64,000 nt of DNA from contig NZ_CP014634.1 in assembly GCF_001586215.1 (NCBI RefSeq), forward strand, positions 2,170,001-2,234,000. The letters are read 5' to 3'. Source of the DNA: Corynebacterium simulans. GTDB taxonomy: Bacteria; Actinomycetota; Actinomycetes; Mycobacteriales; Mycobacteriaceae. Of the stretch, positions 1 through 64,000 are shown in pieces. Within the stretch, counting starts at the first letter, position 1, and each line of letters begins with the position of its first letter. Made by a program: the position numbers and the translations under genes. The notes below the pieces were generated by a model. That model was not told the origin of the DNA, did no database searches, and saw only the letters and a program-made list of their open reading frames with translations.

Positions 1-232
1 GCCCGCACCCGCCCCAGCACCGGGCGAGCCGCAGGAAGGCGGTCTGCTCAGCCTGAACTCCGCCACCAAGGAGCAGCTGATGGAGCTGAAAGGAGTAGGA
101 GAGGTCACGGCGGAGTCCATTTTGAGCTTCCGCGAGGAATCCGGCGGTTTTACTTCCGTAGAGCAGCTGATGGAGATAAGCGGCATTGGGCCTGCAAAGT
201 TCGAGGCGCTCAAAGACCAGGTGCAATTATGA
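1..232 (+). CDS. comEA: ComEA-type helix-hairpin-helix DNA-binding protein, C-terminal part
   Basis: The window opens inside this gene; about 76 C-terminal codons remain. After a Pro/Ala linker come two helix-hairpin-helix motifs, read as LMELKGVGEVTAESI and LMEISGIGPAKFEAL. This is the DNA-binding module of the competence protein ComEA, which binds incoming double-stranded DNA outside the membrane. The stop codon overlaps the comEC start (ATGA at 229-232), so the two are probably translationally coupled. The N-terminal membrane anchor lies outside the window and cannot be judged. Confidence 0.85.
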   Translation, partial: PAPAPAPGEPQEGGLLSLNSATKEQLMELKGVGEVTAESILSFREESGGFTSVEQLMEISGIGPAKFEALKDQVQL

Positions 233-1680
233 GGCAGCTGCGCCTGCTGCCGGCCGCGTGTGCGGTGTGGCTGGCCACGCTCTTAAGCTTTAACGGCGCG
301 TGGTGCTCCTTAGTGCCGCTAGTCTGTCTAGTCCTGTGGTTCTGGCAGCGCGGCCAGGCGGTGCTCACCACGGGCCTTAGCGCCTTGGCCATCGCCGTGA
401 CTAAGGTGCGCATTTCCCGCGCGGGCCCGCTTGGCGACGTCCTGACCGGCACCGTCATAACTGAGCCCACCGAGGTGCGCTTTGGCTGGCTGCTGCGCCT
501 GCGCGTGCCCGGCTATCCCTTTCAGGTACCTGTATTTAGCGACGAACCCGCTCCAGCCGGGGCCCAAGTGACCGTGGACCATGGCACCATCACTTCGCTT
601 ACCCCGCCGGATTCTTTGGCCGCGCACGTGGCAGAGAACTTCCGCGAGCTGGTCGGCATAAGCGTTGGGCCCTCCTCACAAGGCCTGCTGCCGGGCATGG
701 TGCTGGGGGATACCACCTTGCAGACGGCGGCAGAAAAGCAGCTTTATATCGACACTGGGTTGTCACATTTGAGCGCGGTATCCGGCTCGAACGTGGCCAT
801 CGTGTGCAGCGCTGCCGCCTTGTTGGTGAAGGGACCACGGCTGCGGGTCGCGGCGTCGCTTAGCGCATTGTGCATCTTCGTGGCTTTGGTGGGGTTTGAG
901 CCTTCCGTCCAGCGCGCGGCCGTGATGGGCCTGGTGGGACTACTCGCGGTTTTAAACTCCGCGCGCATGGAGCCGATGCATGGGCTCAGCCTGGCTATTA
1001 TCGTGCTGCTTTTTATAGACAGCGAGTTGGCCAAGAACTTCGGGTTTGCGCTGTCGGTGGCGGCGACCGCCGGAATCGTGGCGCTCTCGCCGCTGCTTTA
1101 TCGCCACCTGGCGGTGATTGGATGGCCGGATATCTTCGTCCGCGCGCTCGCCGTGGCAATTGCGGCCGACCTCGTGACGATGCCGATCATCGCTCTGATG
1201 TCCGGCAAGGTATCGGTGGTCTCGGTACTTGCAAACGTGCTGGTTGCTCCCGCGACTGCTCCCGTGACCATCCTGGGATTGCTGGCAGCCCTCTTCGCGC
1301 AGCTGGGCCCGCTTTCCGTGTTGGGCGCCGGGGTGCTGCGCCTAACCGAGCCTTTTACCTGGTGGATCAACACCATCGCCCGCGGCTGCGCGGCCTTGCC
1401 GGTCAGCACCGTTGACGCTAGCCCTTTCCTGGTGTTGCTGGGCTACGGCTGGATAGTGGCGGGCATCCTCTACAAACGCCCGTTGCTCACACTTGCCTGC
1501 GTGGTTGCATTCCTGTGGCCGAGGCACTTTGATACCCCGCAGGAACCGATACATGTGGTGGCCACCGAGGAAGACATCGAGCCCATTCCGCCGGGCACAC
1601 GCAGCATCATTGTTACGCAAGATTCGCCGCCCGATTACCCCACGCGCACAGCAGATGGAATCGCAGTTTTCTACCGCTAG
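229..1680 (+). CDS. comEC: ComEC/Rec2-type DNA uptake channel, short form
   Basis: Polytopic membrane protein of 483 residues, expected to carry single-stranded DNA across the cytoplasmic membrane. N-terminal hydrophobic helices are followed by a soluble stretch and then the competence core, with MVLGD near residue 157 and GLSHLSAVSGSNVAI near 177-191, and further membrane helices to about residue 430. Full-length ComEC proteins are roughly 700-800 residues and end in a metallo-beta-lactamase-like nuclease domain. Here only a hydrophilic tail of about 50 residues follows the last helix, and no HxHxDH motif is present. The start overlaps the comEA stop. Natural transformation cannot be inferred from the sequence alone. 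Confidence 0.88.
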   Translation: MRQLRLLPAACAVWLATLLSFNGAWCSLVPLVCLVLWFWQRGQAVLTTGLSALAIAVTKVRISRAGPLGDVLTGTVITEPTEVRFGWLLRLRVPGYPFQVPVFSDEPAPAGAQVTVDHGTITSLTPPDSLAAHVAENFRELVGISVGPSSQGLLPGMVLGDTTLQTAAEKQLYIDTGLSHLSAVSGSNVAIVCSAAALLVKGPRLRVAASLSALCIFVALVGFEPSVQRAAVMGLVGLLAVLNSARMEPMHGLSLAIIVLLFIDSELAKNFGFALSVAATAGIVALSPLLYRHLAVIGWPDIFVRALAVAIAADLVTMPIIALMSGKVSVVSVLANVLVAPATAPVTILGLLAALFAQLGPLSVLGAGVLRLTEPFTWWINTIARGCAALPVSTVDASPFLVLLGYGWIVAGILYKRPLLTLACVVAFLWPRHFDTPQEPIHVVATEEDIEPIPPGTRSIIVTQDSPPDYPTRTADGIAVFYR

Positions 1681-1683
1681 AAT
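1678..1683 (+). promoter_or_regulatory. Predicted -10 element of holA, overlapping the comEC stop
   Basis: The hexamer TAGAAT begins with the TAG stop of comEC. It lies 7 nt before the holA ATG, the spacing expected for a leaderless transcript. No good Shine-Dalgarno sequence precedes holA, which supports this reading. Confidence 0.5.
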
Positions 1684-1690
1684 TGCTCCT

Positions 1691-2638
1691 ATGAATCAGG
1701 TCCATCTCATCCTTGGCGACGACGAATTCCTCACCGAACGTGCCCGCCTTTCCATCCAGAAGGCGGCCGGGGAGGGAGTCGAGGTGGTCCGCCTCAAGGC
1801 TTCTGAGGTCTCGGAGGGGGAAATCGCCATGGCGACCAGCCCTTCCCTGTTTGGTGATAACCGCGTCATCGTCATCAGCGACGTCGAAAAGGTGGGCAAG
1901 GAACTCACCCAAATCCTCCTTAAGGCCGTCGCCGATCCAGGCCCCGGCATGACCTTGGTGCTCATCTACAGCGTGACGGCCAAAACTCTCAAAGGCAAGA
2001 AGAGGCCACCAGAGCTCGTTGCCAAGCTGCGCAAAGTAGGCGAGGTGCACGAGGTGTTCTCGCTCTATCCCAACGAGCTGGGTACCTGGGCCACCCGCGA
2101 GTTCGCCTCGCACGGGGTACGGCCAACCCCCGACGTCGTCCAGGCCGTGCTCGATGGCGTGGGCTCCGATCTGCGTGAGCTGGCCTCGGCGATTTCCCAG
2201 CTGGTCTTCGATACCAACGGCAACGTCACCCGCGAGGCCGTGCACAACTACTACGTCGGCGTGGCTGAGGTGGCGAATTGGGACATCGCCGACGCCGCCG
2301 TAGCCGGGCGCGTGGAAGCCGCCGTCTCCACGTGCCGGCGCGCTCTCCAATTAGGTGCCTCGCCCGTTGCCATCTCGGCGGCGCTGGCGAATAAGGTAGG
2401 CGCAATCGCCAGGCTCTATTCCGCCCGCGGCGACCAATACTCTTTGGCCAAGGCAACCGGCCTTGCTCCTTACGTGGTGAAGCTGACTCACCCGGTGGCG
2501 CGCCGCTGGTCGGAGGATTCCGTGAACAAGGCAGTGGTGCTCATGGCCGAGCTCGATGCCGCAGTCAAAGGCCAAGGCGGCGACGAAGAGTTTGCGGTAG
2601 AGGCCGCTGTGCGTAGAGTAGCCGAGCTTGCGCGATAA
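1691..2638 (+). CDS. holA: DNA polymerase III subunit delta
   Basis: 315 residues. HolA is the delta subunit of the clamp loader that opens the sliding beta clamp during replication. The N-terminus MNQVHLILGDDEFLTERA is typical of the family, with an AAA+-like fold lacking a functional P-loop, and a helical C-terminal collar domain follows. The reading frame is open upstream inside comEC, but the ATG at 1691 fits the family N-terminus and lies just downstream of a -10 hexamer. comEA-comEC-holA is a widespread bacterial gene order. Confidence 0.9.
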   Translation: MNQVHLILGDDEFLTERARLSIQKAAGEGVEVVRLKASEVSEGEIAMATSPSLFGDNRVIVISDVEKVGKELTQILLKAVADPGPGMTLVLIYSVTAKTLKGKKRPPELVAKLRKVGEVHEVFSLYPNELGTWATREFASHGVRPTPDVVQAVLDGVGSDLRELASAISQLVFDTNGNVTREAVHNYYVGVAEVANWDIADAAVAGRVEAAVSTCRRALQLGASPVAISAALANKVGAIARLYSARGDQYSLAKATGLAPYVVKLTHPVARRWSEDSVNKAVVLMAELDAAVKGQGGDEEFAVEAAVRRVAELAR

Positions 2639-2641
2639 ACT
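2636..2641 (+). promoter_or_regulatory. Predicted -10 element of the ankyrin gene, overlapping the holA stop
   Basis: TAAACT starts with the TAA stop of holA and sits 7 nt before the ATG at 2649. It repeats the arrangement at the comEC-holA junction. Confidence 0.45.
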
Positions 2642-2648
2642 ATTTCGC

Positions 2649-3017
2649 ATGGAAGACATCCAAGAGTTTGCCTCGAAGCTTTTTGATTTCGCACGCAATG
2701 GCGACGGCACGTTGCTGGAGTACATCGCCCAAGGCGTGAACCCGAACATGGTCAACCAGGACGGCCAGTCCTTCGTCATGTTGGCGGCATACAACGGCCA
2801 TGCGGAGCTCGTGACCAAGTTAGCTGCCGCAGGCGGAAACGTGAACCTGCTCAATGACCGCAATCAATCCCCGCTGGCAGGCGCAATTTTTAAGAAGGAA
2901 GATGCGGTGATCGAAGCCCTCTTAGCAGCCGGTGCCGATCCGCAGGCCGGCCAGCCTAATGCCTTGGATTCTGCCCGCATGTTCGGCCGCGAAGATTTGA
3001 TCGAGCGCCTTTCATGA
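2649..3017 (+). CDS. Small ankyrin-repeat protein
   Basis: 122 residues. After a short helical N-terminus there are about three ankyrin repeats: GTLLEYIAQGVNPNMVNQDG, QSFVMLAAYNGHAELVTKLA with AAGGNVNLLNDRNQ, and SPLAGAIFKKEDAVIEALLA with AGADPQAG. There is no signal peptide or membrane helix, so it is probably a cytoplasmic protein-binding module whose partner is unknown. A TTG upstream at 2628 is possible, but the ATG at 2649 matches the -10 spacing. The last codons overlap the next gene as ATGA at 3014-3017. Confidence 0.75.
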   Translation: MEDIQEFASKLFDFARNGDGTLLEYIAQGVNPNMVNQDGQSFVMLAAYNGHAELVTKLAAAGGNVNLLNDRNQSPLAGAIFKKEDAVIEALLAAGADPQAGQPNALDSARMFGREDLIERLS

Positions 3018-3652
3018 GCTGGTCCGCGTTTGCGTTCCTCATCGCCATGAACATGGTGGGCGCCCTCGCGCCGGGACCAGACATCGTACTGGTGACCCGT
3101 TACGCCACCCGCTCGCGCAAGCATGCGGTTGCGGCCGTCACGGGCACTCAGGTCGGCGTGCTTTTCTGGTGCACGCTCACGGTGTTCGGCGCGGCGGCGT
3201 TGCTGACCGCATTCCCGGGGCTGCTCCGCTTCATTCAGGGCATCGGCGGCTGCTTCCTCATCTGGATGGGCCTGCAGAATGTTCGCACGGGCCTGGCGCA
3301 GCGCAAACAGCCGGCGTTGAACTTAGACGAGGCGGTATCGCGGTTGGGTAGTGTCAAGCAAGTCTTCCGCACAGGGCTTTTCACCAACCTTTCGAACCCG
3401 AAAATCGTGCTCTACTTGGCGGCGATGATCGCGCCTTTGCTGCCGCCGCACCCGCCGCTGTGGCTGGCCGCGGGGCTCGTGCTGAGCATGGGCATTTCCA
3501 GCTACTTGGTCTTCGTGACCGTTGCAACGGTGATTTCCACCAACGCTATCCGACGCCGCCTTCTTGCCGCCGGACCCATCATCGACATCGCTTCGGGTTG
3601 TTTCTTCGCCGTGGCCGGTGTGGGCCTAATTATTGCCGCTATAACAGGCTAA
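3014..3652 (+). CDS. LysE/RhtB-family amino acid exporter
   Basis: 212 residues with about six hydrophobic segments. Family features are APGPDIVLVTR near residue 17, where the P-G-P-D core is the LysE/RhtB hallmark, and GLFTNLSNPKIVLYLAA near the middle. Such proteins export amino acids or derivatives by proton exchange; the substrate cannot be assigned from sequence. The start overlaps the ankyrin gene stop. The 3' end overlaps the convergent restriction gene by 14 bp. Confidence 0.85.
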   Translation: MSWSAFAFLIAMNMVGALAPGPDIVLVTRYATRSRKHAVAAVTGTQVGVLFWCTLTVFGAAALLTAFPGLLRFIQGIGGCFLIWMGLQNVRTGLAQRKQPALNLDEAVSRLGSVKQVFRTGLFTNLSNPKIVLYLAAMIAPLLPPHPPLWLAAGLVLSMGISSYLVFVTVATVISTNAIRRRLLAAGPIIDIASGCFFAVAGVGLIIAAITG

Positions 3653-4877
3653 GTTGCTGCGGCGCGAAAAGCTCTGCCACCCACTGCGACCACGCCACCA
3701 CGGTTTGGGCGCGGCGGGGAAGCGTAGAACCAGAGATATTTAGGTCGGCCGCCTCCATGATGGCCACGGCTTCTTCCTTGCTCAGCATGCGCTGCTTCTC
3801 AGCCACGGCGGCCACCATCTCGTGGAAGACAGGCCGGCTAGCTAGCGCCTCGATGAGCTGTAGGTTGCGCCCGTCGCGGGTATCGGCCAGCTCGATTCCC
3901 TCGACCAGCTCATCCTCGATGCGCATCAGGCCCAAGTAACGGCCGGCATTCAAGTAATAGTCAGCCTGGCGGTGGCTAAACCCAAAGCGCTCGGGAATCT
4001 CCGCCTTGGGTAGTGGCAGCATCTCCCAGAGGCTGACCACGCGCGCAAAGGAATCGGCCTGGGGAAAGGGAATCTCCGCCTCGCGTGGGCTGCTGCGCCG
4101 TAGGACTGCCTTGACGGATTCGGTGTTGAGCTCGGATTCGCCGAGCATATAACGTGCGGCGGCCTCGAGCTGGATGCTGCGGAAATCCTCCGCATCGCTG
4201 AAACGATAGCGATACAGGTGGAAGATGCCGTTGGAATAGACCAGGTATACCGGCACAACTTCCTTTCCCAGCTGTTGGCTAAAACGCCGGAAAGGCAGAT
4301 AAAGCTGGCGAATGTTGAAATCGGGCGAGATGTGATTCTTGCACTCGATGAGCACCAGGCACTCGGGCGCCTCAAACCCGCCGTCTATTTCCATCTGCGC
4401 ACGGTCCACCACGAGCTCCTCGCCGCGCAGGCGCATGCTGACGGTGCCGGTGGACATGCGCCCGGCCACGGTGGCATGCAGCTTATCGACGCCCAGGAAA
4501 TCCTGCAGCACTCCCGCAATCACCGCGGCATTGAGCACGAGGGTCTCGGAGCTTAAATTGTCGAAGTCAAGCGATTCAACCCCTTGCGGAACGGGCAGCG
4601 TCTTAAGGGGCGTCACGGTCTCCGGAAAAGGCTCGTAGACGTCGAAGTTGCCCACGACGTATCCATCGCGCCGGATGGGGAAGATGCTTAAATTATGCTC
4701 CTGGAAAATCTCCGGACGGGAAGCGGAAAAGTCATGTTTGGCCAGAAGGCGCGGCTCTCGGCCGCCCTTTTCTTTGAGCTGTTTGGCGCTAAATTCCACG
4801 AAGCCTTCGCGTTCGATGCGTGCCAAGGTCTCAGCGTCGAGGATGCGCTGCCATGCGACGTCGTTAAGCCGCGCCAT
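3639..4877 (-). CDS. Type II restriction endonuclease, PD-(D/E)XK type
   Basis: 412 residues, encoded directly downstream of a Dam-like methyltransferase and overlapping it by 14 bp. The central region has a plausible PD-(D/E)XK catalytic core: an Asp in AQMEIDGGFE near residue 165, then LIECKNHI near 178, where E-C-K gives the E-x-K pair. It is followed by the basic/aromatic helix LYLPFRRFSQQL. The C-terminal third resembles a winged-helix recognition module (ERFGFSHRQADYYLNAGRYLGL). The role is cleavage of unmethylated foreign DNA. The recognition site is not deducible from this protein; it differs in length from DpnII-type enzymes, which are nearer 290 residues. The call rests on context and motif. 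Confidence 0.75.
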   Translation of the reverse strand: MARLNDVAWQRILDAETLARIEREGFVEFSAKQLKEKGGREPRLLAKHDFSASRPEIFQEHNLSIFPIRRDGYVVGNFDVYEPFPETVTPLKTLPVPQGVESLDFDNLSSETLVLNAAVIAGVLQDFLGVDKLHATVAGRMSTGTVSMRLRGEELVVDRAQMEIDGGFEAPECLVLIECKNHISPDFNIRQLYLPFRRFSQQLGKEVVPVYLVYSNGIFHLYRYRFSDAEDFRSIQLEAAARYMLGESELNTESVKAVLRRSSPREAEIPFPQADSFARVVSLWEMLPLPKAEIPERFGFSHRQADYYLNAGRYLGLMRIEDELVEGIELADTRDGRNLQLIEALASRPVFHEMVAAVAEKQRMLSKEEAVAIMEAADLNISGSTLPRRAQTVVAWSQWVAELFAPQQLSLL

Positions 4878-5706
4878 AGTTACGCACCAATACTTCGTCG
4901 ACTTTGCCGCGCTTGGATGCCACGGAATTGATGGCGCGGGTGGCCCCTACGATGTCTATCTCGTAGGCGGAATAGATCTCCTGGATGAAATCCGTGGCGG
5001 AGTTCGATAGCAGGAACTTCACGCCGGCTGCGTCGAGTTTGTCGCAGACTTCCTTAAGGCGGAGCTGATCCTCGCGGCCGAAGCCGCCGGACTGGTACCC
5101 GGTGAAGTTGCTTGTGGGATTGACTGGGTCATAGGGAGGATCGAGGTAGACAAAGTCCCCCTCTTTGGCGTCTTGCAAGATGGCGGCATAGTCACCGGTG
5201 TGGAAGGAAACCTCGTTGTCATTGAGGTACCTCGATACCCCGCGCAGGGTCTCTTCGTCACAGATGGCGGGGTTGGCGTAGCGGCCGAAGGGGGAGTTGA
5301 ACTGCCCGGCATTATTGACGCGGTAGAGGCCGTTGTAGCAGGTCTTGTTCAGGTAGATGGTGCGCGCGGCGCGCTCGGTGCGCGTCATGTGTGCGAAGGA
5401 GGAATCGCGGTCTTTGCCGCGCATCTCGTAGAAGAAGTCTTCCTCGTTGGGGTAGGTGCTTAGCAATGAGATGAGTCCGTCAACATCGTCGCGCACGGTC
5501 TCGTAGACGTTGATGAGCTCAGAGTTGAGATCGTTGACCGTGGCTTTTTCCGGGGTCAAAGAAAACAGCACCGCGCCGCCGCCCAAGAAGGGCTCGTAGT
5601 AATGGTTAAACACCGGCAGGGCAGCGTGGATTGCGGGCAGGAGCTGGCGCTTTCCGCCGACCCACTTGAGGAGCGGCTTGATGGTGTGCTGCTTGGCAAG
5701 ACTCAT
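4864..5706 (-). CDS. Dam-like N6-adenine DNA methyltransferase (D12 class)
   Basis: 280 residues. The S-adenosylmethionine motif KWVGGKRQLL is at residues 14-23 and YEPFLGGGAV follows. The family segment LNKTCYNGLYRVN is present, the catalytic motif DPPY lies near residue 188, and the C-terminus ends INSVASKRGKVDEVLVRNY. All are characteristic of the Dam/DpnM group, whose members mostly methylate A in GATC or related sites. It protects host DNA from the partner nuclease encoded next. The gene precedes the nuclease gene, as is common in type II systems. GATC is plentiful in this window, so site avoidance does not reveal the target. Confidence 0.9.
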   Translation of the reverse strand: MSLAKQHTIKPLLKWVGGKRQLLPAIHAALPVFNHYYEPFLGGGAVLFSLTPEKATVNDLNSELINVYETVRDDVDGLISLLSTYPNEEDFFYEMRGKDRDSSFAHMTRTERAARTIYLNKTCYNGLYRVNNAGQFNSPFGRYANPAICDEETLRGVSRYLNDNEVSFHTGDYAAILQDAKEGDFVYLDPPYDPVNPTSNFTGYQSGGFGREDQLRLKEVCDKLDAAGVKFLLSNSATDFIQEIYSAYEIDIVGATRAINSVASKRGKVDEVLVRNYGAA

Positions 5707-5779
5707 AGCTCAAAATCCTAGCGTGCCCACCGGACACGTTCGAAAATCAGTGCGGATCTTTCGGATTGGAGATTAAAAA

Positions 5780-5809
5780 AATGCCCTCCCTCTTGCGAGG
5801 AAAGGCATT
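5780..5809 (-). terminator. Rho-independent terminator of rpsT
   Basis: On the minus strand AATGCC pairs with GGCATT and inner CCTC pairs with GAGG around a GCAA loop. A run of seven T follows immediately. It lies 21 nt past the rpsT stop. Confidence 0.85.
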
Positions 5810-5830
5810 AACAGTCAGGCTTTAAAAAGC

Positions 5831-6094
5831 TTAGGCCATCTTGTTGAAGGCGTTAGCCATACCGGACTTCTTGTTGGCAGCCGTGTTGCGGTGGAAGACA
5901 CCCTTGGACACGGACTTGTCCAGTGCGCGGGAAGCAACGCGGAGCTGCTTCTCCGCACCTTCCTTGTCGCCTGCGGTGACAAGCTCGCGGAACTTGCGGA
6001 TCTCGGTGCGGACTGCGGAACGAACAGCCTTGTTGCGCTGACGTGCCTTCTCGTTGGTGAGAATGCGCTTCTTCTTGGACTTGATGTTTGCCAT
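5831..6094 (-). CDS. rpsT: 30S ribosomal protein bS20
   Basis: 87 residues, Lys/Arg-rich, starting [22 protein letters not shown] and ending [10 protein letters not shown], the standard bS20 ends. It binds 16S rRNA during 30S assembly. The ATG at 6094 is preceded by the ribosome-binding site AGAGGTAAT. An upstream in-frame ATG at 6133 would add a non-conserved 13-residue extension and was rejected. The gene is monocistronic, with a strong terminator downstream. Confidence 0.97.
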
Positions 6095-6279
6095 TTGAAT
6101 TACCTCTTGGAATCGAAAGTGATTGAACTGCAACCAACCTGCCGGACATGTCCTGCATCTGAATTAATGCGCGGCGTTGATGTTCGATGAGCGGACCCAA
6201 GGTCCTGACCGCCCCGACCAACGCGCCCGGAAAGTAAGTAACCTAGAAGAAGTTAGCAGGAGCTGGGGTAAAACCCAAA

Positions 6280-6819
6280 TCACGCCCAGTGATAGCGGGA
6301 ACGCAAACGGTTGGCGATGCGCTCAAAGCGGCGCTCCGGGAAAAGAGTGCCTTGGCGGCGGCATTCTTCCTCAGAGATTTCGAGGATGCGATCAAGGCGT
6401 ACCCAGCACTGCCTGCCGCTTTCGTCCCACTCGCCAGTGCCGATGTCGAGCCATTCTTCCTCGTGCGCGTGGTTTGGATTTGGGGAGATCAAAAGCCCCA
6501 AAACAGTGGTGCGCGTGCGGGAGATGATGAGCACGGCGCGTTCGTGCGGCGGTGATTGCTTGCCGTCGGAAGGCGCCCAGACCCACACCACCTCGCCGGA
6601 ATCGGCCTGGCCATCCATGTCAGGGGAGAAGCAAACGGTGCGCGGATGCGAGGAGGTGGTTTCGATGCGAATCTTTGCTGCTTTGCGGGGTTCACGGTGC
6701 TCAGCAGCATTATTCATGCCTAGCCTGTTGGATATGTGAGCAAGGCCGACGTCGACTGGCTCGCGTTCTGCGATGCCAAGCGCCTGCCTTAAGCGGGTAA
6801 GTGGGTTGCCGCTAGTCAT
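6280..6819 (-). CDS. PemK/MazF-like growth-inhibitor family protein
   Basis: 179 residues. An N-terminal linker of about 50 residues precedes a PemK/MazF-like core: [20 protein letters not shown], then [20 protein letters not shown], then [14 protein letters not shown]. The core order is G-E-V-x-W near the first strand, a buried hydrophobic strand, and a D-R-I-L-E-I near the C-terminus. PemK/MazF toxins are usually mRNA endoribonucleases about 110 residues long, so this is a longer variant. No antitoxin gene is adjacent. The start at 6819 lies 7 nt after a perfect TACAAT, giving a likely leaderless message. The frame stays open far upstream across lepA, but that part has no protein character. 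Confidence 0.75.
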
Positions 6820-6825
6820 GTCGAC

Positions 6826-6832
6826 TATTGTA
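6826..6832. promoter_or_regulatory. Shared divergent -10 core for pemK-like gene and lepA
   Basis: Only 18 nt (6820-6837) separate the two divergent start codons. Plus-strand TATTGT at 6826-6831 lies 6 nt before the lepA ATG. Minus-strand TACAAT at 6832-6827 lies 7 nt before the toxin ATG. The two hexamers overlap by 5 bp. Both genes would be leaderless. Confidence 0.6.
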
Positions 6833-6837
6833 GACGC

Positions 6838-8688
6838 ATGTCTAAAAACTTTGCGGCCACTACGTTTACGGATCTTTCCCAGATTCGAAACTTCTGCATT
6901 ATCGCCCACATCGACCATGGCAAGTCGACGCTGGCTGACCGCATCCTGCAGTTCTCGCAGGTCGTTGACGCGCGCGACATGCGCGATCAGTACCTCGACA
7001 ACATGGATATCGAGCGCGAGCGCGGCATTACCATTAAGGCTCAGAACGTGCGTCTGCCCTGGGTTCCGCGCACCGGTGAGCATGCGGGCGAGGAGTTCGT
7101 CATGCAGATGATTGATACGCCGGGCCACGTGGACTTTACTTACGAGGTCTCCCGCGCGCTCGAGGCATGTGAGGGCGCTATTTTGCTTGTCGACGCCGCC
7201 CAAGGCATCGAGGCGCAAACCCTCGCCAACCTTTATCTGGCGATGGAAAATGATCTGGAGATCATCCCGGTCCTCAATAAGATTGACCTCCCCGCTGCGG
7301 ATCCGGAGAAGTACGCCCTCGAGATCGCCAACATTATCGGCTGTGAGCCGGAGGACGTCCTGCGCGTGTCCGGCAAGACGGGCGAGGGCGTCGAGGAGCT
7401 GCTCGATAAGCTCGTGGATTTGGTGCCAGCGCCAACCACGGATGCGCCTGCCGACGCCCCCGCGCGCGCCATGATTTTCGACTCCGTCTATGACACCTAC
7501 CGCGGCGTCGTCACGTATATCCGCATGATGGACGGCAAGCTGACCCCGCGTCAGAAGGTCACCATGATGTCCACGGGTGCTAATCACGAGCTGCTGGAGG
7601 TGGGTATCGTCTCGCCGACCATGCGCAAGTGCGAGGGCTTGGGCCCGGGCGAGGTTGGTTACCTGATTACGGGCGTGAAGAATGTGCGTGAGACCAAGGT
7701 GGGTGACACCGTTACCTGGGCAACCAACGGCGCCGAGGAGCCGCTGAAGGGTTATGCGGACCCGAACCCGATGGTCTATTCGGGCCTTTTCCCAATCTCC
7801 CAGGCGGACTTCCCAGACCTGCGCGACGCACTGGAAAAGTTGCAGCTTAACGACGCCTCCTTGACCTTCGAGCCAGAGACCTCCGTTGCTCTGGGCTTTG
7901 GCTTCCGCTGCGGCTTCTTGGGCCTTTTGCACATGGAAATCACGCGCGATCGCTTGGAGCGCGAGTTTGGCTTGGACCTGATTTCCACCGCGCCTTCTGT
8001 TACCTACCGCGTGGTTGCAGAAGACGGCGCCGAGTCCCTCGTGCACAACCCTTCGGATTGGCCGAGCGGCAAGTTGCGCGAGGTCTACGAGCCAATCGTG
8101 AAGATGACCATCATCGTGCCGGAGCAGTTCGTGGGCCCAACCATGGAGCTGTGCCAGTCCAAGCGCGGCCAGATGGGCGGCATGGATTACCTCTCTGAAG
8201 ACCGAGTAGAGCTGCGCTACACCATGCCTTTGGGTGAGATTATCTTCGACTTCTTCGACATGCTGAAGTCTCGCACCAAGGGTTATGCTTCGCTGAACTA
8301 TGAAGAGGCGGGGGAACAGCTGTCTGATCTGGTCAAGGTGGATGTTCTGCTCAACGGCGATCCGGTCGACGCCTTCTCTGCCATCGTTCACCGCGATTCG
8401 GCGCAGTGGTACGGCAACAAGATGACGAAGAAGCTTAAAGAGCTCATTCCGCGCCAGCAGTTCGAAGTCCCGGTCCAGGCCGCCATTGGCTCCAAGATCA
8501 TTGCGCGTGAGAATATCCGCGCTATGCGCAAGGACGTCCTGGCGAAGTGCTACGGCGGCGATATTTCTCGTAAGCGTAAGCTGCTGGAGAAGCAGAAGGC
8601 TGGTAAGAAGCGCATGAAGTCCATCGGTTCGGTATCTGTTCCGCAGGAAGCGTTCGTGGCGGCGCTTTCTACCGACGGTGAGGGCTAA
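6838..8688 (+). CDS. lepA: Elongation factor 4 (LepA), translational GTPase
   Basis: 616 residues, full length. GTPase motifs are AHIDHGKS at 23-30, RGITIKAQ (switch I), DTPGH near 93 and NKIDLP near 147. EF-G-like domains follow, and then the LepA-specific C-terminal domain containing [19 protein letters not shown]. LepA acts on ribosomes, with proposed roles in back-translocation or 30S biogenesis. The start at 6838 matches the family N-terminus and a leaderless promoter. Confidence 0.97.
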
Positions 8689-8706
8689 TACTGCGCTTAT
8701 CGACGT

Positions 8707-8730
8707 CCCCGGGGCTGGGGCAGCCGGGGG
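8707..8730 (+). terminator. Possible lepA terminator
   Basis: A G+C-rich hairpin with CCCCGG-type and CAGCCGGGG arms lies 18 nt after lepA and is followed by actaattttt. The T tract is displaced by five bases, so efficiency is uncertain. Confidence 0.4.
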
Positions 8731-8787
8731 ACTAATTTTTCGAACACTCTTGCGGATGTCCGGGGTGTATTATATCTTGGGTTTGTA

Positions 8788-8820
8788 CAGCTTGGAGGGG
8801 AAGCTGACCGGCATCGCCGG
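8788..8820 (+). promoter_or_regulatory. Tandem small hairpins in the HNH gene leader
   Basis: Two adjacent inverted repeats precede the HNH gene: CAGCTT/AAGCTG with a 7-nt loop, then CCGGC-ATC-GCCGG. A TATTAT -10-like hexamer lies about 20 nt upstream. The role is unknown; they could stabilise the leader or act as operators. Confidence 0.3.
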
Positions 8821-8849
8821 ATAATAGAAAATAAACCTAGGAGACTTCG

Positions 8850-9965
8850 ATGGACGGACCTTACTTCGCTCCACTGAATCCAAAGAACCAGGCCGGGCAG
8901 GCTTTTACGGAAAGCAATCGCCTCAACTGGCTCGCACTGCAATCGATCATTCCACAACCTGGCGACGACGCTGACCTAGCCTTCAACGACGTCTCACGCA
9001 GCCTCGGCATCACTTCCTATAAAGCCGAACATCTTTACTACGGCATCCGCAAACTTTCTTTTCTACCGAAACTTACTCGTCTCAATAAGCTCGATTGGTT
9101 CCTTGATTTTGACCGAATCCTCGCCGTCGGCAGGGCTCTACAAGGCGTCGAGGAGCGTGTCCTGCCTCATATCGACGACGCCTTGGAGGAATTGTTTACG
9201 CCCAGCCGCGCAAACCAGCGCCTGCCGGAGGCTTCGCGCATCCGCAGCGTAATTTCTGATGTCCTTTCTTTGCACAATTGTTTGAAGGGCGAAGACGAAG
9301 AAGAACGTGACCGCTATAAACTCGAGCGTCATGCAGGCCGCGGGGAGTTTACCGCCAACCTTGACGCCGTGACCGCCGAAAAAATCGATCGCGTCGTCCG
9401 CAAACGCGCCGCGGACGAAGGAATTTCCTTCGCTCGCGCACTTGCTTCCTGCGTGCTCGAGCCAGTTGAGCAAAAGGTCGTGATTAACCTTTTCCAGCAG
9501 GCAGAAACCACCCTCGCGTTTGCTCCGGGCTATGGCTACGTTATCCCGCCTGCAGATGCCTCCTATCGCAACATCGCGCCAGCACAGACCGAGACTTATC
9601 GTCCCACCGCCGGCATTCGCGCCTTCGTGGAGGCCCGCGATGGAACCTGCCGCGGCCCGGGATGCAGCAAGCCAGCCCACCGCAACCAGCTCGACCACCG
9701 CGTTCCCCATGGCGAAAATGGCCCAACTTCCACCGATAACTTGGTCAGCCTCTGCCAGCACTGTCACAACATCAAGACTGATGGCCGTGCCTTCTACATC
9801 ATGGACCCAATTACCGGGGAGATTTATTGGCTCTTCGAAGACGGCCGCTGGGAATCCAATTCTCCAGAGGGCGTGCTCGTGCCAGACACCGCGAACTGGC
9901 GCCAAACCGTTGCCCAAAGGATGGAAGCCTGGGAAGCGAGAGGAGGGGTACTCTCCTTTGCTTGA
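8850..9965 (+). CDS. HNH endonuclease-domain protein, 13E12/DUF222-like
   Basis: 371 residues with a good ribosome-binding site (AGGAGA). A helical N-terminal region of about 250 residues is followed by an HNH domain. In it CRGPGCSKPAHRNQLDH supplies the first Cys pair and catalytic His, and NLVSLCQHCHNIKT supplies the N, second Cys pair and last H. This layout is typical of 13E12/DUF222-HNH proteins, which are numerous in actinobacteria and often repeated in a genome. Their biological role is not established; mobile-element nuclease or DNA-repair-like roles have been suggested. The catalytic residues appear intact. Confidence 0.8.
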   Translation: MDGPYFAPLNPKNQAGQAFTESNRLNWLALQSIIPQPGDDADLAFNDVSRSLGITSYKAEHLYYGIRKLSFLPKLTRLNKLDWFLDFDRILAVGRALQGVEERVLPHIDDALEELFTPSRANQRLPEASRIRSVISDVLSLHNCLKGEDEEERDRYKLERHAGRGEFTANLDAVTAEKIDRVVRKRAADEGISFARALASCVLEPVEQKVVINLFQQAETTLAFAPGYGYVIPPADASYRNIAPAQTETYRPTAGIRAFVEARDGTCRGPGCSKPAHRNQLDHRVPHGENGPTSTDNLVSLCQHCHNIKTDGRAFYIMDPITGEIYWLFEDGRWESNSPEGVLVPDTANWRQTVAQRMEAWEARGGVLSFA

Positions 9966-10018
9966 TACGGGGTAGGTCCCATGTAGGCTCGATGGTCAAA
10001 CCCGGGAAGGATTGATTC

Positions 10019-11365
10019 ATGGAACCCATTAAGAAGAAGGCACCTCGCCAAGGCCAGCAGCTTCCACCGTTGCCAGTTACCGCTGCCAAGATTGGTGAGC
10101 GCACTGCCAGTGAGGTGTTCTTGGAGGAAGGCCAAAAGCTTTTACCGCAGCTGCAGGAATTCCGGCGGGATATGCACCAGAACCCGGAAATCGGGCTCGA
10201 GCTTCCACGGACACAAAAGAAGGTTCTCGAGGCGCTCAAAGGCCTGCCGTTGGAGATTCAGGTCGGTCAGGATTTAAGCTCCGTGGTCGCGGTCCTTCGC
10301 GGCGGCAAGCGCGGCCCACGGCCGGTTTCTGTGCTGCTGCGCGCGGACATGGATGCCTTGCCGGTCCGTGAGCAGACGGGCGATCCTTTCGCTTCCACCA
10401 ACGGCTTGATGCACGCGTGCGGCCACGACCTTCACACCGCGGGGCTCATCGGAGCGGTGAAGTTGCTGTGCGCGCAGAAGGAGCACTTGCTTGGCGACGT
10501 CACTTTCATGTTCCAGCCCGGCGAAGAAGGCCCCGGTGGTGCGCTCCCGATGATCGAAGAGGGCGTCCTCGATGCGGCGGGGCGTCGTCCGATTGCCGCT
10601 TATGGCTTACATGTCGGCCCGCAGGATCGTGGCACTTTCCACCATATTTCCGGGCCCATGATGGCATCATCGTCGAATCTGAAGATCACTGTCTATGGCA
10701 AGGGCGGCCACGGTTCGCGGCCGCATGACGCCATCGATCCCGTCGCAGCACTGGGGGAGATTCAGATGGCCTTGCAGGTTGCACTGACTCGCCGCTTCGA
10801 CGCTAACGAGCCGATCGTCATCACGGTGACTAATCTGCGCGCTGGCGACGGCGCCATTAACGTCATCCCTGATCACGCCATGCTCGGCGCCACAGTGCGC
10901 GTGCTGCGCGACGAAAAGATTGAGCAAGTGCGCCAGATGGTTGTGGAAGTGGCCAGTTCTGTCGCGGCGTCGCATAGATGCACCGCAAAGGTGGATTTCG
11001 AGGTTCTGTATTCCGCAACCAAAACCAACCCGCGCGAGAATCAATTTGCCGCGACGCTGTGGGGTGGCATGTTCGGAGCAGAAAATGTCATTCCGATGGA
11101 AACACCCATGATGGCTTCGGAGGACTTCGGCGGCGTACTAGCGCAGGTACCTGGCACCTTCATGTGGTTCGGCACCGTCAATCCGGATACCCCGGAGCAC
11201 CTGCGCGAGTGGAATCATTCGCCGCTGGCAAGGTTCGATGATTCGGTGCTCGGTGACCAAGCCGCAGCACTCGCCGCCGTAGCCTTTGAGCGCTTGGCTG
11301 CCGAAGACGCGCATCCTTCGCCGGCAACAAGAGTGATGCGCTCTGCGGTGGAGGGCGTTGAGTAG
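10019..11365 (+). CDS. M20-family metal-dependent amidohydrolase
   Basis: 448 residues. The M20D signature is clear: HQNPEIGLELPRTQ, LLRADMDALPVREQ, HACGHDLHT near 131, then FQPGEEGPGGA with the metal-binding Glu pair near 169, and GGHGSRPHDAIDPV. These enzymes hydrolyse N-acyl amino acids, hippurate-like amides or aminoacyl conjugates. N-acylglutamine aminoacylase of skin corynebacteria belongs to the same family, but the substrate here is not deducible. The N-terminus carries an extra basic segment of about 35 residues. The start ATG has GGAAGGA upstream. The last 151 bp overlap the convergent CPBP gene. Confidence 0.85.
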   Translation: MEPIKKKAPRQGQQLPPLPVTAAKIGERTASEVFLEEGQKLLPQLQEFRRDMHQNPEIGLELPRTQKKVLEALKGLPLEIQVGQDLSSVVAVLRGGKRGPRPVSVLLRADMDALPVREQTGDPFASTNGLMHACGHDLHTAGLIGAVKLLCAQKEHLLGDVTFMFQPGEEGPGGALPMIEEGVLDAAGRRPIAAYGLHVGPQDRGTFHHISGPMMASSSNLKITVYGKGGHGSRPHDAIDPVAALGEIQMALQVALTRRFDANEPIVITVTNLRAGDGAINVIPDHAMLGATVRVLRDEKIEQVRQMVVEVASSVAASHRCTAKVDFEVLYSATKTNPRENQFAATLWGGMFGAENVIPMETPMMASEDFGGVLAQVPGTFMWFGTVNPDTPEHLREWNHSPLARFDDSVLGDQAAALAAVAFERLAAEDAHPSPATRVMRSAVEGVE

Positions 11366-12093
11366 TACAAGATTGCCGAGATAACAATGCAGGTCAATGC
11401 GCTGAGCAGGGTTTGGCCCCACCCCACATTCTCAGCGTTAACGTCCACATAGCCCAAGATGCCAGCAGTAAAGAAGACGAAGTTATTGCACGCATGAATC
11501 ACGCATCCGTACTCGATTCCGTTCGTTATCACTGTGAGTACGCTTAGACAGACGGCGAATACAAAGATGTCAACAAGTCCGATCCAGTTATAAGTATGGC
11601 CTGCCACAAATAGCGGAATCGAGGGCAAATAGGCCAACCACGGCGAGCGCAGCCACCGGCCGAATACCTGGGGAAGCAGACTGCGAAAGATAACTTCCTC
11701 CGTCACTGACTGCAGCGGCACCAAGATGACCGCCAGCCCCAGCATCAATAGAGCGTTTGGAGCACGGGAGAATCCATTTCGGAGAATCGGAAGAAAGCTC
11801 AACAGCGTAACGGGCAACGACACGAGAAGGGCGCGCCGGGCATAATGCCACCGAAACCGACCATCGCCTGACCACACCTTACCGGGCCGGCGTCGGCAAA
11901 AGGCGCCTGGGAGGAACACAATGATGGAGAGCATCATGATGCAAAAAGGTAGCGGCGCGTTCATGTCGTCGAGATTTGAGTCTGGCGCGAAAATTGCGTA
12001 ACCGATCATGAGCGCGACGAAGAGCACGGCGCTCAGCACCGCCCAAAAGAAGAAGTAAAGGATCGGGCGTTTTAAACAGCGATGAAAAGTCAT
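11215..12093 (-). CDS. CPBP-family intramembrane metalloprotease
   Basis: 292 residues with about eight hydrophobic segments. The CPBP (Abi) motifs are SVTEEVIFRSLLP near residue 130 (E-E-x-x-x-R), then PLFVAGHTYN (conserved His) and HACNNFVFF (H-x-x-x-N). Relatives are Rce1-like glutamate proteases involved in peptide maturation or bacteriocin self-immunity. About 42 C-terminal residues after the last helix are read antisense to the M20 gene, so the original stop may have been lost. The gene diverges from a histidine kinase gene, which suggests a regulatory link. Confidence 0.8.
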   Translation of the reverse strand: MTFHRCLKRPILYFFFWAVLSAVLFVALMIGYAIFAPDSNLDDMNAPLPFCIMMLSIIVFLPGAFCRRRPGKVWSGDGRFRWHYARRALLVSLPVTLLSFLPILRNGFSRAPNALLMLGLAVILVPLQSVTEEVIFRSLLPQVFGRWLRSPWLAYLPSIPLFVAGHTYNWIGLVDIFVFAVCLSVLTVITNGIEYGCVIHACNNFVFFTAGILGYVDVNAENVGWGQTLLSALTCIVISAILYYSTPSTAERITLVAGEGCASSAAKRSKATAASAAAWSPSTESSNLASGE

Positions 12094-12158
12094 GACTAAA
12101 CAGTCGCTGGTAATTAATCATCCTTAAGAATGAGTTTGCGGCCTTTAAGGTATGAATC

Positions 12159-13262
12159 ATGACTAGGAACCGTTGGCAGGTAGCTTTCATCGTCGTGCTC
12201 TGCGTCCTAGGCGGGTGCTGCTTTGGACTGATCGGTATCGGCATCGACTTAGAAGACATGGGGTTGCCCAACATCGAGCCGCAAACCGATAGAGCCTATG
12301 CCGGCTTCGTTTGCTTGAGTTTCATCGCCGGGATGGTTTCGTGGGGTTTGCTGCCATGGGCCATTTCTCATGATCCGCGGGAGCTGGAGAAATCTGACTT
12401 CCCAGGAACGCGGAAGACCTTCGTCTGCGGGGTTGCCGTGATTGCTTGCGGCTTTTCTTATTTTGCCGTGCTATCTCAGCTGGTGGCCATGGTGTCCATG
12501 ACATCGCGGAGGTCCGTGAAGTGGTCGGTGGCGGCAGTTGTGGCGTCGCTTAGCTATCTCGCTGTCTATCCTCTCAACCCTGCGAGTGAGTTCGAAGGCT
12601 GGTTGGAATTTGGCATCGTTCCAGTACTCGTAATCGTGCTTCTGATCGGCATGCAGCGCGGCAAGAACCGCGAGAAGCAACAGAATCTACAGCGCGAAAT
12701 TCGGGAAGAGATAGCGCGTGACATGCACGATTCACTGTCACATCGGTTGTCGCTGATTGCCGTGCATGCAGGGGCATTGTCTTTTCAGAATGGGCAGGTT
12801 CCCAAGGAGTATTCCGCGGCGGCGGAGACGATTCGCCAAGAAGCGAATGCTGCAGTACAGGATCTGCGCGCTGTGCTTTATGCTCTGCGGCAGGAGGCAG
12901 CAGAAGATCCACGAGCAAGCATTGAAACGCTCATTCGAGATGACAACGTTAAGCTGCTCTATTCCACTGATCCAGGCATAGTAGAAAGGCTCGATACCTT
13001 AGGCCAGCACACGTTGTATCGAGCGGTCCAGGAGGCAGCCACCAATGCCCGCAAGTACGCGCGGGGAAAGCCGGTGCTTTTCGACGTCGCCAAGCGCGGC
13101 CCCAATCTCGTACTCACCGTAACCAACGCGCATACGGGCCCAGTGGGGCGTGGTTTTGGGCTGCGGGGTCTGGCTGAGCGCGCGGAACTTATCGGAGGAG
13201 AATTTCGGATGCTGGAGGGAGATGAATTCGGATGGGAATTGCAGCTGCCGACGAAGCGCTAA
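12159..13262 (+). CDS. Sensor histidine kinase (HisKA_3 type), system 1
   Basis: 367 residues. Four or five N-terminal membrane helices (to about residue 165) have almost no external loop, suggesting sensing within the membrane. A dimerisation/phosphoacceptor helix REEIARDMHDSLSHRLSLIA follows, with the phosphorylated His at 190. The ATPase domain has NARKYARG and GRGFGLRGLAERAEL as N and G boxes. The 3' end overlaps the response regulator start by 31 bp. The kinase is clearly related to the one at 15098-16351; the H-box regions are nearly identical. Confidence 0.9.
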   Translation: MTRNRWQVAFIVVLCVLGGCCFGLIGIGIDLEDMGLPNIEPQTDRAYAGFVCLSFIAGMVSWGLLPWAISHDPRELEKSDFPGTRKTFVCGVAVIACGFSYFAVLSQLVAMVSMTSRRSVKWSVAAVVASLSYLAVYPLNPASEFEGWLEFGIVPVLVIVLLIGMQRGKNREKQQNLQREIREEIARDMHDSLSHRLSLIAVHAGALSFQNGQVPKEYSAAAETIRQEANAAVQDLRAVLYALRQEAAEDPRASIETLIRDDNVKLLYSTDPGIVERLDTLGQHTLYRAVQEAATNARKYARGKPVLFDVAKRGPNLVLTVTNAHTGPVGRGFGLRGLAERAELIGGEFRMLEGDEFGWELQLPTKR

Positions 13263-13864
13263 AGGTGGTGTTGGTCGATGACGAGGCGCTATTGCGCAGT
13301 GGCCTGCGGCTCATGCTGGCCAATGCCGGCATCAAGGTGGTGGGGGAGGCCTCTAATGGCAAGGATGCGATAGCAGTGGTGCTGGACGCGCTTCCCGACG
13401 TCGTGCTCATGGACATTCGCATGCCCGTCATGGATGGTATCGAGGCGCTGGGGAAGTTGTCGGCGTCGATTCCCGTGGTGATGTTAACCGCTTTCGATAC
13501 CGACGAATTTATTGTCGATGCGCTCCAAGCCGGTGCCGTTGGATTCCTATTGAAATCGACGCCACCGGAAGCGCTTGTTGCTGCCGTTCGCGCGGCTGCG
13601 GCAGGCCAACCGATGCTCAGCCGTGAGGTACTTGAACGCCTGCTCTCCCCGCGGCCAAAGCGGAAGAACAGGCGGTTGGCGCACCTTAGCGACCGCGAGA
13701 TGGAGATTGCGGAGCTGGTGGCAGATGGGTTAAGTAATCAACAGATTGCGCAGCAGCTTTTTATTTCGCTACCGACAGTAAAGACTCACGTGCAGAAGAT
13801 TTTGAAGAAACTCGGCGGGACGAGCCGCGTTCACGTCGCGATTGCCGTACTTGGCGGACGATAA
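13232..13864 (+). CDS. NarL/LuxR-family response regulator, system 1
   Basis: 210 residues. The receiver domain has acidic DDE near residue 16, phosphoacceptor Asp61 in VLMDIRMPVMDG, T in VVMLTAFDT, and K in GFLLKST. A LuxR-type helix-turn-helix follows (LSDREMEIAELVADGLSNQQ, then TVKTHVQKILKKL). It is probably a partner of the overlapping kinase. The ATG at 13232 has the ribosome-binding site GGAGGGAGA. The 3' end overlaps the convergent PrsW-type gene by 104 bp. Confidence 0.92.
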   Translation: MGIAAADEALKVVLVDDEALLRSGLRLMLANAGIKVVGEASNGKDAIAVVLDALPDVVLMDIRMPVMDGIEALGKLSASIPVVMLTAFDTDEFIVDALQAGAVGFLLKSTPPEALVAAVRAAAAGQPMLSREVLERLLSPRPKRKNRRLAHLSDREMEIAELVADGLSNQQIAQQLFISLPTVKTHVQKILKKLGGTSRVHVAIAVLGGR

Positions 13865-14567
13865 ACCAGAGCGACGCGATCCAGATTGCCCCCACTACCA
13901 CTAAAGTTGCAATGGGCAGCCAGAGGCTGTCCGGGAAGGTGGCATCCAGCGAGGGAAAGAGGTTCGTGAAGAAGTGAACCGTGACGCCGCCCATCCAACC
14001 GGCGAGTGCGCGGCCACGGGCCAAGCCATATGCCGCGATGCCGGTAAAGAGGGAGTGTGCGAAGGTGCAACTCATAAACCTGATGAGCACCCCAGTAGTT
14101 GCGCCCATGAGATCTGAGTCGAGGTCTTTCAGCGTTAGGTGTGCGATGAAGGTGCAATCCTCTACGAGCGCAAAGCCCATGCCTACGGCGATACCGACGT
14201 AGACGAAGTCGCGAGTGCGTTGGGGCTTAATGAAGTAAGTACAGATGAGCAGAACACCAATGAACTTCAGCGTCTCTTCAGTAATTGGCGCGAAGCCAGC
14301 GGCATCTAGCCACTGCAACTGCAGTTTTTCCAAGATGGTGGTGAAGTGCGAGTTGAAGAAGACAGCCGGGCCGGTGCACGCCGCGCCCCAGAGCATGCCT
14401 AGGGCCGTGCCGCGGTGGCCTCGGAACGCGAGCCAGGAGGCACAAGTCCAGATCACCACATGGATGAGTGCAGCGATGAGGCTGGCGGTGACGTAAGACT
14501 GGTTAAACTCGAAGTGCACGGAGTAAGCGAGACCCGCGGTAGCGAGCACATAAAATAGGTATTTCAT
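13761..14567 (-). CDS. PrsW-family intramembrane metalloprotease
   Basis: 268 residues with about eight membrane helices. PrsW motifs are visible: APITEETLKF (E-E pair), VGIAVGMGFALVEDC (the G-F-A-x-x-E-D position) and CTFAHSLFTGIAAYG (conserved His). PrsW proteases cut membrane regulators, for example anti-sigma factor RsiW in Bacillus. Here the neighbours are two two-component systems rather than an anti-sigma gene. The start codon overlaps the stop of the upstream secreted-protein gene (TAATG). The C-terminal approximately 35 residues, rich in Ser and Arg, are read antisense to the response regulator gene. Confidence 0.82.
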   Translation of the reverse strand: MKYLFYVLATAGLAYSVHFEFNQSYVTASLIAALIHVVIWTCASWLAFRGHRGTALGMLWGAACTGPAVFFNSHFTTILEKLQLQWLDAAGFAPITEETLKFIGVLLICTYFIKPQRTRDFVYVGIAVGMGFALVEDCTFIAHLTLKDLDSDLMGATTGVLIRFMSCTFAHSLFTGIAAYGLARGRALAGWMGGVTVHFFTNLFPSLDATFPDSLWLPIATLVVVGAIWIASLWFIVRQVRQSRRERGSSRRVSSKSSARESLLSVAK

Positions 14568-15010
14568 TATTTGACCTCCATTTTGTCTGCATAGCGGGCG
14601 GCGTCAGGCCCCTCGAGATGGAAGAACAGCTTCTTATCGTCGGAGTCGTACAGGACGGTTACCTTGTCGCCTTCGTCGAGGCGATAGAGATTTTTCTGAG
14701 GCTGACGTACCGGGGCATCCGAGAGGAAAGGGGTATCGAGAATATAGCGGTGCTTTCGTAGTAACGAAGTCTCAGGTTCCCCGAAGGTCTGGGCGGGGTC
14801 AGCGCCGATGGTGGTATCCCCGCATTCCCATCGGGGGGAGTCGTTAAGATATGTCGGGCTTTGCGCGCATTCCAGATCGGTGATGGCGACATCGTGGAAG
14901 GCGACGGCGCTCGTCGGGGTAGTGGGCTCAGGCAGCAGTGCGCTTGCCACAGGCACTGCCACGAAATACGCAGTAGCTGCAGCTAGGGCTGTTAATACTT
15001 TCTTGTCCAT
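14567..15010 (-). CDS. Secreted or membrane-anchored protein of unknown function
   Basis: 147 residues. The N-terminus (MDKKVLTALAAATAYFVAVP) is a signal peptide or anchor. The exported part has two Cys (in LECAQS and WECGD) that could form a disulfide, and a C-terminal beta-rich segment (KVTVLYDSDDKKLFFHLEG). No known domain is recognised. It is coupled to the PrsW-type gene by a TAATG overlap, so it could be that protease's substrate or accessory protein. This is inference from context only. It diverges from the second kinase gene. Confidence 0.65.
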   Translation of the reverse strand: MDKKVLTALAAATAYFVAVPVASALLPEPTTPTSAVAFHDVAITDLECAQSPTYLNDSPRWECGDTTIGADPAQTFGEPETSLLRKHRYILDTPFLSDAPVRQPQKNLYRLDEGDKVTVLYDSDDKKLFFHLEGPDAARYADKMEVK

Positions 15011-15042
15011 GTCTCCGACGCTACGGAGAATGGCTATGCGTT

Positions 15043-15064
15043 AAATCCACCCCAGGGTGGATTT
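15043..15064. promoter_or_regulatory. 22-bp perfect palindrome, probable operator
   Basis: Arms AAATCCACCC and GGGTGGATTT are perfectly complementary around a 2-nt centre (CA). The site lies between the divergent secreted-protein/PrsW and kinase-2/regulator-2 transcription units, 34 nt before the preferred kinase start. Its size and symmetry fit a dimeric helix-turn-helix regulator, possibly one of the two NarL-type regulators encoded nearby. Confidence 0.6.
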
Positions 15065-15097
15065 GTGGCTCTAGGCCTCCTACTACTGTGGGTGGAG

Positions 15098-16351
15098 ATG
15101 AGTACGGCACAGTCGAAGATTAAGAACTGGATTGAAAAGCAGCGGCATGCCACCTACCTCAACACGTTAAACGGGGTAACGCGGTGGCGGCGTGCCGCCA
15201 TCGTCGCCGTGTGTGTGTTGGCTGATATAGCCACGATGGGGGCGATGCTCCTGCGCTTCGACGAGCGCTCTGGCAATTCGTGGGATGATCGCATCCTTAC
15301 TGAGGCCGTTATTGGGACGTCGGTGAGCATCCTCACCTGGGTCTTGCTGGCCTTTGCGCTGCGGCACGTGCCGCGGGAGTTTAGCATTTACGAACGCTAT
15401 CCTGGTCCGGTCTCCGCGCTGGTCAGCGCGGTGATCATTTGCGCTTCGGCGGGACTGCATCAGTTATCACTGACAGTCTTCGTTGCCTATGTTTCTCTGG
15501 TCTCGCGTGGAAGCAAGCGCTGGACATTGGTAGCAACGGCGGTGCTCACCTTAAGTTATGGCGTCAAGATTTATAAGCCGGACTCTTTCGAAACCGTGCC
15601 TATGGCGTTGTTCGGGTATGCCTTTTTCTGGGCCGTGTTGGTTCTATCAGGGCTGTTGATAGGCGTCGCGCGCCATAGTCGCCGCCAACGTCAGGCCACG
15701 CTGGTGGCGCGCGCGGAGCTGAATAAACAGACCCTGGAAGCAGAAAACGAAAAAGTTCGCCAGGATGAGCGCAACCGCATCGCCCGTGATATGCACGATT
15801 CGCTCTCACATCGGCTAAGCCTTATCTCTGTATATGCCGGTGGACTGGCGTACCGGAAGGATTTGCCGCCGGAGCAGGTGGCGGAATCCGCTACGACTAT
15901 CCAAAAAGAGGCCGAGCAGGCGGTGACCGATCTGCGGCAGGTCATTCGCTCTTTGCGTATCGATGATCGAATTGACCCGCGCACCAGCATCGACGATCAC
16001 GTAGTGCGGGCGCGCGCCGCCGGTGCCAAGGTCACGCTTGAGTACCGCGATAATTGCTTAGATAAGATTTCGACTATGGGTGTTCATACGTTGAGCCGTG
16101 CCGTGCAAGAAGGCCTGACGAATGCGCGCAAGCATGCGCCAGGGCAAAAGATTGCGATCGAGGTAGCCCAAGATGGTGCTTTGGCTCGGGTGACGATGCG
16201 CAACCGGAAGGTAGAGGGGGCGTCGGCAAACGGCGGCGAGCATGGGCTTATCGGAATGCGCGAACGCGCACGCTTGGTGGGAGGGCGCCTAGACGTAGAA
16301 GATGGCGAAGAGTTTAGCTGGAGCCTGTATTTGCCAATGGAGGAACGATGA
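15098..16351 (+). CDS. Sensor histidine kinase (HisKA_3 type), system 2
   Basis: 417 residues from this start. N-terminal membrane helices (roughly residues 35-200) are followed by a coiled linker, the H-box RIARDMHDSLSHRLSLIS with His233, and an ATPase domain with NARKHAPGQ and GEHGLIGMRERARL. I chose the ATG at 15098 because GGTGGAG lies at the right distance; an in-frame GTG at 15065 directly abuts the palindrome and would add 11 residues. The kinase overlaps its regulator by ATGA. It looks like a paralogue of kinase 1. Confidence 0.9.
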   Translation: MSTAQSKIKNWIEKQRHATYLNTLNGVTRWRRAAIVAVCVLADIATMGAMLLRFDERSGNSWDDRILTEAVIGTSVSILTWVLLAFALRHVPREFSIYERYPGPVSALVSAVIICASAGLHQLSLTVFVAYVSLVSRGSKRWTLVATAVLTLSYGVKIYKPDSFETVPMALFGYAFFWAVLVLSGLLIGVARHSRRQRQATLVARAELNKQTLEAENEKVRQDERNRIARDMHDSLSHRLSLISVYAGGLAYRKDLPPEQVAESATTIQKEAEQAVTDLRQVIRSLRIDDRIDPRTSIDDHVVRARAAGAKVTLEYRDNCLDKISTMGVHTLSRAVQEGLTNARKHAPGQKIAIEVAQDGALARVTMRNRKVEGASANGGEHGLIGMRERARLVGGRLDVEDGEEFSWSLYLPMEER

Positions 16352-16974
16352 TTTCTGCAGTGCTTGTCGACGACGAGGAGCTGCTGCGCCGCGGCATCCG
16401 TCTGATTCTAGAGGGCGCAGGCGACATCGAAGTGGTGGGCGAGGCCAGCAATGGGCGCGATGGCGTGCAGCTGATTACGCAACAACGCCCGGATATTGTG
16501 CTGATGGATATCCGTATGCCGGTCATGGACGGGATTGAGGCGGTGGCGCAGCTGAAGACAGCCGTGCCCGATATTCCTGTGGTGATGCTGACGGCCTTCG
16601 ATACCGACGAATTCATCGTCGATTCCTTGCACGCGGGAGCGATGGGGTTTCTGTTGAAGGCCACGGGGCCTGAGGCATTAGTCGCCTCAGTGCGGGCGGC
16701 TGCGCAGGGCCAGCAGCTGCTTAGCCCAAAAGCGCTGCAGAACCTGCTGGCGATTCCGCATGCTCAGCCGCAAGAGCCGCTCGTCCTGGCGGATTTGAGT
16801 GCGCGCGAAAACGAGGTGGCGCAGCTGGTTGCGAAGGGGCTGGACAATAATGAAATCGCGGAGCAGCTTTATGTCTCTGTGGCCACGGTTAAGACGCACA
16901 TCAAGCACATCTTGGAAAAGATTGGCGGCACGAACCGCGTGCATATCGCGATTGCGGTGCTGGAGCAGCGCTAG
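16348..16974 (+). CDS. NarL/LuxR-family response regulator, system 2
   Basis: 208 residues. The receiver has phosphoacceptor Asp54 in VLMDIRMPVMDG, and PVVMLTAFDTDEFIVD is shared almost exactly with regulator 1. The C-terminal helix-turn-helix is LSARENEVAQLVAKGLDNNE with TVKTHIKHILEKIG. Start overlaps the kinase stop (ATGA). The strong similarity to regulator 1 in both domains suggests duplication and possible overlap in DNA targets. Confidence 0.92.
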   Translation: MISAVLVDDEELLRRGIRLILEGAGDIEVVGEASNGRDGVQLITQQRPDIVLMDIRMPVMDGIEAVAQLKTAVPDIPVVMLTAFDTDEFIVDSLHAGAMGFLLKATGPEALVASVRAAAQGQQLLSPKALQNLLAIPHAQPQEPLVLADLSARENEVAQLVAKGLDNNEIAEQLYVSVATVKTHIKHILEKIGGTNRVHIAIAVLEQR

Positions 16975-17027
16975 CTTATCCGCTAGTATCGGGGAATCAG
17001 AGTTTCTAATGGATTGGATTGCCACGA

Positions 17028-17162
17028 ATGCAACTGCCAAATTTTGATGATTCTTCGTACGATGTCGCAGACGCCGAGTTGCTATCGGCTTTTGAGGTCT
17101 TTGAGCGCATCGAAGAGCATGTGCTCGATAAATCTCTACTTTTCGAAGTCTATTCGCGCTAG
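17028..17162 (+). CDS. Possible small acidic protein, 44 residues
   Basis: The open frame runs MQLPNFDDSSYDVADAELLS through an acidic, amphipathic helix-like part to VYSR. A TAGTAT -10-like hexamer at 16984-16989 would give a leader of about 30 nt, but no convincing ribosome-binding site precedes the ATG. It overlaps the convergent FUSC gene by 27 bp. It may be a real small gene or a remnant; I do not recognise it. Confidence 0.3.
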   Translation: MQLPNFDDSSYDVADAELLSAFEVFERIEEHVLDKSLLFEVYSR

Positions 17163-18818
17163 GGATACCAGTGCGTTGATGTCACCCGGAACCTCGTCCG
17201 GGTGAATTGAGCAATAATCCAAGATGAAATAGCCCGCATGCTGCAGGGCAAGGTGGCGCTGCCAGAAATCACCCACGTGTTGCGGGTGGTTGACTGCAAT
17301 GGACTGGATGGAGCGGCGCTCAGAAAGCAGCTCGTACTGCAGGTCGCGGCGAGCGGCCAGGGACTCGTCGGGGGTCGAGAAAAGTAGTGCGCCCAGCAGG
17401 CTGGTGATTGCTTCCTGGCAGCGGACCTGCAGACGGTAATGGTTGGTCAGCTGGGCACGCGGCTTCCATAGCCAGAGCACCAGCAAGGAAAAGACCACCG
17501 ACAGCGCGATCTCACAGATGCGGGAGAAGGCCGTGAACGCCAAGTGATCGGCCGTATGGCCCATGAGCAGCGCCAGCGGCGTGGAGAAGATGACGCAGAT
17601 GGCGTAGTTCTTGACCACGAAGATCTCCGCGCAGAATTGGCAGGCAGCGAGCGCGAGCAGCAGCGTCCAGCTTTCTAATCCGAAGGACGCAATGAGGTAG
17701 AACACGCACACACCGAGCAGCGAGCCCACCATTCGCTGCAATCCGCGGATGGTGCCGGGCACGTGGTCCGGGCCCCACTGCAGAAGAAGCAGCACGGAAA
17801 CTGCGCCCCAGTCCGGGCGGTCTAGGCCCAGTGCAAGGCCCACGAGCGTGGTGGCGATGGCCGCAAGCAGAATCTTTTCTACCGTCACCACCGCATGCGA
17901 GTTGCCCACCGACGCGCGGTAGATGCGGTAGCGCATCGTCGGCTTGGTGTGCGGGATGGCGGTGCGGTTTGGGTCGACGTAGGTCGGGGAGTCAGAAAGC
18001 TCATCCGAGTTGGCAGAGAGATCCAGCGACTGGTTGTGCTGCACGATGCGGTTCTGCGCGGCAAGGGCACGCTCCACGAGGTGGCCTTGTGATGCTTGGA
18101 CGACGCGGCCGCCGCGGACGATACCGGCGTCGGAAAGCGCTTGCCACGTATTCGCCAGCGCCGTCTGTGCCTGATGGTGGCGTGCCAAGACGTCGGTTGT
18201 GGAGTTCTCAAAGGCGGCAGCGGCCTTCTCTAGGGTCGCGACAGTGCGGGTCTCCGGACCGTGCGGGGAATGGAAGCGAGGCAGCATGCCCAGGCAGTAC
18301 GCAGCGATGACACCCGCAACGGACCACGCAGCGACCGCAAAGGGGGTGATGTCGGTGCGCGCGAGCATGGTGGAGCCGCCGCCGACCATCACTACGAAGA
18401 AGGAACCCGGCGGCGGCAGGCGTAGCGCATTCTGCAGGAAGGCGCCGAGCGCGCCAATGGAAATAGCAAAGGCCGCAGACAGCAAAAGCCACCAGTGTCC
18501 GTGGCCCGGGGCGAAGACGAGCTCACCCACCAGCGAACCAACGGTAGCGGCCAAGGTAAGGAGCACGCCCGCAGTGAGAATCACCCAACGGCGGGTGCGA
18601 TAGGGGTGCCCCTCGCCGTAAATGACGGACATCGCGCCCGCGGTGACCAACAGCACGGCGTCGGGGTGGCCGGTGAGGATGGCGAGCGCGCCGGGAATGG
18701 CGATGGCGAGAGCAGCACGCATCGCGCCCGGCCAGCGAGTCACCGAAGAGTTGTAGGCGGTGAAAAGCTCTAGCGGGCGCGGGCGTTGCGGTAGGGGATG
18801 CTCAATCAATTCGCTCAT
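17136..18818 (-). CDS. FUSC-family membrane protein
   Basis: 560 residues with two blocks of membrane helices (about residues 30-180 and 310-445) and cytoplasmic helical regions after each. This is the duplicated layout of the fusaric acid resistance/YccS-type (FUSC) family. The second block contains the family-like stretch LDRPDWGAVSVLLLLQWGPD. Members are linked to aromatic acid efflux or envelope functions; the substrate is unknown. The gene follows the ABC importer genes on the same strand after a 13-nt gap, so it may be co-transcribed. The gap itself contains TAACGT, starting at the upstream stop. Confidence 0.75.
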   Translation of the reverse strand: MSELIEHPLPQRPRPLELFTAYNSSVTRWPGAMRAALAIAIPGALAILTGHPDAVLLVTAGAMSVIYGEGHPYRTRRWVILTAGVLLTLAATVGSLVGELVFAPGHGHWWLLLSAAFAISIGALGAFLQNALRLPPPGSFFVVMVGGGSTMLARTDITPFAVAAWSVAGVIAAYCLGMLPRFHSPHGPETRTVATLEKAAAAFENSTTDVLARHHQAQTALANTWQALSDAGIVRGGRVVQASQGHLVERALAAQNRIVQHNQSLDLSANSDELSDSPTYVDPNRTAIPHTKPTMRYRIYRASVGNSHAVVTVEKILLAAIATTLVGLALGLDRPDWGAVSVLLLLQWGPDHVPGTIRGLQRMVGSLLGVCVFYLIASFGLESWTLLLALAACQFCAEIFVVKNYAICVIFSTPLALLMGHTADHLAFTAFSRICEIALSVVFSLLVLWLWKPRAQLTNHYRLQVRCQEAITSLLGALLFSTPDESLAARRDLQYELLSERRSIQSIAVNHPQHVGDFWQRHLALQHAGYFILDYCSIHPDEVPGDINALVSLARIDFEK

Positions 18819-18831
18819 ATCGCGGCATACG

Positions 18832-20232
18832 TTACCCCTGCGCAGCCTCTAGAAGCGACTTGGTATACGGGTGCTGTGGGGCGGACCATACTCCGCGTTC
18901 GATCAGCTCACCATGGTGGATGACAGTCAGACTGGAACACACTTGCTTGACCACACCCAGATCATGCGAGATGAACACCAGCGTTAGGCCGTAGCTTTCA
19001 ACGAGCTTCCCAAGCAGCTCGAGGACCTGGGCGCGCACGGAGACGTCGAGGGCGGAGACCGCTTCGTCGGCGAGGAGGATGTCCGGGTTGCCGATGACCG
19101 CGCGGGCAATCGAGATGCGCTGGCGCTGGCCGCCGGAGAACTCGTGGGGGAAGCGGTCCAAGGCATCCTCGTCGATGCCGACCTCCGCCAAGATTTTCGC
19201 AATCTCGGCACGCGTGACCTGTGTGGGCGAGCCCTCAGCCACGATCTTCCAGATCGGCATGCGCGGATTGAGGGAACCTTGCGGGTCCTGGAATACCATC
19301 TGCACGCGGCCTTCCACCTTCACGGACCCGGAGGTCGGCTGCTCAAGGCCGGTGATGAGCTTGAGCAACGTCGTCTTACCGGAGCCGGAGCTGCCGACGA
19401 CGCCGATGCGCTCGCCCTTGCGTACTTCGAGGGAGACGTCGGAAAGCGCAGTAGTGGAGCCGTAAGCCTTGGTGACGTGGTCGAGGGAAATGACAACCTC
19501 GCCGAGCTTCGGCTCAGTGGCGGCCGGCTTGGACTGGGAGGCCGCGATGAGGTGCTTGGTGTACGGGTGCTGGGGGTTGTCCAGCGCCGCGCCGGATTCG
19601 ACGATCTGGCCGTCCTGCATGACCAACGTCTCAGGGCACATGCGGCGGATGACGCGTAGGTCATGGCTGATGAACAGCAGCGCGGTGTTGTGACGCTGGG
19701 TCAGTTCCATGATGAGGTCCAGGATGCCGTCTTGCGTGGTGGCATCGAGGGCCGTGGTGGGCTCGTCGCAGATGAGCAGCTTGGGGTTGCGGGCCATGGC
19801 CATGGCAATCATTACGCGCTGGCGCTGGCCGCCGGAAAGCTCGTGCGGGAAACGCGAGGCAAGGGCCGGATCGAGGCCTACCTCGTTGAGCGCCTCAGCA
19901 GACGCGCCGGCGTAGCGCAGCTGCTTGCTCACGCGCATGAGCGGATCAAGCGCGCTCATCGGCTCCTGGAAGACCATCGCCATGTCGGCGCCGCGCAGCT
20001 TGCGCACCTGGCGGTCGCGCAGGCCCACGAGCTCGCGTCCGCCAAGCTCGATGGAACCCTCAGCGTGGAGGTTCTTTGGCAGTAAGCCCATGATGGACAG
20101 CGCGGTTAGGGACTTGCCGGAGCCGGACTCACCGATAATGCCGAGGCTCTCGCCGGCATCCAAGGAAAAGTTCAAAGGGCCGACGAGCGTTTTATCGCCG
20201 TTATGGATGCGAAGGTCGGTGACGGTAATCAT
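18832..20232 (-). CDS. Dipeptide-type ABC importer, fused double ATPase
   Basis: 466 residues holding two complete ABC ATPase domains, equivalent to DppD plus DppF in one chain. Walker A motifs are GESGSGKS near residue 35 and GSSGSGKT in the second half. Signatures are LSGGQRQR and FSGGQRQR, and Walker B motifs are [12 protein letters not shown] and [12 protein letters not shown]. The first half also has the oligopeptide-type GLLPKNL after Walker A. Its start overlaps the preceding permease stop (ATGA). It powers import by the two permeases and lipoprotein encoded upstream. Confidence 0.92.
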
Positions 20233-21032
20233 CGCTTGCCTCCTTTCAGGCGGGGATCGAGGATGTCGCGCAGGGCGTCGCCAAGCAGGTTAAAGCCCAG
20301 CACCGTGGCGGCGATGGCAAGGCCCGGCCAGAAGGCCTGCATGGGATGGCTGGCCAGCAGGGACTGGGAATCTTGCAGCATGCGGCCCCACGACGCGGTG
20401 GGCGGGGTGGTGCCGAGACCCAGGTAGGAAAGGCCGGCCTCGGCGAGGATCGCGAGTGCGAAGTAGACGGAGGACTGCACGATGATAAGCGGGGCGATGT
20501 TAGGCAGGATATGGCGCACCGCGATGGTGGGCGCTGGAACTTTGGACACGCGCGCCGAGGCGATGAAGTCCTGCGTGACCACCTGCAGGGTGCCAGAGCG
20601 TGCCACGCGGGCGAAGGAAGGGATTCCCGCGATGCCGATGGCGATCATGGCCGAAATCGTCGACGGACCCCATACCGCGCCGGCGATGATGGCCAGCAGC
20701 AAGGCAGGGAAAGCCAGCAGCAGATCGGAGCCACGCATGATGAGGGAGTCGAGGATGCTATTGCGGCGCATGCCCGCCACCACACCGAGCGGAACGCCGA
20801 CGAGCGCGGCAATGCCGACGGCGATGACGCCCACGAAGAGCGTGATGCGTGCGCCGACCATCAGGCGTGAGGCGATGTCGCGACCAAAGCGATCGGCGCC
20901 GAGGAGATGCTCAGCGGAGCTGCCCGCCAGCAAATCGGGCGAGGCGATGTTCGGGGCATAAGGCGTCCAGAAAAGGGAGACCGCCGCGAGGAGGGCGGTG
21001 ATACCGACGAGAACGAAACCCAACTTCTTCAT
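20229..21032 (-). CDS. Dipeptide-type ABC importer permease, DppC-like
   Basis: 267 residues, with one N-terminal helix and about five more. LLGADRFGRDIASRLMVGAR is the typical DppC entry sequence, and the ATPase-contact (EAA) loop is IASARVSKVPAPTIAVRHILPN. The frame is open a further 190 codons upstream, but that part is antisense-like, Gly/Pro/His-rich noise over the partner permease gene. The ATG at 21032 overlaps the upstream stop by 4 bp. Confidence 0.92.
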   Translation of the reverse strand: MKKLGFVLVGITALLAAVSLFWTPYAPNIASPDLLAGSSAEHLLGADRFGRDIASRLMVGARITLFVGVIAVGIAALVGVPLGVVAGMRRNSILDSLIMRGSDLLLAFPALLLAIIAGAVWGPSTISAMIAIGIAGIPSFARVARSGTLQVVTQDFIASARVSKVPAPTIAVRHILPNIAPLIIVQSSVYFALAILAEAGLSYLGLGTTPPTASWGRMLQDSQSLLASHPMQAFWPGLAIAATVLGFNLLGDALRDILDPRLKGGKR

Positions 21033-21958
21033 CGCTTCTCCTTCAAACGCGGATCGATTACGCGGTAGGCCAAGTCGGTGGCCAAGTTGATGGCCAATGT
21101 GAAAAAGACCAACAGCATAACCAGGGTCTGCACGGTGGTGAGATCGCGGTTGGACACGGCGTCGAGAAGCATGCTGCCCAGGCCCGGAATGACGAAGACG
21201 GACTCGATGACCACCGCACCCACAATCAGCGTGGTCAGCTGCAGGCCCGTGACCGTGAGCACCGGCAGGGCCGCATTGCGCAGGCCGTGGCGGCGCAGCG
21301 CCTCCGCGTGGGATAGACCCAGCGCGCGGGCGGTGCGGATGTAATCCTGGTCCATCACATCCACGATGGAGGAGCGCACGTAGCGGGTGAGCATCGCACC
21401 CTGCACCAAGGCCAGGGAGATCACTGGCATGATGAGGCGGGCGATAAAGCCACCGAAGTCCTGGTCCGGCGGAATCCAGCCATTGGCCGGCAGCCAACCC
21501 AGCCGCACCGCGAAGAAGGCCACCATGATGATGCCCACGAGGAAGCTTGGGATCGCGATGCCAATCTGGGTCAGTGCCGAGACGAACGTGTTGCCCGTGC
21601 GCGCCAGCCACATGCCAATCGGCACGGCGCCGGCGAGGGCCAAGAGGATCGCCAGCCCCACCAAGATCAGCGAGACCTGCGCGCGGTCAACCACCAGCGG
21701 AGTGATGTCCTGTTGGGAGGCCAGGGAGGTGCCGAAGTTGCCGCTGAGCAGGCCGCCGACCCAATCGAAGTACTGCGTCAAAAGCGGGCGGTCGAGGCCC
21801 AAGGCGGTGGTCAGCTCGGCGACGGCGTCGTCAGTGGCGTTAACGCCCAGTGCCACGCGCGCCGGGTTGCCCGGGACTGCGCGCATGAGCAGGAAGATGG
21901 CGATGGAGGCGGCGAACAAGGTCACCACGAACTTGGTGAGAGCCTTGAGATAGGTCAC
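21029..21958 (-). CDS. Dipeptide-type ABC importer permease, DppB-like
   Basis: 309 residues with six predicted helices. The N-terminal RAVPGNPARVALG and the EAA loop YIRTARALGLSHAEALRRHGLRNAALP are characteristic of DppB/OppB; the end is VIDPRLKEKR. Start and stop both overlap neighbours by 4 bp, showing a tightly packed operon. Confidence 0.93.
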   Translation of the reverse strand: MTYLKALTKFVVTLFAASIAIFLLMRAVPGNPARVALGVNATDDAVAELTTALGLDRPLLTQYFDWVGGLLSGNFGTSLASQQDITPLVVDRAQVSLILVGLAILLALAGAVPIGMWLARTGNTFVSALTQIGIAIPSFLVGIIMVAFFAVRLGWLPANGWIPPDQDFGGFIARLIMPVISLALVQGAMLTRYVRSSIVDVMDQDYIRTARALGLSHAEALRRHGLRNAALPVLTVTGLQLTTLIVGAVVIESVFVIPGLGSMLLDAVSNRDLTTVQTLVMLLVFFTLAINLATDLAYRVIDPRLKEKR

Positions 21959-23439
21959 GGTGCCTCCTTGAGATCTGCCAGCTCGATGGCGTCGGTTACC
22001 TGGTTCGGGTTCAGGCCCTCGATGCCATCGCGGTAGAGGACGATGTTGGGCATGTTCATCAGCGTCAGCGCACCGGCATCGGCCATGATTTGGTTCACGG
22101 CCTTTTCCATGCCCGCGGCGTATTTGCTCTCCGGGGCGGAATCCGCAGCGGAAAGCAGGTCGCGGGTCTTCTGCGAGTCATAGCCCAGGTAATAGTCCGG
22201 GTTGCCGAAGAGCGTCGGAATATCGCGCGGCTCCACGTGGGAGACCAGGGACATTTGGTAATCCTTCGCGCCCATGACTTGGCCCAGCCAGACGGCGGGG
22301 AACTCGGCGGATTCGAGGGTGACGTCGAAGCCGACCTCAGTTAGCTGCGAGTATAAAAGCTCAGAGACGCGTTGGGCATAGGGCAGGGTCGGCGCGGTAA
22401 TCGTGATGTGCGCGCCCTCGGCGCCGGCTTCTTGCAAAAGCTCTTTCGCGCGCTGCGGGGAGTAAGGGTAATAGTCCTTCTCGTTGAACCATGGGTCGGT
22501 AGGAGGTACGGGCGCGCCGCCGGTGTCCTTGGCCAGGCCGTCCCACAGAATCTGATTCGCGGCCTTGCGGTCGACGGCATAGGCCACGGCGCGGCGCACG
22601 CGTGGGTCGTCGAAAGGCGCGGCGTTGTTGTTCATGGAAAGCAGCACCTCGCCGTTGGTGGTGCCCACGGCGGTGCGGATTCCCTCGCCCAAGTTATCGA
22701 GCAGCTCTGGGGTCTGCATCGCCCAAACCACGTCGACGCCGCCGGACTTTAGGGAATTGACCGAAGAGATTGCATCGGGGAAGTACTGGATGGTCACCTG
22801 CTCTTTTGGCACCTTGCCCCAGTAATTCTGGTGCGGGCGCAGGGAGATGTATTCACCGGGCGCAAATCCGGCAAGCTCAAAGGGGCCCGTACCCACGGGC
22901 TGGGTGGCTAAATCCATGGCGTTTGGCGTCATCATCGCACCGATTGCCGTGCCCATGGACCACAGCCAGCTATTCGAGTGTTTCTTCAGCTTTACCTGCA
23001 GCGTGTATTTGTCCAGCGCCTTGGCGCTTTCTACTACCTCCATCTGCTTGGAGATGCCGTTGGTCCACTTTTCCTTCACGTTGTTGATGGAATAAGCAGC
23101 GGTCTCGGCGGTGAATTCGTCGCCGTTGCTAAATTGCACACCATGGCGCAGGTGGAAGGTATAGGTGGTGTCTTTTGCATCCCAGCTTTCGGCGAGGCCT
23201 GGCACAATCTCGTCGCCTTCGATGCGTACGAGGGTTTCGTAGACGTTGCTCATGAGTGCGGCGGGGATGGCAGCTCCACCGACGTTGGTGAAATCGAGAG
23301 AGGTAGCAGCGCCGGTTGCGGCAATGGTCAGCGAATCACTGGCGGTGGGTTTGACCGCCGTGTGTCCGGCTGAGCACGCGCTTAGCGACGCCCCGAGAAC
23401 CAGCGCGCTCGCTGCACGCGCTAGGTGTACTTTCTTCAT
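21955..23439 (-). CDS. ABC importer substrate-binding lipoprotein (SBP_bac_5)
   Basis: 494 residues. A signal peptide ends in the lipobox LSACSAG, so it is a lipid-anchored extracellular protein. Family segments are VYETLVRIEGDEIVPGLAESW, TYTFHLRHGVQFSNGDEF and RRAVAYAVDRKAANQILWDG, typical of peptide/nickel-binding proteins. The ligand could be peptides, nickel chelates or opines and is not deducible. It has its own probable leaderless promoter after the GntR gene. Confidence 0.92.
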   Translation of the reverse strand: MKKVHLARAASALVLGASLSACSAGHTAVKPTASDSLTIAATGAATSLDFTNVGGAAIPAALMSNVYETLVRIEGDEIVPGLAESWDAKDTTYTFHLRHGVQFSNGDEFTAETAAYSINNVKEKWTNGISKQMEVVESAKALDKYTLQVKLKKHSNSWLWSMGTAIGAMMTPNAMDLATQPVGTGPFELAGFAPGEYISLRPHQNYWGKVPKEQVTIQYFPDAISSVNSLKSGGVDVVWAMQTPELLDNLGEGIRTAVGTTNGEVLLSMNNNAAPFDDPRVRRAVAYAVDRKAANQILWDGLAKDTGGAPVPPTDPWFNEKDYYPYSPQRAKELLQEAGAEGAHITITAPTLPYAQRVSELLYSQLTEVGFDVTLESAEFPAVWLGQVMGAKDYQMSLVSHVEPRDIPTLFGNPDYYLGYDSQKTRDLLSAADSAPESKYAAGMEKAVNQIMADAGALTLMNMPNIVLYRDGIEGLNPNQVTDAIELADLKEAP

Positions 23440-23445
23440 GTAAGC

Positions 23446-23451
23446 AGGTTA
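23446..23451 (-). promoter_or_regulatory. Predicted -10 element of the importer operon
   Basis: Minus-strand TAACCT lies 6 nt before the lipoprotein ATG, within the 53-nt gap after the GntR gene. The spacing fits a leaderless transcript. Confidence 0.45.
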
Positions 23452-23492
23452 AGCGTTTCGGCTCGGTTAAGCGAATGTCCCTCGGGGGAGGG

Positions 23493-24245
23493 TTAGTCAG
23501 TAAGGATGACCTCAAGTGGGGAAGTAGTGCCGCGGACGTTGGTAATGCCGACCTTCATGCGATCCGCGCGCAGGAGATTGGTGGTGTACTCCACGGGGCG
23601 GCCAGCGTGATCGGAAAGCTCAATGTGGATGCGCCACAGCGGAGTGCCAGGCTCGCAGCTAAGGGCTGCTGCGTCCTCTTCGGAGGCGCAGGTAAGAGTC
23701 AGCTCGCGGTGCGCGTTATCGAATTCGACGCCTTGGGCCATCAGATGATTGTGGATGGAGCCGGAATCGGCATCGAAGTCCAAAATGTGCTTGCCCACGT
23801 GCAGCGGGAAATACATACGCTCGATGGCAACCGGCTCGCCGTCGATGCTGCGGATGCGGTGTACAAACACCACCTGTTCGTCCTCGCTGATGCGCAGGTA
23901 GCTTGCCGCCTCCTTGGGGGCAGGGCGGCGGGCGGTCCACAGGGTCTTTTGCCCAACGTTGTATCCGCGGCCGCTCAGCCAGTTGGTGATGGAGCAGATC
24001 GCGTCGAAGTTCTCCGCGGTGAAGCTGCCTAACACCACGGAGCGACGTCCGCGGCCGGAGCTTACTAAGCCTTCGGCGCGCAGGCTCGCAATGGCCTGGC
24101 GCACTGGGCCGCGGGAGGAGTTGAACTTCTCGCACAGTTCCGCCTCGCTGGGAAGAAAGTCACCCGCCTTGATGCTCTCGTCCTTAATGAGGCCGCGTAG
24201 ATAGTCCGCGATCTTCTTGTGCTGCTGCACCCCGCGTGGTGGCAT
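23493..24245 (-). CDS. GntR-family regulator with UTRA ligand domain (HutC type)
   Basis: 250 residues. The N-terminal winged helix is YLRGLIKDESIKAGDFLPSE, AELCEKFNSSRGPVRQAIAS, LRAEGLVSSGRGRRSVV. The C-terminal UTRA domain includes DEQVVFVHRIRSIDGEPVAI and ERMYFPLHVG. It lies directly upstream of, and in the same direction as, the peptide-type ABC importer and probably represses it when ligand is absent. The start codon has a very strong ribosome-binding site (AAGGAGG). Confidence 0.9.
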   Translation of the reverse strand: MPPRGVQQHKKIADYLRGLIKDESIKAGDFLPSEAELCEKFNSSRGPVRQAIASLRAEGLVSSGRGRRSVVLGSFTAENFDAICSITNWLSGRGYNVGQKTLWTARRPAPKEAASYLRISEDEQVVFVHRIRSIDGEPVAIERMYFPLHVGKHILDFDADSGSIHNHLMAQGVEFDNAHRELTLTCASEEDAAALSCEPGTPLWRIHIELSDHAGRPVEYTTNLLRADRMKVGITNVRGTTSPLEVILTD

Positions 24246-24270
24246 GCCTCCTCCTTACGTAGCGAAAATA

Positions 24271-24281
24271 TTGGAAGCCAA
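24271..24281. promoter_or_regulatory. Short inverted repeat upstream of the GntR gene
   Basis: TTGG-AAG-CCAA lies 26 nt before the GntR start in an A+T-rich stretch. It could be an autoregulatory operator, though it is short. Confidence 0.3.
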
Positions 24282-24307
24282 ATAATGGAAATGCTAATCA
24301 AGTTAAA

Positions 24308-24328
24308 TCGAGCGTCTTAATCGCTCGA
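24308..24328 (-). terminator. Probable terminator of the flavin monooxygenase gene
   Basis: On the minus strand the perfect 7-bp arms TCGAGCG and CGCTCGA enclose a 7-nt loop and are followed by TTTAACTTGATT. It lies 47 nt after the LLM gene stop. The T tract is interrupted. Confidence 0.5.
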
Positions 24329-24375
24329 GACTAGAATATGCACAAGTTTTTAGGGGGTGTTTGGTGGGGGTATTT

Positions 24376-25368
24376 CTAGCCGAGTTCCCATGCATCCGCG
24401 AGCAGGTTCATGTTCTGCAGGAGGTTGTCATGACCGGTGGATTGCAGCGAGATCATCAGCTCGTCAGCTTGGGCTAGCTCCTGGAAGTCTGCGAGGTAGT
24501 CGCGCACGTGGTCGGTGGTGCCCACGGCGCTGTATTTCATCATGCCGAGAATCTGCGCGCCCTGGTGGGAGTTCTTGATCTGTTCGACTTGCTGATCCGT
24601 TAGATACTTGCCGCGGCCGGCGAAGGCCTTGACGCGGTTGAAGCACACTTTTTCATACTCGGCGTCGGCAGCCTCCTTGGTATCGGCGGCGGTGACGTTG
24701 ACGCCTGCGATGACATAGGGCTCGCTGAGCGCCTCGGAGGGCTGGAAGTTATTGCGGTAATAGGCCGTGGCCTGGCGCAGGTGCGTGGGCGCGAAGTGGG
24801 AGGCGAAGGCATAGGGCAGGCCGTACTTGGCGGCCAGCGATGCTCCGAACATGGAAGAGCCCAAGATGTACAGCGGCACGTGGGTGTTTACGCCGGGAAT
24901 GGCCTGCACGCCCGGGACCAAGGACTTGCCGGAGAAGTAGCCCTGCAGCTCTTTAACGTCTTCGGGGAAGCGCTCTGCTGCGTGGGCGTCGCGGCGCAGT
25001 GCGCGGCCCAGGGTGTGCATGTCTGTGCCAGGCGCGCGGCCCAAGCCGAGATCGATGCGGTTGGGGTAGAGCTCGGCCAGGGTGCCGAACTGCTCGGCCA
25101 CGACGTAGGGGGCGTGGTTGGGTAGCATCACGCCGCCGGCGCCAAGACGGATGGTGTTGGTCTTGGCGCCGATGTGGGAAATGAGCACCGCGGGCGACGA
25201 GGAAGTGATCGTCGGCATGTTGTGGTGCTCGGTGTACCAGATGCGGGAGTAGCCGGCCTTCTCTGCAACTTGTGCAAGCTCGACGGAGCGAGCCATCGAT
25301 TCTGCGGCGGTCTCGCCCTCGTAGATGGTGCAGAAGTCAAGCAGGGAAAGCTTTGCGCGGTTGGTCAC
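24376..25368 (-). CDS. LLM-class (luciferase-like) flavin-dependent monooxygenase
   Basis: 330 residues, group 1 luciferase-like fold. Seen are YSRIWYTEHHNMPTITSSSP (the W-x-x-E-H-H motif), IRLGAGGVMLPNHAPYVVAE, and LYPNRIDLGLGRAPGTD. The C-terminus has ADELMISLQSTGHDN. Such enzymes use reduced FMN and oxygen on an unknown substrate, often a sulfur compound or alkanal. It follows aecD and brnQ on the same strand, an arrangement I recall from Corynebacterium glutamicum. The start is GTG with AAGGA at suitable distance. Confidence 0.85.
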   Translation of the reverse strand: MTNRAKLSLLDFCTIYEGETAAESMARSVELAQVAEKAGYSRIWYTEHHNMPTITSSSPAVLISHIGAKTNTIRLGAGGVMLPNHAPYVVAEQFGTLAELYPNRIDLGLGRAPGTDMHTLGRALRRDAHAAERFPEDVKELQGYFSGKSLVPGVQAIPGVNTHVPLYILGSSMFGASLAAKYGLPYAFASHFAPTHLRQATAYYRNNFQPSEALSEPYVIAGVNVTAADTKEAADAEYEKVCFNRVKAFAGRGKYLTDQQVEQIKNSHQGAQILGMMKYSAVGTTDHVRDYLADFQELAQADELMISLQSTGHDNLLQNMNLLADAWELG

Positions 25369-25438
25369 TAATAGTCCTTAAGTTGCAGGTTGAAGTTGCA
25401 GGTTGGAAAGTGCTCTTATTTCCAACGCTACGCCCGGA

Positions 25439-26788
25439 CTATTTATTTCGCTGTGCGAAGTCGATGCCCATGCCGATGAGGGCTGCAATCGCCGTCGGCG
25501 CGAACCAGCCAAGGCCTACGGCCTGGCCCGGTGAGACGTCCAGCAGCGGCTGGATGCCTGCGAGCCAGCCCTGGCCCGCCAGGACGGACAGCGCAGACCA
25601 GATGACCGAGGTCCACAGCGCGAGCAGGAAGGCCCAACGGAAGCGCACGGCATTCTTGACCACTGGCTGCAGCAGCGTCAGTGCAATCAGGGTGATGGCC
25701 GGCGGGTACAGGAAGGTGATGAATGGAACTGCGATGGCCAGGACGGTCTCCAAGCCCTGGAAAGCAAAGGCGATGGACAGCAGGGTAAAGAGCACGGCCC
25801 AGAAATGGTAGGTGGTCTTTGGAACCAGCTGCACGAAGAACTCAGAGGTGGCGACGATAAGGCCGACCGCGGTGGTCATGCACGCCAGGATGACGATGGC
25901 GGAGAAGACTGCCTGGCCGATGTCGCCCATGGTGGAATTCGCGGCGTCGGCAAGCAGGGTGGCGCCGGATTCATAGCTCTGACCGTTCGGGATGGTCTGG
26001 CCGATCCAGCCCAGGCCGAGGTAGATGGCGGCCAGCAGGCCGCCGGCGATAACGGCGGCGGTGATGGTGCCGGAAACCACCGGCTTGCCTTCCTTGAAGC
26101 CCTTGGACTTCAGGGAAGTGACGATGACGATGGAAAAGGCCAGGCCAGCGATGGCGTCCATGGTGTTATAGCCTTCGAAGAGGCCAGTGACCATGGCGGA
26201 AGAAGTGTAGTCCTCCGAAGGGGTGGCCGGGACGCGTTCGGCGCCGAAAGAGGCCAGGGTGATCAGGACGAAGAGCAAGATAACCAGCGCTGGGGTCAGG
26301 AACTTGCCCAGGGTGTCGATGATGCTATTTGGCTTCCACGACAAGACGAGTGCCACGAGGAAGAAGATGATGTTGTAGGTGACGTTGGCGCCGAAGCCTT
26401 CCCAGCCGAACAGCGGGGTGATGGCGGTTTCCATGGAAACTGCGCCGGTGCGTGGCAGCGCGTAGAAAGCACCGATGGCCAGGTAAGCCATGGCGGAGAA
26501 TACGATGCCGAAGAATTTGCCGCCGTGGTTTCCGATATCGCGCACGGACTGACCGGAGATGGACACAGCGACGACCGCCAGGACCGGCAGCAGCACGCCG
26601 GCCGCCAAAAAGCCCAGGATGGCCGGCCAGAAGTTGGTGCCGGAGGCTACGCCGACCATGGGTGGGAAGATAAGGTTGCCGGCGCCGAAGAACATCGAAA
26701 AGAGCATCAGCGAGGCCACCACGATGGTGGTGACGGAGCCGCCCTTTTTGCCGGTCGGAGTCGCAGGTGTTTGTGTTTGTGTTGTCAT
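25439..26788 (-). CDS. brnQ: Branched-chain amino acid uptake carrier BrnQ
   Basis: 449 residues with about twelve membrane helices. The N-terminal core SLMLFSMFFGAGNLIFPPMVG is the LIVCS-family signature. It is a cation-coupled importer of isoleucine, leucine and valine. The ATG at 26788 has GAGGGAAG just upstream and is preferred to the in-frame ATG at 26830, whose 14 extra residues are not family-like. In C. glutamicum brnQ follows aecD, as here. A+T-rich TATAAC/TATTAT hexamers in the 88-nt gap may form an internal promoter. Confidence 0.93.
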   Translation of the reverse strand: MTTQTQTPATPTGKKGGSVTTIVVASLMLFSMFFGAGNLIFPPMVGVASGTNFWPAILGFLAAGVLLPVLAVVAVSISGQSVRDIGNHGGKFFGIVFSAMAYLAIGAFYALPRTGAVSMETAITPLFGWEGFGANVTYNIIFFLVALVLSWKPNSIIDTLGKFLTPALVILLFVLITLASFGAERVPATPSEDYTSSAMVTGLFEGYNTMDAIAGLAFSIVIVTSLKSKGFKEGKPVVSGTITAAVIAGGLLAAIYLGLGWIGQTIPNGQSYESGATLLADAANSTMGDIGQAVFSAIVILACMTTAVGLIVATSEFFVQLVPKTTYHFWAVLFTLLSIAFAFQGLETVLAIAVPFITFLYPPAITLIALTLLQPVVKNAVRFRWAFLLALWTSVIWSALSVLAGQGWLAGIQPLLDVSPGQAVGLGWFAPTAIAALIGMGIDFAQRNK

Positions 26789-26876
26789 ATCTTCCCTCTG
26801 GTTTCCCACTATTTGGGATAACTGTCTCATAATACGTTATACGGTGGAGGGAAGTCTGGCAAATTTCTAATTGCTA

Positions 26877-27992
26877 TTAGAAAACCTTCTCCAAACGGTC
26901 GAGTGCTTCTTTCAAGATCTCGCGAGAAGTCGCGAAATTCAAACGGGCATGGTGGCTGCCGCCGGTGCCAAAGGTCTCGCCCTCGTTGAGGGCCACCTTG
27001 GCGTGCTCGCGCAGCCACTTCGCGGGCTGGGGGTTATCACCAATCGCGGTGTCCCGGAAATCGAGCCACAGCAGGTAAGTTGCCTGCGGAACGGTGGTTT
27101 TCAGCCCCGGTATGCGCTTTGGCAGCTCCTCGACGAGCCAATCGCGGGTCTGCCGCAGATACTCAATCTCCTGGTCTAGGAACTCATAGTCGCGGTAGGC
27201 GGCCTCGGCGGCTAGCACGCCTAAAGTTCCGGTGCCGTCCTTGGCCACGCCGCTCAAGCTATTCCAGGTGGCAACGTCGCCGGCGTTAGAGAAAATGATC
27301 TGCGCGCACTTTAGCCCCGCAATATTCCACGCCTTGGACGTAGCGGTCACGGTGATGGTGCGCCTTGCGCCGGCCTCGCCCAAGGAAGCGACCGGAATGT
27401 GCTTGCCCTCGTAGACCAGAGGAGCGTGGATCTCGTCAGCGAGGATGCGCGCGTCATATTTCTCCGCCAGCGCTACCAACTTAGTGAGATAGTCTTCCTC
27501 AAAGACGGTGCCCAGTGGGTTGAAGGGATTGGCCAGCAAGATGGAGCCGGCACCCTGCTGGAAGGCGCGCTCGATGTCTGCGAGATCGAGAGTGGTCTCA
27601 ATCTTTTCGCGGCCGGCGGCTTCCGGCAGTTCCAAAAGCGGCGGATAGGAAGGTACCGGAACCACTACCGGGGAATCCGGCCGCGTGAAGTAGTTCAGTG
27701 CCAAGAAAAGGCCCCGGACTACATCGCCGATCCAGAAGATCTGCCGCGGGTTGGGGCGCCAGCCGTAGCGCGTCTCATAAAAGTCAGCCACGGCGTCATT
27801 AAGCCCGGCCGACTTCGGCGAGGGGGTATAGCCAAAGGTCTCGGCATCCACGGCGCGCTGGATTGCATCCTTGACCGCAGGAGAAGTTTCAAAATCGGAC
27901 TCTGCAATCCACAGCGGCAGTACGTCATCGCCGTACACCGTCCACTTCCGGGTGCCGCGGGCTTGTAACTTTTCTAGTGATGGAAACTGCAT
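26877..27992 (-). CDS. aecD: PLP-dependent C-S beta-lyase (cystathionine beta-lyase), MalY/PatB type
   Basis: 371 residues, fold type I aminotransferase-like. The PLP lysine is in TATSKAWNIAGLKCA, with upstream LWIAESDFETSPAVKDAI and NPFNPLGTVFEEDYL. AecD converts cystathionine to homocysteine, pyruvate and ammonia for methionine synthesis and also cleaves S-(aminoethyl)cysteine. The gene name rests on similarity plus the aecD-brnQ gene order. The start at 27992 (MQFPSLEK) is preferred to an upstream one because a TAGTGT -10 lies 7 nt before it. Confidence 0.87.
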   Translation of the reverse strand: MQFPSLEKLQARGTRKWTVYGDDVLPLWIAESDFETSPAVKDAIQRAVDAETFGYTPSPKSAGLNDAVADFYETRYGWRPNPRQIFWIGDVVRGLFLALNYFTRPDSPVVVPVPSYPPLLELPEAAGREKIETTLDLADIERAFQQGAGSILLANPFNPLGTVFEEDYLTKLVALAEKYDARILADEIHAPLVYEGKHIPVASLGEAGARRTITVTATSKAWNIAGLKCAQIIFSNAGDVATWNSLSGVAKDGTGTLGVLAAEAAYRDYEFLDQEIEYLRQTRDWLVEELPKRIPGLKTTVPQATYLLWLDFRDTAIGDNPQPAKWLREHAKVALNEGETFGTGGSHHARLNFATSREILKEALDRLEKVF

Positions 27993-27999
27993 AAGCCCC

Positions 28000-28005
28000 A
28001 CACTA
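28000..28005 (-). promoter_or_regulatory. Predicted -10 element of aecD
   Basis: Minus-strand TAGTGT lies 7 nt before the aecD ATG, giving a leaderless message. It separates aecD-brnQ from the ABC exporter gene upstream. Confidence 0.5.
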
Positions 28006-28034
28006 GCGCGGGGCAAAAGCAGGCAACAGGTTTA

Positions 28035-29906
28035 TTATTCTTCCGTCTCAGCGGCGGTGTTTTCGACGAATCCGTAGCGCTTCAAACGCTCACGGTCTGC
28101 ACGCGAGCTGGACTGGGTAAGGCGCAGCAGCTCGGCATAGATGCCGCCGGACTGGGACAACTGCGCCGGCGAACCAATCTCATCAATGCGGCCTTTATCC
28201 AGGGTGATGATGGTATCCACGTCGGCGATGGTGGACAGGCGGTGGGCGATGATCAGCGTGGTGCGATTCTTCATCAGCTCATCCAGGCCTGCCTGCACGG
28301 CGCGTTCGGCCTTGGTATCCAGCGCAGAGGTGGCCTCGTCCAGGACCAAGATCGGCGCGTCCTTGAGCATCGCACGTGCCACGGCAACGCGCTGCTTCTG
28401 TCCGCCCGAAAGCTTTAGGCCGCGCTCGCCAATGACGGTGTCGTAGCCCTGCGGGAAAGCCTCGATGAAGTCGTGGGCATTGGCGCGCTTGGCGACGTCG
28501 ATTATCTCCTGCTCGCTCGCACCGGGCTTGCCGTAGGCGATGTTTTCGCGGATGGTGCCCGAGAACAGATAGGACTCCTGGAAGACCACGCCGACAGAGG
28601 CGCGCAGGCACGCGGCCTTGAGTTCGTCGACGTCGTGGCCCAGCACGCTAAGGCGGCCGGCGGTGGGGTGGTAGAGGCCGAGCAGCAGATTGACCAGCGT
28701 GGACTTGCCACCGCCAGATTCGCCGACCAAAGCCACCTTGTGGCCTTCCTCGGCAGCAAAGGTGATTTCTTCGACCACGGGCTTGTCTTCTTCATAGGAA
28801 AAGGACACGTCCTGGAAAGCAAAGATCGGCTTGCCCGGCGTCGGCTCCAAAGGCTGAACCGGTTTGAGGTCAAGCACCGGGGCGTCGGAAGCCGTGGTGG
28901 CCTCGATGAGGCCCTTGTTCGCCGTCGGCTCGAAGTTTTCCTCCATGACCTTGAAATAGTCCTTGGAACCGGCGATGGCGCGCTGGGCCGTGTCCACAAT
29001 CCAGCTCATCATGAACACCGGCTGCTTGGCCAGGTTGACCAGCTGCAAGATCATGACCATATCGCCGATGCTGAAATGGCCATGGAGGGTGCGCCAGAAC
29101 ACGATGGCGTAGATGCCCAAGAAGATGAGGGACATGGCCACGCCGCGCAGGGTATCCATGGAGTGCCACCAGCGCGACTGCGGCTTGGTGGTATCGACGA
29201 TGCGGCGGTAGAGCTTGCCGAAGCTATCGAGCTCGCGCACCTCCGCCACGAAGGACTTGGTCACTTTAACCTGGCCGATGACCTCAGCAAAGCGGCCATT
29301 GGCCTGGTCCACATCGGCATTCTTTTTCCCCTCGTATTTTTGCCAGCGCGTCGAGGTCATGGCGGTAAGCCACATGTACAGCGGAAACAGCAGCGTGAGC
29401 AGGATGGCCAGCGGCCAGTAGTAAATGCCCATGATGACCAACACCGCGATGGCCTGAATCAGCATGGTGAAGAAGTTGTTGGAGAAGGACTGCACAAACT
29501 GCGTGATATTGGAGATTGAGCGATCCAGCCGGGCGATGATGGTGCCGGTGACCTGATTGTCGTAGTAGGCCTGCGGCACGGAAAGCAGCTTGGCAAAGTA
29601 GCGAGTGGACAGGATCTGACGCAGGCGCGCCACCATGACGTCGCCGATATAGCCGCCGACGTTTTTAATCAGGTTGCCCAGGGCGTCGGCAGCAAACAAT
29701 GCGATGACCAGCCACATGACGGTGCGCAGGGCGCTTTCGGCCGGGGTGTTGCCCTGCAAGGACTCAACGATGGCGTCGGTTGCCTCGCGGACCAAGAAGG
29801 GCGAGATGAGCGAGAGCACCGCGGTCACCGTGGCGGTGGCAAGCACTCCCAAATAAAAAGGCCACAGCGCAGAAGCACTGCGAGTAATGCGCAAGATGGA
29901 GTTCAT
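28035..29906 (-). CDS. ABC exporter, fused membrane and ATPase domains
   Basis: 623 residues: a six-helix transmembrane domain (about 1-330) and a C-terminal ATPase. ATPase motifs are Walker A GESGGGKSTLVNLLLG, signature LKLSGGQKQRVAVARAML, Walker B PILVLDEATSALD and an H-loop His in LIIAHRLSTIADVD. It resembles MsbA/multidrug-type half transporters that work as homodimers. No partner half-transporter is adjacent and the substrate is unknown. A Pro-rich linker of about 30 residues separates the domains. Confidence 0.92.
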   Translation of the reverse strand: MNSILRITRSASALWPFYLGVLATATVTAVLSLISPFLVREATDAIVESLQGNTPAESALRTVMWLVIALFAADALGNLIKNVGGYIGDVMVARLRQILSTRYFAKLLSVPQAYYDNQVTGTIIARLDRSISNITQFVQSFSNNFFTMLIQAIAVLVIMGIYYWPLAILLTLLFPLYMWLTAMTSTRWQKYEGKKNADVDQANGRFAEVIGQVKVTKSFVAEVRELDSFGKLYRRIVDTTKPQSRWWHSMDTLRGVAMSLIFLGIYAIVFWRTLHGHFSIGDMVMILQLVNLAKQPVFMMSWIVDTAQRAIAGSKDYFKVMEENFEPTANKGLIEATTASDAPVLDLKPVQPLEPTPGKPIFAFQDVSFSYEEDKPVVEEITFAAEEGHKVALVGESGGGKSTLVNLLLGLYHPTAGRLSVLGHDVDELKAACLRASVGVVFQESYLFSGTIRENIAYGKPGASEQEIIDVAKRANAHDFIEAFPQGYDTVIGERGLKLSGGQKQRVAVARAMLKDAPILVLDEATSALDTKAERAVQAGLDELMKNRTTLIIAHRLSTIADVDTIITLDKGRIDEIGSPAQLSQSGGIYAELLRLTQSSSRADRERLKRYGFVENTAAETEE

Positions 29907-30054
29907 AAAGCTAGCTAGCGCCTCTCAATTCTGAGGTAGGGGTGAGAAAGATTCGAGAAGGAACAGTATGCCACCTGTACGGCAATAAACACTGACTAGG
30001 TTAAGGTATTAAAGAAAAGTTTTGATCCGTCCCAAAAGCAAAAAGGAATTCGCG

Positions 30055-30597
30055 GTGAATAGGTCTCTGAAGTTGATTGCTGCTGTGGCAGCAATCGGTA
30101 CCCTTGCCTCCGGTTGTGCCATCCTGCAGCCAGAGGAAACCGGATTGGGCGAAGACATCGTGGTTTCTAGCTCGGAAGAGCCGCCTTATGAGCCCAAAGA
30201 TGTAGACAACAAGGAGATCTCCTCCGACTTGGGCGCCAAGGTCAAAGACGATGGCCTGAACGTCGAGTGGGATCTGCAGGGCGTATATAGCGACTCCGTG
30301 CAGGGATCCGTGGTGACCATCAAGCTGCACAACCTCAATGACCAGGCCCTGCCTGTTGATGCTTTCGAGGAGCCCGTCCTCGAGCGCGCTGACGGCAATG
30401 GCGGTTGGTCCAAGATTGAGCTTTTGCCTTATGACCCAGAGGCCAACGCCGACGTAGCCGCGCCGGGCCTGGACCTGCCTCTGGGCGCGGGTGCTTCGAC
30501 GAACCTGCAGTACCGCTTCAACGTCACCCCGGGCAACCTCTGGAATGCCCGCTTTAGCATCGGCAATGTCACCTACGTGGGAGACCTCAACCTATGA
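30055..30597 (+). CDS. Lipoprotein of unknown function
   Basis: 180 residues from the GTG at 30055, chosen because AAGGA lies at the right distance and the resulting N-terminus is a clean lipoprotein signal (NRSLKLIAAVAAIGTLASGC). An in-frame TTG at 30022 would add 11 residues. The mature part looks like one beta-sandwich domain (VKDDGLNVEWDLQGVYSDSV, GSVVTIKLHNLNDQALPVD, STNLQYRFNVTPGN). No family is recognised. It overlaps idi by ATGA and so is co-translated with it. Confidence 0.78.
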   Translation: MNRSLKLIAAVAAIGTLASGCAILQPEETGLGEDIVVSSSEEPPYEPKDVDNKEISSDLGAKVKDDGLNVEWDLQGVYSDSVQGSVVTIKLHNLNDQALPVDAFEEPVLERADGNGGWSKIELLPYDPEANADVAAPGLDLPLGAGASTNLQYRFNVTPGNLWNARFSIGNVTYVGDLNL

Positions 30598-31136
30598 CAG
30601 AACTCGTAGTCCTCGCCGGCCCCGACGGACTACCTGCCGGAACAGCTGATAAAGCGGCCGTTCACACCACGGATACCCCGCTGCACTTCGCGTTTTCTGC
30701 GTGGGTTATAGCAGGCGGCAAGGTGCTTGTGACCCGCCGCGCGCTGGCAAAGCAGACCTGGCCTGGCGTATGGACCAATTCTTTTTGTGGCCATCCAGCG
30801 CCGGGGGAGGACAACGTCTCGGCGGTGCTGCGTCGGGCGCACTTCGAGCTGGGCATCCACGCGGAGGCGGACCAGGTGCGCGAGGTTCTACCAGACTTTT
30901 CTTATCGGGCCGTTGATTCCTCCGGCATCGTCGAGCATGAGATCTGCCCGGTCTTCGTCTTGGAGCTCCCGGAGGATGTGCAGCTGCACCCGAATCCTGA
31001 TGAGGTGGATTCCATCGCGTGGGCAGCACCCGCCGCGCTTATCGACGCCGCGGATTCCGCCCCGTTTGCTTTTAGCCCCTGGATGGTTGAGGAAATTGCA
31101 GAGGTCCCGCTGCGCGAGGCCATTTCTGCGCTATAG
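30594..31136 (+). CDS. idi: Isopentenyl-diphosphate delta-isomerase, type 1
   Basis: 180 residues, Nudix-like fold. Active-site Cys is in WTNSFCGHPAPGE, metal ligands are in RRAHFELGI, and the catalytic Glu is in VEHEICPVF. Idi interconverts isopentenyl and dimethylallyl diphosphate for isoprenoid synthesis. It is likely co-translated with the preceding lipoprotein gene. Its last 6 bp overlap the convergent esterase gene. Confidence 0.93.
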   Translation: MTELVVLAGPDGLPAGTADKAAVHTTDTPLHFAFSAWVIAGGKVLVTRRALAKQTWPGVWTNSFCGHPAPGEDNVSAVLRRAHFELGIHAEADQVREVLPDFSYRAVDSSGIVEHEICPVFVLELPEDVQLHPNPDEVDSIAWAAPAALIDAADSAPFAFSPWMVEEIAEVPLREAISAL

Positions 31137-32420
31137 CAGCCCGCCGGCGCGGGTGTCCTCGCTGAAAGCGGCGGCCACGTAATCGAGGCTGGCGTAAGCA
31201 ACTCGCTGCTTGCCGCTATCCATCTCGTATTCCCAGATGGCGTGGTCGGGGCGATACTCCGGGAAACCGGTCTCGCCGGTGCAGGTAAATTCTTGGAGCC
31301 AGCGGTTGAGTCTTTTCGTGGAGTCGTTGTTGTGCACGCCGAAGAGATAGCGCAGCTCGGCGCAGTGGAGTGCCGGGCCATCGGCGCGGGTGAATTCGAT
31401 CATCCAGGTAGGGCCAGGGGCGTCGGCACCTGCTTGTGCCACCCAGCGGCGAATATTGCCATCGCCAATCATGCGGCCCAGCGGGCGGGTTTCGTCCAAA
31501 TAGTTGGCCACCTGCATCCAGGTATCTACCGAGTTGCGTGGGAATCCGAACTTGGGCGCGAGATAGCGCGCGATAAGCCTGCGGAACGGGCTGGCGTCGG
31601 CCTTCTGTGCGGAGGCTACGTCGTAGAACTCGTCGTGGGTAGAGCCGAGCACCAGCGGGATGTCGGCGAGCTCGCGGGCGTCGAAAGGCGCGGGGCCCAA
31701 TGCCAGGCCGTATTTGTACTTCTTTGCAAACTTGCGGTAGCCCGCCTCCAGCTTTTCTTGTGGCAGGCTCTCTAGCGAGCCGCGGGTAATCGCGGTGCCC
31801 ATGGCCTGGCGCAGCGTGGCCTTGCGCTCCTCGAAGGGCTGCAACGGGAAGGCTGGGGAAAGCGCGACAACGCGGCGGAAAGCGCCACGGTAGTGGTCGC
31901 GGCGCATCAGCCACAACGCGGTGGTGGCGCCGGCTGATTGGCCGATGAGCGTGACGTTAGTGGGGTCGCCGCCGAAGGACTCGATGTTGCGCTGGATCCA
32001 TTCGAGCGCCAGCTGGCAATCATCGATGCCGCGGAAGCGGAAGGCCTCGTCGTCGCGGAAGCTCGCAAAGCCTGGCAGCCCCACTCGGTAGCCCACCTGC
32101 ACCTGCACGATTCCGGCCTGCGCGTTGGCGGTGCCTTCGGCGCGTGGATCCTCGTGGGTGCCATGTTCGTAGCGCCCGCCGTGGATGTAGACCAACACTG
32201 GGGCATCCGTGGTCTTGGCAGGCGCGGTGATAGTCAGCGCAACCGCCTCCGGACGCGGAACACGTGCGTCCTGGTCGCGAGGTGTCTGAAGCGGCCGCGC
32301 ATCGGCGAAGTCGCTGGGGATCTCCGAATAGTCCACGGAGTGGAAGTAATTGACCGTATCAGTGGTGTATCCGGTGATCGTGCCTGCCGGGCATGTGACG
32401 TGAACTGGCGTGTTAGTCAT
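31131..32420 (-). CDS. Type B carboxylesterase/lipase family protein
   Basis: 429 residues, alpha/beta hydrolase fold. The oxyanion-hole motif is VLVYIHGGRYEHGT, the nucleophile Ser is in NVTLIGQSAGATTALWL, and a candidate catalytic His is in LRYLFGVHNND. There is no signal peptide, so it is probably cytoplasmic. The family hydrolyses a wide range of esters and the substrate is unknown. The start follows TACTCT by 7 nt, suggesting a leaderless message. Confidence 0.85.
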   Translation of the reverse strand: MTNTPVHVTCPAGTITGYTTDTVNYFHSVDYSEIPSDFADARPLQTPRDQDARVPRPEAVALTITAPAKTTDAPVLVYIHGGRYEHGTHEDPRAEGTANAQAGIVQVQVGYRVGLPGFASFRDDEAFRFRGIDDCQLALEWIQRNIESFGGDPTNVTLIGQSAGATTALWLMRRDHYRGAFRRVVALSPAFPLQPFEERKATLRQAMGTAITRGSLESLPQEKLEAGYRKFAKKYKYGLALGPAPFDARELADIPLVLGSTHDEFYDVASAQKADASPFRRLIARYLAPKFGFPRNSVDTWMQVANYLDETRPLGRMIGDGNIRRWVAQAGADAPGPTWMIEFTRADGPALHCAELRYLFGVHNNDSTKRLNRWLQEFTCTGETGFPEYRPDHAIWEYEMDSGKQRVAYASLDYVAAAFSEDTRAGGLL

Positions 32421-32427
32421 ACGGGCT

Positions 32428-32445
32428 AGAGTACTCGGCTAAAAT
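32428..32445. promoter_or_regulatory. Closely packed divergent promoters for esterase and small membrane protein genes
   Basis: The 33-nt gap between divergent starts holds minus-strand TACTCT (32433-32428, 7 nt before the esterase ATG) and plus-strand TAAAAT (32440-32445, 8 nt before the ATG at 32454). Both genes appear leaderless. Confidence 0.5.
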
Positions 32446-32453
32446 CCCGCTTT

Positions 32454-32651
32454 ATGGAATGGTGGACAAATTTGACGGGTGCTCTATCGCAGGCGATGGT
32501 GCAGGCGCCGGTGTGGCTGCAAATGCCGGTGCTCATCGCGGTGGCGGTGCCGCTGCTTGCGCTCGCAGCCTGGGCATTGATGTTCGCCATCGACTTCACG
32601 GCCCGCCACCTGAAGGGGCCGAAGAAGACTTCCACTTCCGCCACCCGCTAA
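32454..32651 (+). CDS. Small membrane protein, 65 residues
   Basis: One long hydrophobic helix (WLQMPVLIAVAVPLLALAAW and a few residues beyond) is flanked by a short N-terminus and a basic C-terminus ending GPKKTSTSATR. The frame, the -10 element and the next small gene support it as real. Function unknown. Confidence 0.7.
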   Translation: MEWWTNLTGALSQAMVQAPVWLQMPVLIAVAVPLLALAAWALMFAIDFTARHLKGPKKTSTSATR

Positions 32652-32654
32652 GCT
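32649..32654 (+). promoter_or_regulatory. Predicted -10 overlapping the stop of the 65-residue gene
   Basis: TAAGCT begins with the TAA stop and lies 8 nt before the ATG at 32663. Confidence 0.4.
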
Positions 32655-32662
32655 TGGAAACC

Positions 32663-32824
32663 ATGTCAACGCCCGAAGATCCGCGCGAAGGCCTCTGGGA
32701 TCCCGAACGCAATCAAACTCCTGCACCCCGCAAGCGCGCCCTGCCAAAGTCACGCGTCAGCCTGACGCTGTGGACGATGATCGCGCTCGTCGTTGTGGTG
32801 GCAATCATCGGCCTGTTTATTTAA
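32663..32824 (+). CDS. Small membrane protein, 53 residues
   Basis: A hydrophilic N-terminus (MSTPEDPREGLWDPERNQTP) is followed by basic residues and a single C-terminal helix (LTLWTMIALVVVVAIIGLFI), a tail-anchor layout. It pairs with the preceding 65-residue gene and ends just before the convergent malQ. Function unknown. Confidence 0.65.
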   Translation: MSTPEDPREGLWDPERNQTPAPRKRALPKSRVSLTLWTMIALVVVVAIIGLFI

Positions 32825-32833
32825 TCGTTTTAT

Positions 32834-34936
32834 TTAATCGCCGCGGCGGGCGCTAGCGCGTGCCATTTTCTGGAACAACTCGTTGCTTTCCAAGTCCTCA
32901 ATGAGCACGGGCGTGCCCGTTGAATCACACAACGGCACGCACCAGTTGGGGTAGAGATCCTTCGTGGTGCCGGGCTGATTCTGCGCGCGAACGTCGCCCA
33001 CCATGTCCACCAGGCTCGTACTCGTTAGCGCCGAAGGCGTGCCGGCGATGTAGCGGTGCAAAGCCAAGACAACCTCTTCCTCTGGCTCGCGCCGCGGCAG
33101 CAGCCCGGTGCGCTCCACCTCATTCAGAAGCCGTGCCTGCCACTTGCGGTCATCTGCTACTTCCTCGGCCACGGAGCGGGTGAGCACGCCCAGCCGTGCA
33201 CGCAGCGCGATATGCTCGCCGCGCAGATAAGCCAGGGTCGGCGGAAGATCATGCGTGCCCACGGAGGCAAGCGCTAAGCGGCGATATGCGTGCTGCGGCA
33301 AGGGCGACTCGTTATCCTCGGCGCGCTCGAACCACACGATGGAAGTTCCCAGCACCCCGGTCTCTGCCAGCACATGCTGAATCCACGGCTCGAGAGTGCC
33401 CAAGTCCTCGCCCACGAGCACCGCTCCTGCCCGCTGGGCCTCCAGTGCGAGAATGCCGAGCATGGCCTCGTGGTCGTAATAGACATAGGTGCCGTTCTGC
33501 GGCGACGTCATGCGCGGAATCCAAAACAGGCGGAACAACCCCAAGATGTGGTCCACCCGCACGCCGCCCGAGTGGCGCAGGATGGTCTGCAACATCTCTC
33601 GCCACGGCCTATAGCCCGACTCCGCCAGGCGCACCGGGTGCCACGGTGGCTGGGACCAGTCCTGGCCCTGCTGGTTGTAATCATCAGGCGGGGCACCCAC
33701 GGAACTCTGCGGCGCGAGGTATTCGGCGAGGTTCACCGCGTCCGCGCCACCCGGGTGCACGCCTACGGCTAGGTCGGTGACCAGCCCGATGCGCATGCCC
33801 GCCTCCTTGGCGCGACGCTGCGCGTCAGCCAACTGCTCATCGCACAAGAACTGCAGCCAGGCATAAAAACGCGCGAGTTCTCCGGCCTCTTCCTCCACCG
33901 CATGACGCTGGCCCGTGCGCAGCGAAAGCTCTTGCTCGGCACACCAGCGCGCGAAGTCCTGTAGGCCTTTGCCCTCTGCCTGCTGGAATTCCAAGAACTT
34001 ATTTTGGCGCTCAGCAGAAAATTCCAGGTTATAAAGCTCTTTTAATACTTGGAGTTTGGCTTCATAGATGCAATCGCGCTCAATTTCAGCGGCACTGCGG
34101 TTGCGCTCGCGGAACTCGGCGGCGAGCTCGTGGACGTCGTCAAGCAGCTCCGGGGAAAGCTGCTGCAGCTCCGGAATGGACTCGATGTTGAGGTAGAGCG
34201 GATTGATAAAACGCCGCGTGGTGGGAAGATACGGCGAATCCTCTACAGGTGGCACCGGCTCGGCGGCATGCAGGGGATTAATCAGCAGAAAATCGGCGAA
34301 AGGCGCCACCGTTTGCGCCAGGCGCCCCAAATCCTGGAAGTCGCCGATGCCCCAGGAATTTTCCGAGCGCACCGAATACAGCTGCGCCATCACGCCTGCG
34401 GCAGGGCGCTCTAGGTACGGGTCAGCGGTGTTAAGACGTGCCGGGGTGATGATCAGTGGGCATGAATGCGCGCCTATGCCCGGCGAGGACATTTGGATTT
34501 CGTGAAAGCCCAGCGGCAGATCCCCCGGAATGTGGAAGGTGGCCTCGCCCCAGTGGGTACCGGCGACGTCGGCAGGCGGGACATTGTTTTCGTCCTGATA
34601 GACCTGGCGGAGCTGCCCATCTTCGAGCTCTACCTGGATATCCACCGGCTGGCCCGCATGCACGTGCACGAGGAATTGCTTCTCGACGCCCTCTTTGGCC
34701 ACCACGCACGGCGGCAACGGGCGCGATGCCCGCTCTAAGTAATCCTCGTAGAGCAGGTGTGTCAGGCGCTCCTCGCTCGCGCGGTCTTCCACCGCCACGC
34801 CCAATGCGCGCAGGGTATAGGCGATTGTTTCATCCGTTACATAAATGGGGTAGCCGGATTGGGAGGAGTACTTGGCGGCAACGCCATGGCGCTGGGCGAG
34901 TTCTTCGAGCAGTTCACGCGTAGTCACAGGCCACAT
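32834..34936 (-). CDS. malQ: 4-alpha-glucanotransferase (amylomaltase), GH77
   Basis: 700 residues, the longer form seen in actinobacteria and enterobacteria, with an N-terminal extension of about 150 residues. GH77 motifs are GVRVDHILGLFRLFWIP (nucleophile Asp), LVGEDLGTLEPW (acid/base Glu) and LASVGTHDLPPTLAYLRG (transition-state Asp region). It transfers maltosyl or glucan units in maltodextrin and glycogen metabolism. The neighbours here are fadD and small membrane genes; the placement matches other corynebacteria as I recall it. Confidence 0.94.
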   Translation of the reverse strand: MWPVTTRELLEELAQRHGVAAKYSSQSGYPIYVTDETIAYTLRALGVAVEDRASEERLTHLLYEDYLERASRPLPPCVVAKEGVEKQFLVHVHAGQPVDIQVELEDGQLRQVYQDENNVPPADVAGTHWGEATFHIPGDLPLGFHEIQMSSPGIGAHSCPLIITPARLNTADPYLERPAAGVMAQLYSVRSENSWGIGDFQDLGRLAQTVAPFADFLLINPLHAAEPVPPVEDSPYLPTTRRFINPLYLNIESIPELQQLSPELLDDVHELAAEFRERNRSAAEIERDCIYEAKLQVLKELYNLEFSAERQNKFLEFQQAEGKGLQDFARWCAEQELSLRTGQRHAVEEEAGELARFYAWLQFLCDEQLADAQRRAKEAGMRIGLVTDLAVGVHPGGADAVNLAEYLAPQSSVGAPPDDYNQQGQDWSQPPWHPVRLAESGYRPWREMLQTILRHSGGVRVDHILGLFRLFWIPRMTSPQNGTYVYYDHEAMLGILALEAQRAGAVLVGEDLGTLEPWIQHVLAETGVLGTSIVWFERAEDNESPLPQHAYRRLALASVGTHDLPPTLAYLRGEHIALRARLGVLTRSVAEEVADDRKWQARLLNEVERTGLLPRREPEEEVVLALHRYIAGTPSALTSTSLVDMVGDVRAQNQPGTTKDLYPNWCVPLCDSTGTPVLIEDLESNELFQKMARASARRGD

Positions 34937-34992
34937 TCTGCCACGGTTTTAGGCCACACGCCGGGGGATCGGTTGATAGAGTGGGCTGGAGT

Positions 34993-34998
34993 TATATA
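34993..34998 (+). promoter_or_regulatory. Predicted -10 element of fadD
   Basis: TATATA lies 20 nt before the GTG start, with TTGATA roughly 14-17 nt further upstream. A ribosome-binding site (AAAGGA) is also present, so this gene has a normal short leader. Confidence 0.5.
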
Positions 34999-35018
34999 GA
35001 TGTGCGAAAGGATATCCA

Positions 35019-36860
35019 GTGACTATGCAAGAAGCGCACACTCCTGCAAAGTTTGAAATCGAAGACGGTGAAACCTGTCTAACCCGCATGATGGCCACGG
35101 CGAAGGCGCGCCCACACGGCGTGATGTTTACCCGCCCGGCCAGCTATGAGTGGGTTAACGTCACTGCCAAGCAGTTCGTCGAAGAGGTCTATGCAGTTGC
35201 AAAGGGCCTTATTGCCGCTGGCGTGGAGCAGGGAGATCGCGTGGTCTTGCTGTCAAACACCCGCTACGAGTGGTCGCTGCTGGATTTCGCAATCTGGGCT
35301 GCCGGCGCAGCTTCGGTGCCCATCTACCCATCCTCCTCGCTGTCCCAGGTGCAGTGGATCGTGGAGGACTCCGGCGCGGTGCTGGCGATTACTGAATCGC
35401 GCGAGCACTCTGAGCTGGTGGCGCACCTGAAGCTGCAGGAGGACGGCAAGCCGGCGCTGAAGAATTCGCCTTCGCAGCTGCGCCGCATCCTGGAGATCAA
35501 CTCCTCGGCCATCGATACCTTGATGTTTGAGGGCCGCGAGCTTTCCGACGACGTCGTTGACGCCCGCATCGCTGCCACCAAGACCGACGATCTCGCGTCT
35601 TTGGTCTATACCTCCGGCACCACCGGCCGCCCGAAGGGCTGCATCCTGACCCACCGTAACTGGCTGGCGGAGACTTTGGGCCTGCTGACCAACCCGATTG
35701 GCGGCATCGCCGTGCCGGGCAACCACGTGTTGACCTTCCTGCCGCTGGCCCATGTGCTGGCGCGTGCAGTATCCCTGGCCGTTGCCATGAGCGGTGCTTC
35801 GCAGAATCACTGGTCTGACTTCAGCACCATCACCATCGAGTTCCAGCGATCCCGCCCGAACCTGATTCTGGGCGTGCCGCGCGTATTCGAAAAGGTGCGC
35901 AACGGTGCGGCTGCCAAGGCCAAGGAGGGCGGCCCAATTAAGGCGGGCATCTTCCGCGAGGCCGAGAAAGTGGCCATTGAGTACTCGCGTGCGTTGGACA
36001 CCGCGGAGGGGCCAGACCGCGTGCTGCGTGCAAAGCACAAGCTCTTTGACCGACTAGTGTACTCCACCATTCGTGAAGCGATGGGCGGCGAAGTGAAGTA
36101 CTGTATCACCGGTGGTTCGGCGATGAGCCATGACCTGCTGCACTGGTTCCGCGGCATCGGTGTGACCGTCTACGAAGGCTACGGGCTTACCGAGGTTGCG
36201 GCAGCTGCAGCCGTGGACTTTGAGAATCAGAAGATCGGTACCGTTGGCCCGCCACTGGAGGGCACCACCATCCGTGTCAACGAAGACGGCGAAATCATGA
36301 TCAAGGGCGACATCGTCTTCAAGGGCTACTGGAATAATCCAGAGGCCACCGCGGATGCTCTGGAAGATGGCTGGTACAACACCGGCGACTTGGGCGAAAT
36401 TATGGATTCCGGCCACGTTGTCATTACCGGCCGTAAGAAGGACCTCATCGTTACCGCAGGCGGCAAGAACGTCTCCCCAGGGCCGATGGAGGACATGCTG
36501 CGTGCGCACCCGCTTATTTCCCAGGCGATGGTCGTGGGCGACGGCAAGCCATTCATCGGTGTGCTGCTGACCCTGGAGGAGGACCAGCTCAAGCGATGGA
36601 AGGCTGACCACAATATCCCGGCCAACCGTTCCATGCGCGAGGTGGCTACCGACGCCACGCTGCGTGCGGAAATCCAGGACGCTATCAACCAGGTCAACAC
36701 CACTGTCTCCCATGCGGAGGCTATTAAGAAGTTCTACATTCTGGAATCTGACCTGACTGAGGAGGACAACGAGCTGACCCCAACGATGAAGGTCAAGCGC
36801 TATGTTGTGGCACAGCGCTACGCTAACGCGATTGACCACATCTACTCGAAGAAGCAGTAG
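35019..36860 (+). CDS. Long-chain fatty acid-CoA ligase (AMP-forming)
   Basis: 613 residues. The ATP/AMP-binding motif is SLVYTSGTTGRPKGCILTH near residue 195. YEGYGLTEV, GWYNTGDLGEI and GRKKDLIVTAGGKNVSPG are the remaining adenylation motifs. It resembles FAA/FadD15-type ligases that activate long-chain fatty acids for lipid synthesis or degradation. The GTG at 35019 has AAAGGA eight bases upstream; an ATG two codons later is an alternative. Confidence 0.92.
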   Translation: MTMQEAHTPAKFEIEDGETCLTRMMATAKARPHGVMFTRPASYEWVNVTAKQFVEEVYAVAKGLIAAGVEQGDRVVLLSNTRYEWSLLDFAIWAAGAASVPIYPSSSLSQVQWIVEDSGAVLAITESREHSELVAHLKLQEDGKPALKNSPSQLRRILEINSSAIDTLMFEGRELSDDVVDARIAATKTDDLASLVYTSGTTGRPKGCILTHRNWLAETLGLLTNPIGGIAVPGNHVLTFLPLAHVLARAVSLAVAMSGASQNHWSDFSTITIEFQRSRPNLILGVPRVFEKVRNGAAAKAKEGGPIKAGIFREAEKVAIEYSRALDTAEGPDRVLRAKHKLFDRLVYSTIREAMGGEVKYCITGGSAMSHDLLHWFRGIGVTVYEGYGLTEVAAAAAVDFENQKIGTVGPPLEGTTIRVNEDGEIMIKGDIVFKGYWNNPEATADALEDGWYNTGDLGEIMDSGHVVITGRKKDLIVTAGGKNVSPGPMEDMLRAHPLISQAMVVGDGKPFIGVLLTLEEDQLKRWKADHNIPANRSMREVATDATLRAEIQDAINQVNTTVSHAEAIKKFYILESDLTEEDNELTPTMKVKRYVVAQRYANAIDHIYSKKQ

Positions 36861-36869
36861 GCATTTAGG

Positions 36870-36890
36870 GCCGGCGGGTGCTTCGCCGGC
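36870..36890 (+). terminator. Probable fadD terminator
   Basis: Arms GCCGGCG and CGCCGGC form a perfect 7-bp stem with a 7-nt loop 10 nt after fadD. A short T run follows only after about 10 nt, so this is a moderate call. Confidence 0.4.
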
Positions 36891-36986
36891 TCCCCGCAAT
36901 TTTCAAGTCTGTGAGTTTGTTCGGAGTGTCGCGCAGATCGTTCACAGGATCTGGAATAAAGTCAGCACTCGTTACAGAGAAGTCTC

Positions 36987-37003
36987 AACCTCAACTAGAG
37001 GTT
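36987..37003. promoter_or_regulatory. Inverted repeat in the leader of the 228-residue gene
   Basis: AACCTC and GAGGTT flank 5 nt, perfectly complementary, 21 nt before the ATG at 37025. It could be an operator or a leader hairpin. Confidence 0.3.
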
Positions 37004-37024
37004 AGTTTTGCGGAAAGGACCGGC

Positions 37025-37711
37025 ATGCACAAAATCGCCGCCGAGCTACGTCACCGCGAGCTGACTCAGGAGATTTACAACATCGGCGACGAAGTCGTCG
37101 AGTATATCGAGCACCTCATCGAGGCAATTGAGGATTGGGACGATGAACTCGCACTGGACTGCCTGGCGGAACTCGGCGACATCGTCGAGGATGCCCGCAT
37201 CGATTCCGGACGCTGCGTAGGCGAGCTGATTGGCCTGCGCCACGCGCTGGTCTCAGGGGTGCGCTCGGGCACTATCTCCGCCGCCGCATCTGGCAACAAC
37301 GATATCGCCGAGCCAGAGCAGCTCACCGCGCGCAGCCTGGATGCCGCCTTTGCGATTGATTCCCCGACCATTGTGGTCTCCGAGCTCGCTGCCACGCTGC
37401 GCGGCCGCACTGGGGCGGTGGCGGATTACCTGCGCGAGCTGGTGGATTATGTGCTCGGCCAAACCGACGCCGTGGCCCGCAACCTGGACATGATTTCCCT
37501 GCCGCATCTGTACAAGCGTGCCGGTCAATCCGCGCTCATCGCGGTGCAGGCTTGGCGCCATACCGTCGTCGAAGCCCACCCAGCCTACGTGCGAACGATG
37601 CGTGGTCACAACCCGCCGCCGTTCTTAGAAGAGCGTGCTCGGGTTAACGCTGTGGTGGCCCGCGTGCGTGCCAAGCGCGAAGCTGCGCGACAGGCCGCGA
37701 CTACCGCTTAA
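37025..37711 (+). CDS. Conserved-looking protein of unknown function, 228 residues
   Basis: Mostly helical and soluble. An acidic N-terminal half (NIGDEVVEYIEHLIEAIEDW, DDELALDCLAELGDIVEDAR) leads to RSGTISAAASGNND. A C-terminal half of helices (LRGRTGAVADYLRELVDYVL, LYKRAGQSALIAVQAWRHTV) ends in a basic tail. The ATG at 37025 has GGAAAGGA upstream and is preferred to upstream in-frame starts that read a promoter-like region. No family is recognised. It is monocistronic with a strong terminator. Confidence 0.7.
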   Translation: MHKIAAELRHRELTQEIYNIGDEVVEYIEHLIEAIEDWDDELALDCLAELGDIVEDARIDSGRCVGELIGLRHALVSGVRSGTISAAASGNNDIAEPEQLTARSLDAAFAIDSPTIVVSELAATLRGRTGAVADYLRELVDYVLGQTDAVARNLDMISLPHLYKRAGQSALIAVQAWRHTVVEAHPAYVRTMRGHNPPPFLEERARVNAVVARVRAKREAARQAATTA

Positions 37712-37757
37712 GAGCCAATAAATAGACTTCCTTGTTGCCAACACACAAGGAGACACC

Positions 37758-37788
37758 AACACCGCCGATTCCCTCGTTCGGCGGTGTT
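37758..37788 (+). terminator. Strong rho-independent terminator
   Basis: AACACCGCCGA and TCGGCGGTGTT form an 11-bp perfect stem with a 9-nt loop, followed by tgtcttttc. It ends the 228-residue gene transcript and shields the convergent gene that stops at 37797. Confidence 0.85.
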
Positions 37789-37796
37789 TGTCTTTT

Positions 37797-38636
37797 CTAG
37801 CTCGCCTTAACCGCGTGCGCCTGCGCCACCATGTGCAGCGTCCTCCGGCAGGTATCTGGATCTTTGGCTAATTGCTCGGGCGTAAATTGAACTACTCGGT
37901 ATCCCAAGGAGCGCAGGTATGCCGTGCGGCTCGAGCGCCGGGATAGGACCGCTTGCGGGCCAATCTCGACGATGATGGCCTCTTCGATGAGCAATGCCTC
38001 GATGCCAGGCGCCACGCGTTGCTGCGGCTTGGCATCTAAGCCCAGCTCCACAGCCAGTGCGCGCACGAGTGACTCGAAAGGCGAGCGCGATAGGGAGCTG
38101 GCGCAGGCAATTGCCTTGCGGGCTGCTGCGGCATTATGCACGCGCCCTAAGCCATCGACCTCGGCTTGCAGCTGGGCAGGGCTAATACCCATGTTTAACG
38201 CTGAGTCTGCGGCGATGAGACCGTGGCGGAAGCCGTGGTAACGCGCGACGTCGGCAACCGCGCGGGCAATGCTAACCACGCGCGCACCGTCGATGGTTTC
38301 TACGTCCCCGACCATGGTCTTGCGGTAGCAGCGTCCCGGCGCATGGCGGTTATGGCGGGGCAGGCTGCCGCAGGGAAGCGCTAGCTCGACCGGGTCGTCG
38401 GGGCAGGGGAGCAGCCAAAGGTCATGCAGGAGTGCGGCGGACTTGCTAATCAGTACCGCGGTATAAGAGCTGCGGGCTATGGCTATGCATTCGAGGCGCT
38501 GGCGTTCGACGGCGGAAAGCGCTAAGTATTTCTCGCGGTCTACGGCCATGCGCGGTGCTAGCTGCAAAAGTGTGCCGGATTTAAGGTCATTGGATGTGGC
38601 GGGCTTGGCTGGGTGGATGGTCTCAAGAGTGGTCAT
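37797..38636 (-). CDS. Degenerate DUF559-like nuclease paralogue (AbiEi-like layout)
   Basis: 279 residues, with the same plan as the protein at 48296-49189. An N-terminal helical half contains AVLISKSAALLHDLWLLPCP and VVSIARAVADVARYHGFRHG. A nuclease-like C-terminal half ends YLRSLGYRVVQFTPEQLAKD. In the intact paralogue the core is RADLAIDGWLLIEIDG; here the matching stretch is GIEALLIEEAIIVEIG, so the first Asp and the E-x-D pair are changed. Probably catalytically dead or repurposed. An inverted-repeat element lies about 120 bp upstream of its start. The layout resembles AbiEi-family antitoxin-domain proteins, but no toxin gene is adjacent. Confidence 0.6.
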   Translation of the reverse strand: MTTLETIHPAKPATSNDLKSGTLLQLAPRMAVDREKYLALSAVERQRLECIAIARSSYTAVLISKSAALLHDLWLLPCPDDPVELALPCGSLPRHNRHAPGRCYRKTMVGDVETIDGARVVSIARAVADVARYHGFRHGLIAADSALNMGISPAQLQAEVDGLGRVHNAAAARKAIACASSLSRSPFESLVRALAVELGLDAKPQQRVAPGIEALLIEEAIIVEIGPQAVLSRRSSRTAYLRSLGYRVVQFTPEQLAKDPDTCRRTLHMVAQAHAVKAS

Positions 38637-38757
38637 GGCACTAGCTTCGCCCGCCGCGGGTGTGTAGCTCTAGAGGCAATTTTGAAAGCTGTGGATAACT
38701 TGTTGGTGGCGTCAACAACTGGCTGTGAAATTTTGTTGCTGAACCCCCAGCCCTAGA

Positions 38758-38854
38758 AAACCAGCCCTGGAAACCCAGACGTCGTGGTCGCGATTTTTAA
38801 GAGTTGAAAAATATTTTCTCGCGACCACGACGTCTGGGGTTCCAGGGCTGGGTA
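38758..38854. repeat. Inverted-repeat element, copy 1 (97 bp, giant hairpin)
   Basis: Arms at 38761-38793 and 38819-38851 are complementary at 32 of 33 positions around a 25-nt A+T-rich loop. The outer ends match the terminal sequence TACCCAGCCCTGGAAA of copies 2 and 3, and the right end continues TATTTGCG as in copy 3. A degenerate extra half-end (CCCCCAGCCCTAG) sits at 38744. The element lies between the degenerate DUF559-like gene and the CBS-domain gene; it could also act as a terminator. Confidence 0.85.
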
Positions 38855-38910
38855 TTTGCGGGGAAGGGGTAGAGGAAGCGGGAAGGGGGGGCAGGAAGGA
38901 GGGCTGGGCG

Positions 38911-39954
38911 CTAGTTAGCCAAGTCCAACTGCTCCGTAATCTGCGGCCACAGCTGGCCCATGATGTCATCCCACGTCAGAATCCACATCGCTTTATCCTT
39001 GTCCGCCTTGCCTACGGCCACGAGCTGCTCGTTGCGAGCGCGCATGTGGTCCAAGGTCTTCTGGACAGTCAGCGAGGAGGAAACCGTCAGCGCGGGGCGG
39101 GAGAACTCGAGCACTGGCGTGTCCGGTTCGGCGAGGAGCGTATCGCGCACGTGCACGATACGCGGCACGCGGGAATCCTTCGGGAAGACCAGCACGCGCA
39201 TGATGGACTTGCGGGTGACCAAGTCATGGAGTTCAGCCACCGTAGCGTCGGGAGACAGCGGGACGACCTGGGAGCCGTGCTCGCGAGCCAGCGCGCCAAC
39301 GGTAGAGGCCTCCAACTCAATTACGCCGGTGATCTGGTTCGCCGAATCATCGTCCAGAGTGCCCGTCTCGCGGGAATGCTCCACCAAGTGGCGCAGGGTA
39401 TCCGCGTCGTAGCCGGCGGCACCGGCCCTGTCGACGGGCTCCTCGCCAGTCCAGCGCACCATCGCATTCGCCATGTGGTTAATCCACTTCAGCAGCGGGC
39501 GGAAGAGCCAGATGAAGCCGCGGGCAGGAACCGCGATGAGCTGCAGCGCGGTCTCCGGGTGGGTAATCGCCCAAGACTTCGGCGCCATCTCGCCGATGAC
39601 CAGGTGCAGGAAGGTCACGATGAACAGCGCCAAAATAAACGAGACCACGTCGGCCACGCCCAGCGGCAGGCCGAGTGCCTCCAGCGGGGTCATGAGCAGG
39701 TGGTGGACCCACGGCTTGGTCACTGCACCCAGTACGAAGGTCGCCGCCGTAATACCCAGCTGTGCGCCGGCGAGCATGATGGTCAGCTCGTTCAAAGAGC
39801 GCAGGCCCGAGCGCGAGGCGCGGGAGGTCTCAGCGGTTTCTTCCAAACGGTTGCGGCGCGCGCCCATCATCGAAAACTCGATGATGACGAAGAAAGCCGA
39901 GGCGGCGATGATAACAAGCGTGATGAGGAGGTTAAACCACCAAGTATCAGTCAT
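38911..39954 (-). CDS. CNNM-family membrane protein with CBS domains (short form)
   Basis: 347 residues: a DUF21 membrane domain (about 1-140) with LNELTIMLAGAQLGITAATF and HLVIGEMAPKSWAITHPE, then a tandem CBS region (ITGVIELEASTVGALAREHG onward). The C-terminal CorC domain of full-length relatives is absent. Members are linked to Mg2+ or Co2+ efflux. It starts on the TAATG stop/start overlap with the next gene upstream, so the two probably form a heteromeric unit. Confidence 0.85.
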   Translation of the reverse strand: MTDTWWFNLLITLVIIAASAFFVIIEFSMMGARRNRLEETAETSRASRSGLRSLNELTIMLAGAQLGITAATFVLGAVTKPWVHHLLMTPLEALGLPLGVADVVSFILALFIVTFLHLVIGEMAPKSWAITHPETALQLIAVPARGFIWLFRPLLKWINHMANAMVRWTGEEPVDRAGAAGYDADTLRHLVEHSRETGTLDDDSANQITGVIELEASTVGALAREHGSQVVPLSPDATVAELHDLVTRKSIMRVLVFPKDSRVPRIVHVRDTLLAEPDTPVLEFSRPALTVSSSLTVQKTLDHMRARNEQLVAVGKADKDKAMWILTWDDIMGQLWPQITEQLDLAN

Positions 39955-41333
39955 TAGTTCTCCTCCTCCGTTTGATCGGCGTATTCCTCAATGAGCTCCA
40001 GTGCCAAGGTCGACGGCACGTGGCGGTCAATCTCCTCGACGCGCATGTGCAGCTTTCGCACTGGGGCGTCGTCGCGCTCTACCCAGTCATCCGGCTCCGC
40101 CTCGAGCTCGATCGTGTACTCCTCGCCCTCCTCAGGCAGCGCGCCGGAGTGGGAAATCAGCAGGCCAGCCACGGTCTCGAAGTCGCCTTCTGGCAGATCG
40201 TGGCCGATGGCGCGCTCGATTTCGTCAATCGGTGTATCGCCATCGACGAGCCAGTGGGACTCATCCTGCTCGGTGATTTCCTCGGTCTCTTCGATGTCGT
40301 GCTCGTCGCTGACATCGCCCAGGATCTCCTCGGCTAGGTCTTCCATGGTCACGATGCCGACGAAGCCGCCGTACTCGTCGATGACGCAGGCCAGCTTGTC
40401 GTTGGCGTCGCGCAACTCGGTCACGACGTCGGGAAGCGGCATGAGCTCTGGCACCACAACGGCGGGCTGCATGATCTCGGTGGCCGCGGTGGCGTCGGGA
40501 AGCTGCGTTCCCAGCACATCGAACAAGTGCACCACACCGATGGGGTTGTGTTCATCGTCGATGATGGGGTAGCGCGTGTGATCCGTGGACATCATCTCGC
40601 GAACCTCGCCGATGGTGGTCTGCGGATCGATGACGTCGACACGGGAACGCGGAATCATCGCGTGCTCGACGTCGTGTTCCGGGAAGTCCAACAGGCGGTC
40701 CAACACGAGGTAGGTTGCCTCGTCGATGTCGCCGGCCTCGTGGGAGGCATCCACGATGGACTCGAGATCATCGGTGGTGGCGGAAGAATCCACGTCTTCT
40801 ACAGGCTCGATGCCGAAGACCTTCAAGATCGCATTCGAGGCGTACTCAAAGAAGTGAATAAGCCAGCCGAAAATGCGCAGGTACCACATGGTGGAGGTGG
40901 ACAAGAACAATGCCGTCTTCATCGGGGCTGCGATGGTGTAGTTTTTGGGGAATAGCTCCGCAAAAAGCATCGTGGCGATGGTGGAGATGAAAAGCGCTGC
41001 CACCGTGCCAATGGTGATGGAAACGCCGGCGGGAATGCCCACGCCGCCCAGCAGCTCACCCAAGCCGCGGCCCACCAGGGGTTCGGCCACATAGCCAATC
41101 AGCAGGCCCGTGATGGTGATGCCCAGCTGGGCACCGGAGAGCATGAAGGAGGTGCGCTGGGTAATTTTCAGGGCACGCTCAGCTGTCTTATTGCCCTCGG
41201 AAGCCATGGAGCGCAGCTGCGCGCGGTCCACCGACATGAAAGAAAATTCTTGCGCAACGAAGTACGCGTTCGCGACGATAATCAGGCCAATGACCAGAAA
41301 TCCCGCCAAAATCATAAGGATTGCTTGCAACAT
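39954..41333 (-). CDS. CNNM/CorC-family membrane protein with CBS domains (long form)
   Basis: 459 residues: DUF21 membrane domain (LSGAQLGITITGLLIGYVAE, MLFAELFPKNYTIAAPMKTA), CBS pair (PEHDVEHAMIPRSRVDVIDP, LACVIDEYGGFVGIVTMEDL), and a C-terminal CorC/HlyC domain (LVDGDTPIDEIERAIGHDLP). Annotated in many genomes as hemolysin, but metal-ion transport is the better-supported role. A hairpin lies immediately upstream of its start. Confidence 0.88.
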   Translation of the reverse strand: MLQAILMILAGFLVIGLIIVANAYFVAQEFSFMSVDRAQLRSMASEGNKTAERALKITQRTSFMLSGAQLGITITGLLIGYVAEPLVGRGLGELLGGVGIPAGVSITIGTVAALFISTIATMLFAELFPKNYTIAAPMKTALFLSTSTMWYLRIFGWLIHFFEYASNAILKVFGIEPVEDVDSSATTDDLESIVDASHEAGDIDEATYLVLDRLLDFPEHDVEHAMIPRSRVDVIDPQTTIGEVREMMSTDHTRYPIIDDEHNPIGVVHLFDVLGTQLPDATAATEIMQPAVVVPELMPLPDVVTELRDANDKLACVIDEYGGFVGIVTMEDLAEEILGDVSDEHDIEETEEITEQDESHWLVDGDTPIDEIERAIGHDLPEGDFETVAGLLISHSGALPEEGEEYTIELEAEPDDWVERDDAPVRKLHMRVEEIDRHVPSTLALELIEEYADQTEEEN

Positions 41334-41339
41334 GGCCTA

Positions 41340-41366
41340 CCCCGCCTGCCATTCGGTGAGGCGGGG
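41340..41366 (-). promoter_or_regulatory. Leader hairpin abutting the CNNM gene start
   Basis: CCCCGCCT and AGGCGGGG form a perfect 8-bp stem with an 11-nt loop that ends 6 nt before the start codon. On the mRNA the downstream arm GGCGGGG is the only purine-rich segment near the start, so folding would hide the ribosome entry site. Possibly a translation-control element; no known riboswitch class was recognised. Confidence 0.4.
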
Positions 41367-41473
41367 ACATCGACTCGGAGGTTCCACTGAAGCTGCCTTT
41401 CTATTTATGGGAAACTGCAGAATAGATTACATCCTTCAACGTACCGGTGGGTTATTTAGTTCCTGGCCCAAGC

Positions 41474-41479
41474 TAGCCT
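41474..41479 (+). promoter_or_regulatory. Predicted -10 element of hemW
   Basis: TAGCCT lies 7 nt before the ATG at 41487, giving a leaderless message. Confidence 0.5.
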
Positions 41480-41486
41480 AGAGGGC

Positions 41487-42620
41487 ATGTCTCAAGACTT
41501 TGGCCTCTATATCCACGTTCCCTTTTGCTCTTCGCGGTGCGGGTATTGCGATTTCAATACCTATACCCCAGGTGAGCTGGGCGGCGATCTGACCGCCGCA
41601 TACCTGGACGCCCTCGAGTGCGAGCTGGGCATGGCGGCGCAGCAGGTGGGAAGGCCGGCGCAGACCGTATTCATCGGCGGCGGCACGCCTTCGATGTTGG
41701 GCGCCGAGGGGCTTAGCCGCATTCTGGCCCGCGTGAAAGAGACTTTTGGTTTGGCCCCAGGGGCGGAGGTGACCACGGAATCGAATCCGGAGTCGACGGA
41801 CCCGCGCTATTTCGAGCAGCTGCGCGAGGCGGGGTTTACGCGCATTTCGCTGGGCATGCAGTCGGCGTCGGATAGCGTGCTGCGAGTGCTTGAGCGTGCG
41901 CATACCCCGGGCCGGGCTTTCGACGCCGCGCGTGAGGCCCGCGCCGCAGGTTTCGAGCACGTAAACCTGGACATGATCTATGGCACGCCCACGGAGACTG
42001 ACGACGACGTGCGGCTTACCCTTGACCGCGTCCTCGAAACGGGAGTCGACCACGTCAGCGCGTATTCGCTCATCGTAGAAGACGGCACCCGGATGGCGCG
42101 CAAGGTGAAAAAGGGAATCTTGTCTGCACCCGACGAGGACGTGCTGGCAAGGCGCTATGAGGCCGTCTCTGCGACGCTCGAAGCGGAAGGCTTCGAGTGG
42201 TACGAGGTCTCCAACTGGGCCAAGCCCGGCGGCGAGTGCGAGCACAACCGCATCTACTGGGTCGACGGCAACTGGTGGGGCGCGGGCCCTGGCGCGCACT
42301 CGCATTTGAACGACGAGCGCTTTTATAACGTGAAGCTGCCGCGCCGCTACATCGAAATGCTGGGCCGCGAGGAACTTCCTATCAAGGAACGCGAGGTTTT
42401 GACCGAGGCCGAGCGGCACACCGAAAAGATCATGCTCGGTCTGCGCTTGCGCGAGGGCATTCCGGCCAACTGGCTGGCTCCGGGTGCGGAGCCGGTCATC
42501 GCGGACTACATCTCCCGTGGGTTGCTGCAGCGCGCCGGCGACCGGCTGTGCTTGACCAAGCCGGGGCGCCTTTTGGCAGACGGCATCATCACCGACTTGT
42601 TGGTTGCCGAGGAAGCTTAA
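41487..42620 (+). CDS. hemW: HemW-type radical SAM protein (coproporphyrinogen oxidase-like)
   Basis: 377 residues. The radical SAM cluster motif is [17 protein letters not shown] (C-x3-C-x2-C). [16 protein letters not shown] and ISLGMQSAS follow, all HemN/HemW family features. The protein matches HemW, a heme chaperone, better than true oxygen-independent oxidase HemN, which has a longer N-terminus and an extra Cys. It is placed just before hrcA, as in many Gram-positives. Confidence 0.9.
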
Positions 42621-42639
42621 AGGCCACGGCGAAGGTAGG

Positions 42640-42645
42640 TAACAT
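42640..42645 (+). promoter_or_regulatory. Predicted -10 element of hrcA
   Basis: TAACAT lies 7 nt before the ATG at 42653. No CIRCE-type repeat is seen around it. Confidence 0.45.
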
Positions 42646-42652
42646 AGGGCGC

Positions 42653-43681
42653 ATGTCCAATTCCACTGATGCTCGCCGCCGCGAGGTTCTGCGCGCCATT
42701 GTGGCGGACTATATTGCCTCCCAGGAGCCCGTGGGGTCCAAGTCCCTGCTGGAGCGTTATCAGCTGGGCGTTTCCTCCGCTACCATCCGCAACGATATGG
42801 CGGTGCTGGAATCGGAGGGCCTGATTGCCCACGAGCACACCAGCTCCGGGCGCGTGCCCACGCAGAAGGGTTACCGCCAGTTCGTCGATTCGCTGCACGA
42901 CGTAAAGCCTTTGTCTGCGCCGGAGCGCCGTGCCATGCTGACCTTCTTGGAAGGCGGCGTCGACCTGGAGGATGTACTGCGCCGCAGCGTGCAGCTGCTT
43001 GCTCAGGTGACCAAGCAGGCGGCGGTGGTGCAGATGCCCAACCTCAAGGTTTCGCGCGTGAAGCACTGCGAGGTCGTGGCGCTTTCGCCAGTGCGCCTGT
43101 TGTTGGTGCTCATCACGGATAACGGGCGCGTCGATCAGCGCAACGTCGAGCTGGACAGCATCATCGACCCACTGCAGACCGCACGCTTACGCGACGTCCT
43201 CAACAACGCCTTGGAGGGCAAGACGCTAACCGACGCCTCGGTGGAACTTGCCAGCCTCGTCGAAACCTCCCCGCTGGACATCCGCCCGCACGTGCTCAAT
43301 GCCGCCACGACTCTCATCGAGACGTTGGTGGAGCGCCCCTCCGACCGCCTGCTCATGGCTGGTACCTCTAATCTCACGCGTATCGCGCGAGACTTCCCAG
43401 AAGGGCTGCCCTCGCTCATCGAGGCTCTCGAAGAGCAGGTCGTGGTGTTGAAGCTTTTGGCTAGCGTGCCGGATTTGGGCAACGTCTCCGTCGTCATCGG
43501 TGAGGAGAATGAGGAGGACAAGCTGCGGCAGGCATCCGTCGTCGCCACTGCGTACGGCGCCGGCAATGAAACGTTGGGCGGCCTTGGCGTTGTAGGCCCG
43601 ACCTATATGGATTATTCGGGAACAATCTCGAAGGTTGGCGCTGTTGCACGCTATGTAAGCGAAGTTCTGGCCGGCGAGTAA
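42653..43681 (+). CDS. hrcA: Heat-inducible transcription repressor HrcA
   Basis: 342 residues. The winged helix is [60 protein letters not shown], a standard HrcA N-terminus. The C-terminal part has [12 protein letters not shown] and [20 protein letters not shown]. HrcA represses chaperonin genes through CIRCE operators. The frame is open upstream within hemW, but the start at 42653 matches the family and a -10 element. The dnaJ2 gene follows. Confidence 0.95.
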
Positions 43682-43737
43682 GCTGGCACGGAAAACTTTT
43701 CCCAGTGACTCTAATTTTAGATAAGGACTTTCATTAA

Positions 43738-44886
43738 GTGGCTCGTGACTATTACGGCATCCTTGGTGTAGAAAAATCCGCAACCGACGCCGAAATTAAG
43801 AAGGCCTACCGCAAGCTTGCCCGCAAGTATCACCCGGACGTTAACCCGGGCGATGAAGAGGCGGCGGAGAAGTTCCGCGAGGCCTCCCTCGCGCAAGAGG
43901 TGCTCCTGGATCCGCAGAAGCGCCAAATCGTTGACATGGGCGGCGACCCAATGGAAGAGCGCGGCGCTGCTGGCGGCGGCTTCGGCGGTGGTTTCGGTGG
44001 CGGCGGCCTAGGCGACATCTTCGCTGAGTTCTTCGGCGGTGGAGCAGGTGGCTCCCGCGGCCCGCGCTCGCGCGTGCAGCCGGGCAATGACGCCCTGCTG
44101 CGCACCACCATTAGCCTGGAAGAGGCCTATTCCGGCCTGAAGAAGCAGGTCACCGTCGATACCGCTGTGCTCTGTGACCGCTGCGAGGGCACGGGTTCTG
44201 CCTCCAAGTCCAAGCCAGTTACCTGTGATGGTTGTGGCGGCATGGGCGAGGTTCAGGAGATGCAGCGCAGCTTCCTGGGCAACGTTATGACCTCCCGCCC
44301 GTGCCCGAAGTGCCAGGGCTTCGGTGAAGTCATTACTGATCCTTGCAACCACTGTGGTGGCGATGGCCGCGTGAAGAAGCGCCGCGATCTCACTGTAAAT
44401 ATCCCGGCCGGTATTGGTGATGGCATGCGCATCCGCATGGCCTCTCAAGGCGAGGTCGGCCACGGCGGCGGCCCGGCGGGCGATCTTTATGTGGAGGTTT
44501 CCACCAAGCCGCACGCCGTCTTTGAGCGCAACGCTGACGACCTGCACCTGACCGTGCGCGTACCGATGGTCGATGCCGCACTGGGCACCAACTTCACCAT
44601 CGATCAGCTAGATGGCGAGGAGCTCAACATCGACATCGAGCCGGGCACCCAGCCGGGCGAGTCCATCAAGGTCGAGGGCAAGGGCATGCCGCGCCTGCGC
44701 ACCGACGGCTTTGGCAACCTCTTCGCGCACGTCGACGTCGTGGTGCCGAAGGAGCTGGACAAGAAGACCCGCGAGCTGCTCGAGAAGGTCCGCGATTCTC
44801 GCGACGAGGGCGCCCGCGTCCGCGAGACCGGCGACGGCCAAGAGGAGTCCTTCTTCTCCCGCATCCGAGATAGGTTCCGCCGTTAA
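43738..44886 (+). CDS. dnaJ: Chaperone DnaJ, second copy type
   Basis: 382 residues. The J domain is [20 protein letters not shown] with the HPD motif in [10 protein letters not shown] Gly-rich stretch ([20 protein letters not shown]) follows, then four CxxCxGxG zinc repeats: [32 protein letters not shown]. The client-binding C-terminal domains complete the protein. It stimulates DnaK ATPase. GTG start with AAGGA upstream. Its place after hrcA fits the DnaJ2 found in actinobacteria, whereas dnaJ1 usually sits with dnaK. Confidence 0.95.
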
Positions 44887-45608
44887 TGTCTCTGCCCGTC
44901 TTCATTCATCCTGATCTCTCGTTGGCTAGCGTTGGCGAGCCGGTGGGGCTCGAAGGTCCCGAGGGCCGCCACGCGGTGACGGTTAAGCGCCTTAGCGTAG
45001 GGGAGCGGCTCAAGCTCATCGACGGCACGGGCACCGCCGCCCTGGCCACCATCCAGTCCGTTTCGGGCAAGGATCATTTGGCCGCGCTTGTCGACGCAGT
45101 GACTTTTGCGCCCGAGCCCAACCCCCGCGTCGTGGTGGTCCAAGCCATCCCGAAGTCGGAACGCTCGGAGCTCGCGGTGGACCTTGCCACCCAGGCAGGC
45201 GCCGATGAGATCATCGCTTGGCAGGCAGATCGCTGCGTGGCCAAGTGGGATGGAAAGAAGGCTCCGAAGGCGCTCGCGAAGTGGGAGGCGGCAGCGACTG
45301 CTGCTGCGAAACAGTCCCGCCGCGACCGCATCCCGCAGGTTACTGGCCCCTTGACCACCCCGCAGCTAGCTCAGCTCATTGCCGGGCAGACGGCCTACGT
45401 CTTGCACGAGGAAGCCACCGACTCTATTCGGGAGGTTCCGCTGGAGGGCACCATTTATCTCCTCGTCGGCCCCGAAGGAGGCATCGGCGCCGAGGAGCTG
45501 GAGCGCCTGCAAGCCCATCCGATTAAGTTAGGCCCGGAGGTCTTACGCACGGCGTCGGCAGCCATGGTGGCCCTTGCCGCAATCGGCGTGCGCACCGCAC
45601 GCTGGTAG
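44886..45608 (+). CDS. rsmE: 16S rRNA (uracil-1498-N3)-methyltransferase
   Basis: 240 residues, SPOUT fold. An N-terminal PUA-like domain (RHAVTVKRLSVGERLKLIDG) precedes the knot region with LVGPEGGIGAEELERL and LGPEVLRTASAAMVALAAIG, the RsmE signature. It methylates U1498 of 16S rRNA. The start overlaps the dnaJ stop (TAATG). Confidence 0.93.
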   Translation: MSLPVFIHPDLSLASVGEPVGLEGPEGRHAVTVKRLSVGERLKLIDGTGTAALATIQSVSGKDHLAALVDAVTFAPEPNPRVVVVQAIPKSERSELAVDLATQAGADEIIAWQADRCVAKWDGKKAPKALAKWEAAATAAAKQSRRDRIPQVTGPLTTPQLAQLIAGQTAYVLHEEATDSIREVPLEGTIYLLVGPEGGIGAEELERLQAHPIKLGPEVLRTASAAMVALAAIGVRTARW

Positions 45609-45611
45609 CCT
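45606..45611 (+). promoter_or_regulatory. Predicted -10 of phoH, overlapping the rsmE stop
   Basis: TAGCCT begins with the rsmE TAG stop and lies 6 nt before the phoH GTG, giving a leaderless message. Confidence 0.45.
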
Positions 45612-45617
45612 GTTGGG

Positions 45618-46610
45618 GTGCCTATTATCACTAAGAAGTTTGAGCTTGACTCCGTATACGTCGCGACCGTGCTCGGCAACGCTGACGATAACCTGCGGGT
45701 GCTCAACAACCTACTGGATGCAGACTTCTTCGCGCGCGGAACCACGGTCACGGTAACCGGCCCTGACTATGAGGTGGCCCGCGCCGCGAAGGTGCTCGAC
45801 GAGCTCGAGGCGATTGCTCGCCGCGGCCATCACGTCAGCACCGATACCGTGAAACACACCGTGGACATGATTGCGGTGGAAGCGCCGCAATCGGTCTCCG
45901 CGGCGATGGCAGCCGATATCGTGCGCCGCCGTGGCAAGTCCGTACGCCCAAAGACGGTGGGCCAATCCGAGTACGTCCAGGCCATTGATGACAACACCGT
46001 GGTCTTCGGCATCGGCCCCGCAGGCTCTGGCAAGACCTACCTGGCGGTGGCCAAGGCCGTGCAGGCCCTGCAGACCAAGCAGGTCTCGCGCATCATCTTG
46101 ACCCGCCCAGCAGTTGAGGCCGGCGAGAAGCTGGGCTTTCTGCCTGGCACTCTAAATGACAAGATCGACCCGTACCTGCGCCCGCTTTACGACGCCCTGC
46201 GCGACATGATGGATCCAGAGATGATCCCGAAGCTTATGGAAGCAGGCATCATCGAGGTCGCCCCGCTGGCATACATGCGCGGCCGCACGCTCAACGACGC
46301 CTTTGTCATCCTCGACGAGGCGCAAAACACCACGCCGGCGCAGATGAAGATGTTTTTGACCCGTCTGGGCTTTGGTTCGAAGATCGTGGTCACCGGCGAT
46401 GTTTCGCAGGTGGACTTGCCGCGCGGCCAGGTCTCTGGCCTGCGCTTGGTGCGCCGCATCTTGGACGGCGTGCAGGATATTCACTTTGCGGACCTGGGCT
46501 CGAGCGACGTCGTCAGGCACCAGCTGGTCAGCCGTATCGTGAATGCTTATGATGCTGCTGAAGCCGCAGAAGCCTCGGTAGCCGCAGCGCAAGTGAATAA
46601 GGAGAACTAA
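45618..46610 (+). CDS. phoH: PhoH-family ATPase
   Basis: 330 residues. N-terminal KH-like segment, then an ATPase of helicase superfamily 1 type: Walker A FGIGPAGSGKTYLAVAKAV near residue 133, LTRPAVEAGEKLGFLPG, and Walker B AFVILDEAQNTTPAQMKMFL. It is thought to act with YbeY in RNA processing; ybeY starts at the base after this stop. The GTG start is supported by the leaderless promoter. Confidence 0.93.
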   Translation: MPIITKKFELDSVYVATVLGNADDNLRVLNNLLDADFFARGTTVTVTGPDYEVARAAKVLDELEAIARRGHHVSTDTVKHTVDMIAVEAPQSVSAAMAADIVRRRGKSVRPKTVGQSEYVQAIDDNTVVFGIGPAGSGKTYLAVAKAVQALQTKQVSRIILTRPAVEAGEKLGFLPGTLNDKIDPYLRPLYDALRDMMDPEMIPKLMEAGIIEVAPLAYMRGRTLNDAFVILDEAQNTTPAQMKMFLTRLGFGSKIVVTGDVSQVDLPRGQVSGLRLVRRILDGVQDIHFADLGSSDVVRHQLVSRIVNAYDAAEAAEASVAAAQVNKEN

Positions 46611-47213
46611 ATGTCCATCGAATTCATCAATGAGTCCGGTTTCGACGGCGTCAACGAGGAGATGCTCATCGACGTCGCCTCTTATGCCTTCGGCGCCATG
46701 GACATCAACCCGGATGCCGAGTGCACGATCACCGCAGTGGACTTGGATACCATCGCGGACCTGCACGTGCGTTGGATGGATCTGGAAGGCCCGACCGACG
46801 TCATGAGCTTCCCGATGGATGAAATCACTCCGGGCGCACTGGGCGCGCGTCCCGACGCCCCCGAGATGGGCCCGTCCATGCTGGGCGATATCGTGTTGTG
46901 CCCGGAGTTCGCGCTGCGCCAGGCCGATGCTGCCGGCCACTCTCTGGGCCACGAGCTTGCGTTGCTGACGGTGCATGGCTGCCTGCACCTTTTGGGCTAT
47001 GACCACGCCACCCCGGCAGAGGAAAAGGAAATGTTCAGCCTGCAGAACGAGCTGCTGGCGGACTGGTATGACAACCTCGCCGCCCGCGGGGTGAGCTACC
47101 AGCCTAAGCCCTCGGGCCCCAAGGCCTTCCCGGATGCCGCCGAGCGCGCCAACCTCGACAAAGAGGTCCCCGGCGGTGGAATCCCGGCGGTGGGCGAGCC
47201 ACAGGAAAATTAA
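46611..47213 (+). CDS. ybeY: rRNA maturation endoribonuclease YbeY
   Basis: 200 residues. The zinc site is [20 protein letters not shown] (H-x3-H-x5-H). The substrate-binding region [15 protein letters not shown] precedes it. It processes 16S rRNA 3' ends and degrades defective ribosomes. The protein is about 40 residues longer than typical because of a C-terminal acidic/Pro-rich tail. No gap separates it from phoH. Confidence 0.94.
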
Positions 47214-47229
47214 TTTCCCCGTTTCGTTG

Positions 47230-47256
47230 GTGACGTGTTGCGTCACGTTGCACAAT
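47230..47256 (+). promoter_or_regulatory. Inverted repeat and -10 element upstream of pdxY
   Basis: GTGACG-TGTTG-CGTCAC (47230-47246) lies just before a CACAAT -10-like hexamer (47251-47256), which is 7 nt before the pdxY ATG. An operator here would block RNA polymerase. Confidence 0.4.
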
Positions 47257-47263
47257 AGACGGC

Positions 47264-48112
47264 ATGAATATTCTGTCGATCCAGTCTCACGTCACCTTCG
47301 GCCACGTCGGCAACTCCGCCGCAGTATTCCCGCTCCAGCGCGCGGGCCACGAGGTATGGCCGGTGCACACGGTGAACTTCTCCAACCACACCGGTTACGG
47401 CGATTGGGGCGGGCCGATGCTTCCGGCATCGGATGTCACCAGCATTATTGACGGCATCGAGAAGCGCGGCGCCTTTGAGAAGATCGACGCAATCCTCTCT
47501 GGCTACCAGGGCGGGCCAGACATCGCCGGCGCAATTATCGACGCTGTCAACCGCATCAAGGCCGTCAACCCCAAGGCTTTGTACGCGTGCGATCCAGTCA
47601 TGGGCAACGCGAAGTCTGGCTGCTTTGTCTCGGACGAAATCCCGCCGCTGCTGCGCGATAAGGTCGTGCCGGTGGCTGACATCATCACCCCGAACCAGTT
47701 TGAGCTGGGCTACCTGACTGGCCACGAGGTTGGCACGCTGGAGCAGACCCTCGAGGCAGTGAAGGCTGCGCAGGAGATTGGTCCGAAGACCGTGCTGGTC
47801 ACCTCGGTAAAGCGCCCGGAGACCCCTGAGGACACCATTGAGATGCTCGCCGTGGACGGCGACCGCGCCTACATCGTTGCCACCCCGCACCTGCCATTCA
47901 AGCGCAACGGCTCCGGCGACGTGACTGCCGCGCTGTTTACCGGCCACTACGTCGAAACCCACGATGCGAAGCTCGCGCTCAAGCGCACCGCGTCTTCGGT
48001 GTACGACTTGCTGCACAACACTTATGAGGCAGACTCGCAGGAGCTGCAGCTCATTGAGTCCCAGGACGTGTTTGCGAATCCGCAGCTGCAGTTCCAGGTC
48101 GAGGAGCTTTAG
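47264..48112 (+). CDS. pdxY: Pyridoxal kinase, PdxY/PdxK type
   Basis: 282 residues, ribokinase fold. The N-terminus MNILSIQSHVTFGHVGNSAA is typical. Substrate and nucleotide regions include TGYGDWGG, CDPVMGN, ITPNQFELGYLTG and the catalytic NGSGDVTAALF. It phosphorylates pyridoxal or pyridoxine to make the PLP cofactor. It stands between ybeY and era, where other corynebacteria (as I recall) often have a CBS-domain hemolysin-like gene. Confidence 0.92.
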   Translation: MNILSIQSHVTFGHVGNSAAVFPLQRAGHEVWPVHTVNFSNHTGYGDWGGPMLPASDVTSIIDGIEKRGAFEKIDAILSGYQGGPDIAGAIIDAVNRIKAVNPKALYACDPVMGNAKSGCFVSDEIPPLLRDKVVPVADIITPNQFELGYLTGHEVGTLEQTLEAVKAAQEIGPKTVLVTSVKRPETPEDTIEMLAVDGDRAYIVATPHLPFKRNGSGDVTAALFTGHYVETHDAKLALKRTASSVYDLLHNTYEADSQELQLIESQDVFANPQLQFQVEEL

Positions 48113-48139
48113 CGCACCCGCCCCACGCCTTTTGGCAAA

Positions 48140-48235
48140 TACCCAGCCCTGGAAATGCAGCTTTCTGGTGGATTGCGGGGCGTCGGCAAGCGCGGCGAAA
48201 AGCGAACAGGAGGTCTGGGTGCCCAGCCCTGGGAA
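48140..48235. repeat. Inverted-repeat element, copy 2 (96 bp)
   Basis: The left end is an exact TACCCAGCCCTGGAAA. The right end aligns with the partner terminal repeat at 11 of 16 positions, so it is degenerate. The interior matches the reverse complement of copy 3, and the shared flank GGCAAA precedes the left end. It starts 27 nt after the pdxY stop. Confidence 0.8.
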
Positions 48236-48295
48236 TTTGACCATCCTGGCCGCACTTGCCGCGCGCCAGCACCCGCCGCCGGTTAAAAGTAAGGC

Positions 48296-49189
48296 ATGGA
48301 CAACGCATTACTTTTTGACACAATCGACGCCCACCTTATTGACCTTCGCCAACTATCCAACGTAGACCCGCGCTGGCTGCAACTGCACCACGGCAAAATC
48401 GTGCGCGCGGCCTGGTGCTTCGCGCTGCCGAAGCAATTCTGGAACCGGCTCAAACCCTGGGAACGCGACATAGCGCGGGTGTATATCCACGCACGGACCG
48501 TGCATAAAGCCGTGCTGATCGGAAAGCCCGCAGCTTTGATACACGGCATTCCCACCATTAGCCGCCCCACCGAATACCCAGCAGTGCTGCCCTCGGGCTC
48601 GGTGCCGCAGAAATCCAAGGGGCATTTCTTCGCTTATAAGGCCGCCCGCCTGCACGGGCAAACCACCACGGTCCACGGCATTAAGCTCACCTCGCTGGAG
48701 CGTACCGCGATCGACATGGCCCGCCTGCACGGCTTCGAAGAGGGGCTGGTCGCCGCGGATTATGTGCGTGCACAGGTGGGCCGCCGTCGCTTGCAGGATA
48801 CGTTGGGCGCGCTGGGCCGCGTTAAGGGCGTGGCGACTGCACGCGCCGTGGTGGCCGCGGCCGTGGTTGATTCTGAGTCGCCGTGGGAGTCCTACGCCCG
48901 CGCGTTGTTGCTGCGTGCGGGCATACACGTGCGCACGCAGTACATAGTGGGCAAGTACCGCGCTGATTTGGCAATTGACGGCTGGTTGCTCATTGAAATC
49001 GACGGCAATGTCAAATACCAAGACAGGCCTGTGGAGGCGATTCGCGCGGAGCACCGCCGCCAGAAGGAGCTGCTCAACATGGGTTATGTGGTCCTGCGCT
49101 TTAGTCCGGAGGAGTTGCGCGCCCGGCCGGAGGAGTTTGTCGCGACGGTGCGCCGAATGTTGGCGATGGGTCCGCGGCGCGCGGCATAG
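48296..49189 (+). CDS. DUF559/Vsr-like nuclease-fold protein with AbiEi-like N-terminus
   Basis: 297 residues. The N-terminal half is helical and contains AVLIGKPAALIHGIPTI and LTSLERTAIDMARLHGFEEG, similar to AbiEi antitoxin-type regions. The C-terminal half is a compact restriction-endonuclease-like fold: Asp224 in YRADLAIDGW, E234-I-D236 in LIEIDGNVKYQD, then EHRRQKELLNMGYVVLRFSP. The D...E-x-D arrangement is that of DUF559/Vsr-like proteins. It is flanked by inverted copies of a 96-bp repeat; copy 3 begins 1 nt after its stop. It looks like an active member of the family whose degenerate paralogue is at 37797-38636. Confidence 0.75.
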   Translation: MDNALLFDTIDAHLIDLRQLSNVDPRWLQLHHGKIVRAAWCFALPKQFWNRLKPWERDIARVYIHARTVHKAVLIGKPAALIHGIPTISRPTEYPAVLPSGSVPQKSKGHFFAYKAARLHGQTTTVHGIKLTSLERTAIDMARLHGFEEGLVAADYVRAQVGRRRLQDTLGALGRVKGVATARAVVAAAVVDSESPWESYARALLLRAGIHVRTQYIVGKYRADLAIDGWLLIEIDGNVKYQDRPVEAIRAEHRRQKELLNMGYVVLRFSPEELRARPEEFVATVRRMLAMGPRRAA

Positions 49190-49190
49190 A

Positions 49191-49286
49191 TACCCAGCCC
49201 TGGAAACCCAGAGGTCCTGTTCGCGTTTCGCCACGCGTGCCGACGCCGCGCAATCCACCAGAAAACTGCATTTCCAGGGCTGGGTA
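49191..49286. repeat. Inverted-repeat element, copy 3 (96 bp, perfect terminal repeats)
   Basis: TACCCAGCCCTGGAAA at 49191-49206 is the exact reverse complement of 49271-49286. The right flank continues TTTGCG, as in copy 1. The interior left half (CCCAGAGGTCCTGTTCGCG) matches copy 1 at most positions, and the right half matches copy 2. Size and terminal repeats resemble a miniature inverted-repeat element. Confidence 0.85.
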
Positions 49287-49363
49287 TTTGCGAGAGAGAA
49301 AGGCCGGTGAAGAGGCCAATGGGCAGCCGCAAACGCGTATGTACTACTGTGACGCGGCTGGGC

Positions 49364-49369
49364 TATGAT
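49364..49369 (+). promoter_or_regulatory. Predicted -10 element of era
   Basis: TATGAT lies 8 nt before the era ATG, consistent with a leaderless transcript starting at the initiation codon. Confidence 0.5.
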
Positions 49370-49377
49370 AACTAGCA

Positions 49378-50367
49378 ATGAGTACCGATTTTGACGCCGC
49401 CTTTGAGAACCTTCCCACCGATGGGGAGGTCCTCGACTACACCGACTACACCGATACCCCGGAAGGGTTCCGCTCGGGGTTCGTGTCCTTTGTCGGCCGC
49501 CCAAACACGGGCAAGTCGACTCTCACCAACGCGCTGGTGGGGCAGAAGATCGCCATCACCGCGAACCAGCCCGAGACCACCCGCCACCCCATTCGTGGCT
49601 TGGTGCACCGCGATGATGCGCAAGTCATCGTCGTCGACACGCCCGGCCTGCACCGCCCCCGCACCCTACTGGGCGAGCGCCTCAACGAGATGGTCAAGGA
49701 CACGTACGCGGACGTGGACGTCATCGGCCTGACCATCCCAGCCGATGAAAAGATTGGTCCCGGTGACCGCTGGATTCTGGAAAACGTCCGCAAGGTAGCG
49801 CCGAAGACCCCAATCATCGGCATCGTGACCAAGCTGGATAAGGCCAGCAAGGATCAGGTCGGCGCGCAGCTTTTGGCGCTGCATGAGCTGCTTAGCGAGG
49901 AGAACCCCGACGCCGTGGTCATCCCGGTTTCGGCCACCCAGCGCGTACAACTGGATGAGCTGACCCAGGTGATCATCGATCACCTGCCAGAAGGCCCGAA
50001 GTTCTACCCCGATGATCACATCACCGACGAAGAGCAGGAAAAGCGCATCGCCGAGCTCATCCGCGAGGCCGCACTGTCTGGTTTGAAAGACGAGCTGCCG
50101 CACAGCGTGGCCGTCGAGGTTGATGAGATGCTGCCCGATGAAACTCGCCCCGACGTCATGAACGTCCACGCGGTACTTTACCTGGAGCGCCCAGGCCAAA
50201 AGCGCATCATCGAGGGCAAGGACGGCCGCCGCTTTACCCGCATCGTGGGCACTGCCCGCAAGGAGATCATCCAGCTGCTGGGCCAGAACGTCTACCTTGA
50301 CCTGCGCATCAAGGTGCTCAAGAACTGGCAGTCTGACCCGAAGATGCTGGGCCGTCTCGGCTTCTAA
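49378..50367 (+). CDS. era: GTPase Era
   Basis: 329 residues. An acidic N-terminal extension of about 35 residues precedes the GTPase domain: G1 GRPNTGKST near 40-48, G3 DTPG, G4 TKLD (replacing the usual NKxD). The C-terminal KH domain contains RIVGTARKEIIQLLGQNVYL. Era binds the 3' end of 16S rRNA and controls 30S maturation. The order era-recO-uppS is typical of corynebacteria. Confidence 0.95.
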   Translation: MSTDFDAAFENLPTDGEVLDYTDYTDTPEGFRSGFVSFVGRPNTGKSTLTNALVGQKIAITANQPETTRHPIRGLVHRDDAQVIVVDTPGLHRPRTLLGERLNEMVKDTYADVDVIGLTIPADEKIGPGDRWILENVRKVAPKTPIIGIVTKLDKASKDQVGAQLLALHELLSEENPDAVVIPVSATQRVQLDELTQVIIDHLPEGPKFYPDDHITDEEQEKRIAELIREAALSGLKDELPHSVAVEVDEMLPDETRPDVMNVHAVLYLERPGQKRIIEGKDGRRFTRIVGTARKEIIQLLGQNVYLDLRIKVLKNWQSDPKMLGRLGF

Positions 50368-50391
50368 AACCCAAGGCTTAAAAACCTAAGT

Positions 50392-51111
50392 ATGCCGAGG
50401 GAGAGTTTTCGCGACCGCGCCCTGGTCATCCGCAGCTATGACTTCGGCGAGGCTGACCGCGTCATCGTGCTGCTTACCCGCAGCCATGGCTTGGTGCGCG
50501 CGGTGGCCAAGGGCGTACGCAGGGCGAAGTCGCGTTTTGGTTCGCGCCTCCAGCCCTTTGTAAACCTGGATGTGCAGTTGTATCCCGGCCGGAATCTATA
50601 CACGATTTCGCAGGCCGACACCGTGGACTTTTTTGGCGCCGCCATCATCGGAGATTATGAGCGCTATACCGCCGCCTGCGCCGCACTTGAATCTGCCGAG
50701 CGCCTGGCCTTCGCAGATTCTGACCAAGACCCGTTCCTTTATAATGCGCTGGTCGCAACGTTGGAGCGGCTCCAGCACGACGATCCGCTCCTGACGCTGG
50801 ACCAATTCCTACTTCAGGCAATGGCGCATGCCGGCTGGGCGCCGGGGCTTTTCGATTGCGCGCAGTGCCAGAAGCCCGGACCGCATCATGCTTTCCACCC
50901 GGCCGTTGGCGGCGCGACGTGCCACGAGTGCCGCCCGCCAGGCGCCGCCGAGGTGGACCCGGAGACGTTGCATCACATGTGGTTGCTTGCGCATGGACAC
51001 CCCACGAGCCCTACCTATGAGCAGCGCGGGGAAGCCCACCAACTCATCCGCGCGCATCTGCAGTGGCATTTGGAACGCAAGGTTACCGCGTTGGGGGTCA
51101 TGGACCAGTAA
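50392..51111 (+). CDS. recO: DNA repair protein RecO
   Basis: 239 residues. The N-terminal OB fold is [20 protein letters not shown] and [21 protein letters not shown] helical C-terminal domain has the zinc-type Cys pairs CAQCQKPG and CHECRPP. RecO loads RecA with RecR during recombination repair. It lies 24 nt after era; TAAAAA 7 nt before the start may be a weak -10. Confidence 0.93.
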
Positions 51112-51114
51112 GAT
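51109..51114 (+). promoter_or_regulatory. Predicted -10 of uppS, overlapping the recO stop
   Basis: TAAGAT begins with the recO TAA stop and lies 7 nt before the uppS GTG. Confidence 0.45.
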
Positions 51115-51121
51115 AAGGCGC

Positions 51122-51874
51122 GTGATTACGCCAGATCCGAACCGAGTTTTAAACCCGCCTGCTATCCCGGAGGAGTTCCTGCCCAAGCACATCGCGCTGG
51201 TCATGGACGGAAACGGCCGTTGGGCCGAGGAACGCGGCATGAAGCGCACCGAGGGGCACCGCCGTGGTGAAGCAGTGCTTCTCGACGTCGTCGATGCCTG
51301 CCTTTCCATGAACATCCCGTACCTTTCGGCCTACGCCTTCTCCACCGAGAACTGGCGCCGCAGCCCCGAAGAGGTGCGCTTTTTAATGGCGTTTAACCGC
51401 GACGTGCTGCGCCGGCAGCGCGAGTGGCTCAACGAGAAGGGCGTGCGTGTGGTTTGGGTGGGCCGCCGCCCACGCCTGTGGCGCTCCGTCATCAAGGAGC
51501 TGGAGACTGCGCAGGAGTTGACCAAGGACAACACCCGCATGACGCTGGCGATGTGCGTGAACTACGGTGGGCGCGCCGAGCTTGTCGACGGCGTTCGCAA
51601 GCTCGCCGGTCAGGTGGCCAAGGGCGAGTTGAAGCCGAGCTCGATTAACGAGGCGTCGTTAAGCGCGGCGCTCTATGACCCCACCATGCCGGACGTGGAT
51701 CTATTCCTGCGCCCGTCGGGGGAGAAGCGCACGTCGAACTTCCTGCTGTGGCAGTCGGCGTACGCGGAGATGATCTACCAAGACAAGCTCTTCCCGGATT
51801 TCACTCCGGAGGACTTGTACGCCGCGGTAGAAGAATACGCGCGGCGGGATCGTCGTTTCGGCGGTACGAAATAG
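51122..51874 (+). CDS. uppS: Cis-prenyltransferase (decaprenyl/undecaprenyl diphosphate synthase type)
   Basis: 250 residues. Motifs are [20 protein letters not shown] (catalytic Asp), [26 protein letters not shown], and the end region [20 protein letters not shown]. It makes the polyprenyl carrier for cell wall and arabinogalactan synthesis. Corynebacteria and mycobacteria usually encode two such enzymes. The GTG at 51122 fits the family N-terminus; the frame is open upstream through recO. Confidence 0.93.
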
Positions 51875-51886
51875 CTAAAGCTATTT
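51869..51886. terminator. Possible bidirectional terminator between uppS and zur
   Basis: AAATAGC and GCTATTT form a 7-bp stem with a 4-nt loop that includes the uppS stop. The stem is A+T-rich and no long T tract follows, so it is a weak candidate between two convergent genes. Confidence 0.3.
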
Positions 51887-51901
51887 GTTGCGTGGTGCTG
51901 C

Positions 51902-52318
51902 CTAGTTCGCGCGGCAATTGGAGCAGATGCCGAAGATTTCGGCATCGTGGCCGGTTAGCTCAAAGTCGTGCTCGGCAGCCACGTTGGATGCCCACTGCTC
52001 GATGGGGCCGCCGTCGATTTCCTCGGTGCGGCCGCACTTGGTGCATACCAAGTGATGGTGGTGGTTAGCGGATTCGCAGTGGCGGTAAAGCGTTTCGCCC
52101 GAAGGCATGTGAAGCGCGTCCACTGCATCAATGTCGGAGAGGGATTGCAGGGTGCGGTAGACTGTGGTCAGGCCTACTTTGTGCTCGCGGTCTTGCAACG
52201 CCCGGTGAATGTCTTTTGCCGAGGCGAACTTATCTAGTTCACGCAGAACCTCGACGACAGCGGTGCGCTGCTTGGTGTTGCGAGCCCCAAGCTTAGGGAT
52301 GCTTTCATGGAGAGCCAT
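51902..52318 (-). CDS. zur: Fur-family zinc uptake regulator Zur
   Basis: 138 residues. The winged helix is TKQRTAVVEVLRELDKFASA, KDIHRALQDREHKVGLTTVY, RTLQSLSDIDAVDALHMPSG. Metal site residues are in YRHCESANHHHHLVCTKCGR, with a second Cys pair CSNC at the end. The pairing with an ArsR-type gene just upstream is the arrangement of zur in C. glutamicum, which supports Zur over Fur. A TAAACT -10 (52331-52326) lies 7 nt before the start, giving it its own leaderless promoter. Confidence 0.88.
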   Translation of the reverse strand: MALHESIPKLGARNTKQRTAVVEVLRELDKFASAKDIHRALQDREHKVGLTTVYRTLQSLSDIDAVDALHMPSGETLYRHCESANHHHHLVCTKCGRTEEIDGGPIEQWASNVAAEHDFELTGHDAEIFGICSNCRAN

Positions 52319-52351
52319 GCCCGATAGTTTATCAATTAGTTTCCAATAAAG

Positions 52352-52654
52352 TTAACGGTTAAACAGTGCTGCAGCTTGCTCCAACAAGGAAAGCACCTCG
52401 GGGGAGGCCAGCGAGTAGCGCACTTCGCGGCCTGAACGCTTGGAATCGACGATTCCGGCATCTTTTAGTACGCGCAGGTGCTGGCTGATTAGCGGCTGGG
52501 ATTTGTCGGTTGCGGCCACCAGTTCGTGAACGTAGTGATCGTGGCGGTTAAGGGCCAATACCAGGGTGATGCGCAGGGGTGAATCTAAAGCGCCAATGAC
52601 GCGGGTAGCGGCGTCGATGTCGAGTGTGTGAAGCGCCGTGGAGGGCTGCGTCAT
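52352..52654 (-). CDS. ArsR/SmtB-family metal-responsive regulator
   Basis: 100 residues from the ATG at 52654 (AAGGTGAT upstream). Winged helix: DSPLRITLVLALNRHDHYVH, ELVAATDKSQPLISQHLRVL, KDAGIVDSKRSGREVRYSLA. His/Asp residues in LNRHDHYVH and near the C-terminus could bind metal. Adjacent to zur, so probably zinc-related, like the ArsR gene beside zur in C. glutamicum. Confidence 0.87.
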   Translation of the reverse strand: MTQPSTALHTLDIDAATRVIGALDSPLRITLVLALNRHDHYVHELVAATDKSQPLISQHLRVLKDAGIVDSKRSGREVRYSLASPEVLSLLEQAAALFNR

Positions 52655-52723
52655 GCAGATCACCTTCAATCCAATTTCTGTTAATCGCTTGAAACAGTAC
52701 GATACCCCACATCTTGCACAGTG

Positions 52724-52738
52724 TTGTATAAAATACAA
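52724..52738. promoter_or_regulatory. Inverted repeat between the ArsR gene and glyS
   Basis: TTGTAT-AAA-ATACAA is a perfect 15-bp inverted repeat in an A+T-rich stretch, 70-84 bp upstream of the ArsR start and about 100 bp upstream of glyS. It may be an operator for the ArsR-type regulator or part of a promoter. Confidence 0.4.
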
Positions 52739-52835
52739 AATTTATTTTCACCCCTCCGCCCACAGGCGGAAGGAGGCAGGATAGACTAGGAACATTGTTC
52801 ACGGCTGTCCCTTAACAGAGGAGTCTTTTTTAACC

Positions 52836-54215
52836 ATGGCAAGCGTCATCGATACCGTTGTAAGCCTGTGCAAGCGCCGCGGATTGGTCTACCAGGCAGG
52901 TGAGATCTACGGCGGTTCGCGCTCTGCGTGGGACTACGGCCCCCTCGGTGTGGAGCTGAAAGAAAACATCAAGCGCCAGTGGTGGCGCCACATGGTGCAG
53001 TCCCGCGAGGACGTCGTGGGTGTTGATACCTCCGTCATCCAGCCGCGCCAGGTCTGGGTTTCCTCCGGTCACGTTGAGGTCTTCACCGATCCGCTGGTGG
53101 AGTCCCGCCACACGGGCAAGCGTTACCGCGCTGACCACCTGCTGGAGGCATACGAGGAAAAGCACGGCCACGAGCCTGCAAACGGCCTAGCAGACATCAA
53201 CGATCCTGAAACCGGCCAGCCGGGTGACTGGACCGAGCCGAAGGCATTCTCCGGTCTGCTCAAGACCTACCTGGGACCGGTTGATGATGAGCAGGGTCTG
53301 CACTACCTGCGTCCGGAGACCGCACAGGGCATCTTCGTTAACTTCAAGAACGTGATGACTTCCGCTCGCATGAAGCCGCCTTTCGGCATCGCGAACATCG
53401 GTAAGTCCTTCCGTAACGAGATCACCCCGGGCAACTTCATCTTCCGCACCCGCGAGTTCGAGCAGATGGAGATGGAGTTCTTCGTCAAGCCGGGCGAGGA
53501 CGAGCAGTGGCACCAGTACTGGATTGATGACCGCTACAACTGGTACGTGGACCTTGGCATCAAGGAAGAGAATCTGCGCCTGTACGAGCACCCGAAGGAG
53601 AAGCTGTCCCACTACTCCAAGCGCACTGTCGACGTCGAGTATGCATTCGGCTTCACCGGCTCCAAGTGGGGCGAGCTCGAGGGCGTTGCTAACCGCACCG
53701 ACTATGACCTTTCCGTTCACGCGAAGGGCTCCGGCGAGGACCTGTCCTACTACGACCAGACCACCGAGGAGCGCTGGGTTCCTTACGTCATCGAGCCGGC
53801 AGCCGGCCTGGGCCGTTCCATGATGGCCTTCTTGGTCGATGCTTATGATGAGGAAGAGGTGCCAAACGCCAAGGGCGGCACCGATAAGCGCGTGGTCCTG
53901 CGCCTGGACCGCCGCCTTTCCCCGGTCAAGGTTGCAGTTCTGCCGTTGTCCAAGAAGGAAGAACTGTCCACCCCGGCCCGCGAGCTGGCTGCCAAGCTGC
54001 GCCAACACTGGAACGTTGACTTTGACCTCTCCGGTGCCATCGGCCGCCGCTACCGTCGTCAGGATGAAATCGGCACGCCTTTCTGCGTGACCTACGATTT
54101 CGATTCCCTGGAAGACGGCGCAGTTACCGTCCGCGAGCGCGACACCATGGAGCAAGAGCGCGTCAAGCTCGACGAGCTCGAGGCATACCTGGCCGCTCGC
54201 CTCATCGGCTGCTAA
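52836..54215 (+). CDS. glyS: Glycyl-tRNA synthetase, alpha2 type
   Basis: 459 residues, class II synthetase of the single-chain type. Motif 1 region: [20 protein letters not shown]. Motif 2: [20 protein letters not shown] with the discriminating EQMEMEFF. Motif 3: [19 protein letters not shown]-terminal anticodon-binding domain follows ([20 protein letters not shown]). It charges tRNA-Gly. Good ribosome-binding site AGAGGAG. No T-box leader is present. Confidence 0.96.
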
Positions 54216-54240
54216 AGGCCAAGTAAAGAAGAAAGTAGCG

Positions 54241-54756
54241 ATGCAATACACCAGCTGGGACCGCACTGACAGCCAAAAGCCTGTCCTGCTGAAGGAGGAT
54301 GGGCCCCTGGCCTTCGGCGTCTTTTCTGCAGATCAGGCAGAAATTGACGGCGAGGTTTGGCAGCTAGCGGCGGACCCGAAAGAAGGCGCCACGGCCCGCG
54401 TGGATAGCCGCGTCTATACGCTGCAGGGCCCGCTGGGCCGCGCCAAGCGCCTAGAGGCGGATGCTGCTGGCCGCGAGTTTTCCTTTATCAACGAAAACGG
54501 CGGCGATTGGATTATTGAAGACGCCGTCGGTTACAAGGTCGCGCAGTTTTCGACAAAGAATTCCGGCGTGCGCAAGGCCATCTTGGAGTTCGACGCGGAG
54601 CCCGAGGCCGCCGCGCTAAACGACGCCGAGATCATCGCCTTGAGCTGGTTTACCCGTCTCATTCTGGAGGCCAAGACCCGCGGCATGGCAGTGCCCGTCA
54701 TTGCCACGCTGGGGCTTGCCTCCCTGGTGGCGCTGCTTTCCCTTTTCGTGTTCTAG
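54241..54756 (+). CDS. Unknown protein with C-terminal membrane anchor, 171 residues
   Basis: A soluble beta-rich part (AFGVFSADQAEIDGEVWQLA, YTLQGPLGRAKRLEADAAGR, EFSFINENGGDWIIEDAVGY) ends with LNDAEIIALSWFTRLILEAK and a C-terminal helix (VPVIATLGLASLVALLSLFV). The next gene encodes a similar fold without the membrane helix. The overall pattern recalls LURP-one/scramblase-like barrels, but that is only an impression. Confidence 0.65.
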   Translation: MQYTSWDRTDSQKPVLLKEDGPLAFGVFSADQAEIDGEVWQLAADPKEGATARVDSRVYTLQGPLGRAKRLEADAAGREFSFINENGGDWIIEDAVGYKVAQFSTKNSGVRKAILEFDAEPEAAALNDAEIIALSWFTRLILEAKTRGMAVPVIATLGLASLVALLSLFVF

Positions 54757-54772
54757 GCATTAAGCGATACTC

Positions 54773-55246
54773 GTGAGTACAGAACACCGGCATTGGACGT
54801 GGGCCGAAGATTGCCTGCGTGATGAAGAAGGAACCGTATGGGCCACGGTGCGCGCTGACGTGCTGAACGTCAATGAATCCCAGCTGGCTTCGGCGCAGGA
54901 GCGCATTTTGCTGGAGCACTCCATCGACAGCGGCAGTCGCCATTTCTGGGTGCGCGGCACGGCCACCACGGGCCAGACTCTGCACGTGGGGCAGCAGGGT
55001 GTTTCCATTAGCCACATGCAGGCTAAGTGTATGGGCCGTGAGTACACGCTGGATAGGCCTAATCCTTTCCGCAGGGAGCGCCGCATTTATGACGCTTCCG
55101 GAAACGAGATTATCCGCACGCGCCCCACTTTCAAGGGCGTGCTGGAGATTACGGATATGCGGCCGCAGCAGGTGCCGGACGTCGACGCCGCGTTTTTAAC
55201 CTATTGCTGCGCGCTTGTCGACGCCCCGAAGCGCCGGCGGATCTAA
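54773..55246 (+). CDS. Unknown protein, 157 residues, apparent paralogue of the preceding gene
   Basis: GTG start. The stretches YTLDRPNPFRRERRIYDASG and DVDAAFLTYCCALVDAPKRR line up with the corresponding parts of the 171-residue neighbour, suggesting an old tandem duplication. It is soluble and has no signal peptide. Function unknown. It lies 16 nt after the preceding gene. Confidence 0.6.
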   Translation: MSTEHRHWTWAEDCLRDEEGTVWATVRADVLNVNESQLASAQERILLEHSIDSGSRHFWVRGTATTGQTLHVGQQGVSISHMQAKCMGREYTLDRPNPFRRERRIYDASGNEIIRTRPTFKGVLEITDMRPQQVPDVDAAFLTYCCALVDAPKRRRI

Positions 55247-55258
55247 GCGCCGGCGGAT

Positions 55259-57295
55259 CTAGAAGGAACCGCCGCGGAAGCCACCGCCCCCGCCGCCGGA
55301 GTTTCCGCCGAAACCGCCGCCAAAGCCGCCCCCGAATCCACCGCCGAAGCCACCATGGCTGTTGCCGCCGCCGAGCATCTGGCCGATGACCATGCCGGTG
55401 ATGATGTCTCCCGCGGTGGAGCCGGCGGACTGAACCTGTTGGCGGCGCTGATAAGAGTTGATGTCCTGCTGCGCGGTGCGCGCCGCATTTTGTGCGGCGT
55501 TAGCGGCCTGGCGGGAAGCATCGATGGCGCTGCGCAGATCGGAGTTTTTGAGCTGCATGGCTTGGGCGTGCAGCCGCTTGGCGTCGGCAAGCTGAGTACG
55601 CGCGGTGGCACCCACCACGCGGCCACGGGTGGAGATGACGTCCTCAGCGGCCTGGATGGCGGCCTGCGCGGAGTGCATCTGCTGGTTGTACAGGTCGAGC
55701 TGGCGGGCACGGGTGGCGGTGGCTTCGCGGACGGAATCGAGGCGCTCGTCGAGCTCGGAGTCGAGGGTAGTCAACGCGGTGTAGTGGCCGAGGGGGTCGC
55801 TGGCCTGGCCGGTTTCGGCCGCAGTGACGGCGTCATGGGCGCGCGCGGTGACGTCGTCGAGTGCCTGCCAATCGGCCGCAGTGCCAAGCTTTTTGCCTTG
55901 CTGCTCCAACTGGCGGGCCTCGTCCACCTCGCCGCGGACCTCAGCGATGAGCGCGGCAAGATTCTGCTTGGCGGCCGCGAGGTTGGACTCGGCGTGCTCG
56001 ACGCCGGAAAGGAGGCGGTCTGCCACCTCGATGGCGTGCTCGGCCTCGCGGATGAGGGCCACCAGGCCGCCTTGCTGGCCGGCAGGTGCCGCGGCGAGTT
56101 CACGGCCACGGTCGAGTTGCTTTTCCGCCTCGCCCACGGAGACTTCTGCCATGTGTGGGTTATCGGCAATGGAGTCCAGCGCGCCCGGGTGGTCTTCCTG
56201 CAGTTGTGCCAGAATCTGCTGGGCCTGCGGGATGCGGGCGCGCACGTCCACGCTGCGGCGCGTGAGCTCGTCTAGTTTGGAATCGGCGTTGATCAGCAGA
56301 TCGCGCATTGCGGCGAAATCCGCGGCTTGGGCATCCAAGGCATCATCGGCCTGGCCACACGAGGAGACGATCTCGATGAGCATCTGGCGGCGCTCGGCCT
56401 CGGATTCTGGCGCGGCGTCGTTAAGCCGGCGCTGCATAGCAAAGGCCTTCTGCAAGGTGGAGGTGGAGTGGTTCATCGCGCGGGTGAAAGGACGCGTGCG
56501 CTCGGGGCCGAACTCGGCGGTGGCGATGTCGAGCTCCTCCTTGCCGCGGCGAATGGACTCATCGGTAGAGACCAGCTCCTCGCGCGCCAAGGAATCGAGC
56601 GTTGCGGTATCGAGCCTGTTCAGCGAATTCGTATCGCCCGGCTCGATGGCGCGCGCTGACTTGAGCGTCTCCGCGGAATCTTTCTTGGTCTTGCGGCGGC
56701 CTGCCAACCATATGCCGCCGCCGGCCAGCGCCAGGGCACCGGCACCGCCGGCTAGCCAGCCGGCGCCTGAACCAGAGTCAGCGGAGCTAGAACTAGAAGA
56801 ACCCTTCCCGCGGCCCGAGGCAGCTGCGACTAACTCCAAAGCAGAACCGCCTAAGTCATCGTCTGCCAGGCGTGCTGAAGCTGCTTCATACATGGCATTC
56901 AGCCGGCTCTTTGGCCAGGCCCCACCCGTTTGCACGCCGACCTTGCGGTCTTCGACGGAGACAACATAAATGGCGGAGTTCGGGCCCTTGGAGGCGACGA
57001 ATTGCTGCGCGAAGTCTTCCGCGGAGCCAGACAGAGTCTTTTCAAAGACCACGTAGAGTACCAGGCCCTCGTTCTTCTGCAGCGTCTTGATTTCATCTTC
57101 CAGCTGGTCTTTTTCCTCAGCGGAGAGCGCCCCAGCGTTGTCAGTGACCTTGGAAGTAATGCTTGAGGGGGCAGCCTGCGCTAGCACCGCCGGCGCGTTG
57201 TTGTGGGGTGGTGTTGCTGCAAAAGCAGTAGGCTGCGATAGCCCTACGATGAGTGCCGCTAGGGCGGCTGAACCGATACGCGCAGAAGAAGTCAT
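55259..57295 (-). CDS. TPM-domain secreted/membrane protein with coiled coil and Gly-rich tail
   Basis: 678 residues. Order: signal peptide (about 1-27), TPM domain (ITSKVTDNAGALSAEEKDQL, VVSVEDRKVGVQTGGAWPKS), a Ser-rich linker, one membrane helix (GAGWLAGGAGALALAGGGIW), then about 430 residues of mostly helical, Ala/Glu/Arg-rich cytoplasmic coil, and a C-terminal Gly/Phe-rich tail of about 35 residues. TPM proteins act in photosystem repair or as membrane-associated phosphatases; their role in corynebacteria is unclear. The ATG at 57295 follows TATTCT by 7 nt. A GTG at 57301 is an alternative. Confidence 0.82.
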   Translation of the reverse strand: MTSSARIGSAALAALIVGLSQPTAFAATPPHNNAPAVLAQAAPSSITSKVTDNAGALSAEEKDQLEDEIKTLQKNEGLVLYVVFEKTLSGSAEDFAQQFVASKGPNSAIYVVSVEDRKVGVQTGGAWPKSRLNAMYEAASARLADDDLGGSALELVAAASGRGKGSSSSSSADSGSGAGWLAGGAGALALAGGGIWLAGRRKTKKDSAETLKSARAIEPGDTNSLNRLDTATLDSLAREELVSTDESIRRGKEELDIATAEFGPERTRPFTRAMNHSTSTLQKAFAMQRRLNDAAPESEAERRQMLIEIVSSCGQADDALDAQAADFAAMRDLLINADSKLDELTRRSVDVRARIPQAQQILAQLQEDHPGALDSIADNPHMAEVSVGEAEKQLDRGRELAAAPAGQQGGLVALIREAEHAIEVADRLLSGVEHAESNLAAAKQNLAALIAEVRGEVDEARQLEQQGKKLGTAADWQALDDVTARAHDAVTAAETGQASDPLGHYTALTTLDSELDERLDSVREATATRARQLDLYNQQMHSAQAAIQAAEDVISTRGRVVGATARTQLADAKRLHAQAMQLKNSDLRSAIDASRQAANAAQNAARTAQQDINSYQRRQQVQSAGSTAGDIITGMVIGQMLGGGNSHGGFGGGFGGGFGGGFGGNSGGGGGGFRGGSF

Positions 57296-57302
57296 GCCCA
57301 CC

Positions 57303-57318
57303 AGAATACCGTTAGGCT
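57303..57318. promoter_or_regulatory. Closely packed divergent promoters for TPM and YdcF genes
   Basis: Minus-strand TATTCT (57308-57303) lies 7 nt before the TPM-gene ATG, and plus-strand TAGGCT (57313-57318) lies 7 nt before the ATG at 57326. Only 30 nt separate the two start codons. Confidence 0.5.
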
Positions 57319-57325
57319 AGTGCAA

Positions 57326-57973
57326 ATGAGACGCGTTAGCTGCTGCAGGAAAGCACGGAAATCCCGGGAAAAGATTGCCCAGAAATTTAATCTGGTGGAG
57401 CCTGAAGCACAGGCAATCATCGTGCTCGGCGCGGCTCAATACGATGGCAGGCCCTCGCGCATCCTGCAGGCACGCCTCGACGAGGCCCGCCGCATTGCGG
57501 TTGCTACACCGGGCGTGCCCATCGTTACCGTCGGTGGCAAGTTGCCCGGGGATCGCTTCACCGAGGCAGAAGTCGGCGCCAAGTACCTTAGAGGCCACGC
57601 CTCTGTGTTGCCCGTGCCGGAGGGCAACGACACCGTGGAATCCCTGCGCGCCATCCGCCGCAGGCATGGCTTCGAGCGCGTCATCATCGTGACCGACCCG
57701 CTACATTGCTTGCGCGCCTGGCTAATCGCCCGCGACGAGGGGTTTGCGGCACGGGTGGTCGGTGCAGCCGGCTATCCCACGCCCACCTTCGCGCCGCCGT
57801 GGTGGCGCTATTTGGCCCACGAGTTGGGCGGCCTGGTGGTCTTCGGCGCGCGGAAGGTACTAGGGGAGGAGCTAGCTGAGCATCTGCGCAGCGGTCTACA
57901 CCGCTTCGAGGGGCTCATCCGCCCGACGCGACGCGCCCGACACGAAGAAATTCGCAATAAAGCCGGGAGATAA
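57326..57973 (+). CDS. YdcF/SanA-type DUF218 protein
   Basis: 215 residues. DUF218 features are AIIVLGAAQYDGRPSRILQA, RLDEARRIAVATPGVPIVTV, GGKLPGD and VIIVTDPLHCLRAWLIARDE. The family is linked to envelope or vancomycin-related permeability functions (SanA, ElyC). Two basic clusters flank the domain and no clear signal peptide is present. ATG 57326 was chosen for its promoter spacing; a GTG two codons earlier is possible. Confidence 0.82.
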   Translation: MRRVSCCRKARKSREKIAQKFNLVEPEAQAIIVLGAAQYDGRPSRILQARLDEARRIAVATPGVPIVTVGGKLPGDRFTEAEVGAKYLRGHASVLPVPEGNDTVESLRAIRRRHGFERVIIVTDPLHCLRAWLIARDEGFAARVVGAAGYPTPTFAPPWWRYLAHELGGLVVFGARKVLGEELAEHLRSGLHRFEGLIRPTRRARHEEIRNKAGR

Positions 57974-58106
57974 AGCACCTTGTCAGCGGCTATTTTTAAG
58001 TGTTTTTCCAGCTATCGCAGGAAATTCTCAGTTGATTTTGGTGGCAAAACCACTTTCTGCTCGCTAGCGTGGTTAGTGAAAGCTCCCCCTATCGAAAGGA
58101 AAACTT

Positions 58107-58220
58107 ATGTTTGACATCATCAACAACGTCTTCAACCTCGTAGCAGACACCCTGCAGGCACTGGTTAACCTGCCTTTCTCCTTCGCTGATAAGCTGTCCA
58201 GCGCTTTGTCCAGCAAGTAA
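58107..58220 (+). CDS. Amphipathic 37-residue peptide
   Basis: The peptide starts MFDIINNVFNLVADTLQALV and ends ADKLSSALSSK. The spacing of Phe/Ile/Leu/Val against Asp/Asn/Lys fits an amphipathic helix, broken at NLPFS. It has no signal peptide. It is preceded by an excellent ribosome-binding site (GAAAGGA) and followed by a strong terminator, so a single dedicated transcript is likely. Size and character recall the short mycomembrane porins (PorA/PorH type) or membrane-active peptides, but neither is proven. Confidence 0.7.
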   Translation: MFDIINNVFNLVADTLQALVNLPFSFADKLSSALSSK

Positions 58221-58236
58221 GCTCGGACATAGTTAG

Positions 58237-58283
58237 AGCTCCTGTCCAAGGTTTCCCGTAAAAGGGAGGCTGGGACAGGAGCT
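58237..58283 (+). terminator. Strong terminator of the small peptide gene
   Basis: AGCTCCTGTCC and GGACAGGAGCT form an 11-bp perfect stem, with inner TCCC/GGGA pairing, followed by TTTGCTTT. Confidence 0.85.
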
Positions 58284-58346
58284 TTTGCTTTGCAATGGCA
58301 GCCAGACACCCCTACCAGAATCAGAAAAGTACAAGCTCGTTGCGCC

Positions 58347-58352
58347 TACACT
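58347..58352 (+). promoter_or_regulatory. Predicted -10 element of dgt
   Basis: TACACT lies 7 nt before the GTG at 58360, downstream of the preceding terminator. It defines a leaderless start. Confidence 0.5.
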
Positions 58353-58359
58353 GCACTAT

Positions 58360-59652
58360 GTGAGCTATTCCTATACCCCGCACGACGCCGCCCGCCTCTT
58401 CGATGAGAGCCCCAAGGGCTCCGTGTTTAATAGCAAGTCTGGCTCGGCCGACGCGGATCGCCGTGGCGCCTTCGCCCGCGACCGCGCCCGCGTCCTGCAC
58501 TCTGCTGCTTTGCGACGCCTCGCTGACAAGACGCAGGTGGTTGGCCCCCACGACGGCGATACGCCCCGCACGCGTCTCACACACTCGCTGGAGGTGGGCC
58601 AGATTGCCCGCGGTATCGGCTCCGGGCTGGGGCTTGACCCAGACCTGTGCGACATGGCCGGCCTAACCCATGACATCGGGCACCCGCCGTATGGCCACAA
58701 CGGTGAGAACGCACTCAACGAGGTAGCGGATATCTGCGGCGGCTTCGAAGGTAACGCGCAGACCCTGCGCATTTTGGCACGTCTGGAGCCGAAGGTAGTC
58801 GATGCGGAGGATAATTCTTTTGGGCTGAACCTCACGCGCGCCGCATTGGACGCGGCGTGCAAGTACCCGCGGACCAAGACCAATCCGGATGGCAGCGTGA
58901 ACCGCAAGTATGGTTGTTACGATGAGGACGCCCACATCTTGGCCTGGCTGCGCGAAGGACACGAAGACTCTCGCCCCTCGATGGAGGCACAGGCGATGGA
59001 TTGGTCCGATGACATCGCCTACTCCGTCCACGACGTCGAGGATGGCATCGTTTCGGGTCGCGTTTCCCTCGCCGTGCTCTGGGACTTGGTGGAGCTGGCT
59101 GCCCTCGCGGAGAAAGGTGCCAAAGCTTTCGGCGGCAGCGCGGACGAGCTTCTCGACGCCGCGGATTCCCTGCGTGCACTGCCCGTCATCCAGCAAGTCA
59201 GCGAGTTCGATTCCTCGCTGCGCGCCTACACCACGCTGAAGAAAATGACTTCGGAGCTAGTGGGCCGCTACGTTGGTGCCACGGTGCAAGCCACCCGTGA
59301 GGTCAATGGTCCGGAGCTGGTTTTGGGGCGCCAGCAGGGTAACCTTGCCGTGCCAGCGCGCGCGGAAAATGAGGTCAAGCTTTTGAAGACCATCGCGGTG
59401 CTCTACGTGATGGATGAGCCGGTGCACTTGGCGCGCCAGGATCGCCAGCGCGAGCGCATCTACCGCGTTTTTGATTATCTTTCCGCCGGCGCACCGGGCG
59501 CCCTCGACCCGATGTTCCGACTGTGGTACGACCGCGCTGAATCGGATGCTGAGCGCCAGCGGGTCATTGTGGATCAGATCGCCTCGATGACCGAGTCCCG
59601 TTTGGAGCGGCTAGCGCGCCAGACCGCGGAGTTTTCTGGGTTTATGGGGTAG
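58360..59652 (+). CDS. dgt: Deoxyguanosine triphosphate triphosphohydrolase-like protein
   Basis: 430 residues, HD superfamily. RLTHSLEVGQIARGIG and AGLTHDIGHPPYGHNGE give the H...HD motif, with the family segments MEAQAMDWSDDIAYSVHDVE and ERIYRVFDYL. It hydrolyses dNTPs to nucleoside and triphosphate. The frame is open back into the terminator; GTG at 58360 is preferred from promoter spacing and family length. dgt next to dnaG is common in actinobacteria. Confidence 0.93.
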   Translation: MSYSYTPHDAARLFDESPKGSVFNSKSGSADADRRGAFARDRARVLHSAALRRLADKTQVVGPHDGDTPRTRLTHSLEVGQIARGIGSGLGLDPDLCDMAGLTHDIGHPPYGHNGENALNEVADICGGFEGNAQTLRILARLEPKVVDAEDNSFGLNLTRAALDAACKYPRTKTNPDGSVNRKYGCYDEDAHILAWLREGHEDSRPSMEAQAMDWSDDIAYSVHDVEDGIVSGRVSLAVLWDLVELAALAEKGAKAFGGSADELLDAADSLRALPVIQQVSEFDSSLRAYTTLKKMTSELVGRYVGATVQATREVNGPELVLGRQQGNLAVPARAENEVKLLKTIAVLYVMDEPVHLARQDRQRERIYRVFDYLSAGAPGALDPMFRLWYDRAESDAERQRVIVDQIASMTESRLERLARQTAEFSGFMG

Positions 59653-59660
59653 CTTTCGGC

Positions 59661-59909
59661 CTAGCGGTAAAGCTTGACGGCGCTGTCTTTAAAAACCTCG
59701 AGCACCGCTGCAGTGTCCTCTGCAGGCAGGCGCCAGGAGGAAGCGACGACGGTTTCGACCTTGTGCTTGTGCAGGAAGTCCGCCAAGTCGTCGAGGTTGT
59801 GCGGGGCAGTGCAGGTATCGCAGCCACGGATGGTGCCGAGCGCGGAATACAGATCTGCGCGGCTTTCAAGCGGCTGAGTGATTAGAACTTTGGAGAGATT
59901 ATTCAGCAT
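59661..59909 (-). CDS. Barstar-like ribonuclease inhibitor
   Basis: 82 residues. SKVLITQPLESRADLYSALG, APHNLDDLADFLHKHKVETV and AAVLEVFKDSAVKLYR follow the barstar order: first strand, helix, the N-L-D-x-L-x-D-x-L helix that enters the enzyme active site, a Trp strand and the last helix. It starts inside the end of the RNase gene (11-bp overlap), so the two are translationally coupled. It should bind and block the partner RNase inside the cell. Confidence 0.72.
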   Translation of the reverse strand: MLNNLSKVLITQPLESRADLYSALGTIRGCDTCTAPHNLDDLADFLHKHKVETVVASSWRLPAEDTAAVLEVFKDSAVKLYR

Positions 59910-60375
59910 CGGGGATCTCGCAGAAGGATTCGTAGTGATCGTCGGTGTAGTACCAGACATCGGGGTCGGTTTCGCTGCCGCCGCCGGTGACGATGCGCTT
60001 GGCGCCGCGGTGGTTTAGGCCGGGCGAATCCACGGTGTATTCGCGGTAGTAGTTCTTGGACTCTTTGGGCAGTACGCCCTCGTAGTTTCCAAAACGCTTG
60101 TTGTCATTATCCGGATGGTCGTAGGGCCCGCCCGCCAAGATATCCTCGGCCGTTTCTTCTGCTTCCTCGGGCAGGGTATCCATCGCGCACGAGGCGTAGT
60201 GCCCGGAAAAATTCGCGGCGTTGGATGATGAAGCAGAGCTTGCAGTTGAACTCGTGGACTGCGAGCTACCAGAATCACTGCCAAGGTCGATTCCGAAGTA
60301 GCCAGCGGCTGCGACTAAGAGCAAGCTGCCGAGGACGGCTAAGGGCTTCTTCTTGGAGGAGGGGGGATTGGCCAT
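59899..60375 (-). CDS. Secreted or membrane-anchored guanyl-specific ribonuclease (RNase Sa/N1-T1 family)
   Basis: 158 residues. A hydrophobic segment (PLAVLGSLLLVAAAGYFGI) serves as signal or anchor, followed by a Ser-rich linker. The catalytic domain reads YYREYTVDSPGLNHRGAKRI and VWYYTDDHYESFCEI. Predicted catalytic residues Glu112, Arg127 and His147 match Glu54, Arg69 and His85 of Streptomyces RNase Sa; the Glu-Arg spacing is identical. The next gene encodes a barstar-like inhibitor. The start at 60375 gives the signal sequence; upstream in-frame codons are not convincing. Confidence 0.85.
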   Translation of the reverse strand: MANPPSSKKKPLAVLGSLLLVAAAGYFGIDLGSDSGSSQSTSSTASSASSSNAANFSGHYASCAMDTLPEEAEETAEDILAGGPYDHPDNDNKRFGNYEGVLPKESKNYYREYTVDSPGLNHRGAKRIVTGGGSETDPDVWYYTDDHYESFCEIPDAE

Positions 60376-60479
60376 ACCCCCATCTTTGCAGGGATTTTCC
60401 TGCAAAGAAAATCTAGCTAGCACTGGGAAAACACTCGGACCTTCTGCTTTTTCCAGGTTTGGCTTTTGCCGCTTTTGCC

Positions 60480-60496
60480 TACCCCAAGGGTGGGTA
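60480..60496. promoter_or_regulatory. Nested inverted repeat between RNase and dnaG genes
   Basis: TACCC and GGGTA flank an inner ACCC-CAA-GGGT. The core resembles the palindrome at 15043-15064 (shared ACCCCA and GGGTGG). It lies about 105 bp from both divergent start codons. Confidence 0.35.
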
Positions 60497-60587
60497 AATT
60501 TCCGGGCTTTCCAGTGGCTTTTTCAAACTGCCGTTGTTGGGCACCTGTACCTGCACCCCAAGGCAAGCCAGCAACCCACAAGCGGGG

Positions 60588-60593
60588 TAGTCT
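60588..60593 (+). promoter_or_regulatory. Predicted -10 element of dnaG
   Basis: TAGTCT lies 7 nt before the dnaG ATG, giving a leaderless message. Confidence 0.5.
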
Positions 60594-60600
60594 TTAGCGC

Positions 60601-62541
60601 ATGGCACAAGGCAGAATTCCGGAGAGCGACATCCAAGCAATCCGTGAACGCGCGCCTTTGGAAGAAATAGTGGGCGAGTATGTACAGCTCAAACCAGCTG
60701 GTTATGACTCCATGAAAGGGCTGTCGCCCTTCAAGGAAGAGAAAACGCCTTCCTTCCACGTGCGCCCGCAGCGCGGTTATTATCACTGCTTTTCCACGGG
60801 CAAAGGCGGCGATGTTTTTAGCTTCCTGATGGAAATGGAGCAGGTCTCTTTCCCCGAAGCAGTCGAGGCGGTGGCCCAAAAGATTGGCTACCACATCAAT
60901 TACCAAGGCGGCAGCACCGGCAATCGCAACGAAAAACCTGGCACTCGGCAGCGCCTTATCGCGGCGAACAAGGCGGCCCACCAGTTCTACCGAGAGCAGC
61001 TAGAGACCCCGCAAGCAGCCAAGGCGCGCGAGTTCCTACTCGGTCGTGGCTTTGGCCGCGAGACCATCTATGACTTCGAGTGCGGTTATGCCCCGGAGGG
61101 GTGGGACACTGCCACCAAGCACCTTCTGCGCATGGGCTTTTCTTTTGAGGAGCTAGAGGCTGCTGGCATTTCCAAGATGGGCAAGCGCGGGCCCATCGAT
61201 CGCTTCCACCGCCGCCTGCTGTGGCCCATCAAGGACCTTTCGGGCAACGTCATTGGCTTTGGTGCCCGCAAGCTTTTTGAGGATGACAACCTGGGCAAGT
61301 ACATGAACACGCCTGAGACCATGCTCTATCGCAAGTCCAAGGTGCTCTTTGGCTTGGATTTGGCCAAGCGCAACATCGCGGAAGCACACCAAGCGGTGGT
61401 GGTGGAGGGCTACACCGACGTCATGGCGATGTATGCCGCAGGCGTGAAGACCGCCGTGGCCAGCTGTGGCACCGCGTTCGGCGGCGATCACCTGCAGGTC
61501 CTGCGCAGGTTGATGCTGGATGATTCCTACTTCAATGGCGAGCTCATCTACACCTTCGACGGTGATGAGGCTGGACAGAAAGCCGCGATGCGCGCTTTCC
61601 AAGGGGAGCAGTCCTTTACTGGGCAGTCTTTCGTTTCGGTGGCACCAGAGGGCATGGACCCTTGCGATTTGCGCCTGGCCAAGGGCGACGCCGCGGTGCG
61701 TGAGCTCATCGCGGACCGCATCCCGATGTTCGAGTTCGTCATCCAGTCGGTGCTTAGCGAATACCGCATCGATACCGCAGAGGGGCGTCTGCAAGCATTG
61801 CGTCGTGCGGTGCCCGTGGTGGCGCAGATTCGCGACGCCCCGCTGCAGCGTGAGTACGCCCGCCGCCTAGCTGGCTGGGTGGGTTGGCCCAACCCGGAGG
61901 AAGTCCTGCAGCAGGTCCAGCAGGAGGCTCGCCGGCCTAAGAAAAAGGACAAGAAGGCACGGCTTGCCGACGCCCCGATCAAAGCCGGCACGCCCGCTCC
62001 CGCACAACAGAACACTCCGGTCTTCCACGTGCCAAGCCCCCGTGAGACCCACCTGTGGCCGCAGCGGGAGGCCCTAAAGCTGGCCTTGCAGTACCCGGGC
62101 CTTGCCGGTTCTTACTTCGACGGGATTACCGCCGATGCGTACTCGAACGAGTCTTACCGCATCATCCGCGAGGCAATCTCTACTGTCGGTGGCGTTGCTG
62201 CCGGCGCCAACCTGCCCAGCGTGGAATGGATCGCCGCTGTGGCAGGGGAGATGCTCGATCTCACTGCGCGCAACTTTGTCAGTGAGCTTGCCGTGGAACC
62301 CATCAAGGTGGGCGATGAGTCCGATCCCAAGGCTTGGGAGGTTTATGCTGACAGCGTGCTTTCCCGCCTCCAGGAAGCCCGCGTGGGCGACCAAGTAGCC
62401 CAAATCAAGGCCCAACTAGGTCGCATGCGCCCCTCCGACGACGAGCAAGCTTATAACTCGCTTTTCGCCGACCTCGTCGCCCTCGAGCAGGCCCGCCGCG
62501 AGCTCAATGACAGGGCGTTTCGTGGGCCGCAGCCTAATTAG
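60601..62541 (+). CDS. dnaG: DNA primase with degenerate zinc-binding domain
   Basis: 646 residues. The TOPRIM catalytic core is intact: VVVEGYTDVMAM, SCGTAFGGDHL, IYTFDGDEAGQKAA and a C-terminal helicase-binding region. The N-terminal CHC2-type zinc site, normally C-x2-H-x17-C-x2-C, reads S42-x2-K45-x17-C63-x2-T66 (SPFKEEKTPSF and HCFSTG). Three of four ligands are therefore lost while the spacing is kept. DnaG makes RNA primers at the fork. A conserved substitution in the genus is possible. Confidence 0.95.
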   Translation: MAQGRIPESDIQAIRERAPLEEIVGEYVQLKPAGYDSMKGLSPFKEEKTPSFHVRPQRGYYHCFSTGKGGDVFSFLMEMEQVSFPEAVEAVAQKIGYHINYQGGSTGNRNEKPGTRQRLIAANKAAHQFYREQLETPQAAKAREFLLGRGFGRETIYDFECGYAPEGWDTATKHLLRMGFSFEELEAAGISKMGKRGPIDRFHRRLLWPIKDLSGNVIGFGARKLFEDDNLGKYMNTPETMLYRKSKVLFGLDLAKRNIAEAHQAVVVEGYTDVMAMYAAGVKTAVASCGTAFGGDHLQVLRRLMLDDSYFNGELIYTFDGDEAGQKAAMRAFQGEQSFTGQSFVSVAPEGMDPCDLRLAKGDAAVRELIADRIPMFEFVIQSVLSEYRIDTAEGRLQALRRAVPVVAQIRDAPLQREYARRLAGWVGWPNPEEVLQQVQQEARRPKKKDKKARLADAPIKAGTPAPAQQNTPVFHVPSPRETHLWPQREALKLALQYPGLAGSYFDGITADAYSNESYRIIREAISTVGGVAAGANLPSVEWIAAVAGEMLDLTARNFVSELAVEPIKVGDESDPKAWEVYADSVLSRLQEARVGDQVAQIKAQLGRMRPSDDEQAYNSLFADLVALEQARRELNDRAFRGPQPN

Positions 62542-62807
62542 TCTTCGTCGGGCTCGTAGATACGGTCGTGGCCGTCTAGCTGGTTTCCTTTGACGCGGCG
62601 GCCGCGGCTTAGATCCTTTACCTCTTTCATGCGGGGTTCTGGATCGAGCTTGTTTGCCACTGCCTTGCGGGTGGCGTTTACTGCGTTCTTGGTGACGGGG
62701 GAGTTGATCGCTTTTTCGTACGCGCCCTTGATCTGGTGATAACGCTTGCGGCCGGCCTTGGTACCAAAGACATAACCTGCGGCGGCGCCTACTACGAACT
62801 GGATCAT
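62538..62807 (-). CDS. Small YtxH-like protein, 89 residues
   Basis: The N-terminus MIQFVVGAAAGYVFGTKAGR is a short hydrophobic Gly-rich helix followed by a basic stretch, then a helical, charged C-terminus. The G-x-x-x-G-Y-x-x-G-T-K-A-G-R-K pattern is common in small actinobacterial membrane-associated proteins. Function unknown. It converges on dnaG with a 4-bp overlap. Confidence 0.65.
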   Translation of the reverse strand: MIQFVVGAAAGYVFGTKAGRKRYHQIKGAYEKAINSPVTKNAVNATRKAVANKLDPEPRMKEVKDLSRGRRVKGNQLDGHDRIYEPDED

Positions 62808-63222
62808 GGTTGGAGTATCTCACCCTTCAGGTAGTGATTTAACGCTAATAACCTCACCCAGCCTACCTGTATCGGTGGTGTAGTGGTGGGTACCCTCATT
62901 GATGAAATTTATTGTGACCGCTTCCCAACGCGGGTAAAGCACGATAGCTTAAAGACGTGACCGCTCGATCCTGTCTCCCGCAAGCGGCATCAGCCGCAAT
63001 AGCCATCGCCGCCCTGACCACGGCCGCCATCGGTGTTGTTCCTGTCAGCTCGGATTCGAACGAAGATAAAGTAAGCAGCGTCCGGAGCTAAGCCCAACTC
63101 GGCTAAGGTCCTCACTTTGCCGCAAAAGATCATCTTTTAGCCGGAAAAATTTAACCTTCTCGCCACCTTATGCAGCTAGCGTTCTGTGCGTTCTTGTTGC
63201 TAATTCAATGGAGAAAGTAAAT
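62808..63222. other. Intergenic region of about 415 bp
   Basis: It holds the possible small exported peptide gene at 62957-63091 and its -10-like hexamer at 62945-62950, then an A+T-richer leader before the acid phosphatase gene. A short motif rich in GGTGG/GTGGG lies near 62870-62895. No RNA gene is recognised. Confidence 0.5.
62957..63091 (+). CDS. Possible small exported peptide, 44 residues
   Basis: GTG-started frame beginning VTARSCLPQAASAAIAIAAL and continuing TTAAIGVVPVSSDSNEDKVS. It has a basic start, hydrophobic core and Ser/Ala region like a signal peptide, with a very short mature part. TAGCTT lies 6 nt before the GTG, fitting a leaderless promoter. It may be a real small gene or a degraded secreted-protein gene. 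Confidence 0.4.
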   Translation: MTARSCLPQAASAAIAIAALTTAAIGVVPVSSDSNEDKVSSVRS

Positions 63223-64000
63223 ATGGTTCGTCATCGTTATTCGATAGTTGCTACTTCCCGCCGTTCTGTAGCGGCCGCAATTCTGGCAGTGGGTGTAGCG
63301 GGTGCAGGCGCACATGTGAATCCTGCGCCAGCTAGTGCACAGTTATCGTCTTCGATGCCAGCGCTTACGGGGGCTGTTACCGGCTCGAGCAGTGGTGCCC
63401 CAGCAGTCCAGCATGACGGCGCACCAACCCCAACTCCATTCACCACCGACTACTTGGTTGGCTTTCCTTCCGATGTCTCTTCCTACCAATACGGCGTCTA
63501 CTGGGAAGTAGTCCGCATGTTTGACCATGTGAAGACCCAGCAGCCAATCATGGATGAGAACCTCGAAAAGGCCATTGCCATCAACAACGCTGCTGCCGAT
63601 GATCCAGCGCTGATTAAGCGCGCTCAGCAAGATGCGGCTGCCGACACTGACGGCGTGATGCTTGCGGTTTCTGACGCACTGGGTGAGGAGTTTGGCGGCG
63701 CTTTCCGCGATGCTCTTGCCGAGCATCGCCTGCCAAAGACGGAGTACCTGTTGGGAAATGGCTACCTAGCTCGTGCGGGCGGACTAGCTAGCTCTACCTT
63801 CGCGGAAAAGTACCACTTCAACGTGCGGCGTCCTTTCCAGGTAGCACCCGATGCTATTCACAAGTACAACGACGGTAAGAAGGACTATTACGGCACCACG
63901 CCGGCTTTCCCGTCTGGCCATACAAACCAGGCAACGTGGATCACCACGTTGATGGCCCACATGCTTCCGGAGGTCGCACCGCAGCTCGTGCTGCGCGGCG
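63223..64000 (+). CDS. Secreted class A-type acid phosphatase (PAP2 superfamily), N-terminal part
   Basis: About 259 residues are visible before the window ends. A signal peptide (about 1-44) ends near PAPASAQ. The phosphatase signature begins with K-x6-R-P (EKYHFNVRRPF) and PSGH (PAFPSGHTNQ); the third motif lies beyond the window. It is expected in the wall or medium and releases phosphate from organic esters. The ATG at 63223 has GGAGAAAG upstream; an ATG five codons earlier is in frame. Confidence 0.85.
   Translation, partial: MVRHRYSIVATSRRSVAAAILAVGVAGAGAHVNPAPASAQLSSSMPALTGAVTGSSSGAPAVQHDGAPTPTPFTTDYLVGFPSDVSSYQYGVYWEVVRMFDHVKTQQPIMDENLEKAIAINNAAADDPALIKRAQQDAAADTDGVMLAVSDALGEEFGGAFRDALAEHRLPKTEYLLGNGYLARAGGLASSTFAEKYHFNVRRPFQVAPDAIHKYNDGKKDYYGTTPAFPSGHTNQATWITTLMAHMLPEVAPQLVLRG

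Follow-up and report, generated by a model that had tools for sequence, protein, structure and literature searches.

The window analysed here, a stretch of 64,000 nucleotides of the Corynebacterium simulans genome (contig NZ_CP014634.1, positions 2,170,001 to 2,234,000), carries a 297-aa nuclease gene bracketed by two palindromic elements of about 100 bp that are inverted relative to each other. We consider it rather probable that nuclease and palindrome form a dedicated pair, in which the cognate nuclease binds, cuts and spreads its palindrome in a manner resembling REPINs and their RAYT transposases, with an unrelated enzyme. The analysis itself shows the bracketing of the genes, the matching and co-variation of nuclease and repeat, the common layout of the repeats, their dispersal, their amplification in one genome and the intact catalytic residues of the nucleases.

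A nuclease gene between two inverted palindromes

The gene (48296..49189, plus strand) encodes a protein whose AbiEi-like upstream two-thirds (residues 9-190, 48320..48865, plus strand) are fused to a Vsr/I-Bth0305I-like nuclease domain of the DUF559/MTES_1575 type (residues 193-293, 48872..49174, plus strand), with the catalytic residues E198, D224, E234, D236 and K240 all present. A sequence-only reading of the window had already assigned a DUF559/Vsr-like identity, which the DUF559/MTES_1575 matches bear out, and had missed the AbiEi-like part; its statement that no transposase is present holds for the nuclease protein itself, in which a Pfam scan detected no HUH transposase domain. The neighbouring genes match a Phos_pyr_kin kinase and an Era-type GTPase in Pfam and are presumably pdxY and era. 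A paralogue elsewhere in the window (37797..38636, minus strand) is degenerate; it has altered or lost three of its five catalytic residues and gives a weak DUF559 match under the gathering score.

The upstream element, copy 2 (48135..48238, minus strand), lies 22 bp past the pdxY stop, and the start of the downstream element, copy 3 (49188..49291, plus strand), coincides with the stop codon of the nuclease gene. Both the tight flanking by two inverted copies and the placement of copy 3 at the nuclease stop, as first read, were thus recovered. Covariance-model matches span 48136-48238 and 49188-49290, and pairwise comparison pairs 48135-48236 with 49190-49291 as inverted copies (102 nt, 88% complementary). 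Divergence between the two is larger than the roughly 7 differences in 85 positions originally counted, since they share 88% identity over 99 positions. The exact 16-bp terminal inverted repeats claimed for copy 3 are found at 49191-49206 and 49271-49286, and reach 22 nt at 91% when extended. With up to three mismatches allowed, a search of the window for the end motif TACCCAGCCCTGGAAA gave 8 occurrences where 0.42 would be expected, a count attained in 0 of 100 shuffles.

Candidate recognition words lie within the arms. Copy 2 has the outer candidate CCCAGCCCTGG in its left arm (48142..48152, plus strand) and two candidates in its right arm (48209..48232, minus strand), which in minus-strand reading are CCCAGACCTCC at 48209-48219 and CCAGGGCTGGG at 48222-48232. 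In copy 3, two candidates 14 bp apart occupy the left arm (49193..49217, plus strand; 49193-49203 and 49207-49217) and an outer one the right arm (49274..49284, minus strand). The third family element of the window (38741..38858, plus strand) adjoins the degenerate paralogue; its model match covers 38755-38858, and we extended its start by eye over a third word at the 14-bp spacing. When folded as RNA, copy 3 is far more stable than shuffled sequences on either strand (z of -5.5 and -6.1), and copy 2 is not (z of -1.2 and +1.8). Rfam at gathering scores gave no match between 36000 and 52000.

Bracketing and co-variation across the nuclease family

A Pfam scan of 89 family members (E≤0.01) returned DUF559, MTES_1575 and AbiEi_1 and nothing else; the fold is an AbiEi-like part joined to a homing-endonuclease-type domain (Vsr/I-Bth0305I). 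All five catalytic positions are retained by 27 of the 28 bracketed members and by 57 of the 61 that are unbracketed. The nuclease of genome G192 has no Pfam match at 0.01, yet it matches the family profile at 2.5e-40. Genes of the AbiEi-DUF559 type (E≤1e-15) were found in 124 of 150 genomes of the order, with counts per genome of up to 15 among the best 16 candidates considered for most of them; we know of no function for them. Subfamily members do not all lie at the same genomic position. Horizontal transfer by phages or plasmids was considered and rejected, neither the phage nor the plasmid collection giving a match at E≤1e-5.

In a strict flank test (300-bp flanks, a single scoring scheme), 42 of 67 nuclease genes outside the genus scored at least 20 against 0/202 control ORFs, as did 29 of 105 inside it against 0/111 controls, the control maximum being 15 in both sets. 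These counts make bracketing on both sides a property of the gene family, though most genus members tested are unbracketed: scores fell below 20 for 76/105 genus members and 25/67 others. The genus sample comprised 100 further loci from the top of the homologue list, a few truncated or interrupted ones being skipped, and the order sample 29 loci fetched with the order-wide search plus 40 picked by hand and spread over genomes; two loci at contig ends (L352, L360) were left out. Sixteen stretches of 20 kb, taken from genomes of the order, supplied the order control ORFs. Genus controls were drawn from the window genome alone, the window itself included; they can contain unbracketed DUF559 paralogues (L047, window), and the window's bracketed gene is hidden among them by a longer antisense ORF. 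The genus count of 29 still includes L231 (IS-like) and L242 (long repeat). In L231 (G113), the nuclease gene lies between long inverted copies resembling pieces of an insertion sequence, a situation that differs from the palindrome cases.

The strict test supersedes earlier, looser ones, in which 38 of 104 loci reached 22 against 1.5% of 3000 cross-pairs (L155 dropped for its short flank) and 20 of 29 order loci reached 28, some strands being doubtful and one case a contig-end artefact. Among 178 ORFs, the looser test placed 7 at 28 or above, all DUF559 genes, and 9 at 22 or above, one of which is not a DUF559 gene; among 30 era loci, three scored 22 or more and all stayed below 28.

The two repeats are matched within each locus and differ between loci. 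Other Corynebacterium homologues with 56-59% identity are also bracketed, by different palindromes, and in C. minutissimum 1941 two nuclease genes are accompanied by two separate palindrome families. Outside the genus, the bracketing pairs (n=42) are inverted in 15 cases and direct in 27, at median distances from the gene of 64 bp for the upstream and 10 bp for the downstream element.

Protein identity and palindrome similarity are correlated over 27 bracketed genus loci, L231 and loci scoring under 18 being left out (Spearman coefficient of 0.28; 0 of 2000 permutations as high). A repeat similarity of at least 16 was reached by 13/15 locus pairs whose proteins are at least 60% identical, by 7/15 at 50-60% and by 0/321 below 50%. 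Since the coefficient drops to 0.18 for pairs below 60% protein identity, much of the co-variation could reflect joint descent. With a score of 18 as the mark, 28 of the 89 proteins placed on a tree are bracketed, and this state changes 16 times along the tree, against a mean of 23.8 and a minimum of 18 in 500 shuffles. Bracketing is clustered on the protein tree but often gained or lost, and with 16 changes we rejected it as a clean vertical marker.

Dispersal, amplification and layout of the repeats

We built a covariance model from 17 copies of the window palindrome and counted matches at E≤1, once per place, among the best 150 candidates per genome. Copies numbered 9 in the window genome (G000) and 14 in that of C. 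striatum ATCC 6940 (G050), with 2 in G064, 12 in G011 and 7 in G012 (5 of them below 0.001), the counts for G000 and G050 being non-redundant ones made by hand. The model found no match at E≤1 in G142, though this genome carries a nuclease 55% identical to that of the window, and G064 has its two repeats with no nuclease match at E≤1e-20. A nucleotide search (E≤0.001), considering at most the five best candidates per genome, gave matches in 6 of 151 genus genomes, near-full-length ones among these candidates being confined to G000, G050 and G064. In the family alignment the arms are conserved and the cores variable, above all in 5 of the 9 G000 copies.

The sequence-only reading had named many copies in a genome-wide search, and repeats concentrated next to DUF559-like genes, as support for its proposal. 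Nine copies were indeed found in G000, but 6 of them have no DUF559 gene within 2.5 kb; one other adjoins the paralogue that lacks catalytic residues. A majority of copies far from nucleases is what a dispersed REP-like family predicts, though that reading had listed it as potentially refuting. Other palindrome families are also of low copy number, with 3-5 places in G012, G100, G035 and G070 and up to 8 in G084 (some fragments included, very short matches excluded), and five g40 genomes have 2-6 copies each by hand count.

The junction of two genes that we take to be ispF and cysS has no element in G000, and G050 has one element on either side of a rearrangement there. At both junctions that distinguish this C. 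striatum rearrangement from G000, one on the ispF side and one on the cysS side, a palindrome is present, and the two palindromes share a short flank (loci L065, L339 and L329 of G050 and G000). The site at 38741-38858 holds a full element in G000 and a half-element in G050. An empty slot between pdxY and era in relatives had been named as a supporting observation: the nuclease gene is absent from some, but the slot is not clean, as that of G012 holds other palindromes. There (L069:2493-2917), arrays of other 14-bp-spaced words of the GGTTC and GGTCCC types are seen, which by inspection resemble those around other nucleases, for example at L182 and L185. Among the loci compared, we recognised no solo palindrome at a sister-species site orthologous to a unit. 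In G084, L259 has the flank common to units L129 and L100; in our view it is the downstream element belonging to G084 itself, interrupted by an IS-like insert. Inspection by eye revealed no target-site duplication, either at the empty ispF-cysS site or around 29 aligned G192 copies. As regards the mobile unit first proposed, the differences observed between genomes are confined to single palindromes.

Two observations concern sequences next to palindromes. In G050, two copies bracket a small segment (L065:1501-2080) coding for the C-terminal part of a methyltransferase, presumably RlmB-like. IS-like sequences of about 1.1-1.4 kb, nearly identical among themselves, lie next to palindromes at L102, L255, L259, L269 and L272 (G084), at L256 and L260 (G064), and at L263 (G084) and L271 (G012), as if palindromes were targets of insertion sequences.

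Strong amplification was observed in one genome only, G192. The palindrome that brackets its nuclease (L361) occurs at no fewer than 40 places in this genome, counting the best 40 of 266 candidates, and among these the places other than the query copy are 89-95% identical to it; nine other genomes of the same genus gave no match at E≤0.001. Twenty-nine of 30 fetched copies align as a 70-bp unit with sharp ends, the remaining one being a mis-extracted contig-edge locus. Flanks differ from copy to copy, except for similar right flanks in L455, L458 and L466. By mechanical ORF calls, 37 of the 42 neighbouring gene ends assigned (58 sides) are 3′ ends, 29 within 30 bp, and mechanical ORFs enclose 4 of the 29 elements. 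A consensus-like G192 palindrome folds very stably as DNA (-36.5 kcal/mol, z of -9.7). The element flanks are C-rich and G-rich; we do not claim insertion into terminator loops, as complementarity of a copy's own two flanks exceeds that of cross-pairs by little (16/25 versus 44%).

Repeats with no common sequence often have the same layout, namely two direct copies of a word in each arm. In 31 genus elements, which are not independent as some are orthologues, 5-mers recur at an offset of 14 bp with 97 recurrences, followed by 25 at 28 bp, that is 2 x 14. Recurrence at offset 14 was found in 21/31 upstream and 23/31 downstream copies, against a shuffle mean of 2.6 and a maximum of 6; loci scoring under 24 and five IS-like or coding ones (L231, L245, L212, L226, L238) were excluded. 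In upstream copies outside the genus, 6-mers recur at 19 bp in 12/42 and at 20 bp in 9/42 (shuffle mean 1.0, maximum 5). Such recurrence at a fixed offset indicates that arms often hold two copies of a family-specific word. At L332 (about 4814-4930) and at 38741-38780 of the window, a single arm contains three words spaced 14 bp apart, as though tandem addition had enlarged the unit. By inspection, many genus arms start with GCAAA or a close form, and element ends read GCAAAT... or GTTCCC... with no GTAG-type tag.

Outside the genus, 30/42 bracketing repeats reach the mark set for self-complementarity, versus 1/42 shuffled ones; the 12/42 below it mean that not all bracketing repeats are clear palindromes. 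A consensus fold of the 17 window-family copies has a covariation term of +0.23, with double changes in 3 of 14 pairs, two of them in the core. Because there is almost no compensatory pairing in the arms, we rejected an RNA hairpin kept for pairing in the window family. Pairing is not conserved where these arms vary, so selection may not act on the hairpin as such. This pattern in the aligned copies suggests that the arms are sites bound by a protein on duplex DNA and do not form a selected RNA hairpin.

A proposed nuclease counterpart to REPINs and RAYTs

REPINs consist of two REP sequences in inverted orientation with a diverse spacer between them and are duplicated by a RAYT (PMC8049555, PMC3733652, PMC8266576). 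According to the relevant passages of these papers, a RAYT gene is often flanked by its own repeats and enzyme and repeats co-vary (PMC8266576, PMC3733652), and RAYT-like genes with untagged terminal inverted repeats are also known (PMC3733652). As far as those passages describe the system, the nuclease-linked repeats resemble it in their two inverted sequences around a variable spacer, in forming dispersed families specific to a genome, in flanking the gene of their enzyme (here 42/67 and 29/105 nucleases) and in co-varying with it. The link between the nuclease and its own repeat family, for which REP elements and TnpA-REP enzymes had been named as a model from sequence, is upheld by bracketing, by co-variation and by dispersed genome-specific repeats at independent loci. 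However, RAYTs are HUH/Y1 tyrosine transposases, whereas the enzyme here joins an AbiEi-like part to a Vsr/EDxHD-type nuclease with no HUH domain detected, which places the nuclease-palindrome family outside REPIN/RAYT systems. The arms also differ in often having two words 14 or 19-20 bp apart, the ends in lacking a GTAG-type tag, and the copy number in being low in the Corynebacterium genomes searched (2-14), though at least 40 in G192.

Other known systems share single traits. I-Bth0305I and other EDxHD homing endonucleases have the same Vsr-like catalytic fold with its active-site residues, but the window gene was not seen in an intron or intein; it is intergenic between two complete palindromes, and its AbiEi-like part takes the place of the homing DNA-binding domain. 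The latter part recalls AbiEi and Rv2827c-type antitoxins, yet here it is fused to a nuclease with no adjacent AbiEii gene (the window locus has pdxY and era). The Vsr mismatch endonuclease, which acts on T:G mismatches and is associated with a Dcm-type methylase, has a similar fold, and neither of the window gene's two neighbours is a methylase. Like MITEs, the elements are short and mostly intergenic, with inverted ends and no coding capacity; unlike them, they have cores that vary within a family and are linked to a nuclease that is not a DDE transposase, and at the sites inspected no target-site duplication was seen. Our searches of the open-access literature gave no paper on DUF559 with AbiEi, with inverted repeats, or with repeats and Corynebacterium, and for DUF559 with palindromic repeats only seemingly unrelated matches.

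We infer that the nuclease binds, cuts and causes the spread of its palindrome. The AbiEi-like part would most likely bind the family-specific words repeated in the palindrome arms, and the Vsr/homing-endonuclease-type domain would nick or cut at or next to the palindrome. Repair templated by another copy could then spread and maintain palindromes at intergenic sites, mostly gene 3′ ends, while the enzyme's own gene would remain between two copies.

An unlikely alternative is that the palindromes are control elements, with the upstream copy acting as the operator in an AbiEi-type autoregulation, the downstream copy as a terminator or boundary, and the dispersed copies as host terminators or titration sites. 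The AbiEi-like part of the nuclease, the median distances of 64 bp upstream and 10 bp downstream in the 42 bracketed loci outside the genus, the gathering of G192 elements at gene 3′ ends (37/42) and their very stable fold (-36.5 kcal/mol, z of -9.7) would all fit such a role. Autoregulation, however, fails to explain 40 or more near-identical copies in G192 with no match in nine congeners, and leaves unexplained why a matched copy stands on either side of the gene.

It seems still less likely that the elements are MITE/REP-like palindromes moved by another enzyme, the nuclease genes being bystanders or cargo caught between two of them, although inverted ends and variable cores, the IS-like near-identical sequences beside repeats in G084, G064 and G012 and the gene fragment between two copies in G050 (presumably rlmB-like) are consistent with this. 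Chance gathering does not give 42/67 versus 0/202, and repeat similarity tracks nuclease relatedness. We find it more doubtful again that the nuclease gene serves in defence, or is selfish and toxin-like, and that its flanking pairs act as recombination cassettes for exchange or loss at fixed slots. Its kinship with AbiEi, the presence of subfamily members at more than one genomic position and the direct orientation of some pairs, which would permit deletion, speak for this; the lack of any phage or plasmid collection match at E≤1e-5, of a recognisable solo palindrome at a unit-orthologous site among the loci compared, and of an explanation for the G192 amplification speaks against it.

Beyond the dedicated pairing of nuclease and palindrome, we tentatively propose that palindromic replicators driven by an enzyme have evolved a second time, independently, and are spread across the order. 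In these, a homing-endonuclease-type AbiEi-Vsr nuclease would recognise tandem words in its own palindrome and multiply the latter through the genome, nuclease and words co-evolving without HUH chemistry; the case for this broader claim is close to evenly balanced. The relevant passages of the cited work tie enzyme-linked bacterial palindromic repeats to HUH transposases only (PMC8049555, PMC8266576, PMC3733652). If our proposal is true, a second enzyme class would mean that dedicated repeat families arise repeatedly, the large and unexplained actinobacterial family of AbiEi-DUF559 genes would gain a role, and many natural enzyme-target pairs would become available for studying the co-evolution of nucleases and their sites. 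It may also explain the origin of dispersed palindromes near gene ends in genomes of this order, as well as rearrangement breakpoints such as those of C. striatum (G050).
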